Both the position numbers and the translations under genes were made by a program. 64,000 bases of DNA from Streptomyces sp. R41 (GTDB lineage: Bacteria > Actinomycetota > Actinomycetes > Streptomycetales > Streptomycetaceae): assembly GCF_041053055.1 (NCBI RefSeq), contig NZ_CP163443.1:1054001-1118000 (forward strand), read 5' to 3'. The notes under the pieces were generated by a model. It saw only the letters and a program-made list of their open reading frames with translations. It was not told the DNA's origin and did no database searches. This document shows, one piece after another, positions 1 to 64,000 of the stretch. Numbering within the stretch: position 1 is the first letter of the stretch; the number at the start of each line of letters is the position of its first letter.

Positions 1-150
1 TGGATGCCGAGTTCGTGGGTGGAGTACTCGCCGAACCATTTGATGTGCTCGGTCAGGTACGGCGAGATGTGGGCCAGGTCCTCCGGGTCGATCTCCCAGC
101 CCTCTTCCAGGAGCTGGCGGACGATCTCCGCGATGTCCAGGGCGGCCGAA
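1..150 (-). pseudogene. Tn3-family transposase, C-terminal stub
   Basis: Read on the minus strand, this segment encodes a C-terminal Tn3-type transposase stretch: DIAEIVRQLLEEGWEIDPED, then a block around HISPYLTEHI and GEYSTHELGI. That matches the end of Streptomyces Tn3-family DDE transposases, which cut and join at element ends. The frame runs off the left edge. To the right the similarity stops near base 150, where a tyrosine recombinase fragment begins on the other strand. The upstream catalytic part is therefore missing and this is a stub, not a working gene. The family call is from recalled C-terminal sequence only. Confidence 0.6.
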
Positions 151-1494
151 GAACCCACCCGGTGGGGACCCTGGGCAGCGCCCTGCCCGATCAAGGAGGC
201 TGAAGTCTCCAACCGCAAGCGCGTAAAGCGGCGCAGGGCCCGCATGGACCAGCGAACGCGCGAGCGACTGCCCGTCCTGGAGACCTTCGTCCGGGCTGCG
301 GCCGATCACCACGCCCAGCATTCGGCCCGTCTTCAGGCCCTGCTCGCCGTTCCGCCCGGTGCCACCTTCACGATCGGTGACGCGGTCTTCGTCCGTACCA
401 AAAACGCGACGACCGCTGGCGCGAGGGACGAGCATGGCACTCTTCGCCATTTCGGCCAGGCCGAGCATCGCGCGTTCTGGGCCTGGGCCGCGGTGGAATT
501 CCTCCGCCACACCGGCGCCCGCATCAAGGAGATGCTGGAGATCAGCCATCACGCGATGATCCAGTACCGGCTGCCGACCACCGGCGAGATCGTCCCACTG
601 TTGCAGATCGCTCCCTCCAAGACCGACCAAGAGCGAGTCGTGCTCGTCAGCCCGGAACTGGCCGACGTCCTGGCCACAATCATCCGACGTGTCCGCGACC
701 CGCGGACCGGTGCCCTCCCGCTCCTGTCCGCCTACGACTATGAGGAACGCGTCTGGAACCCACCGTCCCCGCTGCTGTTCCAGTGGGACCGCGGCGGCGA
801 GAGATCCCGCATGTCGGGCGAGTTCATCCGCAGCGCGCTGGGAGAGGTCCTCGCCTTCATCGGCCTCACCGACTCAACCGGCCAACCTCTGGTCTTCGCG
901 CCGCACGACTTCTGCCGTCTGTTCATCACCGATGCCATCCGCTCCGGCCTCCCGCCTCACATCGCGCAGGTCATCGCCGGTCACGCCAACATCAACACCA
1001 CGATGGGCTACAACGCGATCTATCCGGAAGAGACCATCGAAGCCCACCGCGCCTTCATCGCCCGCCGCCGCACCCTCAGGCCGGCTGAGGAGTACCGAAC
1101 CCCGACCGACGCCGAGTGGGAGGACTTCCTCGGCCACTTCGAACGCCGCAAGCTCTCCGTCGGCACCTGCGCCCGCGCCTATGGCACCGCCTGCATCCAC
1201 GAACACGCCTGCGTCCGCTGCTCCCTCCTCCGGCCCGACCCGGCACAGCGCGGTCGGCTCGTGGAGATCCACGGCAACCTCCTCGACCGCATCACGGAAG
1301 CCGAGCGGGAAGGCTGGCTCGGAGAAATCGAGGGGCTCCGCGTCTGTCTCGCCGGCGCCCAATCCAAAATCGACCAGATCGACTCCTCATCCGGCGGCAT
1401 GGCGATCAACCTCGGCATGCCGCGCAAGGCCCCGGCTCGAACCGCCCTGAAGGAGGGAACAGCGTCGCTGAGACAATCACGGGATCAGCAATGA
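151..1494 (+). pseudogene. Tyrosine recombinase/integrase, N-terminally truncated
   Basis: This open frame encodes the C-terminal part of a large Streptomyces tyrosine recombinase, a phage-integrase-type enzyme that does site-specific strand exchange through a Tyr nucleophile. Catalytic landmarks are visible. The first Arg lies in TGARIKEML (about base 520), HDFCRLF holds the His and second Arg (904-924), GHANINTTMGYN follows (979-1014), and a candidate nucleophile Tyr lies at 1009-1023. A Cys-rich tail (CARAYGTACIHEHACVRC) follows, as in these long integrases. The N-terminal DNA-binding arm is missing. The frame stays open to base 4, but the sequence before about 150 belongs to the Tn3 stub on the other strand. 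No start codon can be assigned, so the gene is probably inactive. Confidence 0.7.
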
Positions 1495-1698
1495 GATCCG
1501 GTTCGACTGCCAGCACCGTGGCGACGGCGGTCCGCTCGTGGTCGTCCCCCACATCGACGGAGCACCACTCACCGGGCTGATCGACGGGTTCGAGATCGCG
1601 GCTGGGATGCAGCCTGCAGGTGATGCGTACGGCGGTCCGATCCCGAAGTTCTTCCGGTTCGGTCCGATGCAGGACCACTTCCTCGGACTGTCCACTAG
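1490..1698 (+). pseudogene. Hypothetical protein, 5' part, interrupted by the IS1182-type element
   Basis: This frame begins NEIRFDCQHRG and runs through AAGMQPAGDAYGG and FFRFGPMQDHF up to an IS left end. Its reading frame is recovered exactly at 4433-4680 if the 2.7-kb insert and one CTAG copy are removed. The join reads ACT-AGC-GCG-ATG. The joined protein resembles a family of about 150 residues seen in Streptomyces, with no function I can name. No in-frame start codon is visible just upstream. A good ribosome binding site (AGGAGGG at 1451) precedes a GTC in another frame, so the 5' end may carry its own frameshift. Function is not inferred. Confidence 0.65.
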
Positions 1699-1836
1699 GA
1701 GCGTGGGTCAGTAACGGGCAACCGGCCGGTGGTCGGGTCGGCGGTTCACTGCGGTCGCCTGGTGAGTGGCTTCGGGACTGGTGAGGTGGGCGGCGGTCCT
1801 GGGATTTCGGTGCTTGGGGCTGGTCGGCCCGGCTGG

Positions 1837-3339
1837 TCAGGCAATCGCTGCGGTGATGCCGGCGCTTCCGACGTGCCGGAAGATCTTGCGGAGGTTGTGG
1901 CAGGCGGCCAGCAGGCGCCACTCGCCTCGGGCGCCGTCTTCACCGCGTAGGAGGAGCTGGCGTCCGCTCTGGCAGGTCATGATCTGACCGAAGGCGGGTT
2001 CGACGATGGCCTTGCGGCGGCTGTAGGCCTTGCGGCCGGGCTTGGTCCGCAGTTTGCGTGCCATGCGCTCTTTCAGCGTGGCGTCCTTGGGGATGCGTCC
2101 GCGAGGTGCGGGCGTGACCTGCTCGTCGTGGGCGAGTCGGCCGGTGGCCATGAACGTGTCGGTGCCGCAGGCCAATTGCCGGTCCTTGGCGGCTTCCAGG
2201 TTGACCTCGGAGCAGTATCCGGCGTCGACGAGGGCCTGCTCGGGGTGGGCGCCAGTGTTGGCCGCGGACTGGTCGAGCATCGCGGTGTAGTTCAGCGTCG
2301 GAGGGATTGCAGGTCACGTCGGCTGCGGTGATCACCTGGTGGGCCTCGTCGACGACGGCCTGGGCGTTGTAGGCCTGGATGTAGGCGCCGTCGCTGTTCT
2401 TCATGATCCGCGAGTCGGGGTCGGTGAAGTTGGCTTGGGCCTGGCCTTGGCGGCGGCCTTCTCGCCGGCGTTGGTGACGGCCTGCTCGTCGCTGGTACCG
2501 GCTCGTTCTTGGCGGCGGCGTTCGGTGTCCTGCGCGTGGCGGCGGGCCTTGTCGGCGACCTCGGCCTCGATCTGGGCGCGAGCGGCCTGCATCCTGGCCA
2601 GGCGCTTCTCGCGGCGGTCGAGTTCGCCGGGGAGGTCCACGTCTTTGCCGTCGGGGCCGAATGCCTGGTCCTCGGCCGCATCGGTGGCCTCGGCGTCGGC
2701 CAGCAGAGCCCGGGTCTTGGCCTCCAGGTCGGCGATCTCGGCTTCGACGCGCTCTTCTTTGGTGACCAGGCGGCCGTAGCTCATCGCCTTGTGCTTGGAG
2801 GCATTGGCTTCGGGCTTGGTGCCGTCCAGGGCGACGCGGCCCATCTTGACCATGCCCAGCTTCTGCGCGAGGTGCAGGGACTGGGTGAACAGGTCGGCGA
2901 GAGCGTCCAGGTGGCGGCGGCTGAACCGGGCGATCGAGCGGTAGTCCGGTGCCTGGTCGGCGGCCAGGAACCGGAATGCGACATCGTCCACGCACTTGCG
3001 CTCGATCGACCGGGACGAGCGGACGCCGGTGGTGTAGCCGTAGATCAGCAGCCGCACCATCAGCCGCGGGTCGTAGGTCGGGTAGCCCCGCTTCTCGGTG
3101 TAGTCGGCCAGGACCGGTCCGAGGTCCAGCACGTCGTCGACCAGCTCGGCGACGAAGCGGGCCAGATGGTCCTGGGGCAGCCAGTCGTCCAGCGACGGCG
3201 GCAGCAGCAGGACCTGGTGCGGGTCGAACGACCTGAATCGCTTGTCCACCGCCGCCGCACGACGTGGCGGCTGTTTGCCCTCGACTGGCTCGACCTCGAA
3301 CAGCCCCTCCTGATCGCGCATACCGGGATCATCCCGCAC
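1837..3339 (-). pseudogene. IS1182-family transposase, two frameshifts
   Basis: The coding sequence is spread over three minus-strand frames. The N-terminal 300 residues begin MRDDPGMRDQEGLFEVEPVE and include RFRSFDPHQVLLLPPSLDDW, ALDGTKPEANAS and a Glu/Arg-rich insert. A 1-nt loss near 2430 shifts into FTDPDSRIMKNSDGAYIQAY. A second shift of about 2 nt near 2300 leads to DAGYCSEVNLEAAKDRQLAC and a C-terminal block with RKAIVEPAFGQIM. These are the usual IS1182 DDE transposase blocks in order. Two independent frame changes argue for decay, or for sequencing error, rather than programmed frameshifting. If real, the element cannot move by itself. Confidence 0.8.
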
Positions 3340-3421
3340 AACTGATCACCAGACGCACGCGGGTTGCCGGTCACTCTGAGCATTGCAGCTGGCTGGCCCA
3401 CGGCGGCGCGTGCGCCAGCCG

Positions 3422-3802
3422 TCAGGCGTCGAAGCGGCGGCGGGCGGCCTCGATGTGACCGAAGTACTGGTGGGTCCAGCCGCACATTCCGTCGACCGTT
3501 GCGCGCAGGGCTTGACCCGGCTCGGTGAGGGTGTATTCGACCCGCGGTGGGACGGTGGGGTGCACGGTGCGCTCGACCAGGCCGTTGCGCTCCAGCATGC
3601 GCAGGTTCTGGGTGAGCATCTTGTGGCTGATGCCCTCGATCTCGTTCCGCAGCTCGCTGAAGCGCAGGGTGCGATCACCGAGACCCTCGACGATGAGGAA
3701 CGCCCACTTGTTGGCGACGTCGGAGAAGATCTCCCGCGCCAAGGAGCCCGCACGCGCCAGGTCTGCATCCTCGGGCGAGCCTGTGAACTGCTTGGTCACC
3801 AT
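3422..3802 (-). CDS. HxlR-family winged-helix transcriptional regulator
   Basis: The 126-residue protein has the compact HxlR fold: a helical start (REIFSDVANKWAFLIVEGLG), the recognition region LRFSELRNEIEGISHKMLTQ, then the wing LVERTVHPTVPPRVEYTLTE. HxlR proteins act as dimeric DNA-binding regulators that usually control a divergent neighbour and often sense reactive electrophiles or redox state. It is transcribed away from the ridA-type gene with a 141-bp gap holding a candidate operator. The start is ATG preceded by GGAGAA. It lies inside the IS element between transposase and right end, so it moves as cargo. Control of the neighbour is inferred from layout. Confidence 0.85.
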   Translation of the reverse strand: MVTKQFTGSPEDADLARAGSLAREIFSDVANKWAFLIVEGLGDRTLRFSELRNEIEGISHKMLTQNLRMLERNGLVERTVHPTVPPRVEYTLTEPGQALRATVDGMCGWTHQYFGHIEAARRRFDA

Positions 3803-3848
3803 AAGGTTCTCCAGTCACTGAAAAGTGCGTTCTTCCACGTCAGCGTCA

Positions 3849-3883
3849 ACTCTCTTACAGTTCCTGAGTAACCACAAGAGAGT
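3849..3883. promoter_or_regulatory. Candidate HxlR operator, 8-bp inverted repeat
   Basis: ACTCTCTT at 3849-3856 and AAGAGAGT at 3876-3883 are perfect inverted arms, 19 bp apart, in the gap between the divergent hxlR-type and ridA-type genes. The site lies 47 bp from the regulator start and 61 bp from the ridA start. Binding by the neighbouring regulator is an inference from position and symmetry. Confidence 0.45.
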
Positions 3884-3943
3884 GAGCGTCTTGGTCGGCG
3901 CGGACGCAAGCCCACAGGCGCTCAGGACGAGGAGACAGGCAGC

Positions 3944-4351
3944 ATGGCCATCACCTTTATGAACCCCAGCGGATTGCCCAAGATCGACGTCTACCGGCAG
4001 GTGTCGATCGCATCCGGGTCGAGGCTGGTCTTTATCGCCGGGCAGGTCGCCTGGGACGCCGAGGGAGTCACGATCGGCGAAGGCGACCTCGCCGCCCAGG
4101 TCGAGCAGAGCTATCTCAACGTCGGCACCGCCCTGGCCGAGGTCGGTGGCTCCTTCGACGACGTGGCGAAGCTGACCTTCTACGTCGTCGACTGGACCCC
4201 CGACAAGATGCCCCCGCTCCTGGAAGGGATCTCCCGGGCAGCCGCGAAGCTGGGGATCACCCCGGCCCCGCCGACCACGCTGATAGGCGTTGCGGCACTG
4301 GATGTCCCCGACCATCTGGTCGAGATCGAAGCCACCGCGGTCCTCGACTGA
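3944..4351 (+). CDS. RidA-family protein (YjgF/YER057c/UK114)
   Basis: The 135-residue protein is the usual size for RidA trimers, which hydrolyse reactive enamine/imine intermediates such as 2-aminoacrylate or act on related substrates. Family features include the early strand block PKIDVYRQVSIASGSRLVFI followed by AGQVAWDAEG. The middle has VEQSYLNVGTALAEVGGSFD followed by VAKLTFYVVDW, and the end has PPTTLIGVAALDVPDHLVEI. A canonical archetype RidA carries a catalytic Arg near residue 105. The equivalent position here reads PPTTL, so it is probably a non-archetypal Rid subgroup. It is divergent from the HxlR regulator and ends 81 bp before the element's right inverted repeat. The metabolic target is unknown. 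Confidence 0.85.
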   Translation: MAITFMNPSGLPKIDVYRQVSIASGSRLVFIAGQVAWDAEGVTIGEGDLAAQVEQSYLNVGTALAEVGGSFDDVAKLTFYVVDWTPDKMPPLLEGISRAAAKLGITPAPPTTLIGVAALDVPDHLVEIEATAVLD

Positions 4352-4432
4352 ACAGGTGCTCTCTGCCACTGAGCCAACTACGGCGCTCAGCGGCCAACCA
4401 GCGTGCTCAGTCACAGTTACTGACCCACGCTC

Positions 4433-4680
4433 CTAGCGCGATGGGGCCGAAGACACCCGTTCTCGGTTGTGAATGCGGCGAGTGGGGGTGCTGGCCGCTC
4501 ATGGCCCGCATCACCGCGACGGCGGACCTCGTAACCTGGGATGCCTTTGAACAACCGCACCGCAAGACCCGCGACTACGTGGCATTCGGTCCGTTCCAGT
4601 TCGACCGTCACCAATACGATGACGCCTTGCGGGCCCTGAGCGCTGTGATCGGCTCCGACGCCGACGGCACGCGCGCATGA
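4433..4680 (+). pseudogene. Hypothetical protein, 3' part, interrupted by the IS1182-type element
   Basis: This is the continuation of the frame that ends at 1698. It encodes MGPKTPVLGCECGEWGCWPL, then ARITATADLVTWDAFEQPHR, and ends in YDDALRALSAVIGSDADGTR. The ATG at 4441 is internal to the original gene. The CECGEWGCW cluster suggests a metal or structural Cys site in the intact protein. The in-frame restoration across the CTAG duplication is exact, so the insertion is recent enough for the two halves to remain readable. Confidence 0.7.
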
Positions 4681-4750
4681 GCACTGCCGTCAGCCCGTCT
4701 TGCCGCAGATGGAGTCCAAGGGCAGAGAACAGCGGCGTGGGGACTCGTCA

Positions 4751-5151
4751 TCACCCGCCGTCGACGGGCAGGTTGTGCCACCAGTGACCGCATCCGCCGG
4801 AGCAGAAGCGTTCGCGGCGCCGTTCGTCCGCGACCGCGAGTACCGCGACCAGCAGCCGGAACGCCTTGCGGCGTTCATCGACAGGGGTGAGGCCGGCGAT
4901 CTTCCCCAGTTGCTGGTCGATCGAGCCGAAGGTGATCAGAACCGCAGGCGTGTGCGTCGGGCGCAGCCCGGCACGGCGGATGCTCTCCGATCCGTCTTCG
5001 GTGACGGCGCGGGCCTGCACACAGTGATGGCGCAGGACAGGAGTACCTCGGCCTGCTCCTCCGGGCCGCGGGTGTCGAACCACTCGATGCCCTGTGACAT
5101 CGGGCGCAGGCCTTGGGCGAGTTCGTTGAGGATGATGTCTCGCTCGGTCAT
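4751..5151 (-). pseudogene. DUF5958-like protein, frameshifted
   Basis: The minus strand starts MTERDIILNELAQGLRPMSQ and IEWFDTRGPEEQAEVLL. It then needs a 1-nt correction near 5030 to continue as LRHHCVQARAVTEDG, RRAGLRPTHTPAVLI, DERRKAFRLLVAVLAVADER and a Cys/His end (CSGGCGHWWHNL). The joined protein of about 130 residues looks like the DUF5958 family of Streptomyces, whose function is unknown. Its start follows directly on the stop of the DUF6000-like gene, so the two were probably a coupled pair. Both carry single frameshifts. Confidence 0.6.
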
Positions 5152-5153
5152 GA

Positions 5154-5811
5154 TCAGCTCCCGCAGTCCAGCGAGACGAAGGCCTCAGCGCTCTCGTCGA
5201 CGAAATCGCAGAGTTGCTGCACGGCCTGTCGGCAGTGTTGCGGGTCGAGGGCCGCCACGGCCCGGACTTCGAGCCATGGGTCCCAGGGACCGCCCGGGCC
5301 GAGGAACCGTGTTGTGTACTCGGAGCCGAGGATCTCATCGAGGTACAGGAGCGTCCCAAGGACGACTGCCTGGTCGTAGTCGAGGTCGGGACGCAACAAG
5401 TAGTGATCAAGGTAGGCGCTGAGTAGTTCGGCATCCGCTGCACTGCCGAACTTCGCAAGGGCGACGCAGTATGCCGCGCCCGCATAGGGCCCCTCGCTGG
5501 CCAGTAGGAGCCGGCCGATGAGGTCGCGGAACTCGGTCCTGTGGGCCACAGCCACCAGCCAGGCGGCAGTCTTGCACTCGCGCCATCCACCCCTCGAAGA
5601 GGATGCTGAGCTCCGCCGGAGTGATCTCGTAGGCAGCCTGAGCCAGATCCCGCACAAACGCGGTGCGCTCGACCGGGTTCAGCCGCAGAAGGCCCCCGCC
5701 CAACCGAAGGTATCGCCGATCAGGCGTGACGAACCGCCGAACCAGATCCTGCAACTCGGGATCGCTCTGGACATGACGCATAGCCGCATCCTGGCCCGGG
5801 ACGGTACGCAT
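5154..5811 (-). pseudogene. DUF6000-like protein, frameshifted
   Basis: The N-terminal half (LQDLVRRFVTPDRRYLRLGG, then NPVERTAFVRDLAQAAYEIT) and the C-terminal half (GRLLLASEGPYAGAAYCVAL, then DLDYDQAVVLGTLLYLDEIL) are in different minus-strand frames. A single-base change near 5595, in a G run, connects them. The combined protein of about 215 residues matches the DUF6000 family in length and order. No catalytic function is known. The next gene downstream is the DUF5958-like partner. The start was left at the first ATG; an internal ATG at 5781 is also possible. Confidence 0.6.
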
Positions 5812-5969
5812 GCGCCACAGGTTTGCCGACTGCCTCGACGGACCGCAATTACTGGTTCAGAGAAGTCACCAAACCGAACGAGATGGCGCCTGACCGATGA
5901 TTCGGGGCATGGAAGACCTCCGCGAACGTGCCCCGAGAAAACCAGCCTATGGGCGGCGGCACAGTACGA

Positions 5970-6160
5970 CATGCGCAGCAGGGAGGGCCTTCGCCGACAA
6001 GAAGTTGGGCAAGAACGCGGAGCGTAAGGAACTGTGGAAGTGCCTCGACTACCTCCGGCCCGGCCGCCTTCCTGGTGGTGCCCTCCCTCGACCGGTTGGG
6101 CAGCTCGATCCAAGACCTGATCTCCATCGTGTCTGGGCTACGCAAGCGCGGTTTGGCGGG
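5970..6160 (+). pseudogene. Serine recombinase (resolvase) fragment, frameshifted
   Basis: About 60 residues of a resolvase-type catalytic domain are readable: AFADKKLGKNAERKELWKCL then DYLRPG in one frame, and LVVPSLDRLGSSIQDLISIV then SGLRKRG in the next. VPSLDRL is the conserved core that follows the resolvase nucleophile region. The nucleophile Ser segment itself and the C-terminal helix-turn-helix are missing. With the Tn3 stub at the left edge this may be debris from a Tn3-type unit, although the two need not come from the same element. Confidence 0.6.
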
Positions 6161-6646
6161 CCGGGAGTCCGGCGAGCGTGCGGTCAGTAGGTGGGTCCGT
6201 AGGGGCTCCAGCCCGCATTGCCGATGCCCCAGTACACCAACTCGATCTGGCACCGCGCGCACGAGGACTACGGCATCACCCCGGATCCAGGACTCCTCAC
6301 CTTCCACGGCTCCCGCCACAAGAACACGATCGAGTCCCTGATGCACGAGCGCAGCGTCACCCGGGCCGCAGGTGCATGCCCAGCATGACGTTCTGGTCGC
6401 TGTACATCGGGTCGCCGCTGTGACCGCCGCTCCCGCTCACGTCTGGCTCCGCCACCTATTCGCTGCGCCTGCTGTGCGGCCGTAGACACGGGCCCGAAGG
6501 GCACCGTGGCCGTTGCCTGGCAGAAATTCGTGCGAAACACACCCTTCCTAGGGTCGCCCCCACGTCGGTCATGGCTGCAACGGCCGACGGGTGACCGGCA
6601 GTCCGGCGCTAACCAGCCACCTTTCACCGCGTTTTGAGGAGGAAGG
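6161..6646. other. Intergenic decay segment
   Basis: No intact gene was found. A protein-like plus-strand fragment ends at a TGA at 6386 and includes NSIWHRAHEDYGITPDPG and SRHKNTIESLMHERSVTR. It has no recognisable family and no clear start, so it is read as a remnant. The last 200 bp precede the permease and presumably hold its promoter. A strong ribosome binding site (GAGGAGGAAGG) directly precedes the permease ATG. Confidence 0.3.
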
Positions 6647-8002
6647 ATGGCTGTGCAGCCTCCTGCCGACACGCGCGCCCCAGAAGCCGCCGCGCACCCC
6701 GTCGACGTACGACCGCCCCTGCACCGCATGGTGCCGCTGAGCCTGCAGCATGTGCTCGTCGCTTACTCGGGCCTGGCCACCATGCCGCTGCTCGTGGGCG
6801 TCGCGCTGGATCTGCCGGACGATCGGATCCGGCTGCTGATCAGCGCGAACCTTCTGGTCAGCGGTCTGGCGACGCTGCTGCAGACACTCGGTTTCAAGTG
6901 GTTCGGGGCGCGGTTGCCGATCGTGATGGGGTCGACGTTCACCGCGATCACTCCGGCCGTGCTCATCGGCCAGGAGCACGGCCTGGCCGCAGTGTTCGGG
7001 GCGACCATCGTCGCCGGGCTCGTGACGGTGGCGGTCGCGCCATGGTTCGGGCGGATCCTGCATCTGTTTCCGCCGCTCGTCACCGGCTCGGTCATCGCGG
7101 TCATCGGGTTCTCTCTGGTGCCGTCGGCGGCCGGGCTCATCACCGGAAGCGGGAACGAGGGCGGCAGCGGCGCGCGAGGGCTCGCCCTCGCCGCCGTCAC
7201 CATCGCCCTTGTCGTCCTCGTCGAACGGCTGGCGCCCCCCGCCATGGCCCGCTTCTCCGTGCTGGTCGCGATGGCCGCTGGTGCGCTTCTGGCCGTACCC
7301 CTGGGCCTGTTCGACGGTTCGGCGGTCGGCGAGGCGCAGGCCCTGTCGGTGCCGGATCCGATCGCGTTCGGGGCGCCCACGTTCGTCGTGCCGGCGATCG
7401 TCGCCCTGCTCGTCGTGCAGGTGGTCAACATGGTCGAGTCGGTGGGCGACACCCTTGCCGTGGGACAGATCGTGGAGCGCGGCGACGACCCGGGGACCGT
7501 GGTGAGGGCGCTGCGCGCCGATGGGGCGGCCACCGTGGTCTCCGGCGGTTTCTCGTCGTTCCCGATCGTGACGTTCGGGCAGTCCGTCGGTCTGTTGAGC
7601 GTGACGCGGGTGATGAGCCGTCATGTCGTGGCGCTGTCCGGCGCGTTGATGGTGCTGCTCGCCTTCGTTCCCGTATTCGGGGCGGCAGTTGCGGCGGTAC
7701 CGGGACCTGTGCTCGGCGGGGTGTCACTCGTGACGTTCGGCACCGTCGGCGCGGTCGGGCTGCGAATCCTGAGCCGCGCCGAACTCTCCGACGGGCGCAA
7801 TCTGCTGACGGCGGCACTCGCGTTCGGTCTCGGCATGATCCCGGTCGGCGCGCCCGACTTCTACGCGCCGCTGCCGTCGTACCTGCGCACCGTCCTGGAC
7901 AGCGGCATCGCGGTGACCGGGATCATCGCCTTCACGCTGAATCTGCTGTTCCACCACACGGGCCATACCTGTCGCGTCCCTTGTCGCAAGGAGCAGTCCT
8001 GA
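6647..8002 (+). CDS. NCS2-family nucleobase permease
   Basis: The 451-residue inner-membrane protein has about 12-14 hydrophobic segments. It carries the NCS2 (nucleobase:cation symporter-2) signatures: a Gln-His pair in the first membrane segment (SLQHVLVAYSGLATMPLLVG), GSTFTAITP near residue 105, and NMVESVGDTLAVGQIVERGD in TM8, where the Glu and Asp normally contact substrate. NCS2 members take up xanthine, urate, uracil or related bases with H+ or Na+. The start is ATG behind GAGGAGGAAGG. The stop overlaps the amidohydrolase start (TGATG), so the two are translationally coupled and the substrate is probably what the hydrolase deaminates. The exact base cannot be told from sequence. Confidence 0.9.
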   Translation: MAVQPPADTRAPEAAAHPVDVRPPLHRMVPLSLQHVLVAYSGLATMPLLVGVALDLPDDRIRLLISANLLVSGLATLLQTLGFKWFGARLPIVMGSTFTAITPAVLIGQEHGLAAVFGATIVAGLVTVAVAPWFGRILHLFPPLVTGSVIAVIGFSLVPSAAGLITGSGNEGGSGARGLALAAVTIALVVLVERLAPPAMARFSVLVAMAAGALLAVPLGLFDGSAVGEAQALSVPDPIAFGAPTFVVPAIVALLVVQVVNMVESVGDTLAVGQIVERGDDPGTVVRALRADGAATVVSGGFSSFPIVTFGQSVGLLSVTRVMSRHVVALSGALMVLLAFVPVFGAAVAAVPGPVLGGVSLVTFGTVGAVGLRILSRAELSDGRNLLTAALAFGLGMIPVGAPDFYAPLPSYLRTVLDSGIAVTGIIAFTLNLLFHHTGHTCRVPCRKEQS

Positions 8003-9309
8003 TGTACGTCGACACGATCACCGACGTCTGTGTGTGGAGCGGTGGGCGGTGGCTGGACGCGCGGGACGTGCACGTGGCCAACGGGCGGGTGACGGCGGTT
8101 GTCGGGGCCCGCGAACTGCCCCGTGGACAGCGGGTGTTGGCGGCCGATGGCGGGCATCTGATCCCGGGCCTCGTCAACACGCACACCCACCTCCACCAGG
8201 CGTGCATGCGAGGCATCGGCGAAGGCGAGCCGCTGCTGTCCTGGCTGCGAACCGTCGGCGAGGAGACCGTCGCGCTCACTCCCGATCGCGCCTACGCAGC
8301 GGCCGCCGCCGCGGCGACGGAGGCCCTGCGCAGCGGCACCACCACCCTGGTGGACCACATGTGGCCGAACCCGTCCGCCGAGATCCACGACGCGGTGCTG
8401 CGCGCCCTGCACGACTCGGGGATCCGCGCGGTGCTGTGCCGCGGCGTGGCCGACCGGGCGGACCCGTCCCGTAAGTGGGGCTTCGATCCACGTCTCATGC
8501 AGTCGCTGGACAGCGCCTTCGCGCACACCGACGAGTTGGTGGACGCCACGGCGGGCAGCCGCGTCTCGGCGGGGCTCGCCGTGCCCAATCCGCGCAGCCT
8601 TACTCCTGCGGGAATGCGGCAGGTACGGACGTACGCCGAAGAGCGGGATCTGCCGGTGTCGATCCACCTCCTGGAGACGGCGACGGACGACTTGATGTGC
8701 CGGGAGCACACCGGTCAAGGTGCCGTGGAATACCTGGAGACGGCCGGATTCCTGTGGGAGCGGCTGCTCGCCGTGCACTGTGTGGAGCTGGACGCGGCGG
8801 GCCGTGCGGCGCTCGCTCAGCATGGAGTCGGCGTCTCCTACAATCCGCTCAGCAATATGCGGCTGGGCAGCGGCATCGCCCCCGTGATCGCCATGCGGGA
8901 AGCGGGACTTCGGGTAGGGCTCGGGGTCGACGGGGCCGCCAGCAACGACACCCAGGACATTCTGGAGGCCATGCGGATCGGGGCGTATCTGCAGCGGGCC
9001 GCGCACCGGCGGGCCGATCTGCTCGGCTTCGCGGAGATGCTGGCCATCGCCGCCGGCGGCGTCAACGAGGTGCTCGGGCTCGATTCCCGCGCGGACGGTG
9101 TGGTGGCCGGTGCCAGGGCCGACCTCGTGCTGCACCGCTTCGAGCGGGACTACGCGTGCCTTCCGGTGCGCGATCCGGGCGCAACGCTGCTGACCTGCGC
9201 GAGCAGCAGGACCGTGGACACGGTCCTGGTGGCGGGCGAGGCGGTGGTGTGGGAGGGGCGCAGTGTGCGCCTTTCCGAGGCGTTCCTCGTGGACGTGCTG
9301 TCTCGGTAA
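8002..9309 (+). CDS. Amidohydrolase / nucleobase deaminase-like enzyme
   Basis: The 435-residue cytosolic enzyme belongs to the metal-dependent amidohydrolase superfamily, in the branch holding guanine and 8-oxoguanine deaminases, TrzN/AtzB-type aminohydrolases and SsnA. Visible metal and substrate motifs are NTHTHLHQ (about residue 57), VSIHLLETATDD, LLAVHCVELDAAG and GLGVDGAASNDTQDILEAMR, whose Asp is the usual catalytic residue. The start ATG overlaps the permease stop. The flanking NCS2 transporters and dioxygenase point to a purine- or pyrimidine-like heterocycle as substrate. Which ring it hydrolyses is not determinable here. Confidence 0.85.
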   Translation: MYVDTITDVCVWSGGRWLDARDVHVANGRVTAVVGARELPRGQRVLAADGGHLIPGLVNTHTHLHQACMRGIGEGEPLLSWLRTVGEETVALTPDRAYAAAAAAATEALRSGTTTLVDHMWPNPSAEIHDAVLRALHDSGIRAVLCRGVADRADPSRKWGFDPRLMQSLDSAFAHTDELVDATAGSRVSAGLAVPNPRSLTPAGMRQVRTYAEERDLPVSIHLLETATDDLMCREHTGQGAVEYLETAGFLWERLLAVHCVELDAAGRAALAQHGVGVSYNPLSNMRLGSGIAPVIAMREAGLRVGLGVDGAASNDTQDILEAMRIGAYLQRAAHRRADLLGFAEMLAIAAGGVNEVLGLDSRADGVVAGARADLVLHRFERDYACLPVRDPGATLLTCASSRTVDTVLVAGEAVVWEGRSVRLSEAFLVDVLSR

Positions 9310-9433
9310 CAGAACTGGTTCCTGGACGAAACACGGTGCCGCCAGGCTGACTTCATCGCGCATGGCCCCTGTCGACGGGGCGTATGCCAGCCCACGGCGC
9401 CGGGCCCAAGGACGGGTCCGAGGCCGACCGTGC

Positions 9434-9457
9434 CCGCGGACCTCTGTGTGTCCGCGG
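9434..9457. terminator. Hairpin between amidohydrolase and dioxygenase genes
   Basis: CCGCGGAC and GTCCGCGG form a perfect 8-bp stem with an 8-nt loop, 125 bp after the amidohydrolase stop and 81 bp before the dioxygenase start. No T-run follows, as is common in Streptomyces. It may end or attenuate the first transcript, which would divide the locus into two transcription units. Confidence 0.4.
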
Positions 9458-9537
9458 TGGGGGTGCAGGGGCGGTGACTGCACCCCGTAGGACTTCGGAG
9501 AACACCACTCCGACGTACTTCAGGAGTACTTGCCGCG

Positions 9538-10560
9538 ATGACTGACATCACGACGCGTGCTGTGCCGCACACGACGCCTCAATCGACGTACGACCTCGCC
9601 GAACTCGACAAGGAAACCCGCATGGGCGGGGCCGGAACCGAGACCACGGCGCGGGAGATCCGCCGCATCGACCTCTGCGACTTCGAGGCCCGCAAGGCCG
9701 AGATCACCGAGGAGCTGTGGGCGGCAGCCACGGACATCGGGTTCTTCCAGCTCGTCAACCACGGCATCGAACAGGCCCTGGTGGACGAGGCGTTCACGAA
9801 CGCCGAGGAATTTTTCGCGCTGCCCGAGGCCCACAAGGCCCGGCATGGGCTGAAGAAGGGCCTCAACTCCGGGTGGGAGTCCATGACCCAGGTCAGGCCG
9901 TCCGTCGGGACACCGGACCAGAAGGAGTCGTACCAGGTCACACGCCCTCACATGAAGGGGCTCTGGCCCGACGACGTCCTGCCCGAATTCCGGCTGCGCG
10001 CCCTTGACTTCGAGACGCGTTGCCGCGAGGTGGCCATGCGGGTCCTGTCCTGCTTCGCCGACAAGCTGGGCTTCGCCGGCGACTTCTTCACCCGCGCCCA
10101 CGACCCTCAGAGCATGCACTACCAGTCCACCCTGCGGATGCTGCACTACTTCGCACTCCCCGAGGACGCCGAGCCCGACCCGAACGTGTGGCGGGCCGGT
10201 GCGCACACCGACTTCGACTGCCTGACGCTGCTCTTCCAGCGGGACGGGCAGGGCGGGCTGCAGGTGTGCCCGGGAAAGGAGGCCGAGGCCCAGGAGTGGA
10301 CTCCCGTGGTGCCCTCGGCCGACGCCATCACCTGCAACATCGGCGACATGCTGATGCGGTGGAGCGACGACCGGCTTCCGTCCAACTTCCACCGGGTCAA
10401 GTCCCCGGGCCCCGGCGAGGACCGGGGCGCCCGCTACAGCATCGCCTTCTTTGCCCAGGCCGACCGTGACGTGGTGATCGAGGGGCCGGATGGCCGGTAT
10501 CCGCCGATCACGGCGGAGCAGTACATCCAGCAGCGCATCGCCGCCAACTTCGCACGATAG
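9538..10560 (+). CDS. Isopenicillin N synthase-like Fe(II)/2-oxoglutarate dioxygenase
   Basis: The 340-residue soluble enzyme has the DIOX_N block (AATDIGFFQLVNHGIEQALV) and the jelly-roll core of the IPNS-like 2OG-Fe(II) family. The iron triad is readable as His and Asp of GAHTDFDCLT (about residue 224) and the distal His of NFHRVKSP (about 282). The 2-oxoglutarate Arg/Ser pair is in GARYSIAFF. Related fungal enzymes such as thymine 7-hydroxylase oxidise free nucleobases. A role in oxidising the transported base is therefore plausible, but it is inferred from neighbours only. An AGGAG lies about 11 nt before the ATG. The gene ends 10 bp before the second permease. Confidence 0.88.
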   Translation: MTDITTRAVPHTTPQSTYDLAELDKETRMGGAGTETTAREIRRIDLCDFEARKAEITEELWAAATDIGFFQLVNHGIEQALVDEAFTNAEEFFALPEAHKARHGLKKGLNSGWESMTQVRPSVGTPDQKESYQVTRPHMKGLWPDDVLPEFRLRALDFETRCREVAMRVLSCFADKLGFAGDFFTRAHDPQSMHYQSTLRMLHYFALPEDAEPDPNVWRAGAHTDFDCLTLLFQRDGQGGLQVCPGKEAEAQEWTPVVPSADAITCNIGDMLMRWSDDRLPSNFHRVKSPGPGEDRGARYSIAFFAQADRDVVIEGPDGRYPPITAEQYIQQRIAANFAR

Positions 10561-10570
10561 AGGTGCTGTT

Positions 10571-11932
10571 GTGATGATGTCCGCGAAGAAGCGGGCGCCG
10601 TTCGGGCGGCTCGCGGTGCTGGGTCTCCAGCACGTTCTGGTGATGTACACGGGCTGTGTCACGGTGCCGCTCGTCTTCGGCGCGGCCGCCGGGCTCGATG
10701 CCACGACCATCGCTCTGCTCATCAACGCCGACCTGCTCGTCGCGGGCGCCGTCACCATGATCCAGGGCGCGGGCGTCGGGCGCGTGCTCGGCGTCCGCAT
10801 GCCCGTGATGGCCGGCGCGGCCTTCACCGCCGTGACGCCGATGATCCTGATCGCCGGTGAGTACGGGCTCCAGGCCGTATACGGTTCGATGCTCGCCGCA
10901 GGACTCTTCGGCCTGCTCGTCGCCTGGCCGTTCGCCAAGGCAGCGCGCTTCTTCCCGCCGCTGGTGAGCGGTGTGGTGATCACCGTGGTCGGCCTGGCGC
11001 TGATCGGTGTCGGCGTCAACCTTGTCGTCGGCAGCGACCCCAAGGCGGCGGACTACGCGGCGCCGTCGCGCCTCGCCCTCGCCGCCCTCGTCGTCATCGT
11101 GATCCTGCTGGTGGCGAGGTTCGGCCGGGGCTTTCTGGCCCAGACCGGTGTTCTGCTCGGGCTTTTGGCCGGTACCGCGGTCGCGGTACCGCTGGGTCTG
11201 GTGGACCTGTCCGCCGCCCGTGGCGCCCACTGGATCGGGGTGAGTGCTCCGTTCCACTTCGGCGCGCCCGAGTTCCCGCCCGTCGCGGTCATCTCCATGT
11301 GTGTCGTGATGCTGGTCCTGTTCGCCGAGTCGACCGCGGACCTGATCGCGGTCGCCGAACTCACCGGCAAGGAGTTGACGACCGCGGACATGGCGCGCGG
11401 GCTGGCCGCCGACGGCCTGTCCGGGGTGCTCGGCGGAGTGATGAACGCCTTCATCGACACCGTCTTCGCCCAGAACGTGGGCCTGGTGTCAATGACCCGG
11501 GTGCGCAGCCGCCATGTGGCCACCGTCGCGGGCGCCATCCTGGTTGCCCTGGGCCTGGTTCCCAAGCTGGGGGCGGTGGTGGCCGGGCTGCCCGGACCGG
11601 TCGTGGGCGCAACGGGACTGGTCATGTTCTCCACGGTCGCTGCCGTCGGCATCAGCACACTACGGAAGGTCGAGTTCGAGGGAACGCACAACCTGCTGAT
11701 CGTCGCCGTGTCGATCGGCGTGGGCATGGCGCCCGACGTGGCACCGGACCTCTACTCCCGTTTCCCGGACGGTGTGCGCATCGTGCTGGGCTCACCGGTG
11801 ACGAGCGCGACCCTGATCGCGTTCGGGCTGAACCTGGCCTTCAACCGCAACCGCCCTGCACCCACGGCGGACGACGAGGCAGAGAAGCAGACGCGACCGA
11901 CTTCCACCACCCCGGCGGAATACGTCCTATAG
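10571..11932 (+). CDS. Second NCS2-family nucleobase permease
   Basis: This is another multi-pass NCS2 transporter, of about 453 residues, with LGLQHVLVMYTGCVTVPLVF in TM1 and RMPVMAGAAFTAVTPMILIA after it. The TM8 motif is divergent: FAESTADLIAVAELTGKEL has Ala where the usual Gly precedes the Asp, suggesting a different substrate from the first permease. GTG at 10571 was chosen as the start because GAGG lies 7 nt upstream; ATG at 10574 is nearly as good. It follows the dioxygenase by 10 bp and is probably co-transcribed with it. Confidence 0.88.
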   Translation: MMMSAKKRAPFGRLAVLGLQHVLVMYTGCVTVPLVFGAAAGLDATTIALLINADLLVAGAVTMIQGAGVGRVLGVRMPVMAGAAFTAVTPMILIAGEYGLQAVYGSMLAAGLFGLLVAWPFAKAARFFPPLVSGVVITVVGLALIGVGVNLVVGSDPKAADYAAPSRLALAALVVIVILLVARFGRGFLAQTGVLLGLLAGTAVAVPLGLVDLSAARGAHWIGVSAPFHFGAPEFPPVAVISMCVVMLVLFAESTADLIAVAELTGKELTTADMARGLAADGLSGVLGGVMNAFIDTVFAQNVGLVSMTRVRSRHVATVAGAILVALGLVPKLGAVVAGLPGPVVGATGLVMFSTVAAVGISTLRKVEFEGTHNLLIVAVSIGVGMAPDVAPDLYSRFPDGVRIVLGSPVTSATLIAFGLNLAFNRNRPAPTADDEAEKQTRPTSTTPAEYVL

Positions 11933-12112
11933 CGCGGGTGCCAGGGCGACCGCGCACGTCATCAGCGCGGCCTCGGTCCAGTTGCATCGGCGAGATCAGC
12001 CAGCAACCGTGCCCCTGCATGCCCGATCAGGACCCGTCCCGTCAGCGGACACCATGACCCTGGGACGGGAACCGATAACCTGGACGCAGAAAGTGCCTTC
12101 CGCCAGCGACGA

Positions 12113-12505
12113 TCAAACCCCTCGACAAGGTTCATCGTCCCAGCTCAGGAAGGTACTTTCGCGTGTCGGCCAACATCCGCGCCAGCCCTGGGCCGCGGCA
12201 TACAGCAGCGTGCGACTCTCCCGCGCCGACTCCTGGACGAAAGACTCGGCGTCCGGGTCGGCCAGCAGCTGATGGAAACGAGTAAGGAGTTGCGGTTCCG
12301 GGAGGCTCTGGCCCGACAGGTAACGCGAAAGCTGGGTGGGATCCACACCAAGCCCCTCCGCCAGGTCTGCGGAGATCATCCCCGCCCCCTCGCGCAGGCC
12401 ACGAAAGTGCTCAGCGAAGGCTCTCTCCTTCTTCCCGAGTTCATCACTGAGTGGTGCCAGCGCAGGCGGCCGCGGCACGACGGCTCGTTCCGGCGACTGC
12501 TTCAC
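12113..12505 (-). CDS. XRE-family helix-turn-helix protein, C-terminus possibly altered
   Basis: The 130-residue product has an XRE/Cro-type HTH: FAEHFRGLREGAGMISADLA followed by EGLGVDPTQLSRYLSGQSLP. Such proteins bind operator DNA. GTG at 12505 was chosen because GGAGAAGG sits just upstream, which discards an upstream in-frame extension. The helical part ends with LYAAAQGWRGC, and the last 20 residues look out of family. A frameshift or truncation near 12200 is therefore possible. It faces away from the small membrane gene to its right. Confidence 0.6.
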   Translation of the reverse strand: MKQSPERAVVPRPPALAPLSDELGKKERAFAEHFRGLREGAGMISADLAEGLGVDPTQLSRYLSGQSLPEPQLLTRFHQLLADPDAESFVQESARESRTLLYAAAQGWRGCWPTRESTFLSWDDEPCRGV

Positions 12506-12640
12506 TGATCCTTCTCCCCCCGGATTGTCTGCCCGCAAGATGCCTGGAGCACCGCAAGATGATCTTGCTCTCGGCCACAACAGGTGTGCGGCGCGGTGGG
12601 GTTGACCCTAGCCGGACCGCCCGGCCGGAAGGAGATCCCC

Positions 12641-12907
12641 ATGCCCACCACCCCCTCACCGCAGCAGCCCCGGCCGTTCCCCGAGCTACGAGTCGGAGGC
12701 CTGCGCCGTGTCATCAACCGCCTCCCGCACCGACTGCCGGCACTGCTCAGTCGCACTGCCGGTCCGTGCCGGACGGGCGAATCCGACGGACGCGGACAGC
12801 GGTACCGCCGCCGGGTAAAGGCGCTGCTGTGGCGCGCAGCGCTCGGCGCGGCGTACGCCATCGGCGCGGTCACGATCGCGGTTCGCTGGGTCGTTGCCTC
12901 GCTCTGA
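12641..12907 (+). CDS. Small Arg-rich protein with C-terminal membrane segment
   Basis: The 88-residue product starts MPTTPSPQQPRPFPELRVGG behind GGAAGGAG. Its middle is strongly basic (RRVINRLPHRLPALLSR, RYRRRVKALLWR) and it ends with one hydrophobic helix (AALGAAYAIGAVTIAVRWVV). It is probably a small membrane or membrane-associated protein. I do not recognise a family. Its stop codon lies inside the first copy of the 72-bp structured repeat. Confidence 0.5.
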   Translation: MPTTPSPQQPRPFPELRVGGLRRVINRLPHRLPALLSRTAGPCRTGESDGRGQRYRRRVKALLWRAALGAAYAIGAVTIAVRWVVASL

Positions 12908-12973
12908 CAGAGCGTCGGCCGGCATGGGGGGATCAGCCCGCGCCGGCCGACGCTCGCGCTACAGGACGAAGCT
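12902..12973. repeat. 72-bp structured repeat, copy 1
   Basis: This segment is 70/72 identical to 22415-22486 and in the same orientation. Its core is a perfect inverted repeat with 14-bp arms, GAGCGTCGGCCGGC (12910-12923) and GCCGGCCGACGCTC (12942-12955), around an 18-nt loop. A conserved 3' flank (GCGCTACAGGACGAAGCT) follows. The conservation beyond the stem makes it more than a simple terminator. It may still terminate the small gene, whose TGA is inside it. Confidence 0.8.
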
Positions 12974-12989
12974 CCTGCGCCGCCCCGAC

Positions 12990-14193
12990 CGGTTGGACGG
13001 CCCCCGAGGACGACCGCACCCCGGACGCCGACCGCGCCTGGTGGGACCTGAACGCTGTCAGCCTGACGGTCCTGTTCGGTCTGGATGCCGACCGTCACCT
13101 CGCCGAATTCATCACCAGCCAGTACGCCGACAAGACCGGAGCCCTCGTCTTCGCCTGGCGGCCGCCGGGGTGCTCAGGTTCAGCGGGGAACGCGATCCCG
13201 CCGCGCTGACACGGTTCGTGCGGCTGCGGGTCATCGACCCGGAGGGTGCGTACTGGCGGCGGGGCATTGAGGGCGCGACGCGGTGGCGGCGCGAGACAGG
13301 CGCGAGCGAGTTGCGGGTGCCGTACACGTACGTTGCGCCGATGGAGTGGGGCGCGGTGGGTGGTTATCCGCTGGGGCGGTGGATCGCGGGCCAGCGGCGC
13401 TACTGTGCGGCCGGGAACTTGGAAGCCGAGCGCGTCGCTGAGCTGGAGGCGTTGGGGATGGTGTGGTCGGCGTGGGAGACCGCGTGGGCCGAAGGCCTCG
13501 CCGTGGCCCGCGAATGGGCGGCCGTGCACGGGCACTTCCTGCCGCCCACCACAGCAGTGTGGGACGACGGCTTCCCCATCGGCGTGTGGGCCAAGAACCA
13601 GCGCGCAGCCGCCCGCAAGGCGCGTCAGAACGCTGAACCGCGCGAGTACGGGGAAAAACACCGTCACGGGGGCTGGGGAGCTGCCACAGAGCCGGATGGA
13701 CGCATTGGACGCGGTGGATCCGGCCTGGTGCCCCGTCTGGGGGATCGACTGGCAGCGTGCCTTCCACCTCACACATGCGCACCTGCGGGCCGGCGGGACA
13801 CTGCCCGTGCGGGCGGGCGAAGTGATCGTGCAGGGCGAAGACCTCGGCGCCTGGACGACCACGCAGCGTGCGGGATGGGACAAACTGACGCCAGCACAGC
13901 AGTGGATGCTGGACAGGGTCCTCGGCCTGGCACCGGCGGACGAGGCAGAGCAGCAGCCCGCACGGCGGACACAGGCCGGCCGATGGGCCACCCACCTCGC
14001 CGCAGCCCGCCAGTTCCACACCTGCGAGGGGCACTTGCGCGTTGCGAGGAAGCATGTCGAAGAGATGGCAGCCGAAGACGGAGAGATCACGGCGGTTCGG
14101 CTTGGGGGATGGCTCGACAACACCCGACGCCGGGCAGACAAGCTCGCGCCGGAACGCCGGGCGGAACTCGATGAGCTCGGCATGCGCTGGTAG
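12990..14193 (+). pseudogene. Helicase-associated-domain protein, decayed C-terminal part
   Basis: Three plus-strand frames together spell the C-terminal part of a Streptomyces helicase-associated-domain protein. They give WWDLNAVSLTVLFGLDADRH near 13040, then FVRLRVIDPEGAYWRRGIEG, then LEALGMVWSAWETAWAEGLA and HGHFLPPTTAVWDDGFPIGV. After a shift near 13650 come WQRAFHLTHAHLRAGGTLPV, WDKLTPAQQWMLDRVLGLAP and LGGWLDNTRRRADKLAPERR. The Trp-rich, about 70-residue repeating units are typical of tails on DEAD/DEAH helicases of mobile elements. The ATPase domain is absent and at least two frame changes are needed, so it is a remnant. Confidence 0.65.
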
Positions 14194-14562
14194 GTCGGTT
14201 GTTGCCTCCCCGCAGGCGTGTGCGTCGCCCAGATGCTTTGGATTCAGCAGTGAGCCAGCGTGGTGCGGGTCGCGGCAGAGGATGGATTCGTATCGTGATC
14301 CGCATGGCATCCCCGGCCGTCGGGGCTCTGGAGATTCCCCGCTCTCCCAGGGCCCCGATGCGTCTGCAGCACGGTTTCCTCTGCCGTGCCGTTCGCCTTG
14401 CTCAGGGCCATCAGTACCTGGGGATGCGGTGGGCAGATTGCTGCCCAGCCTGAGCGCTCGTGCGGGCGGCTGCCGAGCACGCATCCGCAGCGAGAAGGGC
14501 ATCCGCTGGGGCGGACGCCCGCTCAAAGCCGCAGCCTGACCCAACTCAGCGAGCCGATGCGG
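14194..14562. other. Intergenic gap, nothing recognised
   Basis: This 369-bp gap separates the helicase-associated remnant from the converging dehydrogenase gene. A short plus-strand stretch ending at 14539 (RSEKGIRWGGRPLKAAA) could be debris, but no family, start or structure was identified. Confidence 0.3.
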
Positions 14563-15645
14563 TCACAGCACCTGGCGGACATCGACAGCGCCGCCCGTGG
14601 CATCGACACTCCAGTGCACGCCGTGCTGGACGAGGAACTCCAGGAAGTCGGCGGGTGGGTAGACCTGGGCCGGGGCGAGGACACCAGGCTTGGCGCCGTC
14701 GGCAACGAGCCGACGCGCGCTTTCGACCGCGATGACTGCTGTGCTCCCCTGCATGTCGGTGCCCTGGACGATGCCGCGAGCGTACCGGCCGTCCTCGCTG
14801 GTCGCCTCGACCACGATGATCCAGCGCGCAGTGCGGCGGCTGTCCACGGGCGGTCCTTCGGGAACGCTGTCGACGAGCGCGGGGGTGATGTCGGCGAATG
14901 CGGTCGCCAGTTCCGCACGGACCACACCCTCGACCCTGCGTGCCGCGACGTGGTGGGGAACCGTGACCACCGCCGGAAGAGGGAACTTCACCACCGGCAC
15001 CGCGTCGGAGCCGTCGGGAAAAGTGAGTGCCGTGCGCCGTGCGGCGATATCGGGATGCCAGCGGCCGTCTTCGTAGCCGAGGCCGCCGCCGGTGAACGTG
15101 TCGATGTTCTCCAGCGCCGACCGGAGAGTGCCGCGGGACGGCATCGCGCCACTGCGGACCAGCTCCAGGCCGATGACGAGTTCCCGTACAGGACGGACAC
15201 GTTCGGCGACGAGGTGAGCGAGCAGGTCGCTGGGCAGGCCGTCGTCGTTGGTGCCCGGGACCACTGTCACCCCGGCCGCCTCGGCCGGCGCGGCGAAGGC
15301 GCTGAAGATCCGATCGAGGTGGCGCTGTTCACCAGCGATGTCGACGTAATGACACCCGGCGGCGATGGCGGCCCGCACGACCGCTTCGCCGGACAGAACG
15401 AACGGGCCCGCGCAGTTGATGACCGCGGCGCAGTCCTGGAAGGCATGGACGAGTGCGGCGTGGTCCCCGGACGCGGCGCACCGTATTGCGGCGCGGTCGA
15501 CTGCGGCGAGCCCAGCTCGGGCGGCTGCCTCGCCGAGGCGTTCGACGTTCCGCCCAACCAGCACCGTCTCGATGTCCCGCCGGGCCAACTCAGCGACGAC
15601 GAGCTTGCCGGTGTAACCACCGGCGCCGTATACCGCGATCCGCAT
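14563..15645 (-). CDS. Saccharopine dehydrogenase-like NAD(P)-binding oxidoreductase
   Basis: The 360-residue protein opens with a Rossmann dinucleotide motif, MRIAVYGAGGYTGKLVVAEL. It continues with VLVGRNVERLGEAAARAG, VINCAGPFVLSGEAVVRAAI and GCHYVDIAGEQ, typical of the saccharopine-dehydrogenase/trans-acting enoyl reductase group. These enzymes reduce or dehydrogenate substrates with NAD(P)H, and many members have unknown substrates. It is divergent from an AraC-type activator 125 bp away, which probably controls it. No signal peptide is seen. Confidence 0.85.
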   Translation of the reverse strand: MRIAVYGAGGYTGKLVVAELARRDIETVLVGRNVERLGEAAARAGLAAVDRAAIRCAASGDHAALVHAFQDCAAVINCAGPFVLSGEAVVRAAIAAGCHYVDIAGEQRHLDRIFSAFAAPAEAAGVTVVPGTNDDGLPSDLLAHLVAERVRPVRELVIGLELVRSGAMPSRGTLRSALENIDTFTGGGLGYEDGRWHPDIAARRTALTFPDGSDAVPVVKFPLPAVVTVPHHVAARRVEGVVRAELATAFADITPALVDSVPEGPPVDSRRTARWIIVVEATSEDGRYARGIVQGTDMQGSTAVIAVESARRLVADGAKPGVLAPAQVYPPADFLEFLVQHGVHWSVDATGGAVDVRQVL

Positions 15646-15770
15646 GTCCGATGTCCTTTCGACGACCTCCGAAGGCAGCGTATGGCTCTTGGACGAGACG
15701 GTTAATTCGTCAGCGTCTCCTCTGCATACGCAATCCTCTCGGGCACCAAGGATCCGAATACGCTGGCCGA

Positions 15771-16763
15771 ATGGACCTGCTCAGTGACGTGATCGCCGCC
15801 ATGCGCATGGGGCGGCCGCACTATGCGCGCAGCGAGCGGCGTGCGCCATGGGCGGTACGCCACCGGCCCCTCGCCGGTGCCGGCTTCCACCTCGTCCTGG
15901 AGGGCAGGAGCTGGCTGATCCCTCCGGACGGCGAACCGATCGAACTCCAGGCCGGAGACGTTGCCTTCCTCCCCCACGGCAGTGCCCACTCCGTGGCCGG
16001 TGATCCCGCCGTGCAGGTGGCCGACCTCCCCTCCTCGCCGCTCGCCGGTCCCCTCCAAGACGATCACCCCGACGGCACCGGGGCGGGGTCCCGGACCGTG
16101 ATGCTCTGCGGCGCCTACCTCATGGACCGGGCCCGGCCCCACCCACTACTACGGGAGTTCCCGGAGCTCGTTCACCTTCCAGCCCGCCTCGGACACCACT
16201 CGTCACTGCGCGGAGCCACCGAACTCCTCGCGACCGAACTGGCAGAGCCCCGTCTCGGCAGTGACGCCCTGCTGCCCGCACTGCTCGACACCCTGTTGCT
16301 GTACGTCATGCGGGCCTGGCTCGATGAGCGGCCCCGGCACGATGCAACCACCGGCTGGACCGCAGCCCTGCACGACCCGGCCATCCACGCCGCACTCCAA
16401 GGCATTCACGGCGCCCCGCATCGGCCGTGGACGGTGGAAGAGCTGGGAGCACTGGCCGGGCTGTCCCGAGCGGCATTCGCACGGCGGTTCACCACCTTGG
16501 TGGGTCAGCCACCACTGTCGTACCTGACCTGGTGGCGCATGACCACCGCAGCCCGGCTCCTCCGCAACTCCGATGCTCCGCTGAAGACCGTGGCCAGCCG
16601 GATCGGATACACATCCGAGTTCGCGTTCAGCACGGCCTTCAAGCGGGAGCACGGCGTGACCCCCGGCGCCTACCGCCGCCAGACGACATCCACAGATCCT
16701 GATACCACGGACGCCGACCGCCGCGTCACCGGATCCGGCGAACGTATGCGGTCAGAGCACTAG
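15771..16763 (+). CDS. AraC-family transcriptional regulator with cupin N-domain
   Basis: The 330-residue regulator has an N-terminal cupin-like ligand domain (PLAGAGFHLVLEGRSWLIPP then LQAGDVAFLPHGSAHSVAGD). A double HTH at the C-terminus reads WTVEELGALAGLSRAAFARR and LKTVASRIGYTSEFAFSTAF, followed by the signature KREHGVTPGAYRR. ATG at 15771 was chosen because the cupin domain begins directly after it. It is transcribed away from the oxidoreductase and probably activates it in response to a small ligand. Its last bases overlap the convergent secreted-protein gene. Confidence 0.88.
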   Translation: MDLLSDVIAAMRMGRPHYARSERRAPWAVRHRPLAGAGFHLVLEGRSWLIPPDGEPIELQAGDVAFLPHGSAHSVAGDPAVQVADLPSSPLAGPLQDDHPDGTGAGSRTVMLCGAYLMDRARPHPLLREFPELVHLPARLGHHSSLRGATELLATELAEPRLGSDALLPALLDTLLLYVMRAWLDERPRHDATTGWTAALHDPAIHAALQGIHGAPHRPWTVEELGALAGLSRAAFARRFTTLVGQPPLSYLTWWRMTTAARLLRNSDAPLKTVASRIGYTSEFAFSTAFKREHGVTPGAYRRQTTSTDPDTTDADRRVTGSGERMRSEH

Positions 16764-17119
16764 GGGGCGGTGTTGGCGCAAATGGCGAAGAGATCCATCG
16801 TAATAGGGACGTCGTCGCCGTTGTAGATGCGCACGTGCCAGGCGGTACCATTCGTATTTGGTGCGGATGTTGTGACACTTAGCAACCCGAGTTGTGCCGT
16901 CGTGGGCGAAATATCATATCCTCCGCCCAGCACATGCTTCGTGCCCGGGCAGGGAACTTGAATGTCACTCAGGCTGGATCCGGGTTGCGTCTGTGTGCTG
17001 GTGACCACCTGGTAACCGCTGACCGGCCGAGGTGGCGGCTGTGCCTGGGCGTCAGTCGCCCACGTGAAGACCGTCAGCATGGCGCCCGCCAGTGCCACGG
17101 CGACTTTCCTCCGCTTCAT
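16760..17119 (-). CDS. Small secreted protein of unknown function
   Basis: The 119-residue product has a clear Sec signal peptide: basic KRRK, the hydrophobic core VAVALAGAMLTVFTW, and an AQA-Q cleavage site. The mature part of about 90 residues holds two Cys (VPCPGTK and FAICANTAP) that could form a disulfide, with VLGGGYDISP and WHVRIYNGDD between. ATG at 17119 was preferred over 17137 because GGGAG lies about 8 nt upstream. The family is not recognised. It may be a cell-surface or stress-released protein. Confidence 0.7.
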   Translation of the reverse strand: MKRRKVAVALAGAMLTVFTWATDAQAQPPPRPVSGYQVVTSTQTQPGSSLSDIQVPCPGTKHVLGGGYDISPTTAQLGLLSVTTSAPNTNGTAWHVRIYNGDDVPITMDLFAICANTAP

Positions 17120-17455
17120 GCTCAGCGCTCCCATCATGTGTTCGAAGGTGGCCCCACATAACTACTGCCTCGGTAACGACGCGCAGTTCGCCACGTCATA
17201 TCGTCAGAAGAACACTCATTGGGAGCACTTCGAGGCATCGCGCGGGTGCCGGGTCGGTGGCGAGAGGTCGGCTTCAGTGCTCCGCGACGGCGGAAAGTAT
17301 GAGGTCACGTGCGTGGTGACCTCACCCACGCACGGGCATGGACCACGACGAGACCCGCATTCGCGCGTGGGCTACCACGCCTGGGCGGGGTCCAGGGGCG
17401 CGCCGTAGCGCCCCTCGTACCACCAGCCTCGATCGTGTCCCGCGAAGTGGTGTAG

Positions 17456-18190
17456 TCAGTCGAGCTCGTTTGGTTCCGCTTGGGCAGGGATCTGCCGTTG
17501 CGGGGTCGGCTTGTCGCTGAAGAGCTCGGCCATGGAGCCTGGAGAGGTAGCGGAGGTCGAAGACCTGCCACTCGTCATGGAGTTCGGCCAGGACCGTGGC
17601 GGCGAGCCGGTCCAGGGCGGCGGGGTTGGGGAAGACCTGGACGACGTCGGCCCGCCGTTTGATCTCCCGGTTCAGCCGCTCCAGCGGGTTCGTCGACCAG
17701 ATCTTCTTCCAGTGCGCCGGCGGGAAGTCCGCGAACGCCATGATGTCTCCGGCCGCCTCCAGCAGCATGGTCCTGACCGGAGGAAACTGCCGTCCGAGCA
17801 TGTCGGCCACGACGTCCAGCTGGCTGCGGACCTGCTCGGCGGTGGTCTGCGCGAAGATGGTGCGGATGGTCGCGGCAACCATCTCCGCCGAGCTCTTTTC
17901 GATCACGGCAAAGACGTCGCGGACGAAGTGGACCCGGCACCTTTGCCAGGCCGAGCCGAGGAATACGGTGCGGATCGCAGCCACCAGCCCGCTGTGGCTG
18001 TCGGAGATCACCAGCTGGACGTTCTCCAGGCCGCGGGCCCGTAAGGAACGCAGGAACTTGGTCCAGAACCGCTTCGACTCGCTGTCGCCGATCACCAGCC
18101 CGAGGATCTCGCGGTGGCCGCTGGCGGAGATGCCGGTGGCGATGACCACGGCCTGCGAGACGATCCGGTGATTCACGCGGACCTTGTGAA
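17456..18190 (-). pseudogene. IS256 (mutator)-family transposase remnant
   Basis: The minus strand encodes the C-terminal two thirds of an IS256-type transposase: HKVRVNHRIVSQAVVIATGI, VQLVISDSHSGLVAAIR with the second catalytic Asp, WQRCRVHFVRDVFAVI, and KIWSTNPLERLNREIKRRAD with the catalytic Glu. The N-terminal part with the first Asp is missing. Near 17540 a single-base change sends the frame past its natural end, which otherwise reads GSMAELFSDK and ends in NELD with TGA at 17456. A candidate right end (CTACACCACTTCGCGGGACA) follows. The upstream joint at about 18190 interrupts an HAAS-type membrane protein gene. Confidence 0.75.
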
Positions 18191-18530
18191 GCGGTCCTGA
18201 CAGCCGGTGGCCCGCCGCGCGGGTGGAGAGCTCGACCAGGTACCAGCACACCAGCAGGCACGGGACGATCAGCATGACGGTGCGCGCGGTGTGACGGGCC
18301 TGGGTGATGGTCAGTTCATGCTGGAAGCTGGGCGCGAGCTCGGCCACGGTGCCGAACTGGCGGATGACCTGGCGGGCGGCGTCCCGGCCGGGTTTCGGCA
18401 TCGGGCGACAGGTCCCGCGCGGTATCCAGGAGCCCTGCGCGCGGTTCGTCCACCATCTGGGTCTTGAGCCGGGCCCGGGCCGTGCAGGTTGGCCGTCAGG
18501 TCCGCGAGGTGGGCTTCGATGGGCCGTCGG
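18191..18530 (-). pseudogene. HAAS-type membrane protein, N-terminal fragment
   Basis: The readable parts are PIEAHLADLTANLHGP, RLKTQMVDEPRAGLLDTARD and, after a frame change near 18410, GRDAARQVIRQFGTVAELAP. This continues to ELTITQARHTARTVMLIVPC and the membrane segment LLVCWYLVELSTRAAG. This is the pattern of HAAS-signalling-domain membrane proteins, which in Streptomyces sit next to PadR regulators. The gene is cut off where the IS256 transposase frame begins. The PadR remnant directly upstream supports the reading. Confidence 0.55.
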
Positions 18531-18544
18531 CAGGGATCTCGGGC

Positions 18545-18838
18545 GCCTTCACGTGGCGTGTCCGGGGGCCGGTGCGGGTTCCAGTACCGAGCCGATCGCT
18601 GCGGTGAACTCCCGCCAGTGGGTCCGCTCGGTGGCCAGGCTGCGCCGTCCGGCGTCAGTGAGCCATAGCAGCGCCGACGGCGTTCGCCCACCGACTCCCA
18701 GGCGCTGCTCAGCAGCCCGATCCGCTCAAGCCGGTTGAGGGTGGCTCCTGGACCGCGGCGATGATCGCGTAGCCGTGCAGGGGGCCGGATTCCAGTACGG
18801 ACAGCAGCAGTCCGTCCAGGTGGCCGCGAACTGCGTCA
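18545..18838 (-). pseudogene. PadR-family regulator, decayed
   Basis: The N-terminal winged-helix start (RGHLDGLLLSVLESGPLHGY then AIIAAVQ) is joined through a short, damaged middle to VGERRRRCYGSLT. After a frame change near 18665 it continues DAGRRSLATERTHWREFTAA with the end APAPGHAT. Intact PadR proteins of this type are about 110 residues. Here the recognition helix region is shortened and at least two frames are needed. The small gene upstream nearly overlaps it and the HAAS fragment lies downstream, so this was a regulator/membrane-protein operon. Confidence 0.6.
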
Positions 18839-19039
18839 GGCTGACTGGCCAAGTACCGCCACGGCCACCGCCCGGGCATAAGGGTTGATGACGCCCTCGT
18901 CATCCCCGCCTGCAGCGTCCTCGAGCAGCTCCACGAGCGGGCCGCGAAGCTGGGCGATGTCGACCGGGTTCCCATTGCGGAGTGACTCAACAGCACGGAG
19001 CAGCAGTTCGGAAGCCTGATCCGACTCGGGCGAACTCAA
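18836..19039 (-). CDS. Small acidic hypothetical protein
   Basis: The 67-residue product (MSSPESDQASELLLRAVESL, VDIAQLRGPLVELLEDAAGG, ending AVAVAVLGQSA) is helical and acidic, with no membrane segment or Cys. It lies at the head of the decayed PadR-HAAS operon and its end overlaps the region where PadR translation begins. I do not know the family. It may be intact while its partners are not. Confidence 0.45.
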   Translation of the reverse strand: MSSPESDQASELLLRAVESLRNGNPVDIAQLRGPLVELLEDAAGGDDEGVINPYARAVAVAVLGQSA

Positions 19040-19418
19040 GGCTGACCTCCGTTGGCGAGAGGGCGGGGCATGACGAACCCGTATGGTCTCAGAGCCACCG
19101 CGCCGAGGTCAGACCTTAAAAATCAAGCTCAGGTTCCTTTTGAGCTGCGGAGAGCGGGCCTGCTTGCCGCCAGCGGGCGTACCACCGGGCAGCGGCGGGA
19201 GATCCCAGCCTCGGCGACCGCTGATCTCTGACAAGCGCGCCGTCGCGGGCCCCCAAGCCCTCCTGACCGCCTCTGCCGCGCCGGTCGCGCCTTCGGCCAC
19301 CGCAGTCTGCAAAGCACTCACCTCAAGCGGACAGGGCCGTGACTTCTGCTTCCCCATGAGGTTAGGATCCCCCGCCGACCTGCGGGAAGTCCGAACAGGG
19401 GGCTTCCGGAGGTGTGGG
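19040..19418. other. Intergenic gap upstream of DUF4328 gene
   Basis: The plus frame stays open across most of this stretch and is continuous with the next gene, but codon use and composition give no family resemblance. A GTG with a GGAGG site marks the likely start at 19419. A minus-strand frame beginning MGKQKSRPCPLEVSALQ also lacks support. Promoter sequences for the DUF4328 gene should be here. Confidence 0.3.
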
Positions 19419-20072
19419 GTGGACAGGACAGCGCAGTCGCCGGGCGGGCTGGCCCGATGGACCTGCGGCGTGCTCGCCGCGTACGCGTTGTTGACTGCGG
19501 CGGTCGGGGTGGCGGCGTGGCACAAGTACCAGGTGTTGCTGGCACCGCCACTGCCACCCCAGCCGGACGGCAGCGAGGCACTACCGCTGCTGAACGCCGA
19601 CATGTGGTTCGGAAATCTGAGGGGCTGGTGGAACGGCGCCACCATTGCGACCGCGCTGTTCTTCATCCTCTGGATGGCCCGCATGCGCGACCTCGCGGAG
19701 CTGGTCTGGCCCGAGGGCCAGCGCCGCCACCGTGCCTGGCTGTTCTTCGGCTGGGTGGTTCCAGTGGCCGACCTGTTCATACCCAAGATGGTCGTCAACG
19801 ACCTGTGGGCCGCCGCCCAGCCGGCGCCGCGGCGTGATCGCGGCCATCCCCTGCTCACCCTCTGGTGGCTCTCCGTCCTCGTCGCCGGCGCCACGGGCGA
19901 AGACACCCTCTCCGCGCTGAAGCACGCACACACAACCGGAGAGACCCTCCAGGCACTGCAGCAGGTCATGCTCAGCGACGTCCTCTACATCTGCGCCGCC
20001 GCGCTCTCCATCGCGGTCGTCTGGCGGCTCAGCGGCCTGCTGAAGCGCGCCGTGCAGGCGGCCCCGGCGTAG
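19419..20072 (+). CDS. DUF4328-type membrane protein
   Basis: The 217-residue product has several hydrophobic helices: GVLAAYALLTAAVGVAAW, IATALFFILWMARM, AWLFFGWVVPVADLFIPKMV, a short LWWLSVLVAG and a C-terminal LYICAAALSIAVVWRL. The core FFGWVVPVADLFIPKMVVND followed by LW is the DUF4328 signature. Function is unknown; members are common streptomycete membrane proteins. GTG at 19419 is chosen because GGAGG lies 6 nt before it. The following intergenic region leads to a secreted FG-GAP protein. Confidence 0.8.
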   Translation: MDRTAQSPGGLARWTCGVLAAYALLTAAVGVAAWHKYQVLLAPPLPPQPDGSEALPLLNADMWFGNLRGWWNGATIATALFFILWMARMRDLAELVWPEGQRRHRAWLFFGWVVPVADLFIPKMVVNDLWAAAQPAPRRDRGHPLLTLWWLSVLVAGATGEDTLSALKHAHTTGETLQALQQVMLSDVLYICAAALSIAVVWRLSGLLKRAVQAAPA

Positions 20073-20326
20073 CAAGGCCGCCTCCGTCGGGCCGACACCG
20101 ACCACAGAGCGTCGGCCTCAAGCATCACCTGGGACCAGACAGCCCTTGGGGCGGCCTTGAGGCCTTCCACCGGCGTACAACCTTTCGCCGACCTGGGAAG
20201 TCTGGAGACAGGCGCGGGGGCGGCTGACAGGTGACGGCAGATCCCTCCCAGGCCTGCCGCCCCTTGCAACCACCTCAATGGCACTGATGCCCACAGGCAT
20301 CCCAGCATGCACTGGAGAAAAACCGC

Positions 20327-21778
20327 ATGCACAAGCGCATACGCCGCGCTCTGGCGGCCAGCACCGCAGCCGCTCTCACCGGCGGCCTGCTGACGGCTGC
20401 CGCGAGCCCGGCCGCCGCCGACCCCGCCGCCAAGAACGACTTCAACGGAGACGGCAGAAGCGACGTCGCCGTCTCGGCCGGAGACGCATACGTGGCCGGG
20501 CACAAAGGGGCGGGCCAGATCGTCGTGCTCTACGGCGGTCTGACGCCCGACCGCCACAAGACGGTCAGCCAGAACACCAGCGGGGTTCCCGGCACCGCGG
20601 AAGCCTCGGACGGCTTCGGCTGGGGGAGCGCCATCGGCGACTTCAACCACGACGGCTACAGCGATCTCGCGGTCTCCGCCCCGTACGAGGACGTCGGCTC
20701 CGACGTCGACGGCGGCACGGTCGCCATCATGTGGGGTTCCTCGAGCGGCCTGTCCGGCGGCACCACCATCTCCGACCCCGCACCGAGCAGCCACGACAAG
20801 TGGGGCCGTGCGCTGGCGGCCGGTGACTTCGACGGCGACGGCAAGGACGACCTGGCCATCGGCTCCACCTCAAGCACCGTCTACGTCTACAAGGCCGGCA
20901 TCAGCAAGAGCGGTACAGCCGGAGGTCGTTACACCGTCAAGGCGCCCGTCCAGTCCGGCGGCTCGGCCGGCCCGCTCAATCTCACTGCGGGAGACGTGAA
21001 CAACGACGGCCGCCACGACCTGATCGTCAACGGCTACGAGGCCACCGGCACCAGCCACTGGAACACCAACTACTTCATCCCCGGCTCCGCCACCGGTCTG
21101 CGCGTCTCCTCCGCCGTCAAACTCCAGGGCGGCATCACATCCGCCATCGGCGATGTCAACGGCGACACCTACGGGGACATTGTCATCGGCGTCAGCTGGG
21201 ACGGTACGAGCGGCGTCCCCGGGGCGGTCAAGGGCGGCAGGGTCCACGTCATCTACGGATCCGCCACCGGCCCGTCCAGCACCACGGCGTCGATCAGCCA
21301 GGACTCCGGTGCCGTCCCCGACTCGTCGGAAGCCGGCGACGGCTTCGGCTACGAACTGTCGCTCGGCGACGTCAACAGCGACGGATACCAGGATCTGGCC
21401 GTCAGCGCAGTCGGTGAAGACACTCCAAACGGCATGAAGGACGCCGGCGCCGTGACCATCCTGTACGGCTCCGCCGGCGGCCTGGACACCACCAACAACG
21501 TCCAGTTCTTCCACCAGGACACCCCGGGCTTCCCCGGAGCCGCGGAGGGCGGCGACCAGCTCGGCTCGGATGTCCAGCTCGCGAACACAGACGGTTACGG
21601 CGGCGCCGACATGGTCATCGGCGCCATGGGCGAGAACGGCAACGGGACCATCGTTTCCATGGAGAACAGCCTGGCCAGCCCCACATTCTCCGCCTACCGT
21701 GCCTCCGTCATCGACCCCTCCGAGGTCGGCGTCTCCACCACCGGCAACCCCTACTTCGGCGCCAACTTCGGCAACTGA
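20327..21778 (+). CDS. Secreted FG-GAP (integrin-like) repeat protein
   Basis: The 483-residue protein has a Sec signal peptide (MHKRIRRALAASTAAALTGG, cleaved near AAA-DPA) and then a seven-bladed type propeller of FG-GAP repeats. Ca-binding loops are visible six times: DFNGDGRSDVAVS, DFNHDGYSDLAVS, DFDGDGKDDLAIGS, DVNNDGRHDLIVNG, DVNGDTYGDIVIG and DVNSDGYQDLAVSAV. Such proteins are extracellular and bind ligands or surfaces. ATG at 20327 follows GGAG. A strong hairpin terminator lies just after the stop, so it is a single-gene unit. Confidence 0.88.
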   Translation: MHKRIRRALAASTAAALTGGLLTAAASPAAADPAAKNDFNGDGRSDVAVSAGDAYVAGHKGAGQIVVLYGGLTPDRHKTVSQNTSGVPGTAEASDGFGWGSAIGDFNHDGYSDLAVSAPYEDVGSDVDGGTVAIMWGSSSGLSGGTTISDPAPSSHDKWGRALAAGDFDGDGKDDLAIGSTSSTVYVYKAGISKSGTAGGRYTVKAPVQSGGSAGPLNLTAGDVNNDGRHDLIVNGYEATGTSHWNTNYFIPGSATGLRVSSAVKLQGGITSAIGDVNGDTYGDIVIGVSWDGTSGVPGAVKGGRVHVIYGSATGPSSTTASISQDSGAVPDSSEAGDGFGYELSLGDVNSDGYQDLAVSAVGEDTPNGMKDAGAVTILYGSAGGLDTTNNVQFFHQDTPGFPGAAEGGDQLGSDVQLANTDGYGGADMVIGAMGENGNGTIVSMENSLASPTFSAYRASVIDPSEVGVSTTGNPYFGANFGN

Positions 21779-21787
21779 CGAGCAGTC

Positions 21788-21812
21788 GCGGGCCGGCGAG
21801 AAGCCGGCCCGC
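21788..21812. terminator. Hairpin terminator after FG-GAP gene
   Basis: GCGGGCCGGC and GCCGGCCCGC form a perfect 10-bp stem with the 5-nt loop GAGAA, 9 bp after the FG-GAP stop. No T-run follows, which is usual in this genus. It also sits beyond the 3' end of the convergent CPCC gene. Confidence 0.7.
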
Positions 21813-21907
21813 TCCCCCGCTGCTTGTACACGCTTCGCACTGTCGTGGGCGCTCCGTCCACAGAGGCGTTGATAGGCGCCGCTGCTCTGCTTGACGCACA
21901 GAGGGCC

Positions 21908-22240
21908 TCAATCCCATGCACTCTTGAGGACGCCGCTGCCGTAGGTTCGCCCGCTATCCAAGCGCTCATCAGCGCGTGGCTCGCGAACATGCTTGCGGCT
22001 CCCTTGGTCGCACGCTCCGAAGGCGCAGTAGTTCCCCCGGGCCTGGTTCAGGCTCAGGGAGCCGTTCGGGCCGCCTCGGACGACATCGGCGTCATGGTCG
22101 TCCTGCCCGTCGTCCTCCCAGAAGCAGACATCACAGATCTCGAAGCCTCCACGCTCGCGCAGGGTGAGATACCCACAGCACGGGCACTGATATGGCCCGG
22201 CTTCCGGGGCGCCAGCGATGTTCATGAAGGGTTCGAGCAT
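21908..22240 (-). CDS. CPCC-type cysteine-rich protein
   Basis: The protein of about 110 residues has the Cys_rich_CPCC signature: YQCPCCGYLTLRERGGFEIC followed by DVCFWEDDGQDDHDADVVRG and SLNQARGNYCAFGACDQ. The four Cys of CPCC-x15-C-x2-C probably bind zinc. Such small proteins are scattered in bacterial accessory DNA and some sit in toxin/immunity loci; function is unproven. ATG at 22240 (MLEPFMNIAG) was chosen; an ATG at 22225 is possible. Neither has a strong binding site. The upstream side is cut close by an epimerase stub on the other strand. Confidence 0.75.
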   Translation of the reverse strand: MLEPFMNIAGAPEAGPYQCPCCGYLTLRERGGFEICDVCFWEDDGQDDHDADVVRGGPNGSLSLNQARGNYCAFGACDQGSRKHVREPRADERLDSGRTYGSGVLKSAWD

Positions 22241-22301
22241 GACCGCATTCTGGCTGATCAGGCGACGATGCGAAGGTTCAGAACGATTGTGACCATGACA
22301 G

Positions 22302-22388
22302 CGCGTCCTCCCCACCCGCCTCCTGGAGTCGGGCTTCACCTTCGCGTTCCCGTCGATCGAGGGGGCGTTGCGGGCGGCCGTGGGCTGA
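22302..22388 (+). pseudogene. TIGR01777-type epimerase, C-terminal stub
   Basis: Only about 28 residues remain: RVLPTRLLESGFTFAFPSIE then GALRAAVG and stop. This is the DUF1731 tail of sugar-nucleotide-epimerase-like proteins (YfcH/SulA homologues), where LLESGF..P..ALRA is conserved. Nothing of the Rossmann domain is left upstream. The second 72-bp repeat copy begins 27 bp downstream, so the stub and repeat may have arrived as one piece. Confidence 0.55.
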
Positions 22389-22414
22389 CAGACGCACGCC
22401 GGGCCGCCCATGCC

Positions 22415-22486
22415 CTCTGACAGAGCGTCGGCCGGCGTGGGGGGACCAGCCCGCGCCGGCCGACGCTCGCGCTACAGGACGAAGCT
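22415..22486. repeat. 72-bp structured repeat, copy 2
   Basis: This copy differs from that at 12902-12973 by two substitutions, both in the loop, so the 14-bp stem arms are unchanged. It has the same orientation and follows a truncated gene end. The sequences to the right of the two copies are unrelated after GACGAAGCT. Confidence 0.8.
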
Positions 22487-22748
22487 TCAGACGCGTCTTT
22501 AGTCGGAGCACAGGATCAGATGAAGGCCGTGTTCACGTCCCCGGAATCCCCGCACGGGCGGTCATGTTCGGGGCATCGTTCGAGGCCAGACCACAAGAAC
22601 AAGCTGAGCTCACACCTCATTCATGACACTCCCGAAGCCCTTTCTTGACCCATTTACCCTATTCGCCCTTTTGAAGTGCTTTTGCGTCTGTTAAGTGTTC
22701 GCAGCGAAACAGTTCGTCAGCTGACAAAAGGAAGCGAGGGGCCCTCGA

Positions 22749-24089
22749 GTGGTGTGGCGAGAATGGGTTAAGAAAGGGCCGCAGAGATTGGCCACCGTCT
22801 CCGCGCTGGTGGCCGCGACGCTGGTCGGACTTCCGTCCGCAGCGCCGTCCGCGGCCGTGCCCGTGCAGGAGGCTGCTGCGATGGGTGCGTATGTGGTTGT
22901 GCTTCATGACTCGGCGCGGGGACAGCTCGACGCGATCGTGAAAGAACACCGCGCGCGCTATGGGGAGGTGACGGGGTTCGTTTACCGGCATGCCCTGGTC
23001 GGCTATTCGGCCCGGATCCCGAACTCCCAGGTGTCGCGCCTGCAGAACGACCCCAGAGTGGAGATGGTGGCGCCTGACAGGCCTGTCCACGCCACCCAGC
23101 AGAGACTGTCGATCGGCGTGGACCGCGTGGACGGCGACGTGAGCAGCACGCGGTCCGGGAACGGGTCCGGGTCGGTGGATGCCGGTGTGGCGATCCTTGA
23201 CAGTGGGATTGACCTCGACCACCCCGATCTGAACGTGGCCGGCGGGGTCAACTGCGTGAATCGCGGCAAGCCCCCTCAGGACGACCAAGGACATGGCACC
23301 GGCGTCGCCGGCATCGTCGGAGCCAAAGACAACGACGCGGATACGGTGGGCGTCGCGCCCGGCGCCCGGCTCTATGCGGTCAAGGTGCTCAACACCCGCC
23401 TGGCCGGGAATGACTCCAGGATTGTGTGCGGGCTCGACTGGGTGGCCCAGCACGCCCAGGGCAGCAACATCAACGTGGTGAACATGAGCCTCGCGGGAAT
23501 CAGTCCCGACGACGGAAACTGCGGGCGCACCAAGCGCGATGTGCTGCACCTGGCGGTCTGCAAGGTCAACGAGGCCGGGGTAACGGTCGTGGTCGCGGCC
23601 GGCAACGACAGCACCGACTTCGCCAACACCTCCCCGGCCAACTACAACGAAGTCCTCACCGTCACCGCCATGCAGGATGCCGACGGCCAGCCCGGCGGCC
23701 TCGGCACGATCGCGCCCGGATGCCAGACAACGGTTCCGTACGACGACGCGGCGACAGACTTCTCCAACTTCACCACCATCGGCTCCGCCGATGCCGCCCA
23801 CACCATCGCCGCCCCGGGCCTGTGCCTGCGGACCACCGCCCTCATCGACGGCCCCGGCGGGGGCAACGTGATCTGGTTCGGCGGAACCTCGTTCTCCTCG
23901 CCCCACGTGGCCGGCACCGCCGCCCTCTGCATCACCACGAGCTGCGCCGGAATGACCCCCGCCCAGGTCATCGCCAAGCTCCGTGCCGACGCCGCAGCCC
24001 AACCCGCCAGCTACGGCTTCACCGGCGACCCCCACACTCCAATCGACAACCGCTACTACGGCTACCTCGACTACGCAGGAAAGTACTGA
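22749..24089 (+). CDS. Secreted S8 family serine protease (subtilisin-like)
   Basis: The 446-residue preproenzyme has a signal peptide (core LATVSALVAATLVGLPSAAP), an inhibitor I9-type propeptide (AYVVVLHDSARGQLDAIVKE, ending YRHALVGYSARIPNSQVSRL) and a peptidase S8 domain. The catalytic triad is readable: Asp in VAILDSGIDLDHPDL, His in DDQGHGTGVAGIVGAKDN and Ser in GGTSFSSPHVAGTAALCITT. The oxyanion Asn is in VVVAAGNDS. Extra Cys residues suggest disulfides. It acts outside the cell on proteins. GTG at 22749 is used; a GTG follows directly. An AT-richer upstream stretch (22600-22700) probably holds its promoter. Confidence 0.92.
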   Translation: MVWREWVKKGPQRLATVSALVAATLVGLPSAAPSAAVPVQEAAAMGAYVVVLHDSARGQLDAIVKEHRARYGEVTGFVYRHALVGYSARIPNSQVSRLQNDPRVEMVAPDRPVHATQQRLSIGVDRVDGDVSSTRSGNGSGSVDAGVAILDSGIDLDHPDLNVAGGVNCVNRGKPPQDDQGHGTGVAGIVGAKDNDADTVGVAPGARLYAVKVLNTRLAGNDSRIVCGLDWVAQHAQGSNINVVNMSLAGISPDDGNCGRTKRDVLHLAVCKVNEAGVTVVVAAGNDSTDFANTSPANYNEVLTVTAMQDADGQPGGLGTIAPGCQTTVPYDDAATDFSNFTTIGSADAAHTIAAPGLCLRTTALIDGPGGGNVIWFGGTSFSSPHVAGTAALCITTSCAGMTPAQVIAKLRADAAAQPASYGFTGDPHTPIDNRYYGYLDYAGKY

Positions 24090-24225
24090 CCTGGGCAACC
24101 GCCCGGCTGGGTCACCCAGTGGCTCCAGGTATCGGTGTCCACGGCACTGTGCTCTCGCAGGCGCAGGTGGTGCAGTGCCGTCGACTTGCCTGTGCCGGAC
24201 ATCCCCGTGATCAATGGCGGGCACC
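24090..24225 (-). pseudogene. P-loop ATP-binding protein, N-terminal stub
   Basis: The minus strand encodes LITGMSGTGKSTALHHLRLR followed by EHSAVDTDTWSHWVTQPGG. This is a Walker A motif (GxSGTGKST) and the following Asp-rich substrate strand of small P-loop kinases or AAA ATPases in Streptomyces. The frame then reaches the convergent protease gene and stops without the rest of the domain, so only the N-terminal 40-50 residues survive. Confidence 0.5.
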
Positions 24226-24531
24226 TCCGTGTAGGTCCCGGACACGCCCTTCCAAAGGCTGCCCCAGCGCCCCTGATTGCGACCGGCCGTGGTTCTCGCC
24301 CAATGCCCGCCTCGGTCGCCCGGCGGGCTTCCCGCCGAACATTGCGATGCAGCAGACTCACCTCTGGCGGCCTTGGTCCTGACAATGTGAACGCGCGCTC
24401 TGGACAGCACCCAGGATCACGCCACGGCCGCCACCACGTCCCCTGAATCCCCAGGTGAGTGATCAAGTTCGAGACGCCGTTCGAGGACCGGAAGAAAAAG
24501 ATCAACGGCGTGCGATCGCGTCCCGCGGTGG
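24226..24531. other. Intergenic gap, nothing recognised
   Basis: No gene, repeat or strong hairpin was identified between the P-loop stub and the membrane protein gene. Open frames here show no family resemblance. Confidence 0.3.
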
Positions 24532-25059
24532 TCACCCGACCGCGTCGTCCTGTCGGCGTAGTTCGCCGCCCGCCAGAACGACACCGGCGGCCGAGGCAGA
24601 CATCAGGCCCGCGATGGCGAGCATCATGCGCTGCTGGCTTTCGATGACGGCCTCGTACTGGCTCCGCGAAAGCTCCACCTTGACTCGGGGCGAGGTGGAT
24701 TGGTCGTAGGAGAAGTACCGGCCGCCCTCGGCCGTGGGCGACTCCAAGGCCCCTTCCCCGCCCGCCGCGTTGATGATGATCATCGCGACGCCCAAGGCGA
24801 TCAGCAGCCCGGGCACCGCCTTCACCCGGCCGGGCAGACGCAGGAAAACGGACCACCTCGACCGCGCGTTCGATCCGGTCCCGGCCATGGGCACGACGGC
24901 GGTCCCCAGGACCAGAAAAGCCAGCAGGATCACTGGCACCGCCCACCCTGTGCCGTCGACCGGCGACGGCCCCGGTAGCCAGGTGAGCGCGACAAACGAC
25001 AGCACGACGGCGCTCAGCCCCGCCGCGAACCCGCTGTGCAGCGTGAAAGTCCTTCTCAT
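24532..25059 (-). CDS. Hypothetical membrane protein with three to four TM segments
   Basis: The 175-residue product has hydrophobic segments at AAGLSAVVLSFVALTWL, WAVPVILLAFLVLGTAVV, VPGLLIALGVAMIIINAAGG and MMLAIAGLMSASAAGVVLAG. A polar stretch between the third and fourth (YFSYDQSTSPRVKVELSRSQ) probably faces outward. ATG at 25059 was chosen because the hydrophobic region begins right after it; longer in-frame starts add an improbable Cys/Arg-rich leader. I do not recognise a family. Confidence 0.6.
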   Translation of the reverse strand: MRRTFTLHSGFAAGLSAVVLSFVALTWLPGPSPVDGTGWAVPVILLAFLVLGTAVVPMAGTGSNARSRWSVFLRLPGRVKAVPGLLIALGVAMIIINAAGGEGALESPTAEGGRYFSYDQSTSPRVKVELSRSQYEAVIESQQRMMLAIAGLMSASAAGVVLAGGELRRQDDAVG

Positions 25060-25182
25060 GACCCGGAGCCTCGCACTTGCACCGCTCCGGGTCATTGCCC
25101 TATCCCGCAAAAAACAGCGCGGTACGCAACGTTCCTCGCCGGACTGTTGGCAGCGCATAGCTACGCTGCCCGGTGCTGATCC

Positions 25183-25764
25183 TCAGGCCACCGCGCGGCC
25201 GGGCCGCCCCTGGGCGTGCCGGCGGGGCCGATCGTAGTTCACGTGGCCCGCCCACGGGACGATCTGGTGGACCGAACTCATACAGATGATCTTTCCCGCC
25301 GAACGGGAAACCTCCTCCACCACGCCGCGCCGGATGAACTCCTTGGCGGCCTCCCGCGCGCACAGGAACTGGCCGGTCAGGTTGACTTCAATGACCTTGC
25401 GCCACTGGGCGAGCGTCATCTCCGTCACGGCTGCGTCCCGCTGGAGGCCCGCGTTGGCCACCATGATGTCGATGGTGCCGAACTCCTCGACCATCCGCCC
25501 GACCATGGCCACCACTTGGTCCTCGTCGGACACGTCAGCCTCATGGGCGTAGGCGCGGACCCCGAAGCCCTCGATCTCCTTCACAACGTTCTCTGCCTCA
25601 TGCGCACCGACGACGTAGTTCACCACGACGTCCGCTCCGGCCCGGCCCAGGGCAACGGCGGTCGCCAGGCCGATGCCCGAGTTGGCGCCGGTCACCAACG
25701 CCTTCTGGCCCTTGAGGAGCTGCGCGGACATCGTCCCGCGGTTCTCGACTTTTGCTGCCACCAC
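25183..25764 (-). pseudogene. SDR-family oxidoreductase, C-terminally truncated
   Basis: The N-terminal two thirds of a short-chain dehydrogenase are clear. The NAD(P) motif is ALVTGANSGIGLATAVALGR, the acidic strand VSDEDQVVAMV, the NAG motif IDIMVANAGLQRDAAVTEMT, and the catalytic Ser in GKIICMSSVHQIVPWAGH. The active-site segment should continue YxxSKGG, but the frame reads HVNYDRPRRHAQGRPGRAVA and stops. The catalytic Lys and C-terminal substrate lid are thus lost. It resembles glucose 1-dehydrogenase-type SDRs. The start may be GTG at 25764 (AAGGAAAG upstream) or ATG at 25731. Confidence 0.7.
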
Positions 25765-26149
25765 AATCTTTCCTTGGGTGTTTCGGACGGCATGCCCTCT
25801 GAAACGGGCGACGCGCGTGAGGAAGGCCGGGATTCGGCGGGCCCGCCAGGACAGACACAGGAGCCGTCGCACACCCGCCCCCCAGACGAAAGCACCCCCC
25901 GGCGCGGGTGAACCCGACCGGCACGCGCTGCCGCCGATTTCGGCGGGGCCGGTCACACGATCAGGCTACGAGCCGCCCGGGCCCCTTCCCTGGCCGGCGT
26001 CCTGCGGGCCCGCCGAGGGACATGGGATGAAGCTATGAACGATATCGCCCCAATCACTTTCAGGACGGCGTGAGTGCTCGTTGGGCCGGTGCAACCGTTC
26101 CCGCTCCATTTAATTATCGGCACCCTAAGAGCGGCCATTTTCAAAATGG
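25765..26149. other. Intergenic region upstream of glutamate decarboxylase leader
   Basis: The first half is ordinary GC-rich DNA. The second half (26030-26150) is noticeably richer in A and T, with runs such as CCATTTAATTATCGG and TTTTCAAAATGGG, and probably carries the promoter for the leader ORF and decarboxylase. No gene is supported here. Confidence 0.35.
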
Positions 26150-26359
26150 GTGACCGAGTGGTGGTCGATTTCAATCGAGACTCCTTCTGCAATGCGCGAA
26201 ATATGGAATGCCGGAGGCTTACGCAGCCTGGGTATCGGCGATAAAGAGGCTGCCATATTCGTTGCGGCAACAGTGGTGGATGTGAAGGAAGTTGTGGATC
26301 GCTGCGCTTCGTCGGCGTGTGCTTCTCAGAGTCAAGCTCTGGAACTGATTGAATCGTAG
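26150..26359 (+). CDS. Possible leader ORF containing a TTA codon
   Basis: This 69-codon frame starts GTG and ends TAG only 2 bp before the decarboxylase ATG. The decarboxylase itself has no clear ribosome binding site. The C-terminal half (SLGIGDKEAAIFVAATVVDV then KEVVDRCASSACASQSQALE) looks protein-like, while the third-position GC bias is weak. Codon 24 is TTA, the rare Leu codon read by the bldA tRNA in Streptomyces. If translated, it could couple and delay decarboxylase translation. It is unproven and may be non-coding leader. Confidence 0.3.
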   Translation: MTEWWSISIETPSAMREIWNAGGLRSLGIGDKEAAIFVAATVVDVKEVVDRCASSACASQSQALELIES

Positions 26360-26361
26360 GC

Positions 26362-27726
26362 ATGACGAAGAGAGACGTCGCGGAGCTGTTCGGTAACCGT
26401 TTCCTGACCCTGCCTGCCCCGTCGGAGAAATTCCCTGATGAGGGGATGCCGGCGACGGATGCCATGAGGCTGCTGGATGAGGACCTCGTCATGGAAGGCG
26501 ACCCTCAGCGCAATCTCGCCACGTTTGTCACCACCTGGATGGAGCCGGAGGCGCAACGCGTCATCGCCGAGAACCTCCACCGCAACTTCATCGACCACGC
26601 GGAGTACCCCATCTCCGCCGAGATCGAGCAGCGCTGCGTGCGCATGCTCGCCGACCTCTTCCACGCACCGGGCAAGACCACGGGATGCCGGACCCAGGGT
26701 TCGTCCGAGGCGATCATGCTCGGTGCGCTGTCGCTGAAGTGGAAGTGGCGGGAACGCCGCCAGGCGACCGGCCTGTCGGTCGACCGGCCCAACCTTGTTT
26801 TCGGCGGTGACGTCCACGTCGTGTGGGAGAAGTTCTGCCGCTACTTCGACGTCGAGCCGCGGATCGTGCCGCTTGCCGAGGACAAGTACACGATCGGCCC
26901 GGAGGACGTGCAACCCCACCTCGACGAGAACACGATCGGTGTCGTCGCCGTGGTCGGCACCACTTTCACCGGTCACATGGATGATGTTGTCGGGATCAAC
27001 AAGCTCCTGCGAGATATCCGTAAGGAGCGGGACCTCGACATCCCGATTCATGTCGACGGTGCCAGCGGCGGTTTCGTGTGGCCCTTCCTCTACCCGGATT
27101 CGAAATGGGACTTCCGGCTCGAGCAGGTCCGCTCCATCAATGTCTCGGGCCACAAATACGGCCTGGTCTACCCCGGCGTCGGCTGGCTGGTCTTCCGTGA
27201 GGAGTCCGACCTGGCCGAGGACCTCGTGTTCTACGAGAACTACCTCGGAAAGACCGACGCGACCTTCACGCTGAACTTCTCGACCGGCTCGGCGATGGTG
27301 CTCGCGCAGTACTACAACTTCGTGAGGCTGGGCCGCGAGGGCTACACCTACGTCATGGAGACGATGCAGAAGAACGCCCGTGCGTTGGCGGACAACCTCC
27401 GTAACAGCGGTCGCTTCGAGGTGATTGGCAGCGACCTCGAGCAGCTGCCGCTGGTCGCCTTCCGCCTCGCCGGCAAGCACGCCTATGACGAGTCCGACAT
27501 CGCCTGGCAGCTCTCGGCCGAGCGCGGCTGGATGGTGCCGGCGTACACGCTCCCGCCGAATGCCGAGCGGGTGAAGATCCTGCGCGCCCTGGTCAAGGAG
27601 ACCCTGAGTCGTGAGCAGATCGAGCGTCTGACTCAGGACATCGCTGACGCGTGCAGCACCTTGGACCACAAGGGTGCGACCACCGAGGTCGAGCGGGCTC
27701 AGGTCCACCGCAGCACCGGCTTCTGA
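26362..27726 (+). CDS. gadB: Glutamate decarboxylase
   Basis: The 454-residue PLP enzyme converts L-glutamate to GABA and CO2, consuming a cytosolic proton. Family landmarks follow GadB order: NFIDHAEYPISAEIEQRCVR, GCRTQGSSEAIMLGALSLKW, FGGDVHVVWEKFCRYFDVEP, the PLP-stacking Asp in IHVDGASGGFVWPFLYPDSK, and the Schiff-base Lys in NVSGHKYGLVYPGVGWLVFR. Length and C-terminal region (VPAYTLPPNAERVKILR) are standard. No antiporter of the GadC type lies beside it; the next intact genes are an Na+/H+ antiporter and a DUF2254 protein. Translation may depend on the upstream leader frame. Confidence 0.95.
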   Translation: MTKRDVAELFGNRFLTLPAPSEKFPDEGMPATDAMRLLDEDLVMEGDPQRNLATFVTTWMEPEAQRVIAENLHRNFIDHAEYPISAEIEQRCVRMLADLFHAPGKTTGCRTQGSSEAIMLGALSLKWKWRERRQATGLSVDRPNLVFGGDVHVVWEKFCRYFDVEPRIVPLAEDKYTIGPEDVQPHLDENTIGVVAVVGTTFTGHMDDVVGINKLLRDIRKERDLDIPIHVDGASGGFVWPFLYPDSKWDFRLEQVRSINVSGHKYGLVYPGVGWLVFREESDLAEDLVFYENYLGKTDATFTLNFSTGSAMVLAQYYNFVRLGREGYTYVMETMQKNARALADNLRNSGRFEVIGSDLEQLPLVAFRLAGKHAYDESDIAWQLSAERGWMVPAYTLPPNAERVKILRALVKETLSREQIERLTQDIADACSTLDHKGATTEVERAQVHRSTGF

Positions 27727-28315
27727 CGCAGCAACCGGCACCTTCAGGAAGAGCCACAGAGCTGGCCTCTCCTGGTCGGCACAACGTTGCTGGGCTGGAT
27801 CCCACCGAGTTCGAGCGTTCCGTCGTAGAGACGCATGGTCGCTGAGGAGCAGCCGGCGCTCGGTAGTCCTGCTGGCCCTGTAGATGGCCCTCGTCGGCGT
27901 TCTGGCCCTCAGCGCCATCTGGTCGACCGCTCGCCTGGTCGTCGACCTCGTCCACGGCGGAACGGAGACCAGCTCCGCCGTGAGCTCAGTCCCTCGTCTC
28001 TCTGCTGATCCTCGGACTCCTCGTCGCCCGGGCGGTCAACGTGCTTGCCTGGCAACGGCGCGGACGGGCCGGGTCACCCGGACGGCTTTGCGGCGGTGCG
28101 TGCCGTACGCAGGTGCAGTGGAGTGGACCTCGACGTAACCGCCTCATGCCCACGGTCGGTCTGGGTACGGGCGTGCTCGGCGGATGTCCTCAAGGCACCC
28201 TCATCGGCGTCGAGTCGGGCACAACTGGTTCCAAGATCCCCCTGTAGGCGGGCGCAGGACTTGTGGACGCGCTTGAAATCCCACGTCGCCGAGCGGTGGA
28301 AGGAGGACGACCGTC
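27727..28315. other. Decayed segment with a membrane-type fragment
   Basis: No intact gene is supported. A plus-strand stretch starting near 27884 encodes MALVGVLALSAIWSTARLVV then DLVHGG, and after a frame change LLILGLLVARAVNVLAWQRR. This looks like a broken two-helix membrane protein. The last 60 bp lead to the antiporter, with GGAAGGAGG 6 bp before its ATG. Confidence 0.35.
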
Positions 28316-30073
28316 ATGACCGACGAGGACATCCTCCTGGGCATCGCCCTGACCGTCGCCCTCGCCACGGGCTCGCAGATCCTGGCGAACAAGCTGCGTG
28401 TCCCCGCGCTGATCATCCTGTTGCCGGTCGGCTTCACGGCGGGCGCCCTGACCGACATCATTCACCCCGAGCGGCTCATCGGTCCGGACTTTTCCGCACT
28501 GGTCTCGCTGTCCGTAGCCGTGATCCTCTACGACGCGGGCCTCGGGCTGAACCTGCGCAACCTGACCGGCCGTACCCGCGGAATCGTCACGCGCCTGCTG
28601 ATCATCGGCATCCTGGTCACCTTCTTCGCCGTGGGGGGTATCGGGCCGGCTCTGTTCGACATCCCGCTGCGGGGGGCCGCGATGATCGGCATGATCCTCG
28701 TCGTGTCCGGTCCCACAGTGGTCGGACCCCTGCTGGAATATGTCCGGCCGACGGACAAACTGCGGCGCATCCTGATCTGGGAAGGAACGCTGACCGACCC
28801 GATCGGCGGCATCCTCGGAGCCGTCACCTTCCACGCCGTCGCGACTTCTCACCGGATCGACATCGGCCGGGGCTACCAGATCGGGCAGTTCCTCATCAGC
28901 ATGGGCGTGGGCCTCGCGGGCGGCGCGGTGGGTACAGCCATCCTCTGGCTGACGCTGCACAAGCTGCGACTCGGCGAGACACTCGGCACCCTCGCCCAGT
29001 TGGCGACGGTGATCCTCGTTTCCGCGATCTGCGACATCGTCCGCGACGACACCGGACTCATCGCCGCGATCGTCACTGGACTGGCCATCGCCAACCTCCC
29101 GGGGATGGACATGCCGGCTCGTCGGCCCTTCCTCGAAACACTCGTACAGATGATCATCGGCCTGCTGTTCATCTCCATCTCCTCCGCGGTCACCCCTGCG
29201 TCCGTTGTTCCCGTCCTCGTTCCCTCGCTCATCCTGATCGCCGTGCTCGTCCTCCTGATCCGGCCGCTGATCGCATTCGCCTCGTCCAGGGGGTCCGATT
29301 TGACGGTGGGCGAATGGGGCTTCATCGGGTGGATGGCGCCGCGCGGCATCGTCGCGGCGTCAACCGCGTCCGCCTTCTCCGCCACCCTCGTGGCGAAGGG
29401 ACTGCCCGGCGCGTCCAAGATCCTTCCGATCACCTTTCTCGTGATCGTGGGGACAGTCCTGCTCTACGCCCTGACCGCTGCGCCCGTGGCCCGGAAGCTG
29501 GGCGTCGTCCGATCGGCGCGGACGCGGCCTCTCCTGGTGGGCGGAGCCCCCTGGGTGATCGGCCTGGGGAAGGCTCTGAAGACTGCCGGGCTCGACGTCC
29601 TGATGTGGGCTGGGCTCGACGAGGAACGCAAGCGAATCACCACAGCCGGAATCGAACTCGCTCACGGAGAGATGCTGGCGAGCGCGACCAACCCCCGAGC
29701 CCGCCTGGAGGGCGTATCGGCGGTGTTCCTGCTCACCGACGACGACGATTTCAACGCCCTCGCCTCCGTGGTTATCAAGGACAATGTGCAGGGGCCCGTC
29801 TACCGGGTCGGGCCACCGCGGGACAGCCACGGCGTGGTCGCCCCCTACACCGGCGGCGACATCCTCTTCGGCCGCGCGCTCGTCCGGCACCGCCTGGCGG
29901 CTCGCTATGAGCAGGGCGCCCGCTTCCACGTGCAGCCCGGATCCGAGCCGATCCCTTCGGGCTACGACATCTTGTTCGTGGTCCGGGCCGACGGCCAGCT
30001 GGCCCCGGTCACCGGGGCGCAGACGATCACACCTAAGCCAGGCGACACCGCCGTACTGATGGGCTCCCCATGA
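28316..30073 (+). CDS. CPA1-type Na+(K+)/H+ antiporter with cytosolic C-domain
   Basis: The 585-residue protein has about 12 membrane segments, starting MTDEDILLGIALTVALATGS. It carries the monovalent cation/proton antiporter core, with VILYDAGLGLNLRNLTGRTR, ILVVSGPTVVGPLLEYVRPT and WEGTLTDPIGGILGAVTFHA. The Asp of TDPIGG is the likely ion-binding residue. After about residue 390 a soluble domain resembling a TrkA-N/RCK fold follows (LTDDDDFNALASVVIKDNVQ). It probably exchanges Na+ or K+ for H+ and is gated by a nucleotide. Its stop overlaps the DUF2254 start by ATGA, so the two are coupled. Confidence 0.88.
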   Translation: MTDEDILLGIALTVALATGSQILANKLRVPALIILLPVGFTAGALTDIIHPERLIGPDFSALVSLSVAVILYDAGLGLNLRNLTGRTRGIVTRLLIIGILVTFFAVGGIGPALFDIPLRGAAMIGMILVVSGPTVVGPLLEYVRPTDKLRRILIWEGTLTDPIGGILGAVTFHAVATSHRIDIGRGYQIGQFLISMGVGLAGGAVGTAILWLTLHKLRLGETLGTLAQLATVILVSAICDIVRDDTGLIAAIVTGLAIANLPGMDMPARRPFLETLVQMIIGLLFISISSAVTPASVVPVLVPSLILIAVLVLLIRPLIAFASSRGSDLTVGEWGFIGWMAPRGIVAASTASAFSATLVAKGLPGASKILPITFLVIVGTVLLYALTAAPVARKLGVVRSARTRPLLVGGAPWVIGLGKALKTAGLDVLMWAGLDEERKRITTAGIELAHGEMLASATNPRARLEGVSAVFLLTDDDDFNALASVVIKDNVQGPVYRVGPPRDSHGVVAPYTGGDILFGRALVRHRLAARYEQGARFHVQPGSEPIPSGYDILFVVRADGQLAPVTGAQTITPKPGDTAVLMGSP

Positions 30074-31374
30074 CCTCGTGGGCCGCACGCTTCCGACTAC
30101 GGCAGTACGCCAAGGCGAGTCTGTGGATCGTCCCCCTGTTCGGGCTCGTGCTCGGTGTCGCCCTCGCCGAAGCGGCCTCCGCCGTGGACGGGGCCTCCTG
30201 GCTGCCGAAAACCTGGGACTACTCCGCGTCGACCGCGAGCGGCGTCCTCAGCTCCGTCGTCGGCGCCATGATCGCGCTGCTCGGCTTCGTCGTCACCATC
30301 GGGGTCCTCGTCATCCAGCAGGCCACCGGCGCCCTCTCACCCCGCTACATGCGGCTCTGGTACCGCGACCGGTTACAAAAGGCCGTGCTGGCCACCTTCA
30401 CCGGCACCTTCGCGTTCGCCTACACCCTGCTGCGGAGCATCGAGACCAACTCAGTGCCCAACCTCGGTGTGACCCTGGCCGGTATCGCCGTGTCCGTGAG
30501 CCTCCTGCTCCTGCTGATCTACCTCAACCGCTTCACCCACAACCTGCGGCCCGTGGCCATCGCCGACATCGTGGGACGCCAGGGCGAACAGGTCCTCGAC
30601 CGTATGGCGGCACATGTACGGAGCACCGCGGCGCACGCCAGGGTGCCACTGGCGGACGGCCCGGTGACCCGCATCCGGTCAGAACGCGGCGGTGTCATCC
30701 AGGCATTCGACGCACCCGGCATGGTCTCGCTCGCGGCGCGGCACGAATGCGTGCTCGTGCTGGCCGCCTCTGTCGGAGACTTCGTGCCACCCAGCGGCAC
30801 CATCGTCGAGATCCACGGCGGTACGTCCTCCCCTGCCCCGCGCCACGTGACCGAGCTCCTCGCCCTCGGTCCGGAGCGGACGATCGAGCAGGACCCGGCC
30901 TTCGCCCTGCGCATCCTGGTCGACATCGCCATCCGCGCCCTCTCGCCCGCGGTCAACGACCCCACCACAGCCATCCAGGTGCTGAACCACATCGAGGCGT
31001 TCCTGCACGCCATCGGACGTGCCGGAACCCGCAGTCAGTACGTGCTCGCCGACGACCGTGGCAGCCCACGCGTCGTGCTGCCCGGCCGGCCCTGGGAGAG
31101 CTACCTGGAACTCGCCGTCACCGAGATCCGCGACTACGGTGCAACCTCCGTCCAGGTCTGCCGACGGCTCCGGGCCCTCCTCGAAGGTCTCCTCTCAACA
31201 ATGCCGGAGGAGTGCAGGCCCGCGCTCCGTGCCGAACTCGCCCTCCTCGACAACGCGGTCGAAAGAGAGTTCGGCGACGCCCCTCGCCGCACCGACGCAC
31301 GCACGGCCGACCCCCAGGGCATCGGGGGGCGCCGCCGCCCCGACGCCTCACCGCCCGGCCAGCCCGGCCCGTAG
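30070..31374 (+). CDS. DUF2254 membrane protein
   Basis: The 434-residue protein has four N-terminal membrane helices (SLWIVPLFGLVLGVALAEAA, GAMIALLGFVVTIGVLVIQQ, VLATFTGTFAFAYTLLRSI, LAGIAVSVSLLLLLIYLNRF). A long cytosolic part follows with the DUF2254 blocks RYMRLWYRDRLQKAV, LVLAASVGDFVPPSGTIVEI and RILVDIAIRALSPAVNDPTT. The family is widespread and uncharacterised. Overlap with the antiporter gene by 4 bp suggests a joint role in ion or pH balance, which is inference. Confidence 0.88.
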   Translation: MTSWAARFRLRQYAKASLWIVPLFGLVLGVALAEAASAVDGASWLPKTWDYSASTASGVLSSVVGAMIALLGFVVTIGVLVIQQATGALSPRYMRLWYRDRLQKAVLATFTGTFAFAYTLLRSIETNSVPNLGVTLAGIAVSVSLLLLLIYLNRFTHNLRPVAIADIVGRQGEQVLDRMAAHVRSTAAHARVPLADGPVTRIRSERGGVIQAFDAPGMVSLAARHECVLVLAASVGDFVPPSGTIVEIHGGTSSPAPRHVTELLALGPERTIEQDPAFALRILVDIAIRALSPAVNDPTTAIQVLNHIEAFLHAIGRAGTRSQYVLADDRGSPRVVLPGRPWESYLELAVTEIRDYGATSVQVCRRLRALLEGLLSTMPEECRPALRAELALLDNAVEREFGDAPRRTDARTADPQGIGGRRRPDASPPGQPGP

Positions 31375-31434
31375 GACATCTACAAGGCATCCCCCCCAAC
31401 CGGCCGCCAACCGAGGTGCCGGAGACAGACCCCC

Positions 31435-31610
31435 TTACGCCCGTGCCCCTGCCGGATGCATAGCAGCGGGTCGTGAGAGGCGTACTGCGGCGATGCGGTC
31501 GCCGACTCGCAGGGCGTTAGCCGTGACGGTCAACAACGGGTTCACCGCACCAATGCTCGGGACGAAGCTGATGTCGGCAACATAGAGCCCTGAGGGCGGG
31601 ATCCCGCGGT
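31435..31610 (-). pseudogene. GMC oxidoreductase, C-terminal stub
   Basis: The minus strand reads PSGLYVADISFVPSIGAVNP, LLTVTANALRVGDRIAAVRL and ends before a TAA. The YVADxSxxPS..AVNPxxTxxALA..xAD pattern is the C-terminal FAD-contact segment of GMC oxidoreductases (glucose-methanol-choline family), including the conserved His/Asn region as Asn. All upstream domains are missing. It lies between the DUF2254 gene and the GH15 gene end. Confidence 0.5.
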
Positions 31611-31715
31611 GTCCGCCTGCTGCCGCAGGCGCGCCTACCGGGCATCGAAAGCTGCCCTGCTCTGCGGGCGGCCGGCAGGGTTCGGCCGCCCGGACCCTGC
31701 GGCCCATGCTCCGAC

Positions 31716-33539
31716 TCAGTCACGCTGCCGCTGCCGGTTAATGGCCTCGTCCAGGGTCGATGCCGCCATGATGAGCGACAGGTGTGTGAACGCCTGCGGG
31801 AAGTTGCCGAGTTGCTCGCCACTTGGGCCGATCTCCTCAGCGAACAGGCCGACATGGTTGGCGTAGGTGTGCATCTTCTCGAAGGTGTACCGGGCCGGAC
31901 GGAGCCGTCCGGCCCGGGCCAGGGCGTCGACGTAGAGATAGGTGCAGAGGCTGAAGGTGCCCTCCGAGCCGCGCAGACCGTCCGGGGAGGCGGCCGGGTC
32001 GTACCGGTACACAAGACTGTCCGATACGAGCTTGCGCTCCATGGCGTCCAGTGTGGACAGCCAGCCAGGGCTCTTCGCGGGGAGAAACCCAACACGCGGG
32101 ATCAGCATGAGGGAGGCGTCCAGGACGTCCCCTCCGTAGTGCTGCACCAGGGCGCGCTCGGACTGGCTCCAGCCCTTGTCCATCACCTGTTCGAGAATGC
32201 TGTCACGGGCGTTGCGCCAGCGCAGAATGTCGGCCGGCCGGCTCAGTTCGGTCGCCAGGCGGAGGCCCCGGTCGAAGGCAACCCAGCACATCACCCGGCT
32301 GAACGTGAAGTCGTTGCGACCCCCGCGCGTCTCCCAGACCCCCTCGTCCGGACGATCCCAGTTGTCGGAAAGCCAGTCCAGGGTCCGGGCGAGCCCCTTC
32401 CAGCCGTGGTATCCCAGCTCCTCGCTGACATCCATGCCCTCGGCCATGGCGTAGAGGGCCTCGCCGTAGATGTCGAGCTGCAGCTGGTCGGCAGCCGCAT
32501 TCCCGGCGCGAACCGGGTACGAGCCGCGGTAGCCCTCCCAGTGGTCGAGGATCTCCTCGCTCAGGTGCGGGTCCCCGTCGACCCGATACATGATCTGTAG
32601 GCGTTCACCGGGCAGATCCTCCCTGTCGCGCATCCGCTCACCCAGCCACTTGGTGAACGCCGACGCCTCCTCGGCGAACCCGAGGTCGAGCAGGGCCCTC
32701 ACCGACAGCGCCCCGTCCCTCACCCACGAATACCGGTAGTCCCAGTTACGCTCACCGCCGACCTGCTCCGGAAGACCCATGGTGGCGGCGGCGACCGGCG
32801 CACCGGTCGGGTGGTAGGTCAGGAGCTTGAGCGTGATGGCAGAGCGGTTCACCATTTCAGCCCAGCGACCCCCGTAGTGGGAGGTGTGCAGCCACTTCTG
32901 CCAGAAGTCCACCTCACGCCACAAACTCGAAGTCACGCTCTCGACCGTGAGCGGAGGCGGCGCCTCACCGTCCACGTCGCACGTCGTGAACACGGCGACG
33001 GCCGACTCACCGACTCCGAGAGTGACCGCCCCCTTCACGTCCTGGCCATCCCGTACCAACGGAAAGCTGGCCTGCAGATGACCCGCGATACCGGGGCTTC
33101 GGAACACTGCTCCCTGCGGCCGCAGGTCGAGCTCGTGGTCGGCCCGGCCGTAGTCGAACCGCGGCCTGCACTCCAGAACGAATCGCACGGTGCCGCGCAC
33201 CACGCGAATCACCCGCATCAGGCTGTGGCGGTCGCTGGGGACCCGCTTGGTGTTCGCCGGCATCCAGTCGACGACCTCGCCGACGCCCTCCGGCGACATG
33301 AACCTCGTGACCAGCACGCCGGTGTCCGGGTAGTAGAGCTGTTTGCACGTTACGTTCGAGTGCTCCGGTGCAAGCCGGAAATATCCGCCGCGGTCGTGAT
33401 CGAGCAGCGAGGCGAAGACACTCGGCGAGTCGAACCGCGGCGAGCAGAACCAGTTCACGACGCCCTCAGAGGACACCAGGGCGGCGGTCTGCAGGTCGCC
33501 CACCAGACCGTGGTTGGCGATGGGTGGATAGCGGTCCAT
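31716..33539 (-). CDS. Glycoside hydrolase family 15 (trehalase/glucoamylase-like)
   Basis: The 607-residue cytosolic protein has the N-terminal beta-sandwich of trehalase-like GH15 proteins (PIANHGLVGDLQTAALVSSE, GVVNWFCSPRFDSPSVFASL). The (alpha/alpha)6 catalytic barrel follows, with ERNWDYRYSWVRDGALSVRA around the substrate site, AADQLQLDIYGEALYAMAEG, and the general-base region GSEGTFSLCTYLYVDALARA. Actinobacterial relatives hydrolyse trehalose or alpha-glucans. ATG at 33539 was used because conserved sequence begins at once; the frame is open further upstream but unlike the family. No signal peptide is seen. Confidence 0.9.
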   Translation of the reverse strand: MDRYPPIANHGLVGDLQTAALVSSEGVVNWFCSPRFDSPSVFASLLDHDRGGYFRLAPEHSNVTCKQLYYPDTGVLVTRFMSPEGVGEVVDWMPANTKRVPSDRHSLMRVIRVVRGTVRFVLECRPRFDYGRADHELDLRPQGAVFRSPGIAGHLQASFPLVRDGQDVKGAVTLGVGESAVAVFTTCDVDGEAPPPLTVESVTSSLWREVDFWQKWLHTSHYGGRWAEMVNRSAITLKLLTYHPTGAPVAAATMGLPEQVGGERNWDYRYSWVRDGALSVRALLDLGFAEEASAFTKWLGERMRDREDLPGERLQIMYRVDGDPHLSEEILDHWEGYRGSYPVRAGNAAADQLQLDIYGEALYAMAEGMDVSEELGYHGWKGLARTLDWLSDNWDRPDEGVWETRGGRNDFTFSRVMCWVAFDRGLRLATELSRPADILRWRNARDSILEQVMDKGWSQSERALVQHYGGDVLDASLMLIPRVGFLPAKSPGWLSTLDAMERKLVSDSLVYRYDPAASPDGLRGSEGTFSLCTYLYVDALARAGRLRPARYTFEKMHTYANHVGLFAEEIGPSGEQLGNFPQAFTHLSLIMAASTLDEAINRQRQRD

Positions 33540-33774
33540 GAGTGTCCAATCCGGGAAGTGTCGGCGCAATCCACTATCTGACAGGCCATATGCGGCCGCC
33601 TCCCGGAACCTCGGACGGCCCAATCGGACCGAAGCCGCAGCTCGAACGGAGGCAAACATCACGCCCCTGATGCCAACCACGGCCAGCGGGGCGACGACAC
33701 CCAGCCGACAGGGACGGGAACGCCATGCCTCACATGACCGCCTTCGCCAAACCAGTGGTTCTTGGTACAAGCGG

Positions 33775-34755
33775 TCAGTTCGCCAGAGCGGCTGGACGTA
33801 CAGCCTCCGGTCCGAAGCGCCGACGGGCGCGGTCTGCGGCGGCTTCAGCCGCGCGGGCACGGGCATCGCTGGGGTCCAAAGAGAGCTGGCGATAGGCCCT
33901 GCCAGTTGGCAGCAGGTTGTCTGCGCGGATCACGAAGGCGCGTACTCTCGCTCGCTGCAATCCGAGACCGGCCAGCAGGCTCAGCACAGCCGCGGCGAGG
34001 GCGGGCGAGTGGTTGGTGGGTTCCGGCAGGGTGCGGGTACGTGTGGTGGAGCTGCGGTCGGCGTACCGCACCGTGAGGGTGAGTCGGCTGGCAATCTGGC
34101 TCTCGCCTCGCAGGCGTTGGCCGATCTGGTCGGCAAGTCCCAGAACTGCGCGGTGGTGCTGTGCGGGGTCGAGGCAGTCCCGCTCCAGCACGCGGTCGGC
34201 GATCAGATGCGCTGCCGGTTCTGCGGGGACGACCGGACGAGGGTCGTGGCCGCGGGCGCGCTCGGCCAACAGCCGCGCCTGGCCGACGCCGAGGAGCCGC
34301 TGCAAGGCCACCGAAGGCAGGTCGGTGATCTGGCCGATGGTGTGCAGGCCGTATCTGTGAAGCGTTTCCGCCACGGTGCGCCCGACTCCGGGCAGCGCGG
34401 TGACGGGCCGCGGGTACAGCCAGTCGGCCACGTGATTGGCAGGGACCCAGGTGGTCTCGCCCGGCGCGGACGCGTCGGCCGCCATGGCCGCCAGCATGCG
34501 ATTGCCCGCAAGCCCTGCGCTGCTGTCGATGCCATAGAGAGCCTTCAACCTGAGCTTCCCCAGTTGCACGACGTGGTAGGCGGACAGATCGAAGTATCTG
34601 AGTGCCGAAGTCAGGTCGAGCTGGACGGCGTTGGGCGGGACAGCTTGGACGTGAGGAGTAATACCAGACATCAGTTCGATCACGTCGTCGAGCTGGTCCT
34701 CGGTCAGCCCAGCGTGCAGATGGAGGTGGGCGATGTGCCGCTGACGTGTGCTCAT
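33775..34755 (-). CDS. imuB: Y-family polymerase-like protein (ImuB-type)
   Basis: The 326-residue protein resembles the compact actinobacterial DNA polymerase Y/ImuB proteins. An N-terminal palm-like part (HIAHLHLHAGLTEDQLDDVI, AVPPNAVQLDLTSALRYFDL) leads to a helix-hairpin-helix (ALPGVGRTVAETLHRYGLHT then IGQITDLP). A little-finger-like C-domain (SRLTLTVRYADRSSTTRTRT) follows. The catalytic acidic residues of true Y-polymerases are not evident, consistent with ImuB acting as a clamp-binding partner of DnaE2 in damage-induced mutagenesis. Its start overlaps the end of the dnaE2 fragment by 4 bp, a coupled cassette. With dnaE2 broken, its role is doubtful. Confidence 0.8.
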   Translation of the reverse strand: MSTRQRHIAHLHLHAGLTEDQLDDVIELMSGITPHVQAVPPNAVQLDLTSALRYFDLSAYHVVQLGKLRLKALYGIDSSAGLAGNRMLAAMAADASAPGETTWVPANHVADWLYPRPVTALPGVGRTVAETLHRYGLHTIGQITDLPSVALQRLLGVGQARLLAERARGHDPRPVVPAEPAAHLIADRVLERDCLDPAQHHRAVLGLADQIGQRLRGESQIASRLTLTVRYADRSSTTRTRTLPEPTNHSPALAAAVLSLLAGLGLQRARVRAFVIRADNLLPTGRAYRQLSLDPSDARARAAEAAADRARRRFGPEAVRPAALAN

Positions 34756-36262
34756 CCCGCGCTCCCGGGGCTTCGGTGGCCGAACTTCTTCAGGTCGGCG
34801 GAACGGGTGCCGGCGGGCTGGAGGTCGGCGTACGGATGCAGCCGTGCGCCCGCGGTGCCGTCGACCAGGGTGCGCTGCGGCGGGGCGGGGGTCGGGTGCG
34901 GGCGGCTCTCACCGAGGAGAGCGAGCGCGGCCTCGGGGCCGTTGTCCCGGCGGGCGGCGGCAATCTCGTCCAGGTCCCAGGCCATGGAGCCGACGACAGT
35001 ACGGCGGGTGCCGCGCACCTGGACCGTGCCGCGCACCAGCAGCAGCCCGCTGTGGAAGACGGTGTGCGCGCAGGCCGGGTGGGAGTCCTCGAAAAAAGCC
35101 AGGTCGACCAGCCCGGACCCGTCCTCCAGCGTGACGAAGATGATCCGCTTGCCGCTCGCGATCGGCGGCGTCTGAGTCGAGGCCCGCACACCCGCCACGA
35201 GCACCTGCTGCCCCGCACGCATCCCGGCCAGATGCGCCGCATCGGTGGCGCCGATCTCGCGCAGCAGCCGGTGATGGTGCTCCATCAGATGCTTGGAGAC
35301 ATCGATGCCAAGGTGCTCAGCTCGGCGCTCAGCGCTTCCCGCCCGGTCATCTCCGGCAGCCCGCTCGGCTCCGCCCCGCCGACGGCGCCCGCGGCGATGG
35401 GCAGTTGCCCCTCGTGCGCTGACCTGGTCCGGGACTGCCGGTGCAACTCCGTGATCTGGAGCAGCAGATCACGCCGAGTGAGCCGGCCGTCGTGCAGGCA
35501 GTTCAGGGCGCCAATCTCCGCCAGGCGCTCGGCGACCGGCCTGCTGGGACGGGCCCGCTGCCGGAAGTCCGACAGCGATCCGTACGGCTGACTCTCCTCG
35601 ATCCGCGCGCACTCGTCCTCGCTGATGCCGTGCACCGCGGACAACGCCAACCGCACGCCCCACTGCTCCCCGTCGGCCTTCTCCACGGTGTGCCGCACCC
35701 GGGAGCGGTTGATGTCGACGGGCAGGACCTGTACACCACCCCGGCGGGCGTCGGCGACGAGCACGCGCTTGGGCCACATCCCGGGGTCGTGTTCGAGCAG
35801 GCCCGCCAACAGGAACGCCGGGTAGTGCGCTTTGAGCCAGGCGCTCTGGAGAGCCGGTACGGCGAAGGCGACCGCGTGCGCGCGGCAGAAGCCGTACGCG
35901 CCGAAGGCCTCGACGGTCTTCCAGACCTCGTCCCGCACGGCCGCGCTGTAGCTACGCGCGCGTGCCCGCTCATGGAACCAGTCCTTGATCCGGGGCAGTC
36001 GCTCCTTGTCACCGAGCGCCCGCCGGGTGATCTCCGCGAAGGCACGGTCGCAGCCGGTTATCACTGACAGGGTCTCGATGATCTGCTCGTGCCAGATGGT
36101 CACGCCGTAGGTGTCGGCGAGGACCGGCTCCAGATCCGGATGGGCATACGACGGCCTGCCGCCATGGCGGGCAGCGAAGTACCGCTCGGGCATGCCGCCC
36201 GCGACCGGACCGGGCCGGAAGAGACTGATGTCGGCGATGACGTCCTGCGGATCGCGTGGCTG
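34752..36262 (-). pseudogene. dnaE2: Error-prone DNA polymerase DnaE2, 5'-truncated and frameshifted
   Basis: The minus strand begins inside the polymerase core at RDPQDVIADISLFRPGPVAG. It continues through DTYGVTIWHEQIIETLSVIT, VEAFGAYGFCRAHAVAFAVP and ALQSAWLKAHYPAFLLAGLL to REALSAELSTL. There a lost G (near 35310) breaks the frame before the C-terminal OB-fold part (MEHHHRLLREIGATDAAHLA, RIIFVTLEDGSGLVDLAFFE). The PHP domain and palm with its catalytic Asp residues, about the first 550 residues, are absent. At about 36262 it abuts a truncated ligase on the opposite strand. DnaE2 normally performs translesion synthesis with ImuB. Confidence 0.82.
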
Positions 36263-36892
36263 TTCGACGTACTGGAGGTCGCCGGGGCGGTACTTGTGGC
36301 CCGGCCGTACCGCGAGCGCCGCGCGGTGCTCGAGGACCTCTTCGCCCGCGATGTGCTCACCGCCCCGTTCACCTTGTGCCCCGCCACCACGGACCGGGCG
36401 ACCGCTGTGGACTGGTTGGACCCGGCCTGGGGCACAGTCGGCATCGAGGGCGTCGTGGTGAAGGGGACCGAACAGGCCTACGCCATGGGCAAGCGCGGCT
36501 GGGTGAAGGTGCGCGCCCGTACGACGACCGAAGCGGTGGTCGGCGGGGTCACCGGGTCGGCGACGTCGCCGGGCACTCTTTTGCTGGCCCGGTATGACGC
36601 GTCCGGACATCTCCGGTTGATCGCCCGCACCACCCCGCTCGCCACCGCCGTACGGCGGGAACTCGGCGCGCAGTTGCCCCTGGGCGGGCCCGAACACCCT
36701 TGGCGCGGGCGCCGCTTCAGCGCAGGCTGGGGCACCCGCGGCGAGCTGGAGTACCACCCCGTGCACCCCGAGGTCGTGGTGGAGGTCCTCGCGGACACCG
36801 CGGTCGACGACGGCCGCTACCGTCACCCGGTGCAGTTTCTCCGAGTACGCGATGACCTCACCCCCGACCAGCTGCCGCTCTTCAGCACCTGA
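36263..36892 (+). pseudogene. ATP-dependent DNA ligase, C-terminal half
   Basis: The plus strand carries WLFDVLEVAGAVLVARPYRE, RRAVLEDLFARDVLTAPFTL, then motif IV/V GIEGVVVKGTEQAYAMGKRG followed by WVKVRARTTTEAVVGGV. The OB-fold tail follows with YHPVHPEVVVEVLADTAVDD. This is the second half of a LigC/LigD-type ATP-dependent ligase. The adenylation Lys motif (KxDG) and first half are missing, so it cannot form the ligase-AMP intermediate. Its 5' end meets the truncated dnaE2, which runs the other way. Confidence 0.75.
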
Positions 36893-36922
36893 CCGTCGGC
36901 CCACCGCAGCTCCGGTACGGGT

Positions 36923-38095
36923 TCAGCCGGCGGCCTCTCCGGCCGCTGCCGCTTCCGGGCCGACGACCTTGCTGAGAATCAGGTCGCGGACGGGCGGCGG
37001 CACCACCGCCGGGATCTGCAGGACGTGCCACTGGCAGCCGGGCACCAGGCTGTCGAGCATCACGAACATCTGGCACTGGAACAGCAGCATCAGCGCCGAA
37101 AACGCGCCCTTCGATGGCGACCAGCGGCGATCGCGCAGGGTCTCGATGACGGAGAGCCCGGACAGCAACTGCCTGCCGTGCACCCACTGGGTGACGGCCT
37201 CGCCCAGCTGCCCGGCATCCAGCTCGCCCTCCACCCGCTCGCACAGGTCGAGGGCCCACTCACGCACCTGCTGCGCCGTACGCCAGCCGGTGGCGAGGTC
37301 TTCCAACGACGCCGTGTCGGCCAACGCCCGGAGGAGATCACGGGCGTCACCGTCGGGGAGGAAGGCCAGTGAGCCGTCCTCTGCGAGGACCCTGTCCGCG
37401 GCCTCCGGGACATCGTCCTGGGTGGTCTCGACGAGCGAGGCGAAGGGATGGACGGGCATGCCCGGGCTCATGGCGCGCAGCAGGGCTCCGATGTCCTGGA
37501 CGGGAACGGAGCCGCCGAGCGTCGCGGACACGGCGGTCAGCGTGGCGTCCTGCGGGGTGAACTGCGACGGCTCGGCGTTCTGGTCCAAGTCCACGATTTC
37601 GGCGGGCAGTTCACCGAGGATGCGGGCGATGCGCTCGTCGATGCGGCGTGCCCGGGCCGGGACCAGGGTGACGGTCTGGCCGCTGTCGGCGAGGGCGTTG
37701 GACAGCTGGTTGAGACGCTCGTCCAGCTCGAGGTCGTCGGAGGAAGGTTCGTCCTCGCCAGGAAGAGCGACGGCGTCCACGGCGGCGCGGAAGGCGGCAC
37801 GGACCGTCGCTTCGGGTACCGGCACGCCCTCGGCGAACAGCAGCAGCGCCAGATCTGCTGGCCGCTTGCCCCGGCCAGCGAGGCGGGCGAGAGCGACGAC
37901 CAGGTCGAAGCCCTCTGGCGTCGGCGTGGACGTGCTGCCCCAGCCCCGGCCGAGGCCGCCGCCGGGGATGTTCCCCGGCAGGAGTCCGGCCCGCCGCCAG
38001 ACGGCGAGCTGCTTGACGGTGATGGTGAAACCGTGACGCGCCGCGTGCTCGATGAGCTGCTGGTCGGCGACGCTGGGCGGCTTGTGGGAGGCCAT
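36923..38095 (-). CDS. Hypothetical protein with MerR-like N-terminal helix-turn-helix
   Basis: The 390-residue protein starts with a candidate wHTH (QQLIEHAARHGFTITVKQLA then VWRRAGLLPG), similar in layout to MerR-type specificity regions. It continues as an Ala/Leu-rich helical protein (FDLVVALARLAGRGKRPADL, ADSGQTVTLVPARARRIDER) without enzyme motifs. I do not know the family. Composition and length look like a real streptomycete gene. It converges on the ligase fragment and lies next to another breakpoint at about 38150. Confidence 0.55.
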   Translation of the reverse strand: MASHKPPSVADQQLIEHAARHGFTITVKQLAVWRRAGLLPGNIPGGGLGRGWGSTSTPTPEGFDLVVALARLAGRGKRPADLALLLFAEGVPVPEATVRAAFRAAVDAVALPGEDEPSSDDLELDERLNQLSNALADSGQTVTLVPARARRIDERIARILGELPAEIVDLDQNAEPSQFTPQDATLTAVSATLGGSVPVQDIGALLRAMSPGMPVHPFASLVETTQDDVPEAADRVLAEDGSLAFLPDGDARDLLRALADTASLEDLATGWRTAQQVREWALDLCERVEGELDAGQLGEAVTQWVHGRQLLSGLSVIETLRDRRWSPSKGAFSALMLLFQCQMFVMLDSLVPGCQWHVLQIPAVVPPPVRDLILSKVVGPEAAAAGEAAG

Positions 38096-38154
38096 GGCGC
38101 GACGCTAGCGGAGCGCATCGGGTGCGCGCGGCTTTGGAGACCCCCCACCTTCGT

Positions 38155-38705
38155 CCAGTCATTGGCTGCTCGCGCTGCAGTGCGCACTGCGCGCCGACGG
38201 CCACGGACAGGTACACCTGCCGGGCGGACTCCTGCGCGGAATGCGCCTCGGTGGTCACGCCATGCCCTGGCAGGAACTGGAACACGCTGGCTGGCTGCGC
38301 TACCTGCCGGCGGGCATGAACAAGGGGCAGGGAGGCGTGGAAGCACAACTGCTCGATGCGGCGACCCTCGCGCCAGCGCCCGGCCGGACGGGCCGGGCAC
38401 GAGCCGCGCACTGGGCACTGCACCCAACCCCCATGGCCGTTACCCGAACCGCACCGCCAGCGATACAGCTGACCGCTCTCGTGCTCGCCGCGCACACAGA
38501 GCCCGACGCCGGATGTGCCGATGCCGAACACCTCACTCGCCTGTGCGGCCTGTCGCAGCCCCAGTTGGACGACCTCTTCGACCAGCTGATCCGTGCGAAC
38601 GTCCTGGAGACGTGGAACTGCGACGATGACGCAGGTGAAGTCCACTGGAAGCCGCGTCCGGGGCGCCAGCGTGAGTCATGGCTGTGGCCGCCTCGCTGTA
38701 ACTAG
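38155..38705 (+). pseudogene. Hypothetical protein, probably 5'-truncated
   Basis: An in-frame stretch begins HWLLALQCALRADGHGQVHL, PGGLLRGMRLGG, continues with MPWQELEHAGWLRYLPAGMN and ends with LTRLCGLSQPQLDDLFDQLI, RANVLETWNCDDDAGEVHW. An ATG at 38241 is in frame, but protein-like sequence extends about 80 bp upstream with no start codon, so the 5' end is probably lost. The C-terminal helical part resembles a small winged helix. No family is recognised. Confidence 0.45.
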
Positions 38706-38716
38706 TGCTGGGTTCC

Positions 38717-39208
38717 TCAAACGGTGTACACATATCGGCGCCGTAGTCGGCGGGTTGGCGGTGCAGGTCTGCCCCAGATCCAGGGGTTGGCAGGGGAGTT
38801 GAGCTGGCTGGTTGCAAGGGTGGTGGCGTGTTCGATGTCGTCGCGGTTGGCGAATGAGCGGCCGGCGAGGGTGGCTTTGCGGAAGATGCGCCACCAGCCT
38901 TCCTGCAGGTTGAGCCAGCACGCGCCGACGGGGATGAAGGCGTGGTGGATGCGGGGATGGTCTTCGAGCCAAGTCCGGGTGGACAGGCTGTTGTGACTGG
39001 ACAGGTTGTCGGTGACGATCCAGAGCTCGCCGGTCGGGTTGGCGTCTTCGATCTGTTGCAGGAACTGCTGGTAGAAGACGCTGTTGCGGGAGGAAGCGGC
39101 CATGGTGATCTGCTGGCCGTCCCGGACGCGTAAGGCCCCGTAGACCCGGGCTTTCTCGGGTCCGCGGCTGTAGTCGAGTTCCGCTTTCTCGGACGGTCCG
39201 CCCATCAT
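38717..39208 (-). pseudogene. IS630-family transposase, C-terminal fragment
   Basis: The fragment encodes the second half of a DDE transposase: KARVYGALRVRDGQQITMAA, GELWIVTDNLSSHNSLSTRT with the second Asp, WLEDHPRIHHAFIPVGACWL, and QEGWWRIFRKATLAGRSFAN with the Glu. The HTH and first Asp are missing. It is a different subgroup from the two full-length IS630-type elements further right. The upstream side (39209-39250) shows no matching N-terminal part. Confidence 0.7.
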
Positions 39209-39517
39209 GCTCCCAGCCTTTCACAAGGAGCTGCGCACTCGGCGGGAAGTGCGCTAACGCCCGGACGACGCGGTGGGATGGCTGACGATGTAGGGCCACC
39301 TGACGGCCAGTTCATCCAGCACGCAGCGCACCACACAGCGCGTCGTTCTCGGGCAGATGAGCACGCGCGTAGTCACGGCCCGCGGCGGGCTCGCCGCCGA
39401 ATGCGGTCGTGGCGTGAGCTCGAGAGTCGTTTCAGAGCCACCCGGGCCCTTCCGCGGCCGCACTGGGGCACCCTTCGCAGTCGGCGCAGGGGCACACCGT
39501 TAGGAACGGTGGTCCGG
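39209..39517. other. Intergenic gap, nothing recognised
   Basis: This lies between an IS fragment and the terminator of the large secreted protein. A minus-strand stretch (RCVLDELAVRWPYIVSHPTA) looks faintly protein-like but has no family, so no gene is called. Confidence 0.3.
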
Positions 39518-39571
39518 GCCAGCACGCCGTTGGGCCCCTGCCCGGGGGCAGTGGCCCAACGGCGTGCTGGC
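39518..39571 (-). terminator. Strong hairpin terminator of the large secreted protein
   Basis: GCCAGCACGCCGTTGGGCC and GGCCCAACGGCGTGCTGGC form a perfect 19-bp stem around a 16-nt loop that can itself fold (CTGCCCGGGGGCAG). It lies 6 bp past the stop of the large secreted protein gene on that gene's strand. Confidence 0.85.
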
Positions 39572-39577
39572 GGGAGC

Positions 39578-42500
39578 TCACCCGATGGCGATGCGGGTCT
39601 GCCAGTAGTCCTTGGCGGTGATGATTTCGGTTCCGGTGCCGGTGAGGGCAGTCTTGCTGCCGGGGTGGAAGCGTACGGATCCGTCGGAGCGGATGGCCCA
39701 GATGTCGGGGACGGTGTCTCCGTTGGCGTCGGGGGTTCCGATGAGGAGGGGGACGCTGCTGCTGTACCAGCCGGAGGAGCCGTACTCGGTGTCGACGCCG
39801 CCGGAGGAGTTGGCGGCGGATGCCAGCGAGTTGAGGTCGACGCCGCCGCTGGAGGCGGCGATGCCCTTGCGCAGCAACAGGCGCCCGGAGACGTCGGTGC
39901 GGTATATGAGGTCGGCGATTGCGTCGCCTGAGACGTCCTGGGCGGTGACGATGTCCCGGTCCTTCCAGGCGGAGGCGGACAGGCGGATGGCCTGGTCGAT
40001 GGTGGCGCCGTGGTAGCCGGTGAGCGCCCACAGTTCGTCGTCGGTGCCGCCTGCGTTCTTGACGGTGGCCAGGAAGTCGATGCGGCCGTCGCCGGTGATG
40101 TCGCCTGCTGCCACGATCTGGGTGAGGCTGTCGGGGCTGGGTGCGCCCGCGGGCAGGAGGATCTCCTGGCGTTTGTCGGTGTTGACGGCGCCGTAGCCGT
40201 CTCCGGGGTAGACCCAGAGTTTGCCGTCGAGGCGGACGACGAGGTCCTGGAGGCCGTCGCCGCCGGTGATGTCGCCGTTGTGCGTGATGAGGGCGCCCTT
40301 GAAGTGGCCTGAGGGCGCGGCGACATAGGGCGGCAGGTCGTCGCCGTTGGGGTCCTTTTCGGGGTTGGCCCGGTAGGCGCCCGGCATGGAGTAGTCCAGG
40401 TCGCCGGTTCCCTTGTTCAGGTCGTCCTTGCTGGCCTGGGAGGGGTAGAGAGCCAGGTTGCCGCCCTCGGTGACGACCATGAGGTCGGGCAGTTTGTCTC
40501 CCGTGAAGTCGCCGGGCGCGTCGGCCTGGTCGCGGGGGGTGACGTAGAAGAAGTACCTGGTCGGTTCCGAGGGGTTGCCCGCGCCGTCGACGGTGCGGAC
40601 GTAGAGCACGTTGGGTCCGGCAGTGGGGGGCTTGGCGTCGGTGATGGTGGCGCTGACGCTGGTGGCCGTGCCGGCCATGCGCGTGATCTGGCCTGTGTAG
40701 CTGGGGGAGTTGAAGCCGTACTCGTAGCGCACGACGTCCGTGTTGAGGGCGCGGAAGGTGAAGGAGCCGAGTGTGCCGAACTTCTTGGTGCTCCAGATGG
40801 CGTCCTCGGCGCCGCTGCCGAAGCCGTTCTCGTCGCCGTCGGCGTTGGGGAAGTCGGTGGAGCTGACCTTGGGCGGCCGGGGCGCTGCCGTGTCCAGAAC
40901 GAAGCGGCAAGGCGTCTTGGCCGGGTAGTAGGCCGACGAACTTCCGGCGTCGTCGACCGCGCGTACCCGCCAGGAGTAGGTGGTGCCGTTCTTGAGCCCG
41001 CTGGTGGAGAAGCCGTTCGTCGTTTTCAGTGCCGTGTCGGTGTCACCGCCGACGGATACCTTGCCGGTCGATTTGAGCAGGTCGCCGGTGGTGTCCCACT
41101 GGCCGGTGGGCCAGAGGTCGAAGTCGAGGTAGTTGAGGTTCTTGTCCTTGTCCGTGGCCTTGGCGGTGAAGGTCAGGTCGCCCGAGCCCATGCGGACGTA
41201 CTGCTTCGTGGTGGTGCACTTGCCGTCCGGGCCGAGGTCCAGGGAGTTGGGGACGATCGCGGGCTTGCGGTTGTAGACGAGTTCGAGGACGGGCGCGTTG
41301 TCGCCGTTGGCCTGGAACTTCTTCCATGCGTACTGGGAGTGTTCGTCGCGGGCGCGCAGTCCGAAGGTGATGGTGTCGTCGCCCTCGTCGGCGGTCTTCT
41401 GGGCACCCTTCTTCACGTCGAAGGCTTCATACGCGTCGCGGCATCTGGATGCCTTCCAGCCGTGCGCGAAACTCTTGCTGGCGAGTTTGTTGCCGTCGTG
41501 GAGCTTGGGTGCGTTCTTCCAGTTGGTGTGCGAGTTGATCTCGCTGGTGAGGTGCACGCTCATCGAGCGGTCGCTGCAGGACCAGGAATAGGTCTCCAGC
41601 ATCCGCAGCTTCGCGCTGGTGATTTTGGTGCCCTTCAGGTCCTTGTCGAAGGTGATGTTGAAGAACGAGCGGGAGGTGCCCCAGGTGTCGGACTCGAAGC
41701 CGACGCGGGCCTCGTGGGTCCCTCCCCTGTTGAAGCCCTTGCCGTTGTAGAAGGTCGCCCTGGGGTGTCGGTCGTAGGCGGTGGTCCAGTTCTGGGTGTG
41801 CTTCTTGACCGAGGGGTCGATGAATACCGGGTAGGTGGTGGCCGGGTCGGTCAGGAAGTCCTGACCTGGGGTGATCGTCCACTGTCCCGCGGACAGATCG
41901 GTCTCAACGAGGTCACCGTGCGAGTCGGGAGAAGGACCGTCGAGTGAGGGCAGGCTCAGCGTGGCCGCTGAGCCGGTCTGTGAGGGCTCCGGGGTCGGCT
42001 CTGCAGGCGCGGACGGCAGCGGAGACTCCGAGACCGTCGGCTCGGGGCCGTCGCTCGCGGAGGGCAACGCCTCGACGTCGGTGTCGCTCTGCTCGTCGGA
42101 TTCGACGGGGTCTTCTGCCGTGGCGGTCGGGGTGTCGCTGGGGTCTGGCTCGGCGGAGTCCGAAGGATCCGGGGACTCGGACTCGGTCGGCTGGGCGGTT
42201 TCGCCCACAACGCCGTCGGTGTCGGCCGGGGAGCCGCTGCTGTCCCACATCAGCGGTGTGGGCGAGACCGCGACCTCTTCGCCGTAGGGGTTTTCGGCGC
42301 TGATGATGCCGGAGGCAGGGTCCAGGCGGAAGGTGAGCTCGGCGGAGTGCAGACCGTAGACCAGCTGCTGCACATGCGGGTCGGAAGCCGCCTGGCGGTT
42401 CTTCAGCACGATGAGCTGCCCGAAGCCGTCATCGTCGGCGGTGAGCACCAGGTCGCCGCCCGGGAAGATCTCCGGGTACAGGGCGCGGTTGCCGTCGATG

Positions 42501-43066
42501 ATGGGTGCAGGGACCGCGCCGGGCCAGGTGAGCTGGATGTCGTAGGCGCCATCGCCGACATGGAGGGTGACCAGCGGGGTCCCCGTGTCGGCTGCGGCCG
42601 CACCCTTGAGGAGGGAGACCCGGCGTGTGGTCGAACGGGACGCACGCTGCTGACCGTGTGCCGCGGAGCCGGCTGAGAACACCATGCGGGTGTTGGTGAC
42701 TGCCGGTTCCCAGCCGTCCTTGGTGCGGTGCAGGTTCGGGTCGATCTTCTTCCACTCGCCGCCCACCTTGGCCCGGATCGGCGACGAGTACAGCTGCTTC
42801 ATCATGAGGCCGTCGGGGCGCGCCCAGGTGGTGGAGTGTGCGGTGCGCGCGGAGGTGACCTCGACGGGCTTTCCGGTCCTGGCCGCCTGGTTGATGGCTG
42901 CGGTTTCGGTGACGGTCCTCGCGCTTCGGTCGCGTCCGGCGTCGCTGCCCTTGGCGTCGCTGTCCAGCCGGAGCCCTGCGTAGACGATGCCGGTCGTGGC
43001 GACTGCGGTGGCGAGTAGTGCCGCAGTGGTCCGGCGGCCAGGCATGCGGCGCCAGTTGCGCGTCAT
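39578..43066 (-). CDS. Secreted DNRLRE-domain and FG-GAP repeat protein
   Basis: The 1,162-residue protein begins with a twin basic start and hydrophobic signal or anchor (RRTTAALLATAVATTGIVYA). A Ser/Pro/Asp/Glu-rich linker follows (about residues 290-370). A DNRLRE-like module comes next (about 405-605; PVFIDPSVKKHTQNWTTAYD, LKGTKITSAKLRMLETYSWS), then a fibronectin-like part with GTTYSWRVRAVDDAGSSSAY. The C-terminus has FG-GAP/VCBS repeats (DFTGDKLPDLMVVTEGG, DITGDGRIDFLATVKNAGG, DANGDTVPDIWAIRSDG). It is probably wall-associated or released. The gene diverges from the RHS toxin gene, and such pairs recur in Streptomyces, which suggests display or export of the toxin. ATG at 43066 follows GGGGAA. 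Confidence 0.85.
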   Translation of the reverse strand: MTRNWRRMPGRRTTAALLATAVATTGIVYAGLRLDSDAKGSDAGRDRSARTVTETAAINQAARTGKPVEVTSARTAHSTTWARPDGLMMKQLYSSPIRAKVGGEWKKIDPNLHRTKDGWEPAVTNTRMVFSAGSAAHGQQRASRSTTRRVSLLKGAAAADTGTPLVTLHVGDGAYDIQLTWPGAVPAPIIDGNRALYPEIFPGGDLVLTADDDGFGQLIVLKNRQAASDPHVQQLVYGLHSAELTFRLDPASGIISAENPYGEEVAVSPTPLMWDSSGSPADTDGVVGETAQPTESESPDPSDSAEPDPSDTPTATAEDPVESDEQSDTDVEALPSASDGPEPTVSESPLPSAPAEPTPEPSQTGSAATLSLPSLDGPSPDSHGDLVETDLSAGQWTITPGQDFLTDPATTYPVFIDPSVKKHTQNWTTAYDRHPRATFYNGKGFNRGGTHEARVGFESDTWGTSRSFFNITFDKDLKGTKITSAKLRMLETYSWSCSDRSMSVHLTSEINSHTNWKNAPKLHDGNKLASKSFAHGWKASRCRDAYEAFDVKKGAQKTADEGDDTITFGLRARDEHSQYAWKKFQANGDNAPVLELVYNRKPAIVPNSLDLGPDGKCTTTKQYVRMGSGDLTFTAKATDKDKNLNYLDFDLWPTGQWDTTGDLLKSTGKVSVGGDTDTALKTTNGFSTSGLKNGTTYSWRVRAVDDAGSSSAYYPAKTPCRFVLDTAAPRPPKVSSTDFPNADGDENGFGSGAEDAIWSTKKFGTLGSFTFRALNTDVVRYEYGFNSPSYTGQITRMAGTATSVSATITDAKPPTAGPNVLYVRTVDGAGNPSEPTRYFFYVTPRDQADAPGDFTGDKLPDLMVVTEGGNLALYPSQASKDDLNKGTGDLDYSMPGAYRANPEKDPNGDDLPPYVAAPSGHFKGALITHNGDITGGDGLQDLVVRLDGKLWVYPGDGYGAVNTDKRQEILLPAGAPSPDSLTQIVAAGDITGDGRIDFLATVKNAGGTDDELWALTGYHGATIDQAIRLSASAWKDRDIVTAQDVSGDAIADLIYRTDVSGRLLLRKGIAASSGGVDLNSLASAANSSGGVDTEYGSSGWYSSSVPLLIGTPDANGDTVPDIWAIRSDGSVRFHPGSKTALTGTGTEIITAKDYWQTRIAIG

Positions 43067-43550
43067 CGGGCGAGTTCCCCTTCCCCCATGGAACCGGCGC
43101 GTGACAGAGCGCTGCCGGGCCTGCCGATGATGACCTATGGAGGAGCTGTCGTCATCCTGTGCGGAATTCGCGCATATGGCGGGCGTGACCGCGGTCGGCG
43201 TTCCGTGAGCAGGAAATGGGCCGTTGACAGTGCACGAAAGTTGATGAGTCGTCAATTTTCAAAAGGGGCAGTGCTGCCCCAACCAGCCCGAAGTGCCTGA
43301 CGATATGTCGGGAGAAGTTCATGCACACACCAAAGGGCATCAAAGGGCGGACCGACACCCCGTGAAGGGTTGTCCCGCATTCAGGCCTATTCGTTGCGTA
43401 GCAATGCGTTACGTTCCGTGATGATCATCACACAACCTCCCCATGTCTGGCGTTTCCTCACAGAGTGATCACAGAATCTTCGCTGTCTGATACATCGTCA
43501 TGCGTGGTCCTTCACCGGTCCCGCTCCAAGTGGTTCGGGGGGACCTCGCC
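43067..43550. promoter_or_regulatory. Divergent promoter region of the toxin island
   Basis: This 484-bp gap between two divergent secreted-protein genes is richer in A and T than its surroundings, especially 43200-43480. It contains a TTGACA at about 43224 on the plus strand and repeats such as GATGATCATCACAC. No clear -10 box is assigned. Shared regulation of both genes is inferred from the layout. Confidence 0.4.
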
Positions 43551-46500
43551 GTGTTCGGTGGACTTCCGCACGTCCGTAAGCGCCGCATCGCGCGCGCAGC
43601 CGTGCCCGTCACGGCAGCCGCATTGCTGGTGGGACTGCTGCCCGCGCAGTCGCTGGCGCTGCCTCCGGATCCGGCGACGGCGGAGACGGGGCGCGAGACG
43701 CTGAATCTCGAGGACCTCGGACGTGATCTGCCGGTGCCCGGCAAGGTGTTCAGCAGGCACCTCGGCACGCTGAAGGCCGAGGTCCCCCAGGACCTGCTCA
43801 CAGCCCCCACGGGGACGACGACTCCGCCCTCCAACCTGACGGGCTCTGTCACCTTCGGCTCGACCACGACGACGGCTTCGGCCCGCACAGCCTCCACCAC
43901 CGCCAGCCCAGCCGCCCTGTCTCCCGTCGGCACCCTGCCCGTCAGCCTCGGCCAAGCCCCCGACCAGCCCGCCCCGAGCGGTACCTGGCAGGTCACCATC
44001 CCGGACCGCACCTCGCCGGTGAGCCAGGGGGTGGACGGCTCCGTCCTGGTGGTCCAGCCCCCTGCCACCGGCTCGGTCCCGGTCTCCGTCAAGCTGGACT
44101 ACTCCAAGTTCAAGAGCCTCTACGGCGCCGACTGGGCCTCACGCCTGCGGTTCGTGCAGTTCCCCGACTGCTACCTGACCACGCCGGACGACGAGGCGTG
44201 CCAGACGTACGAGGAACTGGAGACGGTCAACGACCCTGCGTCGCAGTCCCTCACGGCTACCGTCGACCCGGCAGCCGACGACACAGTGACTCCGGCTTCT
44301 GCGGCGTCATCGGGTGCCAAGAGCTCCGGCGTGGCACAGGCGGCCTACCGGACATCCGCCTCAGCGACCCCCGCGGCCGCCGGCGGCGCAGCGGTCGTCG
44401 GTGCGGTCGACTCCGGTGGCAGTGCGGGCGGCTCGTTCAAGGCGACACCGCTCGCCTCTGACGGCAAGTGGGCGGCCGGAGGCTCCTCGGGCGCGTTCAG
44501 CTGGTCCTATCCGCTGATGATGCCGCCCCCGCCTGCGGGGCCGGCGCCCAAGATCTCGTTCGAGTACAACTCACAGACCGTGGACGGCCGTACGGCGGTC
44601 TCCTCGCCGCAGGCCTCGTGGATCGGCGAGGGCTGGTCCTACGACCCCGGGCACATCGAGCGCCGCTACCGCACCTGCAAGGACGACCGCAAAGCACTCA
44701 ACGCCGGGACTCCCAACAACACGGCCAAGAAGGACAAGACGTCCGACCTGTGCTGGGTGTCGTACAACGCGGTGATGTCGCTGGCCGGCCGGACCACCGA
44801 ACTGGTGCGGGACGCCGCGTCCGGCAGCAAGCCGGAGGAAGACACCGAGATTTACCGGCCCCAGCAGGACGACGGAACCAGGGTGGAGCACCGGGTCGGC
44901 GGGAGCAACGACGACAACAACGGCGAGTACTGGATCGTCACCACCACGGACGGCACCCAGTACTTCTACGGCCTGAACAGCGTCGGCGGCGGTCACGCCG
45001 ACACCCACTCGGTCTCCACCGTTCCCGTCTTCGGCAACCATCCCGGCGAGCCCTGCCACGCCGATACTTTCGCCGACTCTCGCTGCGGCTCCGGCAAGCA
45101 GCAGGCCTGGTACTGGGGCCTGGACAAGGTCGTTGACGTGCACGGCAACGCGATGGTCGTCAACTGGAAGCAGGAGACGAACTACTACTCGGTGAAGAAG
45201 AAGTTCAAGTCGCCCGAGCAGTACGACCGCAACGCGTACCCGACCACCATCGAGTACGGCATGCGCTCGGACCTGACCAAGCCGTCCGCCACCGTCGACT
45301 TCGGGGCCAAGCAGCGATGCCTGAAGTCCGAGACGGCCTGCGACGCCGCCAACTTCGCCAAGACCGACGACCCGGGCGCCTACCGCCCCTGGTGGGACAC
45401 CCCCGGCAACCTCAACTGCAAGTCCACCTCCAAGCTGTGCGCGCCGTTCCCGTCGTTCTGGACGCAGATGCGCCTGGACACCGTGACGTCAAAGGCAGCC
45501 CGCGCCGGGCAGACCGGTCTGGGCCTCGTCGACCGGTACACGCTTCACCAGTCCTTCCCCGAGGACTGGTACGACACCTCACCCGGCCTGTGGCTCAACT
45601 CGATCACCCGCACCGGATACGCGCCCGGTGACACTACCGGCACGCTGCAGTCCGCGGACGGCATCAGCTTCGCGCGCTACACCGTCGGCGCCGACTCCCC
45701 CCTGCGCACCCGGCTGAAGGACAGGCAGCTGCCGAATCTGGTGCTCAACGGCAAGAGCGACCAGCGCCCCGGCTTCACCCGCCCCCGCATCGGCACGGTC
45801 TCCACCGAGTACGGCGGGGACATCGAGATCGAGTACACCGGCGGCTGCGCGGCCGAACCCGCTGAGGACAAGGGCAAGAGCAACGGCACCTGCTACCCGG
45901 TCCGCTGGTCACCCGACGGCGACGAGAAGACCCCGGCGAAGGCCTGGTTCAACAAGTACGTCGTCGACTCCGTCACCGAGACCGACAAGGTCACCTCACA
46001 CGGAAAACCGGTCTTCACCAAGTACAAGTACAAGGACGCGGCCTGGGCCAAGAGCGACGACGAGTTCATGCGTCCCGCGCTGCGCACCTACAGCGACTGG
46101 CACGGCTACCGGCAGGTCACAGCCATCAAGGGCAGCAAATCCGCCTCCGAGGAAGGTGTCCCGCAGTCCCAGTCGTACTCCGTGACCCGCTACTTCCAGG
46201 GCGTAGGCGGCGCGGTCAAGGACTCCACCGGCGCCTACACTCTGCTCGCGGACGACGCGCCGCAGTACGCCGGCATGACCGCGGAGACCATCACCTACCG
46301 CGACTCCGACGGCAAGATCCTCAAGCAAGGCCTCACCTTCCCCTGGTCCAAGCAGACCGCCTCCCGCTCCCGCGAGAACGAAGACGGCACCGCGGGAGAC
46401 CCGCTTCTGGCCCACCGGGTGGGCGTCAAGCGGAGCGACCAGATCCAGTGGGTCGACACGAGCTGGCGCGCCGTGCGCACGCTGACCACCGTCGATGACA

Positions 46501-49500
46501 TGTACGGGCTGCCCATCGAGGTGGAGACGGCTGTCGTCAAGCCCAACGGCACCGGCGAAACCCTCTCCGACCAGTCCTGCACCAAGACGTCGTACGTGCA
46601 CAACACCACGGCCTGGCTGATCGGCCTGCCCAAGGAACAGCGCACCACGGCCACGTCGTGCGCCGGCTATGACACGGCGGACCCCGCCACCAAGCTCAAG
46701 TCCGCGGCGCAGAACACCTACGACAAACTCGCCTACGGCGCGACACCGACCAAGGGACTGGTCACCTCGGCGGGCCAGATCAACGGTGCCGGCACCTCAT
46801 ACTCCGTCGTCATGACCACGACGTACGACCCGCTGGGCCGGGTACGCACCGTGACGGCACCGGGCCTTGCAACCACCGAGAAGCAGTACACCCCGGGTGA
46901 CGCGGGCGGCCCGGTCACCTCGGTCAAGACCATCGATGCCAAGGGGCGGGCAACCACCACCACCTACGACCCCGGCCGTGACCTGCCCCTGACCGTCACC
47001 GACCCCAACAGCCGCGTGACACGCAGCGAGTACGACGCGCTGGGACGCCTGGTGAAGGGCTTCTCCGCGTCGCGTTCCTCGGGTGGCAAGTCGCCGAACG
47101 TCGAGATCGCCTACCAGACGGCGATCGCCACGCCCAAGGAGAACCGTCCGGCCGCGGTGACCGTGAAGACGCTCAAGGACGACGGCTCCTACGCCCGCCA
47201 GGTCACCCTGTACGACGGTCTGACGCGTCCGGTGCAGACCCAGTCCGAGGCCCACGGTCCCGGCCGGGTCATCACGGACACCACGTACGACGACCACGGC
47301 CTGGTCGACCAGGAGACCAGCGCCTACCTGGCCAAGGGTGAGCCGAGCACAGAGCTGTTCGCCCCCAAGTCGAAGTCGCTGATCCCCAGTTGGATCAAAC
47401 ACCGCTACGACGGGCTGGAGCGCGAGGTCCGCTCGTCGGTCTACCACGACGGCGACTACAAGTACGCGACGTACACCGACTACAACGACACCAGCACCTG
47501 GGTGAACCCGCCGGGGTCGACGGCCCCGACGACACTGACGTCGTTCGACGCGCTCGGGCGGGTCACGTCCGTCAAGCACTACACCACGACGGATTCGGAC
47601 GCGAGTGCCGGGCGTACCACGACGTACGAGTACGACGCGAGGGGCTACCGGACCAAGGTCACCGACCCTTCCGGGAACGTCTGGTCGTACACCTACGACG
47701 CTCGCGGCCGGGTGACGTCCGCAACCGACCCCGACGCCGGCACCACGGACACCTGGTACGACGACGCGGACCGCCCCACTCGTGTCAGGAACGCGCGTCA
47801 GCAGGAGACCTTCACCGAGTACGACGATCTGGGACGTGTCCTGAAGGTGAGACAGGGCTCCGCGACCGCGACCCCGGTCAAGGAGTACACCTACGACACC
47901 CTGCCGGGCGCGGTCGGGCAGCCGGTGGCTTCGATCCGGCACACCGCGAACGGCGACTACATCAACCGTGTCACCGGCTACGACACCGAGTACCGCGCCA
48001 CCGGCAGCGAGACGGTCATCCCGGCCAACTCCATGACCACCGGCGTGGCCGGCACCTATTCCTACGCCTACACCTACACGCCCACGGGCGCGCAGCAGTC
48101 GGTCACACTGCCTGCCACGGGCGGCCTGGCGAGCGAGAAGGTTGTCACCCGCTACAACGGGGACGGCCTGCCGGAGTCGACCTCCGGCCAGGCCTGGTAC
48201 ACAGCTGACGCCACCTACTCACCCTACGGTGAGCCGCTGCGCACGGTCTCCGGCTCGCAGCCCAACCGCGTCTGGACGACCAACTTCGTCGACCCGCACA
48301 CCGGCCGGCTCCAGCGCACGGTGGCGGACCGCGAGACGTCCGGCCCGCACCGCATCACCGACAGCTACTACTCCTACGACACCTCCGGCACGATCACCTC
48401 CAACGCCCGTCAGCTCGGCGACCCGGCAGACAGCACCTGGGACAACCAGTGCTTCACCTACGACGCGATGGGCGAGCTGGTGCACGCCTGGACGTCGAAG
48501 ACCACGCCTGATGGAAGCGGCACGGGCTGCAAGGCCGCGAATGGCACCACATGGGGTCACCGCACCTCCTACGCGGCCTCGTCAGGTCCTGTGGCCGAGG
48601 CCTCGGACGAAGCGGCCGACGCGACGAGCCCCAACACCTCGCTGACGTCGACGCTTGCGGCCGCGGCGCCCGACGCGGGGACCGTCTCGACGGGGGCAAC
48701 GGCCTACCGCCAGTCGTTCACCTTCGACTGGCTCGGCAACCGGGCCACGGCGACCGAGCACGACACGGCCGATCCGACGAAGAACGTCACCTTCACCTAC
48801 CGATACGGCAAGACCGTCACCGGCAACGGCACGACCCCGACGTACACGAAGCAGCCGCACACGGCCACCTCGATCAGTTCCAGTCCCTCCGGCAAGGGCA
48901 GCGCCTACACCTACGACGACAGCGGCAACACCACCGTCCGCGACCTGTCCAACACCACCCAGAACCTCGTCTGGACGTCTGAAGACAAGCTCGACTCGAT
49001 CACCGACGACGGCAAGAAGACGGCCTACGTCTACGACGCCGACGGCAACCGCATCCTGGAAAACTCGGCCTCCGGCTCGACCCTGTATCTGGGCGAGACA
49101 GAACTGACCACCAACGCCACCGGCACGATCACCCGCGCCTCGCGCTCCTACACCCAGCCCGGCGCGCCCACCGTCGTCCGCACCACCACCAACGGCGCGA
49201 CAACAGGCCACAAACTCAGCGTCCTGATCGCCGACCACGTCGGCACGGCGAACACATCCGTCGACCTGTCCACCGGCCAGCCGGTCACGCGCCGGGCCTT
49301 CAAGCCGTACGGCGAGATACGCGGAGCCAAGCCGGCCAGCTGGCCCAACAAGCGCAGCTATCTCGGCGTGGGCATCGACGACGCCGCCACCGGCCTGACC
49401 CACCTCGGAGCCCGCGAGTACGACCAAAACTCCGGCCGGTTCCTGTCAGCCGACCCGGTCATCGACCTCGCAGACCCGCTGCAGATGAACGGCTACACCT

Positions 49501-50813
49501 ACTCCAACAACAACCCGGTCTCACACTCCGACCCCTCCGGCCTGTGCATGGCGGACGCCTGCGGCATCGGCTACCCGATCGGCGGCACCGGCTCCAACGG
49601 CGGCGACAAGGAGTACGTGACCACCGCCCCCAAGCACGCAGGCGGAGTCGGAGGCGACCACTACAGCGGAGCCGGATACACCGGAGACCTCCCCGCCGCA
49701 GCCCACGGCGACTCCAACCAGCTCGTACGCCTCAACAACGAGTGGTACCTCACCATCTACCCGGGCATCTACCTGCCCGCCCACCACAAGCAGATCGACT
49801 CGATCGCCGCAGAAATCCGCGACGAGATGGCAAAGACCTGCGACGGCCTCTCCTACGACTGCGCAGCCCCACGAGCGGACAATACCGACCCCCGAGCCCA
49901 GGCCCGCATGGTCGCCAAAATGCGCGCCTGCCCCAAGAGCTGCCACGGCGGCAAATACTGGGTCAACCCGGCCCTCATCGCAGACGCTGTGATAGCCAGC
50001 GGACTGCCCGGCCTCGGCAACAGCGTTCTGGGGGGCGGCAGCCGGGCGCCCGGGAGACTCCGGAGTGCCTCGGGGCGGACAATCCCCTGCAAGTGCTTCC
50101 TCGCCGGCACCGACGTCCTCATGGCCGACGGCTCCACCAAGAACATCGAAGACATCAAACTCGGCGACAAGGTCTTTGCCACCGACCCCGAGACCGGTAA
50201 GACCGGCCCCCGGAAGGTCACACGCCTCATCAGGACCGAGGGCGACAAGTACTTCAGCGAACTGTCCATCGCCACAAAGGACGGCATCGAAAAGCTCACC
50301 GCCACACACGAACACCCCTTCTGGTCCCCCTCCCAGCACGACTGGATACCAGCAGGCAGCCTCAAACCCGGCATGACCCTGCGCACCGACGACGGCCACA
50401 CCGTCATCATCACCGGAAACCACCCCTTCACCCACCGCGCACGGACCTACAACCTCACCGTCGACGGCCTCCATACGTACTATGTGCTGGCTGGGGACAC
50501 GCCGGTCCTGGTTCACAACAGCAATGGAGCATGTGGTGTCACCGGTATCTCCAACCTTCACGGGAAGAGTTTGGCCGACGCCGAGCTGGACATGTTTGGG
50601 CAAGGCTTCTCGTTCGCGTCGGAGACCAAGGGTGGATATCGCCGCTATGACCACCCTGACGGTAGCCAGATCTGGATCAGGCCGAACGGCGAAGTACAGA
50701 GGCTCGGCCCCTCGATTGATCCTGGTCCGAACCAAAAGAACTACCGTCAGAGGTACGGTCCGGATGGGCAGGTTACGCAGGAGCATTCCACGGGAGAGAT
50801 GGTGATCCGGTGA
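43551..50813 (+). CDS. RHS-repeat polymorphic toxin with HINT domain
   Basis: The 2,420-residue secreted protein has a signal peptide (RRIARAAVPVTAAALLVGLL, PAQSLA). An SpvB-like N-terminal part follows (FSWSYPLMMPPPPAGPAPKI, SFEYNSQTVDGRT). A long YD/RHS repeat cage spans about residues 1080-1850, and the RHS-associated core is near 1910-2000 (GLTHLGAREYDQNSGRFLSA, DPVIDLADPLQMNGYTYSNN). An intein-like HINT domain (about 2180-2323) runs from PCKCFLAGTDVLMADGS, with the nucleophile Cys, to TYYVLAGDTPVLVHN. The last 97 residues are the toxin domain. HINT self-cleavage would release it. GTG at 43551 was chosen because GGGGGGA precedes it; ATG at 43500 is the alternative. The downstream gene overlaps its stop. 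Confidence 0.92.
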   Translation: MFGGLPHVRKRRIARAAVPVTAAALLVGLLPAQSLALPPDPATAETGRETLNLEDLGRDLPVPGKVFSRHLGTLKAEVPQDLLTAPTGTTTPPSNLTGSVTFGSTTTTASARTASTTASPAALSPVGTLPVSLGQAPDQPAPSGTWQVTIPDRTSPVSQGVDGSVLVVQPPATGSVPVSVKLDYSKFKSLYGADWASRLRFVQFPDCYLTTPDDEACQTYEELETVNDPASQSLTATVDPAADDTVTPASAASSGAKSSGVAQAAYRTSASATPAAAGGAAVVGAVDSGGSAGGSFKATPLASDGKWAAGGSSGAFSWSYPLMMPPPPAGPAPKISFEYNSQTVDGRTAVSSPQASWIGEGWSYDPGHIERRYRTCKDDRKALNAGTPNNTAKKDKTSDLCWVSYNAVMSLAGRTTELVRDAASGSKPEEDTEIYRPQQDDGTRVEHRVGGSNDDNNGEYWIVTTTDGTQYFYGLNSVGGGHADTHSVSTVPVFGNHPGEPCHADTFADSRCGSGKQQAWYWGLDKVVDVHGNAMVVNWKQETNYYSVKKKFKSPEQYDRNAYPTTIEYGMRSDLTKPSATVDFGAKQRCLKSETACDAANFAKTDDPGAYRPWWDTPGNLNCKSTSKLCAPFPSFWTQMRLDTVTSKAARAGQTGLGLVDRYTLHQSFPEDWYDTSPGLWLNSITRTGYAPGDTTGTLQSADGISFARYTVGADSPLRTRLKDRQLPNLVLNGKSDQRPGFTRPRIGTVSTEYGGDIEIEYTGGCAAEPAEDKGKSNGTCYPVRWSPDGDEKTPAKAWFNKYVVDSVTETDKVTSHGKPVFTKYKYKDAAWAKSDDEFMRPALRTYSDWHGYRQVTAIKGSKSASEEGVPQSQSYSVTRYFQGVGGAVKDSTGAYTLLADDAPQYAGMTAETITYRDSDGKILKQGLTFPWSKQTASRSRENEDGTAGDPLLAHRVGVKRSDQIQWVDTSWRAVRTLTTVDDMYGLPIEVETAVVKPNGTGETLSDQSCTKTSYVHNTTAWLIGLPKEQRTTATSCAGYDTADPATKLKSAAQNTYDKLAYGATPTKGLVTSAGQINGAGTSYSVVMTTTYDPLGRVRTVTAPGLATTEKQYTPGDAGGPVTSVKTIDAKGRATTTTYDPGRDLPLTVTDPNSRVTRSEYDALGRLVKGFSASRSSGGKSPNVEIAYQTAIATPKENRPAAVTVKTLKDDGSYARQVTLYDGLTRPVQTQSEAHGPGRVITDTTYDDHGLVDQETSAYLAKGEPSTELFAPKSKSLIPSWIKHRYDGLEREVRSSVYHDGDYKYATYTDYNDTSTWVNPPGSTAPTTLTSFDALGRVTSVKHYTTTDSDASAGRTTTYEYDARGYRTKVTDPSGNVWSYTYDARGRVTSATDPDAGTTDTWYDDADRPTRVRNARQQETFTEYDDLGRVLKVRQGSATATPVKEYTYDTLPGAVGQPVASIRHTANGDYINRVTGYDTEYRATGSETVIPANSMTTGVAGTYSYAYTYTPTGAQQSVTLPATGGLASEKVVTRYNGDGLPESTSGQAWYTADATYSPYGEPLRTVSGSQPNRVWTTNFVDPHTGRLQRTVADRETSGPHRITDSYYSYDTSGTITSNARQLGDPADSTWDNQCFTYDAMGELVHAWTSKTTPDGSGTGCKAANGTTWGHRTSYAASSGPVAEASDEAADATSPNTSLTSTLAAAAPDAGTVSTGATAYRQSFTFDWLGNRATATEHDTADPTKNVTFTYRYGKTVTGNGTTPTYTKQPHTATSISSSPSGKGSAYTYDDSGNTTVRDLSNTTQNLVWTSEDKLDSITDDGKKTAYVYDADGNRILENSASGSTLYLGETELTTNATGTITRASRSYTQPGAPTVVRTTTNGATTGHKLSVLIADHVGTANTSVDLSTGQPVTRRAFKPYGEIRGAKPASWPNKRSYLGVGIDDAATGLTHLGAREYDQNSGRFLSADPVIDLADPLQMNGYTYSNNNPVSHSDPSGLCMADACGIGYPIGGTGSNGGDKEYVTTAPKHAGGVGGDHYSGAGYTGDLPAAAHGDSNQLVRLNNEWYLTIYPGIYLPAHHKQIDSIAAEIRDEMAKTCDGLSYDCAAPRADNTDPRAQARMVAKMRACPKSCHGGKYWVNPALIADAVIASGLPGLGNSVLGGGSRAPGRLRSASGRTIPCKCFLAGTDVLMADGSTKNIEDIKLGDKVFATDPETGKTGPRKVTRLIRTEGDKYFSELSIATKDGIEKLTATHEHPFWSPSQHDWIPAGSLKPGMTLRTDDGHTVIITGNHPFTHRARTYNLTVDGLHTYYVLAGDTPVLVHNSNGACGVTGISNLHGKSLADAELDMFGQGFSFASETKGGYRRYDHPDGSQIWIRPNGEVQRLGPSIDPGPNQKNYRQRYGPDGQVTQEHSTGEMVIR

Positions 50814-51190
50814 GCTCACTTCAGACGTTTCTCGGAGTCGCCCCAGATTGCCAGGGGTACTTCCTGGACCGCCTCTCGCTAGAGCGCATCGACGACGTCG
50901 ATGCGCTGGAGATAGGGCTCCGCTGGGGGCCCGAGAAGCCGGATATGACGCTCGCTTTTCGTGACGTCTACTTTTGCTCGATTGAGCGGCCTCCGGGCCC
51001 TGGTGACGCGCCGCTGGATCAGGTGACGGCAACACTTCTGGAGCCGAGCGATTCACCTTGGCCTGAAGGACTGGCTCTCGAACTGATCCGCTCATCGTCG
51101 CTCCCGGCGTTGATCTGGTTCCGAGCGGAAGGGCCAGTTCAAGTCAGTGTGCTAGCTGCGATCGCAAGCGTGTCGCTTGAGATTATGTAA
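50810..51190 (+). CDS. Candidate immunity protein for the RHS toxin
   Basis: The 126-residue acidic protein (MSSLQTFLGVAPDCQGYFLD, LERIDDVDALEIGLRWGPEK, ending IASVSLEIM) starts at a GTG inside the RHS stop, a GTGA overlap. This tight coupling, small size and acidity are what is expected of a cognate immunity protein that binds and blocks the C-terminal toxin in the producer. I do not recognise a named immunity family. A long hairpin follows the stop, and then an IS630-family element. Confidence 0.7.
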   Translation: MSSLQTFLGVAPDCQGYFLDRLSLERIDDVDALEIGLRWGPEKPDMTLAFRDVYFCSIERPPGPGDAPLDQVTATLLEPSDSPWPEGLALELIRSSSLPALIWFRAEGPVQVSVLAAIASVSLEIM

Positions 51191-51202
51191 GCGACCGCAA
51201 AT

Positions 51203-51239
51203 CTGAAGTACCGTCAGGCAGCGCCTGGCGGTGCTTCAG
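51203..51239 (+). terminator. Long hairpin after the immunity gene
   Basis: CTGAAGTACCGTCAGGC and GCCTGGCGGTGCTTCAG pair as a 17-bp stem with two T-G wobbles and a 3-nt loop, starting 13 bp after the immunity stop. It would end the toxin-immunity transcript. Confidence 0.7.
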
Positions 51240-51257
51240 CGTGGGGTGACGGCAGTA

Positions 51258-52354
51258 GTTGACGGCAACGTCAGTGGACGAGGGCCGTCGGGTGGCGGCT
51301 CGTTGCAGGTCGGTGCGTTGTTGGATGCGGCGCAGGCCGCTGCGGACGGCTTGGACAAGGTGGTCGCGGTCGCGGAAGACGACGTTGGCGGTAGTGCTGC
51401 GCCGGAGCAACGACCAGATGCCTTCGACCGGATTGAGATCGGGCGCATAGCTGGGCAACTGGACGATGGTGAGCCAGTCATGCGCCGCCGCGTACTCACG
51501 TAATCGACTGCAGCGATGCACATTCAGGATGTCCCAGATCACCACGACGGGACCGCCGAGCTGAAGGTGAGCCCGCACGAGAAGATCACGGTAGTCCTGC
51601 CAAGTGAAGCCACGCTGGGCACCTCGGTGATGGCCCTGGATGCGAGGACGGTAGATCAGACGGCTGCGTTCGCCGGCCTTGAAGCACACCAGCGCGGCCA
51701 TCGAGATGCGGCCGCGGGAAGCGCCGTTGAACCGAACCACAGGCGTGCTCCCTCTGGGCGCCCAGGTGCGTGCCCGGTGCGACGTCATCGAGACAGCGGC
51801 TTCGTCCTCGAAGACCAGCCATGCCCCGAGCGCCGCCGCGATGGCTTTGCCCGCGGCCACGTCTCCTTCACCCATCCGGACACCGCCGCATCGTCCCGCT
51901 CGACCGCCCGCCGGGCAGGCTGCTGGCACGACCAGCCGTGCCGCCGCAACAGCTCCCACACTCCGCGGATCGACAACGACACTCCCAACTGGTCTGCAAT
52001 CAGCAGCCGCACCCGCGAGAGCGTCCACCGCTCATCCGCCCAGCCCTGAGCCATCGCGCCTTCCAGCAACAGTGGCTCGAGCACGGCGACGTCACTGTCG
52101 CCGACCTTCGGCCGTTTGGCCAGCCCCGAAGGGCGCACGGCCTGCCGCCCTCCCTCACGCCATGACCGGCGCCACCGCTCCACCGCTCCACCGCTCCACC
52201 GCTCCACCGACCGGACACTGACCCGCAGTTCTCTCGCGATCACCGTGTTCTTCTCACCCCGCGCAAAGCCATCGACGGCCAGCATGCGCACCCCCTCCCG
52301 CACGGCCTGACCCTGCGGAGTGAGACCACCGCCCTGCGCATATCTCATGGCCAC
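51258..52354 (-). pseudogene. IS630-family transposase, two frames
   Basis: The first frame (from 52354) holds the HTH part, GEKNTVIARELRVSVRSVER, and the family block GWADERWTLSRVRLLIADQL, up to SGWVKETWPRAK. The second continues one base back with AIAAALGAWLVFEDEAAVSM (first Asp region), GGPVVVIWDILNVHRCSRLR (second Asp) and LPSYAPDLNPVEGIWSLLRR (Glu). The break is at the same conserved place as in the second copy. A -1 frameshift, programmed or mutational, would give one complete transposase. Joined, the DDE residues are all present. Confidence 0.75.
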
Positions 52355-52409
52355 GGCGTACCGCAGGGATCTAGCAATGTCAGCCCCGACAACTGAACGG
52401 AAAGGTCAG
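51258..52409. mobile_element. IS630-family element, first copy
   Basis: TA dinucleotides at 51256-51257 and 52410-52411 flank a 1,152-bp unit. Its right end (reverse complement CTGACCTTTCCGTTCAGTTG) resembles the CTGAC ends of the second IS630-family copy at 56021-57166. The left end (GTTGACGGCAACGTCAGTGG) is a poorer match, so the left boundary is less certain. The length and TA target agree with the family. It landed just behind the immunity-gene terminator. Confidence 0.5.
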
Positions 52410-52424
52410 TAGGTGTCAGGCGAC

Positions 52425-52524
52425 GTTGACCCGAGTGACGATGGCGTGCAACCTGGAGATCGGCAACATGGACTTCCACGAGTTCGTCGCCGTGCAGGGC
52501 GTGGAGCCGTGGTGGGAGGGATGA
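52425..52524 (+). pseudogene. C-terminal fragment of an unknown protein
   Basis: A short plus-strand frame reads ATLTRVTMACNLEIGNMDFH then EFVAVQGVEPWWEG and stops. It looks like the real end of a protein (conserved-looking WW tail) but starts right beside the IS630-family element's right end with no start codon. The family is unknown. Confidence 0.3.
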
Positions 52525-52812
52525 CCAGTGGTTCTCCGGGCGGATTAGGTTCGGCCGTGGTCGCCGGGGACGTATCGGCTCCAGGTTCCGCCCGCTTCCG
52601 TGCCACAGACCAGACGCACCATGGGCTCTTCGGCTACCTGGGACTGACACTGGTGAGCTCGCGTGTCGAGGAGTCCCGCATCCTGGTCGTGTGCGCAACC
52701 TCGTCACTTTGCATCAGCCGCCCGAGCGGGAGCCGGGGATAGGTGCTGACGGCGAGCACCCGGCGCCCTGAGGACCCTCGGAACTCTTGGAGCCCGAGCC
52801 GACCTTTGGCCG

Positions 52813-53847
52813 TCAGAAAATGTCTCCCTCATCGATCCCCGCCTCCCGCAACTGCGCGCGGAATCGCCGGAATCGCTCGTCCCGGTGCGTGCGCAGTTCG
52901 TCCAGCGGTGTCTGGCAGCCCAGTTCCTCCAGCAGGTCGAGGAAGCGTGGATCCGAGTCGACGCCGAGTGCCGAGTGCGAGCCGAAGTGGATCTCCTTCG
53001 AGGTGAACCACCGCGTCATGTCGAGACTCGTGTGGTACGCGCGGTAGGGGCGGGTCTGCGACGAGAATTGCAGGTTCTCGGGGTACTCCGTGCCGTCGAG
53101 GTTGTACGTGAGGAACATGCCGCCGTCGAACATCTCGCACCGGAAGAATGGCAGGTCACGGTGGAGGTAGACGTGGGTCGGGAGGGACGCGCGCAGATCG
53201 TGCAGGGCAGTGAGTGAGATGAAGACCTGCCGCCGTAGAGCCTCGATGCCCTCCTCGATGGAATCCGGCGTTCTGGTGCCGCGTTGTTCGCGCTGACGCA
53301 TGATCACATGGGCCCGCAGGCATTCCTCGGCGCGCGGATCGAGGATGCACAGTCTGATCTCCAGCCGGCGAAAGACACGTTTCTGACTGCCTTGGGCCAG
53401 ACGAAAGGTGGCGAACTCGGCGGCCGAGCCCTTGCTGTCGTACCGCGTGGACGTGACGAGCAGTGCCTCGAAGGCCTCACGGAAAGCCAGTTTCGGCACA
53501 TCGGCCGACTCGAAGACCCCACTAGGCAAAGAGGCTTCGAAACGCTCTTGGAACTGGGAATGAGCGACGTCGATGGCATAGCCGGCGAGTTCCTGGGCCT
53601 GCAGTCGCTGTCGTATGGGATCGAGAAACAGCGACACCATCACATAGACGAGGACCGAGGCGATGACAGATTCCCCGATCGCCGCGAGCGCGGTCGAGAG
53701 GTCCTCGTCCAGGTCGAAGAAGACGCCCCACATCGTGAGGAGAACTCCCACCACAGTGGACGCCAGCATCACGATGACGGCCCATAACCGCGCGTACTTG
53801 GCGAATATTCGGACGCCGTCGATACCACCGGAAGCGGAAGTGGTCAT
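52813..53847 (-). CDS. Two-TM membrane protein with large cytosolic domain
   Basis: The 344-residue product has two N-terminal helices (YARLWAVIVMLASTVVGVLL and SVIASVLVYVMVSLFLDPIR). A soluble domain of about 270 residues follows, with FREAFEALLVTSTRYDSKGS, LEIRLCILDPRAEECLRAHV, LPTHVYLHRDLPFFRCEMFD and GGMFLTYNL. The strand pattern, with ILDP and then L..R.E.FDGGMF..YN, recalls PLD-like or DUF5919-type domains, but no HKD motif is seen. The start ATG overlaps the upstream gene's stop (ATGA), so it is coupled to the cupin-like gene. Its role is unknown; effector or sensor is a guess. Confidence 0.65.
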   Translation of the reverse strand: MTTSASGGIDGVRIFAKYARLWAVIVMLASTVVGVLLTMWGVFFDLDEDLSTALAAIGESVIASVLVYVMVSLFLDPIRQRLQAQELAGYAIDVAHSQFQERFEASLPSGVFESADVPKLAFREAFEALLVTSTRYDSKGSAAEFATFRLAQGSQKRVFRRLEIRLCILDPRAEECLRAHVIMRQREQRGTRTPDSIEEGIEALRRQVFISLTALHDLRASLPTHVYLHRDLPFFRCEMFDGGMFLTYNLDGTEYPENLQFSSQTRPYRAYHTSLDMTRWFTSKEIHFGSHSALGVDSDPRFLDLLEELGCQTPLDELRTHRDERFRRFRAQLREAGIDEGDIF

Positions 53848-54518
53848 GCGACCAGCCTTTCTGCCACCCATTCCATGAGATCCATGACGTCTTCGGAGCC
53901 GAGCCGGGTGACCGTGGTCGACTCGGTGCGCTCGGCGGCGGGGACGACCGTGGTGGTGCGCCGCACGTCTCTGCCCTGCAGAACGGCCGTGATGACGGGG
54001 TATCCACCCGCGGGATCGGCGCGGTGCAGGACACGGTGGTCGAGGGTGTACGACTCGCCCGGAGTGCGCCGGGTGCGGGACGTCTCACTCAGGCGTCCCA
54101 CTCCGTCGGGCATGTACCGGTACTCGCCCGATGACGCACCCTTCGCCAATTCGAAGACGGGCGTCGTACCGGCGTCGCGGTCAAGGGCGAACTGCGTTTC
54201 CAGCAACTGGCCGGACAGGATGTACGAGGAGAAGTCCCATCGGTGGTCGTGCACATCGGATTGCGCCACGGGGCCGTCCCAGATGTGAACTCGCAGGGCC
54301 CAGGAGTCGGCGCCCGGAGAAAGCAGCTTCATTTTGTAGAAACCGTTGGGATGCCGATAGCACAGTGTGTCGGAAAGGTGCGCTCTGTCCTTCGTCGCTG
54401 CCGTCAGATGCTCGCGCAGCCAGCCATCTTCGCATACCGTCACGATGATCTTTTCCGGGTCGTGCGAGCTGGACATGGCGTCGTCGATGAACGCGAACAA
54501 CTCGGTCATGGGCGCCAT
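53844..54518 (-). CDS. Cupin-like hypothetical protein
   Basis: The 224-residue cytosolic product starts MAPMTELFAFIDDAMSSSHD. Its middle has a cupin-like His cluster, RVHIWDGPVAQSDVHDHRWD followed by FSSYILSGQLLETQFAL, and later SYTLDHRVLHRADPAGG. These could bind a metal, as in 2-His/Glu cupins. The start at 54518 is uncertain (ATG at 54509 is possible). It is upstream of and overlapping the two-TM protein gene, so they form a two-gene operon. I cannot name a family. Confidence 0.6.
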   Translation of the reverse strand: MAPMTELFAFIDDAMSSSHDPEKIIVTVCEDGWLREHLTAATKDRAHLSDTLCYRHPNGFYKMKLLSPGADSWALRVHIWDGPVAQSDVHDHRWDFSSYILSGQLLETQFALDRDAGTTPVFELAKGASSGEYRYMPDGVGRLSETSRTRRTPGESYTLDHRVLHRADPAGGYPVITAVLQGRDVRRTTTVVPAAERTESTTVTRLGSEDVMDLMEWVAERLVA

Positions 54519-54949
54519 GCTACTCGGCAATCCTGAAGCGTCGTCAGGAACGAGAGAGTGACGCGATGACGGGTTGTTCGCAAGGGCGCATGAGGGGAGC
54601 ACGGAACGCACAGGCGCCCCGTGCTGCTTGTCCCGCCCACTTGCCGGGCGCCGTCTGCCAGGAACTACGGGCCTTTATCGTCAGTTCGTCCAGTTCGGCG
54701 CGGACCCGGTCTTCAATGTCGCGGCTGCGCGCGAGTTCGTCCCGCACCCAGGACGGGACGGAGGCCGTCGTCTCAGTGCCGGCCCTTCCACGGCCACCCC
54801 GTGCCGGGCTCGCCCTCGAGGTCGATGCGGGCGGCCCTGAACCCGCCGCCGGGCCGGGCGAGCAGCACCTGCCGGTCCACGGCCGGGGACCGGGGCCGGC
54901 GAGCACGGTGTGCCATGCCCGGGCGGGGCTGTCGAAGACGCAGGCAGCT
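54519..54949. other. Intergenic decay segment
   Basis: No intact gene is supported. A minus-strand stretch (SVPSWVRDELARSRDIEDRV then RAELDELTIKARS, about 54660-54770) looks like the tail or core of a small real protein. It has no assignable start and runs into the intergenic region. It is recorded as probable debris. Confidence 0.3.
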
Positions 54950-55170
54950 CAGTCGCGTGTGGGGGGTGAGCTGGAGGGTGGTGGCACGGGCGCCTTCGGC
55001 CGTCAAGGGTGGCACATAGTCGCTGTAACGGGCGTACTTGGACCGGTATGCGGCGTCGATGCGGTCATTGAGCGCACTGTCGTCGCCGCTCTCTGTGAGT
55101 GTGACGTCCGTGGCGATACCGCCGCAGTCGATGCGGGCGCGGTGGCTGGCCGTGGCGGGACCCCATATCC
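54950..55170 (-). pseudogene. DUF2255-like protein, C-terminal fragment
   Basis: The minus strand encodes ASHRARIDCGGIATDVTLTE then SGDDSALNDRIDAAYRSKYA and RYSDYVPPLTAEGARATTLQ. The RI..GG...DVT......D..IDAAYR.KY.RY pattern is the C-terminal half of DUF2255 proteins. The N-terminal half (WTxxEL... and the substrate-facing Trp/Arg strand) is missing, and the frame runs on past the expected end. Function of the family is unknown. Confidence 0.5.
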
Positions 55171-55248
55171 GAGGGGGTGTCAGGCATGTTGGCCATGTCT
55201 GGCAGGCGCCGGCTTCGGGTCGGTCGAGCCGAGTCGAGCGGGCGTTTC

Positions 55249-55262
55249 GTTTCGATCGAAAC
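55249..55262. repeat. Palindrome A, GTTTCGATCGAAAC
   Basis: This is a perfect 14-bp palindrome, the first of three strong palindromes within 172 bp in a gene-free stretch (about 55171-55835). Its sequence is repeated exactly inside palindrome C. The outer GTTTC/GAAAC matches the outer bases of the ParB site parS (GTTTCACGTGAAAC), but the central four bases differ. Confidence 0.6.
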
Positions 55263-55345
55263 AAGATCGTGAGCCATGGGACGTCTAGGCGGTCGGCGGT
55301 GTACCCCATGCTGCGGTGCGTCGCCCCGGGCGGGAGTACAGAAAC

Positions 55346-55361
55346 TGGTTCGGCCGAACCA
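55346..55361. repeat. Palindrome B, TGGTTCGGCCGAACCA
   Basis: A perfect 16-bp palindrome centred 98 bp from palindrome A. It differs from palindrome C at positions symmetric about the centre, as a variant binding site for the same dimeric protein would. Confidence 0.6.
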
Positions 55362-55404
55362 CTTCGTGGACACGCTCGCCCGATCCGAACGCGAGTGCAG
55401 GAAG

Positions 55405-55420
55405 TGTTTCGATCGAAACA
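55405..55420. repeat. Palindrome C, TGTTTCGATCGAAACA
   Basis: A perfect 16-bp palindrome centred 59 bp from palindrome B. Its flanks GGAAG and CCTTCC extend the symmetry to nearly 27 bp. No gene is called between 55171 and 55835; promoter and binding functions are the likely content. Confidence 0.6.
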
Positions 55421-55835
55421 CCTTCCCGGCCCTGTCCTCGTGTAGCAGGGCATTCCGGCTCCGTCGGCCGCTGGCACGATCGCCCACACCGGGGCCCCCT
55501 CGGACTGACGGTCCACGGACGTAAAACTCCTACGCTCACCGGCTGAGCACGCCGACGAAGCCACCGCCAGACCATCAAAGTTGAGAATCAACCTTGGCCA
55601 CTGACTCCAGTGTTGCCCGACCAGCAGAGCGAACATAGCTACGGACGGCCTAGGCCACCCTCAACTGACCTGCGCAAACAACGACTTGCGGCGCTAACCG
55701 TCAATCCTTCATCGTCATCACATCGGGCCGCTGGCCCACCGCGCTGCAGGGCTCCTCGGCCCGGCTGAGCCTGACCGGGCATCGGGCCGGGGGCCCTGGC
55801 GGCGGACCGAATCCCACCGATGAAGGAGATCCGTC

Positions 55836-56024
55836 ATGAGCGACGGTAGCAAGACGGAGGACCCCGGCAACACGCCCGACGAGCCGGAGAGCCGCACGGC
55901 TCGGCTTCGTCGGCGGATTCGAGAGTGGCAGATCCGCCAGCACGTCGTCCGCGGCATGGCCTACGGCGTCGGCAGCGGCGCGGTCAGCCTGATCGTGCTG
56001 TGGGTGCAGACCCGGTACTACTGA
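55836..56024 (+). CDS. Small basic protein with C-terminal TM helix, 3' end altered by an IS
   Basis: The 62-residue product (MSDGSKTEDPGNTPDEPESR, TARLRRRIREWQIRQHVVRG, MAYGVGSGAVSLIVLWVQTR, YY) has an acidic start, a basic middle and one hydrophobic helix. AGGAG precedes the ATG. The IS630-family element inserted at the TA of its original stop: joined across the element the sequence is ACC-CGG-TAA. The present last two residues and TGA come from the IS end. A decayed relative lies near 60775. Function is unknown. Confidence 0.6.
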   Translation: MSDGSKTEDPGNTPDEPESRTARLRRRIREWQIRQHVVRGMAYGVGSGAVSLIVLWVQTRYY

Positions 56025-57166
56025 CTTTTGCGGCGTGATGTCGTTGAGGGATGACGATGTGTGATCGTCGCGGTATGCCGGTTGTGTGAGATATCCGCAG
56101 GGTGGTGGGCTGACGCCTGAACGGCAGGCGTTTCGCGAGCGGATCCGGCTGGAGGCCGCGGAGCGCTTCGCAGTCGGTGCCTCCACCGCCGAGGTCGCCA
56201 AGGAATTACGGGTGAGTGTGCGCTCGGTGCAGCGCTGGCGCCGGGCCTGGCACGACGCCGGCGCGGAGGGGCTGCGGTCTGCCGGACCGGTATCGCTGCC
56301 CAAGCTGAGCGAGAAGCTGTTCGCCGTGCTCGAGCAGGAGCTGGCCAAAGGGCCGGTCGCCCATGGCTGGCCGGACCAGACGTGGACGCTGGCGCGGATC
56401 AAGACGCTGATCGGGCGCCGGTTCCACAAAAGCATGACGCTGTCGGCGATCGCGCGGATGCTGCACCGGCACGGCTTCAGTCACCAGGTCCCAGCCCGCC
56501 GAGCCATCGAGCGCGACGAGGAGGCCGTGGCGGGCTGGGTGAAGGAGACCTGGCCGCAGGTGGAAGGGCCGTGGCGGCGCTCGACGCCTGGCTGTGCTTC
56601 GAAGACGAAGCCGGGTTCTCGATGACGCCGCCCACCGCACGGACCTGGGCCCGACGCGGCCACACACCCGTCATCCGGGTCCGGGGACGCTCCCAGCGCC
56701 GCTTCTCCGTTGCCGCGCTCGCCTGCTACAAGCAGGGCGAACACTCACGGCTGATCTACCGGCCCAAACGGCATCTCGATCACAAACGCGGTGGCAGACG
56801 CAGTTTCACCTGGACCGACTATCGCGACCTGCTCATCGCCGCCCACCGGCAACTCGGCGCACCGATCGTGCTGGTGTGGGACAACCTCAACGTCCACAAA
56901 GACCGCCGATTACGGGAGTTCATCGACACCCACGACTGGATCACCTGCTACTTTCTGCCGGCCTACGCACCCGACCTCAACCCCGTCGAGGGCATCTGGT
57001 CCCTGCTGCGGCGCAGCAGCCAGACCAACACCGCCTTCACCGACCCCGACCACCTCATCAGCACGCTTCGGCACGGTCTCCGCAGATTCAGTACCGCAGC
57101 AAGCGCATCGACGGATGCCTCGCCGAAACCGGCCTCACCTTGACGACATCACAGCGACAACGTCAG
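56021..57166. mobile_element. IS630-family element, second copy, with TA duplication
   Basis: The element is 1,146 bp. Its ends CTGACTTTTGCGGCGTGATG and, reverse-complemented from the right, CTGACGTTGTCGCTGTGATG are imperfect inverted repeats (24 of 31 positions match when the TA is included). They are flanked by TA at 56019-56020 and 57167-57168. This fits the IS630/Tc1 family rule of TA insertion. Both ends and the full transposase sequence are present. Confidence 0.85.
56086..57143 (+). CDS. IS630-family transposase, two overlapping frames
   Basis: The first frame opens near RYPQGGGLTPERQAFRERIR and holds the HTH (ASTAEVAKELRVSVRSVQRW). It ends soon after VAGWVKETWPQVEG. One base back, the second continues AVAALDAWLCFEDEAGFSMT (first Asp), LGAPIVLVWDNLNVHKDRRL (second Asp) and LPAYAPDLNPVEGIWSLLRR (Glu). 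The switch occurs before GCCGTGGCGGCG, at the same residue position as in the other copy. A -1 frameshift would produce the full enzyme, about 350 residues, which cuts and joins element ends at TA. The annotated start is GTG/ATG-poor; GTG at 56086 is used. Confidence 0.8.
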
Positions 57167-57434
57167 TAATCCACGGCATGGCGCTGGGTGGGCTGTCTTT
57201 GCATCCCCGCTCAGCGAGGCCTGGCCACCCGCGGACACCACCATCATTCCTGGCAGTCACGCAGCGCTGTCTGTTCGCCGTAGCTATGTCCAGCCAAGGT
57301 GAGCCCAAAAGCCGCCACGGGATGATCTTGGCCGATGAGGGCTTCCGTAGCGTGACGTAGAGCCGTCATACGCACGGGTCACCTTAGACGCCATCTCAAT
57401 TGGTGACGAGTGGCGTCGATAGTCGCTGGCAGAC
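57167..57434. other. Intergenic gap
   Basis: No gene is supported between the IS630-family element and the ankyrin-type gene. Nothing structured was noticed. Confidence 0.3.
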
Positions 57435-57800
57435 GTGCTGTGGCGGCGGTTGAATGTCGTGGTGAGCAACTTCTGGACAACACCTGCGCATCACGCGGTC
57501 GAGCACGAGGATGCGGAAACCCTGGCCCAGATGCTGGCCGACGGCACCGATCCCGATGAGGTCTTCAGCAACATGACGCTGTTGACGCACGCGATCGATG
57601 CCGAGGGCGACGGCTCCCTGCAGAGCGGCAAACCGTTGACCGTGCACACCACTGCTGTGCTGCTGGCCTTCGGGGCTGACCCGGAGCTCGCCGACCCAGA
57701 CGGTCGCACCCCCATGGACGTGGCCGAGTACTACGGCCACGACCTGGCGATGAAGCTACTGCGGGCCCACATCAGCGGCCGAGCCGCCGGTAACAGATGA
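57435..57800 (+). CDS. Ankyrin-repeat-like protein, 3' end overwritten by an IS5 relic
   Basis: The 121-residue product contains ankyrin-like helix pairs: AHHAVEHEDAETLAQMLADG then TDPDEVFSNMTLLTHAIDAE, and VLLAFGADPELADPDGRTPM then DVAEYYGHDLAMKLLRAH. Such small ankyrin proteins bind other proteins. From about 57772 the frame enters the end of an IS5-type transposase read backwards, so the last eight residues and the stop are not native. GTG at 57435 is the likely start; GTG at 57462 is an alternative. Confidence 0.65.
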   Translation: MLWRRLNVVVSNFWTTPAHHAVEHEDAETLAQMLADGTDPDEVFSNMTLLTHAIDAEGDGSLQSGKPLTVHTTAVLLAFGADPELADPDGRTPMDVAEYYGHDLAMKLLRAHISGRAAGNR

Positions 57801-57983
57801 GCGTGCAGGCGATACTCGTGAAGGCGAGGAAATGCTCGGCCTTGCGCTCATAACGACGGTGGAGGCGGCGGCAGCCGGCGAGCCAGGACATGGTGCGTTC
57901 GATCGTCCAACGGTGACGTCCCAATCGCTGGGAGGTCTCAACTCCTTTGCGGGCGATGCGGTGCCTGATGCCGCGGCTGCTTA
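57772..57983 (-). pseudogene. IS5-family transposase relic, C-terminal 70 residues
   Basis: The minus strand spells the end of an IS5 (IS427-group) transposase with natural stop TGA at 57772: GIRHRIARKGVETSQRLGRH, WTIERTMSWLAGCRRLHRRY and LAFTSIACTLICYRRLGR. It is similar but not identical to the same region of the next element, so it is an older relative, not a duplication product of it. It is cut at the TTA where the next IS5 element inserted. Confidence 0.75.
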
Positions 57984-58800
57984 GACGTCATCTCATTGGT
58001 GAGTCTGCGGTAGCAGATGAGGGTGCAGGCGATGCTGGTGAAGGCTAGGAAGTGGTCGGCTTTGCGTTCGTAGCGGCGGTGGAGTCGGCGGCATCCGGCG
58101 AGCCAGGACATGGTGCGTTCGACGGTCCAGCGGTGGCGGCCAAGTCGTTGTGAGGTCTCGATGCCCTTGCGGGCGATGCGATGCCGGATGCCTCGGCTGG
58201 ATAACCATCGCCGCAGGTGGGCGTAGTCGTAGCCCTTGTCGGCGTGAAGTTTGTCGGGCCTGCGGCGTCGGCGTCCCCGGCGGGAGCGGATCGGAGGGAT
58301 GCCCTGTACCAGGGGAATCAGCGCCTGGCTGTCGTGCGTGTTGGCGCCCGAGATGCCGACGGACAGGGGCAGGCCGGTCCGTTCCGTGATCAAGTGGATC
58401 TTTGACCCGTACTTGCCCCGATCTACAGGATTCGGGCCTGTCAGATCCCCCTTTTCAAGGCCCGCATGTTGACCGAGTCGATCGCGCACCGGGACCAGTC
58501 CAACTCACCGCGGGACCCGAGTTCGTCGAGGACCAGGCGGTGGAGTCTGGCCCAGACTCGGGCCTTCGTCCACTCGGTGAATCGTCGGTGAGCCGTCGCG
58601 CCGGACGGCCCGAACGACGCGGTCGGCAGCTGCTGCCACGTGCATCCCGAGGTCGCCACGAACACGATTGCGGCCAACACTTCGCGGTCGCCGTGCCGGC
58701 GCCGACCACCACCCTGAGGCCGCGACGGCGCCTCCGGCACCACCCGCTGGAACAGCTCCCACAACTCGTCCGGCACCAGCCGCTCAACGATCCCCGCCAT
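57984..58800 (-). CDS. IS5-family transposase, split by programmed frameshift
   Basis: OrfA (ATG at 58800) encodes MAGIVERLVPDELWELFQRV, the DDE start VAATSGCTWQQLP-type region and ELDWSRCAIDSVNMRALKRG, with a stop at 58441. OrfB follows in the -1 frame: EKGDLTGPNPVDRGKYGSKI, GISGANTHDSQALIPLVQGI, KLHADKGYDYAHLRRWLSSR and WTVERTMSWLAGCRRLHRRY. The overlap contains AAAAGGGGG, the usual slippery region of this group, where -1 slippage yields LKKGDLTGP and a complete enzyme of about 270 residues. All three catalytic regions (D, D, E) are present. Confidence 0.82.
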
Positions 58801-58835
58801 GGTCGACAGCGTACTCAACCAAATGAGATGGCTTC
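57984..58835. mobile_element. IS5-family (IS427-group) element
   Basis: The left end GACGTCATCTCATTGG and the reverse-complemented right end GAAGCCATCTCATTTGG are near-matching inverted repeats. TTA (TTAG) occurs at both flanks, 57981-57984 and 58836-58839, and is read as the target duplication. The length of about 850 bp and the split transposase fit the group. It sits between the IS5 relic and an IS3 element. Confidence 0.75.
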
Positions 58836-58886
58836 TTAGGCGGCCCTGAGCTTGCTCCGCTTTGACGGACACCATCGGTGTGGTGG

Positions 58887-59759
58887 TCAGGCCGCGAGTG
58901 CGGTCTCGTACTCGGCGGGACTGCGGTAGCCGAGGCTGCTGTGCAGCCGGTGCAAGTTGTACCAGCCCTCGATGAAGTCGAAGATCGCGGTGCGGGCTGC
59001 GGCCCGACTGCGCCAGGAGCTCGTGTCGAGCAACTCCCGTTTGATGGTGGCGAAGAACGACTCGGCTAGCGCGTTGTCCCAGCACTGCCCGGTGCGCCCG
59101 ACGGAAAGCCGAACGCCCAACTCCCTTGCCAGGGCGGCGAATTGCTGACTGGTGTACTGACAGCCGCGATCCGAGTGAAAGATCACCGGCCGGGCGGGAC
59201 GACGCAGGCGACAGGCGGACCTGAGAGCGTCCGCGACCAGTTCGGTCCGCAGGTGGTCGGCGGTGGACCAGCCGACCACGCGGCGGGAGGCGATGTCGAT
59301 GACGGTGGCCAGATAGAGCCAGCCCTCGTCGGTGGCAACGTAGGTGATGTCACCGCACCAGCGGGTGTCGAGGCCGTCCTGGGCGGGAGCGAAGTCGCGA
59401 ACGACGAGGTCGGGCCGAGCGGCGGCCCGCGGGTCGGGGATCGTCGTCAGCTGCCGCCGCCTGCGGTGCCGGCCCTGCAGTCCGGCGCTGCGCATCAGTC
59501 TGGCGATGCGGCGGCGGCCGCAGCCCTCGCCCTGCCGCTGCAGGACGGCGTGGATGCGCGGGGCTCCGTAGGTTCCGCGGGAGGTCTCATGGACTTCGGT
59601 GATCTTCTCGGTCAGCTCGGCATCGCGGACCGCCTGCGAACCGGGCCTGCCACTGCGACGGGCATAGAAGGCGGCTCGGGAGACCTTAAGCAGTTCACAC
59701 GCGCGCTTGACGTTGTGACCGTCTCGCTTCTCCGCCTCGATGAACGGATGCACCGTCAC
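58887..59759 (-). CDS. IS3-family transposase OrfB
   Basis: The 290-residue protein has the IS3 HTH_21 part (AELTEKITEVHETSRGTYGA, PRIHAVLQRQGEGCGRRRIA) and an rve catalytic core. The first Asp is in RWCGDITYVATDEGWLYLAT, the second in PVIFHSDRGCQYTSQQFAAL and the Glu in NALAESFFATIKRELLD. The end (FIEGWYNLHRLHSSLGYRSP) is standard. Its ATG overlaps the orfA stop, so it is made by coupling or by frameshifting as an OrfAB fusion, the active transposase. Confidence 0.92.
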   Translation of the reverse strand: MTVHPFIEAEKRDGHNVKRACELLKVSRAAFYARRSGRPGSQAVRDAELTEKITEVHETSRGTYGAPRIHAVLQRQGEGCGRRRIARLMRSAGLQGRHRRRRQLTTIPDPRAAARPDLVVRDFAPAQDGLDTRWCGDITYVATDEGWLYLATVIDIASRRVVGWSTADHLRTELVADALRSACRLRRPARPVIFHSDRGCQYTSQQFAALARELGVRLSVGRTGQCWDNALAESFFATIKRELLDTSSWRSRAAARTAIFDFIEGWYNLHRLHSSLGYRSPAEYETALAA

Positions 59760-60073
59760 CGGGTCTCCTTCGCGAAGAAAGCCGTGGCCCGCTTGAGGAC
59801 CTCCACGTCCTCCCGCAACCTGCGGTTCTCCCGCCGCAACGCGGCCAGCTCCTCGCGCTCGCTGCTGGTCAGCCCGTCACGCTCGCCCGCGTCGACCTCG
59901 GCCTGGCTGACCCACAGCCGCACCGCCGTCTCCGTCAGATCGAAGTCCTTGGCGACCTGACCAACCGAACGGTCACCGCGCCGGCACAGCTCGACGATCT
60001 CGGCCTTGAACTCCGGCGTGAACGAACGGCGAGGCCGAGGCTTCTTCTTCCCCATGCTCTCCATGATGGACAT
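59756..60073 (-). CDS. IS3-family transposase OrfA
   Basis: The 105-residue HTH protein (KKKPRPRRSFTPEFKAEIVE, GDRSVGQVAKDFDLTETAVR, LWVSQAEVDAG) ends in a leucine-zipper-like helix (REELAALRRENRRLREDVEV, LKRATAFF) used for OrfA/OrfAB pairing. It binds the element ends. It directly precedes and overlaps orfB. Confidence 0.92.
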   Translation of the reverse strand: MSIMESMGKKKPRPRRSFTPEFKAEIVELCRRGDRSVGQVAKDFDLTETAVRLWVSQAEVDAGERDGLTSSEREELAALRRENRRLREDVEVLKRATAFFAKETR

Positions 60074-60108
60074 CCTTCCGGGGCAGAACCCCTGATCTCA
60101 GATGTCCG

Positions 60109-60675
60109 TCAAAGCGGATCAAGCCCAGCCCGGCGGTAGCGGTCGCCGTGGTGGCGGTCGAACACCCAGTGGTGTGCTTCGGGGGGTTCGTCGCAGTCTT
60201 CGCAGATGCCGGGGCGCAGGGCCACCTCAAAGTAGTTGTGAGCGAAGCCGCCGGGGCCGTCGTAATCGCGTTGCGCGGCGCTCTGGCAGTCCCGGCCGGG
60301 CCAGCAGCGGCCGCAGCAGTCGTGACCGAAGATGGTCGGATCTACCTTCTTCGCACACCCCATGTGACTGCACACGAAGTAGCCGCCTACATGGTTGGTC
60401 CACCGGCGGGTGATGAGCAGGTCGGTGTCCTCCGCCTCCTCCTCCGACGCGGAGGGCGCAGTCGCGCGGGGGTTGGAAAGGGAGATAAGGATGACTCCGG
60501 CCACTGCAACGGCCACGCCGCCGATCACAACACCTGCTTGGCGCACGTACCCGAGGCTGTTCCATCTGTCCGCGATGCGCTGGCGCAGGGTCCGTTGGCC
60601 GTCGCTGCCGTCTGGCTGCGGGTCGGAGGGCTGAGGATCACCACTCTGGGATGTCGAATCGTCCGGCGCAGCCAC
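60109..60675 (-). CDS. Cys-rich single-pass membrane protein, last residues altered by IS3
   Basis: The 188-residue protein has an acidic cytosolic start (SQSGDPQPSDPQPDGSDGQR), one membrane helix (GVVIGGVAVAVAGVILISLS) and an outer or cytosolic domain with clustered Cys and His: YFVCSHMGCAKKV, GHDCCGRCWPGRDCQ, RPGICEDCDEPPEAHHWVFD. These may bind two metal ions. The last codons (GLDPL and TGA) lie in the IS3 inverted repeat. Without the IS3 the frame would end RYRRAA-TAA, so little was lost. The family is not recognised. Confidence 0.65.
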   Translation of the reverse strand: MAAPDDSTSQSGDPQPSDPQPDGSDGQRTLRQRIADRWNSLGYVRQAGVVIGGVAVAVAGVILISLSNPRATAPSASEEEAEDTDLLITRRWTNHVGGYFVCSHMGCAKKVDPTIFGHDCCGRCWPGRDCQSAAQRDYDGPGGFAHNYFEVALRPGICEDCDEPPEAHHWVFDRHHGDRYRRAGLDPL

Positions 60676-60768
60676 CTGACGGGCCGTCCTCTCTGCTCTG
60701 GGAATCGAGAGTTTAGAGGCGTGCCAGGGGCAGCGGCAGCCGCTAGTGGCTTCGCCGTCGGTTGAGGG

Positions 60769-60850
60769 AGTGGCATGTCCACCAGCACTTGATGCGCGGC
60801 ATGGCCCATGGCGTCGGCAGCTCTACCTATCTAGGTGTGGTGGTCCACTG
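60769..60850 (+). pseudogene. Relic of the small TM gene at 55836
   Basis: The stretch HQHLMRGMAHGVGSSTYLGV resembles QHVVRGMAYGVGSGAVSLIV of the small membrane protein at 55836-56024, at both protein and DNA level. It has no start and does not keep the hydrophobic tail. It suggests that the segment around the small gene was once duplicated on this replicon. No gene is supported in the remainder of 60676-60956. Confidence 0.45.
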
Positions 60851-60956
60851 GCGCAGGTCATGTGGATAGCGGGCGATTAGGCACATGAGGCATGTAGATG
60901 CCTGGGCGACGAGGTCGGCTGCAACCAGTCGTACACCTTGCTCAGTCTTGTCGGTC

Positions 60957-62117
60957 ATGAGCCCACGTCTACCCCGGCGCCAGGCTGAACGGCGCGGCCT
61001 GCGCCTGTGGCCCGTCGGCATCGTCTTGGTCCTGGCCTTCACCATTGCGGTTCTGGTTGCCGCCGCAGTGTTCTACACCGGGTGGGATCTGCTCGGCGCA
61101 CGCGAGTTGAAGCCCGAACGACGCATCGACTCCAAGACGCTGTTCGACCTGGTCAAGCTCGCCTTCGGTGTGGTCGCTGGCGCGGGCGCCCTGGTCGCCC
61201 TGGTCGTCGCCTACCGCCGCCAGCGCGTCGACGAGGACGGAGCCCTGCGCGACGCCACCCGCCTGCACACCGAACGCTTCACCACCGCCGTCTCCCAGCT
61301 CGGCGACGAATCCGCCGCTGTCCGCCTCGGCGGCGTACACGCCTTGGCCGGACTCGCCGACGACGCCCCTACCCGCGCACTGCGCCAGACCTGCATCGAT
61401 GTCGTGTGCGCGTACCTCCGACTGCCTTACATCGCCGAAGCCGATCTGCCGGCAGACGACGCGGAAGCCCGCCACACCTACCTGGCTCTGCTGGAAGTCC
61501 GGCACACCGCCATCCGCCTCATCCGCAACCACCTCCGACTGCCACTCGAGCATCACCACTCGTGGCAAGGCCACGACTTCGACTTCACCGGCGTCATGTT
61601 CGACGGCGGAGACTTCAGCGAAGCGGTGTTCTCCAGCGGCGTGGTCGACTTCCGAGGGGCAACGTTCTCCCCCAGCGGCGGGCTCAACTTCAGCAGAGCG
61701 GTGTTCTCCGGCAGCCTGGTCGACTTCCGAGGGGCAACGTTCTCCCCCGGCGGCCAGGTCAACTTCAGCCAAGCGGTGTTCTCCGGCGGCATGGTCGACT
61801 TCATCGGGAATATCTTCCCCGACGACGCGCTCTTCTTCGGCTCGGCAACGTTCTCCGGTAGCACGGTCAACCTCGGCGCGACGTTCGACGGGCGGGTCTT
61901 GTTCGGCGGGGCAACGTTCTCCGGTGGCACTGTCGACTTCACCGGAGCCACGTTCTCCAGCGACTCGGTCAACTTCCACTACGCAGTGTTCTCCGGCGGC
62001 ACAGTCGAATTCCAAGAGGCGAGGGGGGCCGTCCCGCTTGGCCTGATTCCGGCAGCGGGATCTCCCCTGCCGGATGGGGTCAACCTGGCGACAGCCTGGC
62101 AACCGACAGGCTCCTAG
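60957..62117 (+). CDS. Pentapeptide-repeat protein with two N-terminal TM helices
   Basis: The 386-residue protein has membrane helices at PVGIVLVLAFTIAVLVAAAV and LAFGVVAGAGALVALVVAYR. A conserved cytosolic helical part follows (RFTTAVSQLGDESAAVRLGG, VHALAGLADDAPTRALRQTC). From about residue 200 a pentapeptide-repeat beta-helix runs with Phe at the centre (VDFRGATFSP, NFSRAVFSG, VNFSQAVFSG, VDFTGATFSS). At DNA level there is a 75-bp tandem period starting near 61644, 61719 and 61794. Such proteins are common in Streptomyces; function is unknown. ATG at 60957 follows an upstream region with a TGAGGCA motif. Confidence 0.82.
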   Translation: MSPRLPRRQAERRGLRLWPVGIVLVLAFTIAVLVAAAVFYTGWDLLGARELKPERRIDSKTLFDLVKLAFGVVAGAGALVALVVAYRRQRVDEDGALRDATRLHTERFTTAVSQLGDESAAVRLGGVHALAGLADDAPTRALRQTCIDVVCAYLRLPYIAEADLPADDAEARHTYLALLEVRHTAIRLIRNHLRLPLEHHHSWQGHDFDFTGVMFDGGDFSEAVFSSGVVDFRGATFSPSGGLNFSRAVFSGSLVDFRGATFSPGGQVNFSQAVFSGGMVDFIGNIFPDDALFFGSATFSGSTVNLGATFDGRVLFGGATFSGGTVDFTGATFSSDSVNFHYAVFSGGTVEFQEARGAVPLGLIPAAGSPLPDGVNLATAWQPTGS

Positions 62118-62510
62118 TTGGGGTCAGGGCCGCATATGGCTAACGTGCCTCATGACCCCGTGTATACCCGTGAGGCAAGTACGCGATTTTGGGCGGTGCC
62201 TCACATGCCTCACGCCTTCTCGAAACCCCAGATAGCGGCGCCGTAGGCCTCATCATCCTTTTGGTCCGGGGCCACCTTTGACCTGGTGGGAACGGCTGTG
62301 CCCCACAAGGCGGGGCCCAGCACATTGCACTAGGCCCTCCCGCCCTCCCGGACGCGCGCCCCGAAGCAGACGGCGGTGCGGTTCTTACCGACACCCCTTC
62401 TTCCGGGACCAAAAGATCTTGCTCAGGCTTTCAACCGTTCTGGCTCGCTGGCCTTGTAGTGGGGAGGACTGTGGCATGGGGCCACGGCGGGATGCAGGCG
62501 GAGTCGCCCG
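62118..62510. other. Intergenic region with TGCCTCA inverted/direct repeats
   Basis: No gene was found. TGCCTCA near 62148 and TGAGGCA near 62172 form 7-bp inverted arms. GCCTCAC recurs at about 62199 and 62208, and a related CATGAGGCATG lies before the pentapeptide gene near 60887. This may be a small set of binding sites. The rest looks featureless. Confidence 0.35.
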
Positions 62511-62783
62511 GTGAGTGTTGAGGTTCTGGTCCCGATAGGGACTGTACTTCTGGCCGTAGTTGGGCTGGTCTTGCGGTCCCGCGCTGGAAGCTCGAATCTC
62601 TGGGACGTCCTGCACGAGCTCGCGCGAGGCCGGGCCAGAGCTGGACTGGAGCGGGAGCGCCGGGCCACTTTGGTCGCCATGCTCGATCGGCTGCCCGGCA
62701 ACGGGTTGAGGGTGGAAGATACAGCCCAGGGTCGCCGCACGGTCATCGCCGGAGACAGCGTCAGAGAGCGGTCTCCTGGTTGA
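62511..62783 (+). CDS. Small single-TM protein upstream of sigma factor
   Basis: The 90-residue product starts GTG, MSVEVLVPIGTVLLAVVGLV, with one membrane helix. A basic helical part (DVLHELARGRARAGLERERR) and RRTVIAGDSVRERSPG follow. Its stop lies 30 bp before the chosen sigma-factor start, and a TTG of the next frame overlaps it. Genes of this kind next to ECF sigma factors may be partners, but it is not an anti-sigma family I recognise. Confidence 0.5.
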   Translation: MSVEVLVPIGTVLLAVVGLVLRSRAGSSNLWDVLHELARGRARAGLERERRATLVAMLDRLPGNGLRVEDTAQGRRTVIAGDSVRERSPG

Positions 62784-62812
62784 GCGGGCGGCAGGGGGAG
62801 AGGGGTACATGC

Positions 62813-63170
62813 GTGGAGCCGGGAGCGGAGGAGTTCGCTCGATTCTTCACCCAGTGGGAACCTCAAGTCCGGCGCTATCTGATCTGGTTGGAAGGCGATC
62901 TCGCCTTGACCGACGACGCGGCCCAAGAAGCAATGATCGCCGCGCATCGGTACTGGAGCCGGATCCAAACGCTGGAGAACGTGAGGGGCTGGCTGTTCAA
63001 AATCGCCCGCCAAAGGCTGAGCCGAGAACAGATGACCAGGCAGCGTCAGGGCCTGAGCACGGATCCGCATGAGCTTCCGGGCCAGACGGCAGGCGGTCGT
63101 GACGCCCTGGCGTTGAGGGAAGAACAGCTCACCATTCTGGAAGCTGTCCGCAAGCTGCCTTCGCGGGACG
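62813..63170 (+). pseudogene. ECF-type RNA polymerase sigma factor, truncated after region 2
   Basis: GTG at 62813 follows GAGAGGGG. The product has sigma region 2: EFARFFTQWEPQVRRYLIWL, LTDDAAQEAMIAAHRYWSRI and ENVRGWLFKIARQRLSREQM, which binds core polymerase and the -10 box. The sequence then reaches TILEAVRKLP, where region 4 should start, but at about 63168 it becomes the reverse strand of a monoamine oxidase gene. Region 4 with the -35-binding HTH is lost. The open frame continues to 63304 with non-native residues. Confidence 0.75.
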
Positions 63171-63174
63171 GCAA

Positions 63175-64000
63175 TCACGCGATCGGCTTACGCAGCCGCT
63201 GCCTCACGTCCGCCAGGATTTCGCCGGCAGCCCGCTCCCCCGTCTCGACGGCCCCGTTCAGGAAGCCCTGGAAGTCGATCGACGTGTGCTCGCCGGCGAA
63301 GTAGCAGTTCCCCTCCCGCTCGCGCTCGACTCCTGCGAACTTCGTGTACTGACCCACCTGCCAGTACGCGTACGACCCCTTCGTCCACGGGTGGCCGAGC
63401 CAGAAGTCGATCGTCGCGAGACCGTTCCACTGCGCGCTGATCCCGGGCAGGACGGGCTCGATCTGGCGGAGGAACCGACGCGCCCGGGTCTGGGGCGTGC
63501 CGGTGCCGAAGCTCGCCCCGATCGTGCCTCCTGTGTAGTCGACGAGGATGCCGGAGGCTCCCGGCTGGGCGCGGCTCACGTCCCATGTGCTCTGGTAGCC
63601 GGTGTCGGCGAACGTCTCGCCGTTGGAACCGAGGCCTTCCCAGTGCCTTGTCCTGAACTGGAGGTGGAGCTTCGAGTTCGTGCCCATGCCCAGCTCGGCG
63701 ATCGCCGTCTGCTTGAGGGCCTTGAAGCCGGCCTGTGTGAAGTCGACCGAGGAGCGAAGGATCGAGAAGGGCAGCGTGAGCACGACCTGGTCGGCCGTGA
63801 CGTCCTTCACGTTGGTCCCCTGCTGGAAGGAGAGCGTGTAGGTGCCGTCCGTGTTCAGCCTGATCGCGATGAGTTCGGAGCTGAGGGTGATCTGCCCCGG
63901 GAGGGTCTCGGCGAGGCGGGCCGGGATCTGATCGTTGCCGCCTGCCACGTGGTACTTCTCGTTTGAGGCGCCGAAGATGTGCAACTGCCCTTGACCGTGA
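63175..64000 (-). CDS. Flavin monoamine oxidase, C-terminal part (runs off the window)
   Basis: The minus strand encodes the C-terminal 275 residues of a flavin amine oxidase: YHVAGGNDQIPARLAETLPG, LSSELIAIRLNTDGTYTLSF, VKDVTADQVVLTLPFSILRS, then FLGHP-type region WLGHPWTKGSYAYWQVGQYT. The FAD-contact end reads GNCYFAGEHTSIDFQGFLNG and AVETGERAAGEIL. Such enzymes oxidise amines or amino acids to imines with release of H2O2. The start and FAD-binding N-terminus lie beyond the right edge. The natural stop is at 63175, touching the sigma-factor breakpoint. Confidence 0.88.
   Translation of the reverse strand, partial: HGQGQLHIFGASNEKYHVAGGNDQIPARLAETLPGQITLSSELIAIRLNTDGTYTLSFQQGTNVKDVTADQVVLTLPFSILRSSVDFTQAGFKALKQTAIAELGMGTNSKLHLQFRTRHWEGLGSNGETFADTGYQSTWDVSRAQPGASGILVDYTGGTIGASFGTGTPQTRARRFLRQIEPVLPGISAQWNGLATIDFWLGHPWTKGSYAYWQVGQYTKFAGVEREREGNCYFAGEHTSIDFQGFLNGAVETGERAAGEILADVRQRLRKPIA

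Follow-up and report, generated by a model that had tools for sequence, protein, structure and literature searches.

How did a divergent pair of genes, encoding an HxlR-type regulator and a RidA-like protein, come to lie between the ends of an IS1182-type insertion sequence? The question is raised by a locus of Streptomyces sp. R41, which we analysed in a window of 64,000 nucleotides (the whole stretch of DNA under study). A sequence-only reading had proposed that an IS1182 element carries the pair as cargo. We consider it highly probable that the unit instead has two layers, an IS1182 element at a CTAG site and a nested hxlR–ridA cassette with Tn7-like ends in its right end (Table 1).

The IS1182 carrier and its target site

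In terms of its boundaries, the unit was as previously proposed. Arm comparison confirmed perfect 17-bp ends around 2,734 bp (1699–4432) and a CTAG duplication at both borders, giving perfect inverted arms of 21 nt each (1695–1715 and 4416–4436; 17-bp end plus CTAG). CTAG is the target of the IS1182 family, and it occurred on both sides of 14 of 15 two-ended IS1182-type elements (the window's included), the fifteenth having CTAG/CCAG. The right repeat is identical to the left at 17/17 positions, which argues against the possibility, raised as a potential refutation, that it belongs to a separate element. Throughout the 10.46-Mb home genome, the exact 17-mer was found only at the two unit borders, with one further place carrying two mismatches; the unit itself is single-copy, its three other matches being short pieces with 68–74% identity. 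A hairpin at the right end of the unit was weak (z = −1.42).

When the window flanks were joined with a single CTAG, they aligned without gaps to the relative G048 over 468 bp (94% identity), with CTAG present there once. Gapless alignments were also obtained with G242 (449 bp, 91%), where the site reads CCAA instead of CTAG, and with G090 (427 bp, 88%), as well as with less closely related genomes. The joined host frame reads through, and at the empty site of G048 the host ORF is open over 153 codons; both the restored frame and the predicted empty CTAG site were thus recovered. The 3′ ORF of the host gene (4441–4680) had no Pfam match. The host gene of G048 is uninterrupted and its listed hxlR–ridA match lies approximately 0.92 Mb from the empty site, so the notion that the pair is always a neighbour of this gene where the transposase is lacking fails as far as tested.

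A transposase is present in the unit, as the sequence-only reading had stated, but the gene is not intact: relative to the S. hokutonensis copy, frame breaks near 2290 and 2430 leave two pieces as separate ORFs. The pieces match Pfam DUF772 and DDE_Tnp_1_6 and score 182 and 81.7 bits against NF033551, each below the cut-off of 270 bits that applies to the whole protein. Relatives with open 505-aa ORFs exist, and the home genome contains only partial matches to the family. Judged by its transposase matches, its 17-bp inverted ends with CTAG on each side and its empty target site, the unit is a member of IS1182, and three Streptomyces plasmid relatives with 83% DNA identity are annotated as such. 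It differs from the cassette-less relatives (1.49–1.71 kb) in being approximately 1.0 kb longer and in its broken transposase.

Table 1. Features of the IS1182-type unit and the interrupted host gene (window coordinates)
Feature	Positions	Strand	Basis
Interrupted host gene, 5′ part	1495..1694	+	empty-site alignment, G048 ORF
CTAG target duplication, left copy	1695..1698	.	arm comparison, empty-site alignment
IS1182-type left terminal repeat, GAGCGTGGGTCAGTAAC	1699..1715	+	
IS1182-family transposase, frame-broken (pieces 2401–3339 and 1837–2280; breaks near 2430 and 2290)	1837..3339	-	
IS sequence from transposase start to original right end (truncated here)	3340..3371	+	boundary from L065, L068, L038
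hxlR–ridA cassette with TGTGACTGAG-type (Tn7-like) right end; left end absent from this copy	3372..4415	+	
hxlR, HxlR-type winged-helix regulator, 126 aa	3422..3802	-	
Near-symmetric operator candidate (CTCTCTT ... AAGAGAG)	3850..3882	.	alignment of relatives
ridA-like gene (Ribonuc_L-PSP; 135 aa), UK114 arginine apparently lacking	3944..4351	+	
Right end of the cassette, matching TGTGACTGAGCACGCTGGTTGG in inverted orientation without mismatch	4394..4415	-	
IS1182-type right terminal repeat	4416..4432	-	
CTAG target duplication, right copy	4433..4436	.	arm comparison, empty-site alignment
Interrupted host gene, 3′ part	4437..4680	+	empty-site alignment, G048 ORF

A second set of ends around hxlR–ridA

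The proposal that hxlR–ridA is simple IS1182 cargo was not supported. In three relatives (S. hokutonensis, locus L065, LBL, and LUP47B), the pair is bordered by inverted ends of its own, 22 bp in length (TGTGACTGAGCACGCTGGTTGG), and at loci L065, L068, and L038 the resulting cassette of 1.06–1.08 kb is flanked on both sides by GTTAC, inside the IS1182 right repeat. These loci thus have the two inverted ends and the 5-bp duplication expected of a mobile cassette, and on this sequence evidence hxlR–ridA therefore appears to be a second, nested mobile element. The left cassette end, present at all three loci, is absent in the window, where GTTAC at 4416–4420, the first 5 bp of the IS1182 right repeat, is the surviving copy of the cassette's duplication; because of this loss, the nesting is read from three relatives with one shared event. 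Part of the old IS right end is retained to the left of the cassette, and cassette-less IS copies are uninterrupted across the same site (..GTTACTGAGACACGCTC or ..GTTACTGACCCACGCTC). In G139 and G124, the left cassette end adjoins hxlR with no IS1182 around the two. No hxlR–ridA cassette with both ends and a duplication other than GTTAC was found. The search for the pair covered 392 genomes. Among 14 other IS1182 elements scanned for the inner end, 10 had no match, and G074, G325, G361, and G211 had only matches with 4–5 mismatches of 18.

Two Tn7-like transposons, as well as small cassettes with EF-Tu or barstar genes, are delimited by ends of a related kind that are accompanied by 5-bp duplications. 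Identical 5-bp flanks were found for 11 of 19 candidate end pairs (nine independent sites), compared with 0 of 19 at each of seven control offsets. Seven of the eight pairs without matching flanks had one end with 7–8 mismatches of 22, and the eighth had 5 and 5. Duplicate or overlapping loci were left out of this test (L001, L005, L006, L017, L058, L063, L064, L066, L070, and L102–L104). G370 and G081 each have a Tn7-like gene set enclosed by such ends, and the five transposition proteins of the two are 81–92% identical. The hxlR–ridA cassette end has 14 bp in common with the G370 left end and 21 bp with the G081 right end, and it resembles Tn7-like transposons (TnsA, TnsB, TnsC/TniB, TniQ) in its TGT...ACA ends and 5-bp duplication. 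The cassette differs from these transposons in lacking transposition genes and in that its ends continue GTTGGCC, whereas those of G370 and G081 continue GTTGTCAC. This end similarity of 14–21 bp suggests that the cassette may have been mobilised in trans by Tn7-like proteins. Ten TnsA loci were inspected, and none had a complete Tn7-like element with GTTGGCC ends; G158 has a cassette-type end near TnsA, but that element's own ends differ. A search for TniQ gave no match in the home genome, and its control was also without a match. The inner-end pattern search and one further search covered 384 genomes; many of them also contain an unrelated recurrent sequence (GTGACTGATCACACTGTTTGG) that the pattern hits with 3 mismatches, and because only 20 chosen places were fetched out of more hits, no frequency is claimed for the inner ends.

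The cassette also recalls mobile insertion cassettes, in which a gene takes the position of the transposase. Such cassettes, which are named in passages of PMC3129680, lack their own transposase and would be activated in trans by a related one. The hxlR–ridA cassette differs from them in that its ends are Tn7-like instead of IS-type and in being nested in another element.

In the two-layer history, the first layer is the IS1182-family element with its 17-bp ends at CTAG in the host gene, and the second is the transposase-less divergent hxlR and ridA cassette inside the IS right end. Insertion of the cassette split the old right end, but because the GTTAC duplication covers the first 5 bp of the right repeat, all 17 bp of that repeat were restored on the outer side of the cassette. 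The insertion would have happened once, through a Tn7-like transposase that recognised the TGTGACTGAG... ends in trans, and the lengthened IS1182 could then have spread hxlR–ridA among several Streptomyces species, for the most part into further CTAG sites.

It is unlikely that the pair is an ordinary passenger caught directly by IS1182, with incidental inner repeats; in related IS1182 elements the same position is indeed occupied by other genes that have no inner ends around them, but the inner 22-bp inverted ends occur with an exact 5-bp duplication at three loci, related ends define other transposons, and this simple reading was dropped once the inner ends and GTTAC were seen. A composite transposon remnant, with two IS1182 copies around hxlR–ridA and the second reduced to its right end, is very improbable: the perfect match of the right end to the left, the retained piece of old right end and the resemblance, by eye, of the inner end GTGACTGAGCACGCT to the IS1182 end GTTACTGAGACACGCT would agree with it, whereas the exact GTTAC duplication and the relationship of the inner ends to Tn7-like ends would not, and it was abandoned as the stretch from ridA to the outer repeat showed no IS1182 sequence. 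The same resemblance led us to ask whether the inner repeats derive from inward-pointing IS1182 ends, an idea rejected because related ends occur on Tn7-like elements with 5-bp duplications. Recombination between IS1182 and cassette ends, which are alike over approximately 13 bp by eye, can hardly have produced the nest, since such an exchange would not be expected to yield a perfect 5-bp duplication whose register agrees with that of the other end pairs.

Mobility of the carrier and its passengers

The full unit was found at a different locus in S. hokutonensis (L065; 2,752 bp, 97.5% identity over ungapped columns), as anticipated for a mobile unit by the sequence-only reading. At seven loci, hxlR–ridA lies beside an IS1182 right end, and no similarity was detected between any two of the 600-bp right flanks, with the pair at the six non-window loci 94.4–98.9% identical to that of the window. 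Among these loci, both IS ends are kept only in the window and L065. Because its transposase is broken and its left cassette end is lost, the window copy is probably immobile on its own now and would require an IS1182 transposase in trans.

The suggestion that passengers are unusual in IS1182 held only in part. Streptomyces relatives carry varied genes (acetyltransferases, ABM, flavin reductase, and TetR/DUF6463) in a slot beside the transposase start; six other passenger types lie between two IS1182-type ends, and for three more only the right end was found. G022 and G369, in which 8 and 9 end pairs, respectively, were counted, each contributed one IS copy. With genes unrelated to transposition inside one pair of IS ends, apparently moved as a unit, the element corresponds to a transporter IS, a term used in a passage of PMC3129680 for ISs with passenger genes. 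It differs in that, in relatives, the passenger lies between the ends of a second type of transposon, which have their own target duplication.

The routes by which single genes gain mobility in the absence of composite transposons or integrons are understood only in part. In the present case, the order of events is legible in the cassette-less IS end, the nested ends with their 5-bp duplication, the carrier loci, and the empty CTAG site, which together outline a two-step route by which bacterial genes may become mobile: a cassette enters an IS end and is then carried along. We lean towards the view that, in Streptomyces, ends of the Tn7-like family also bound transposase-less cassettes (small ones hold hxlR–ridA, EF-Tu, barstar, or a 209-aa ORF), that IS1182 holds varied passengers in one slot and that the two systems meet here, where landing in an IS repeat with a duplication that rebuilds it would make the IS a gene carrier in one step. 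No published description of such elements was seen among the matches listed from the open-licence literature, at the level of titles and abstract starts. The end sequence TGTGACTGAGCRCG... offers a handle for finding such cassettes in Streptomyces, among them units of 0.6–1.7 kb with EF-Tu, a gene of housekeeping type, or barstar, which encodes an inhibitor.

The hxlR–ridA pair and its possible role

The sequence-only reading called the pair a complete detoxification-type module, which now seems doubtful. An arginine is the catalytic residue of the archetypal RidA deaminase. Alignment to UK114 (PDB 6tcc) apparently places Thr opposite this arginine, so that the protein would lack the archetypal residue, but alignment certainty is low there and the alignment to 3r0p pairs the arginine region differently. 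Because the usual arginine seems to be missing, a detoxification role is unproven. It is possible, but rather doubtful, that the pair is retained as a detoxification module in which a redox-sensing HxlR governs RidA, protecting the host from reactive imines: the HxlR (PF01638, 99 bits against a cut-off of 20.8) and Ribonuc_L-PSP family matches and the conservation, throughout the genus, of the divergent arrangement and the intergenic motif are consistent with this role, whereas the Thr and the redox_TF_RrpB and RrpA matches, far below their cut-offs, argue against it.

The divergent pair and its operator candidate were themselves found as described. From the family and the layout, HxlR probably controls the divergent ridA via the conserved intergenic site, a near-symmetric motif whose core was largely kept in an alignment of 22 distinct divergent hxlR–ridA pairs.

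Insertion and mobility of the unit

The unit is judged a real insertion from its ends, the CTAG borders, its single copy in the home genome, a gapless empty site, and the host reading frame, which is rejoined once the unit is removed. The exact terminal 17-mer was limited to the two unit ends in the 10.46-Mb home genome, and the joined flanks aligned without gaps over 468 bp with those of a relative (G048; 94%, one CTAG). Joined-flank alignment revealed other insert-free relatives: G242 (CCAA at the site), G090, and more distant ones. The window sequence and the G048 empty site thus bear out what the sequence-only reading had described: perfect 17-bp ends, CTAG at both borders, and a restored host frame. 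A full unit at a different locus, which that reading had named as a check, was found in Streptomyces hokutonensis (L065; NZ_BARG01000086.1), where 2,752 bp lie between CTAGs (97.5% identity over ungapped columns). A scan for the right-end junction, covering 84,980 species with a single genome each, detected five loci; with G188 and the window, hxlR-ridA abuts the right end at seven loci. The six non-window pairs were 94.4–98.9% identical to that of the window, and no similarity was found between any pair of the seven 600-bp right flanks. The outer end was followed by CTAG at five of the seven loci, by CCAG in S. dysideae, and by CTGG in LBL; LUP47B and G188 each have a single change in the right-end 17-mer. 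Both IS ends were kept only in the window and S. hokutonensis, the other five loci lacking most of the IS.

The window transposase pieces matched IS1182 models, with frame breaks near 2290 and 2430; the S. hokutonensis transposase is likewise frame-shifted, near its C-terminus. No IS1182-model match exceeded the cut-off in the home genome, all 20 matches being partial. Related IS1182 elements without extra DNA measured 1.49–1.71 kb (G022, G369, G166, G372, and G284). CTAG occurred on both sides of 14 of 15 two-ended elements (CTAG/CCAG in the remaining one), including all 13 that were found without requiring it.

A nested hxlR-ridA cassette

The proposal that hxlR-ridA is cargo of an IS1182-type element holds insofar as the unit is mobile with IS1182 ends, but simple cargo does not account for the inner ends and GTTAC duplication in three relatives. 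In S. hokutonensis, LBL, and LUP47B (L065, L068, and L038), IS sequence ending in GGTTAC is followed by TGTGACTGAGCACGCTGGTTGG, hxlR-ridA, an inverted copy of TGTGACTGAGCACGCTGGTTGG, and GTTACTGACCCACGCTC; in L038, each of the two inner ends and the IS end carries a single mismatch. Cassette-free IS copies run uninterrupted through GTTACTGAGACACGCTC (G022 and G369) or GTTACTGACCCACGCTC (G166). Comparison with the nested loci therefore indicates that GTTAC was duplicated and that the copy on the right makes the outer IS end whole. Because the junction is common to all three loci, they represent one event. The window copy lacks the left inner end, which also adjoins hxlR in G139 and G124 (one mismatch there); no IS1182 was seen around these two hxlR loci. 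No description of such cassettes was found among the open-licence papers listed; transporter IS, MIC, and MITE are terms in use in PMC3129680.

Streptomyces genomes commonly carry divergent hxlR-ridA pairs, with at least ~110 matches (hand count) covering ~1720–2655 of the query, and an intergenic motif (approximately CTCTCyTACrGTTCCTGAGTAACCACAAGAGA) was largely kept in 22 distinct aligned pairs. This motif and the RidA alignment suggest a regulator-controlled RidA-family protein. The pairing of a regulator with a RidA-family protein thus stands from the earlier description of a detoxification-type module, whereas detoxification itself is a possible role: a Thr aligns, with low certainty, to the UK114 (6tcc) Arg, a catalytic residue, and alignment to 3r0p pairs that region otherwise.

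In relatives, the IS1182 passenger slot lies between the transposase start and the right end (Table). Two passenger groups, G242/G362 and G361/G074/G123, recurred at dissimilar right flanks; G074 has further DNA within the transposase, and G123 retains the transposase only in part.

Table. Features of the window and of relatives' genomes (G) and fetched loci (L)
Feature	Position	Size	Content	Ends and flanks
Outer ends	Window 1699–1715, 4416–4432	17 bp		Perfect; CTAG beside each
Window ORF	Window 4–1494 (+)		Phage-integrase domain	Directly upstream of interrupted host gene
IS1182 passengers
G362			GNAT acetyltransferase (assigned by 91% DNA identity to tested G242 copy)
G361, G074, G123			Another GNAT type (G361 tested; G074, G123 97–98% alike)
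G325			TetR with DUF6463
G089			DUF2992
G118			ABM
G138	L092 5350–6399	1,050 bp	Flavin reductase-like gene; no transposase	CTAG; IS1182-type ends 12/17 alike
G242			GNAT; SnoaL_2	Right end only
G211			Beta-lactamase-family hydrolase	Right end only
G121			MmyB-type regulator	Right end only
Units with inner-type ends
G370		10.0 kb	Tn7-like: TnsA-like endonuclease, 853-aa protein, TniB, two TniQ
G081	L106 2065–16185	14.1 kb	Tn7-like
G215	L107 1851–6712	4.9 kb	Patatin-like, metallo-beta-lactamase-fold, IS481-like genes	CCTCG duplication
G123		3.5 kb	PhyH dioxygenase, AraC/GyrI regulator
G145	L118 3399–5049	1.65 kb	Full-length EF-Tu gene	TGTGACTGAG-type; CCGCC duplication
G254	L121 1948–3572	1.62 kb	Full-length EF-Tu gene	TGTGACTGAG-type; CCGGC duplication
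G313		1.18 kb	209-aa ORF without Pfam match
G114	L124 2937–3528	592 bp	Barstar-family gene	7 and 2 mismatches of 22; GCAGC duplication
Other ends
G158	L129 1893–11615	9.6 kb	TnsA-bearing element	TGTCCTGTCGCAC; CATGG duplication

Tn7-like elements and small units with related ends

The inner end, searched with up to three mismatches in 384 genomes, matched in 91, including an unrelated recurring sequence, and 20 chosen places were fetched; because the places were picked for the presence of related ends, the end-pair counts give no frequency. Identical 5-bp flanks accompanied 11 of 19 candidate end pairs and were absent from eight, compared with 0/19 in controls at each of seven offsets. The 11 pairs, three of which are the shared hxlR-ridA event, correspond to nine independent sites. 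Eight units are bounded by related ends with identical 5-bp flanks (Table), their ends differing from the hxlR-ridA end at 1–7 of 22 bases.

In the G370 unit, the TnsA-like endonuclease scored above the cut-off of NF033179 and below that of the Pfam model, TniB and both TniQ proteins exceeded their cut-offs, and the 853-aa protein had no Pfam match, its best solved relatives being named TnsB (8rdu and 7svw; E 5e-10). Tandem tniQ/tnsD occur in Tn7 elements, according to excerpts of PMC10293859. The five corresponding G081 proteins were 81–92% identical to those of G370. The G081 transposon also contains genes best matching type I restriction hsdR, hsdS, and hsdM, all below curated cut-offs. The hxlR-ridA end and the G081 right end agree at 21 of the first 22 positions, the hxlR-ridA end and the G370 left end over the first 14, and this similarity suggests that Tn7-like proteins may move GTTGGCC-type cassettes. 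The ends of the G313 unit are of the GTTGTCAC type, as in G081, making it the best candidate for a small unit derived from the Tn7-like family. The EF-Tu proteins of the G145 and G254 units, both transposase-less, were 92% identical; an additional tuf gene that is mobile could be relevant to antibiotics targeting EF-Tu.

Of 199 genomes, 124 had a TnsA-like match (98 above the cut-off), so possible Tn7-like helpers are common in the genus. The TGTGACTGAG-type end was absent beside most TnsA-like genes whose surroundings were inspected. Two TnsA-like matches were obtained in the home genome, the better at E 1.4e-19; TniQ gave none, in a search whose control also matched nowhere. In G158, a TGTGACTGAG-type end lies 83 bp outside the TnsA-bearing element.
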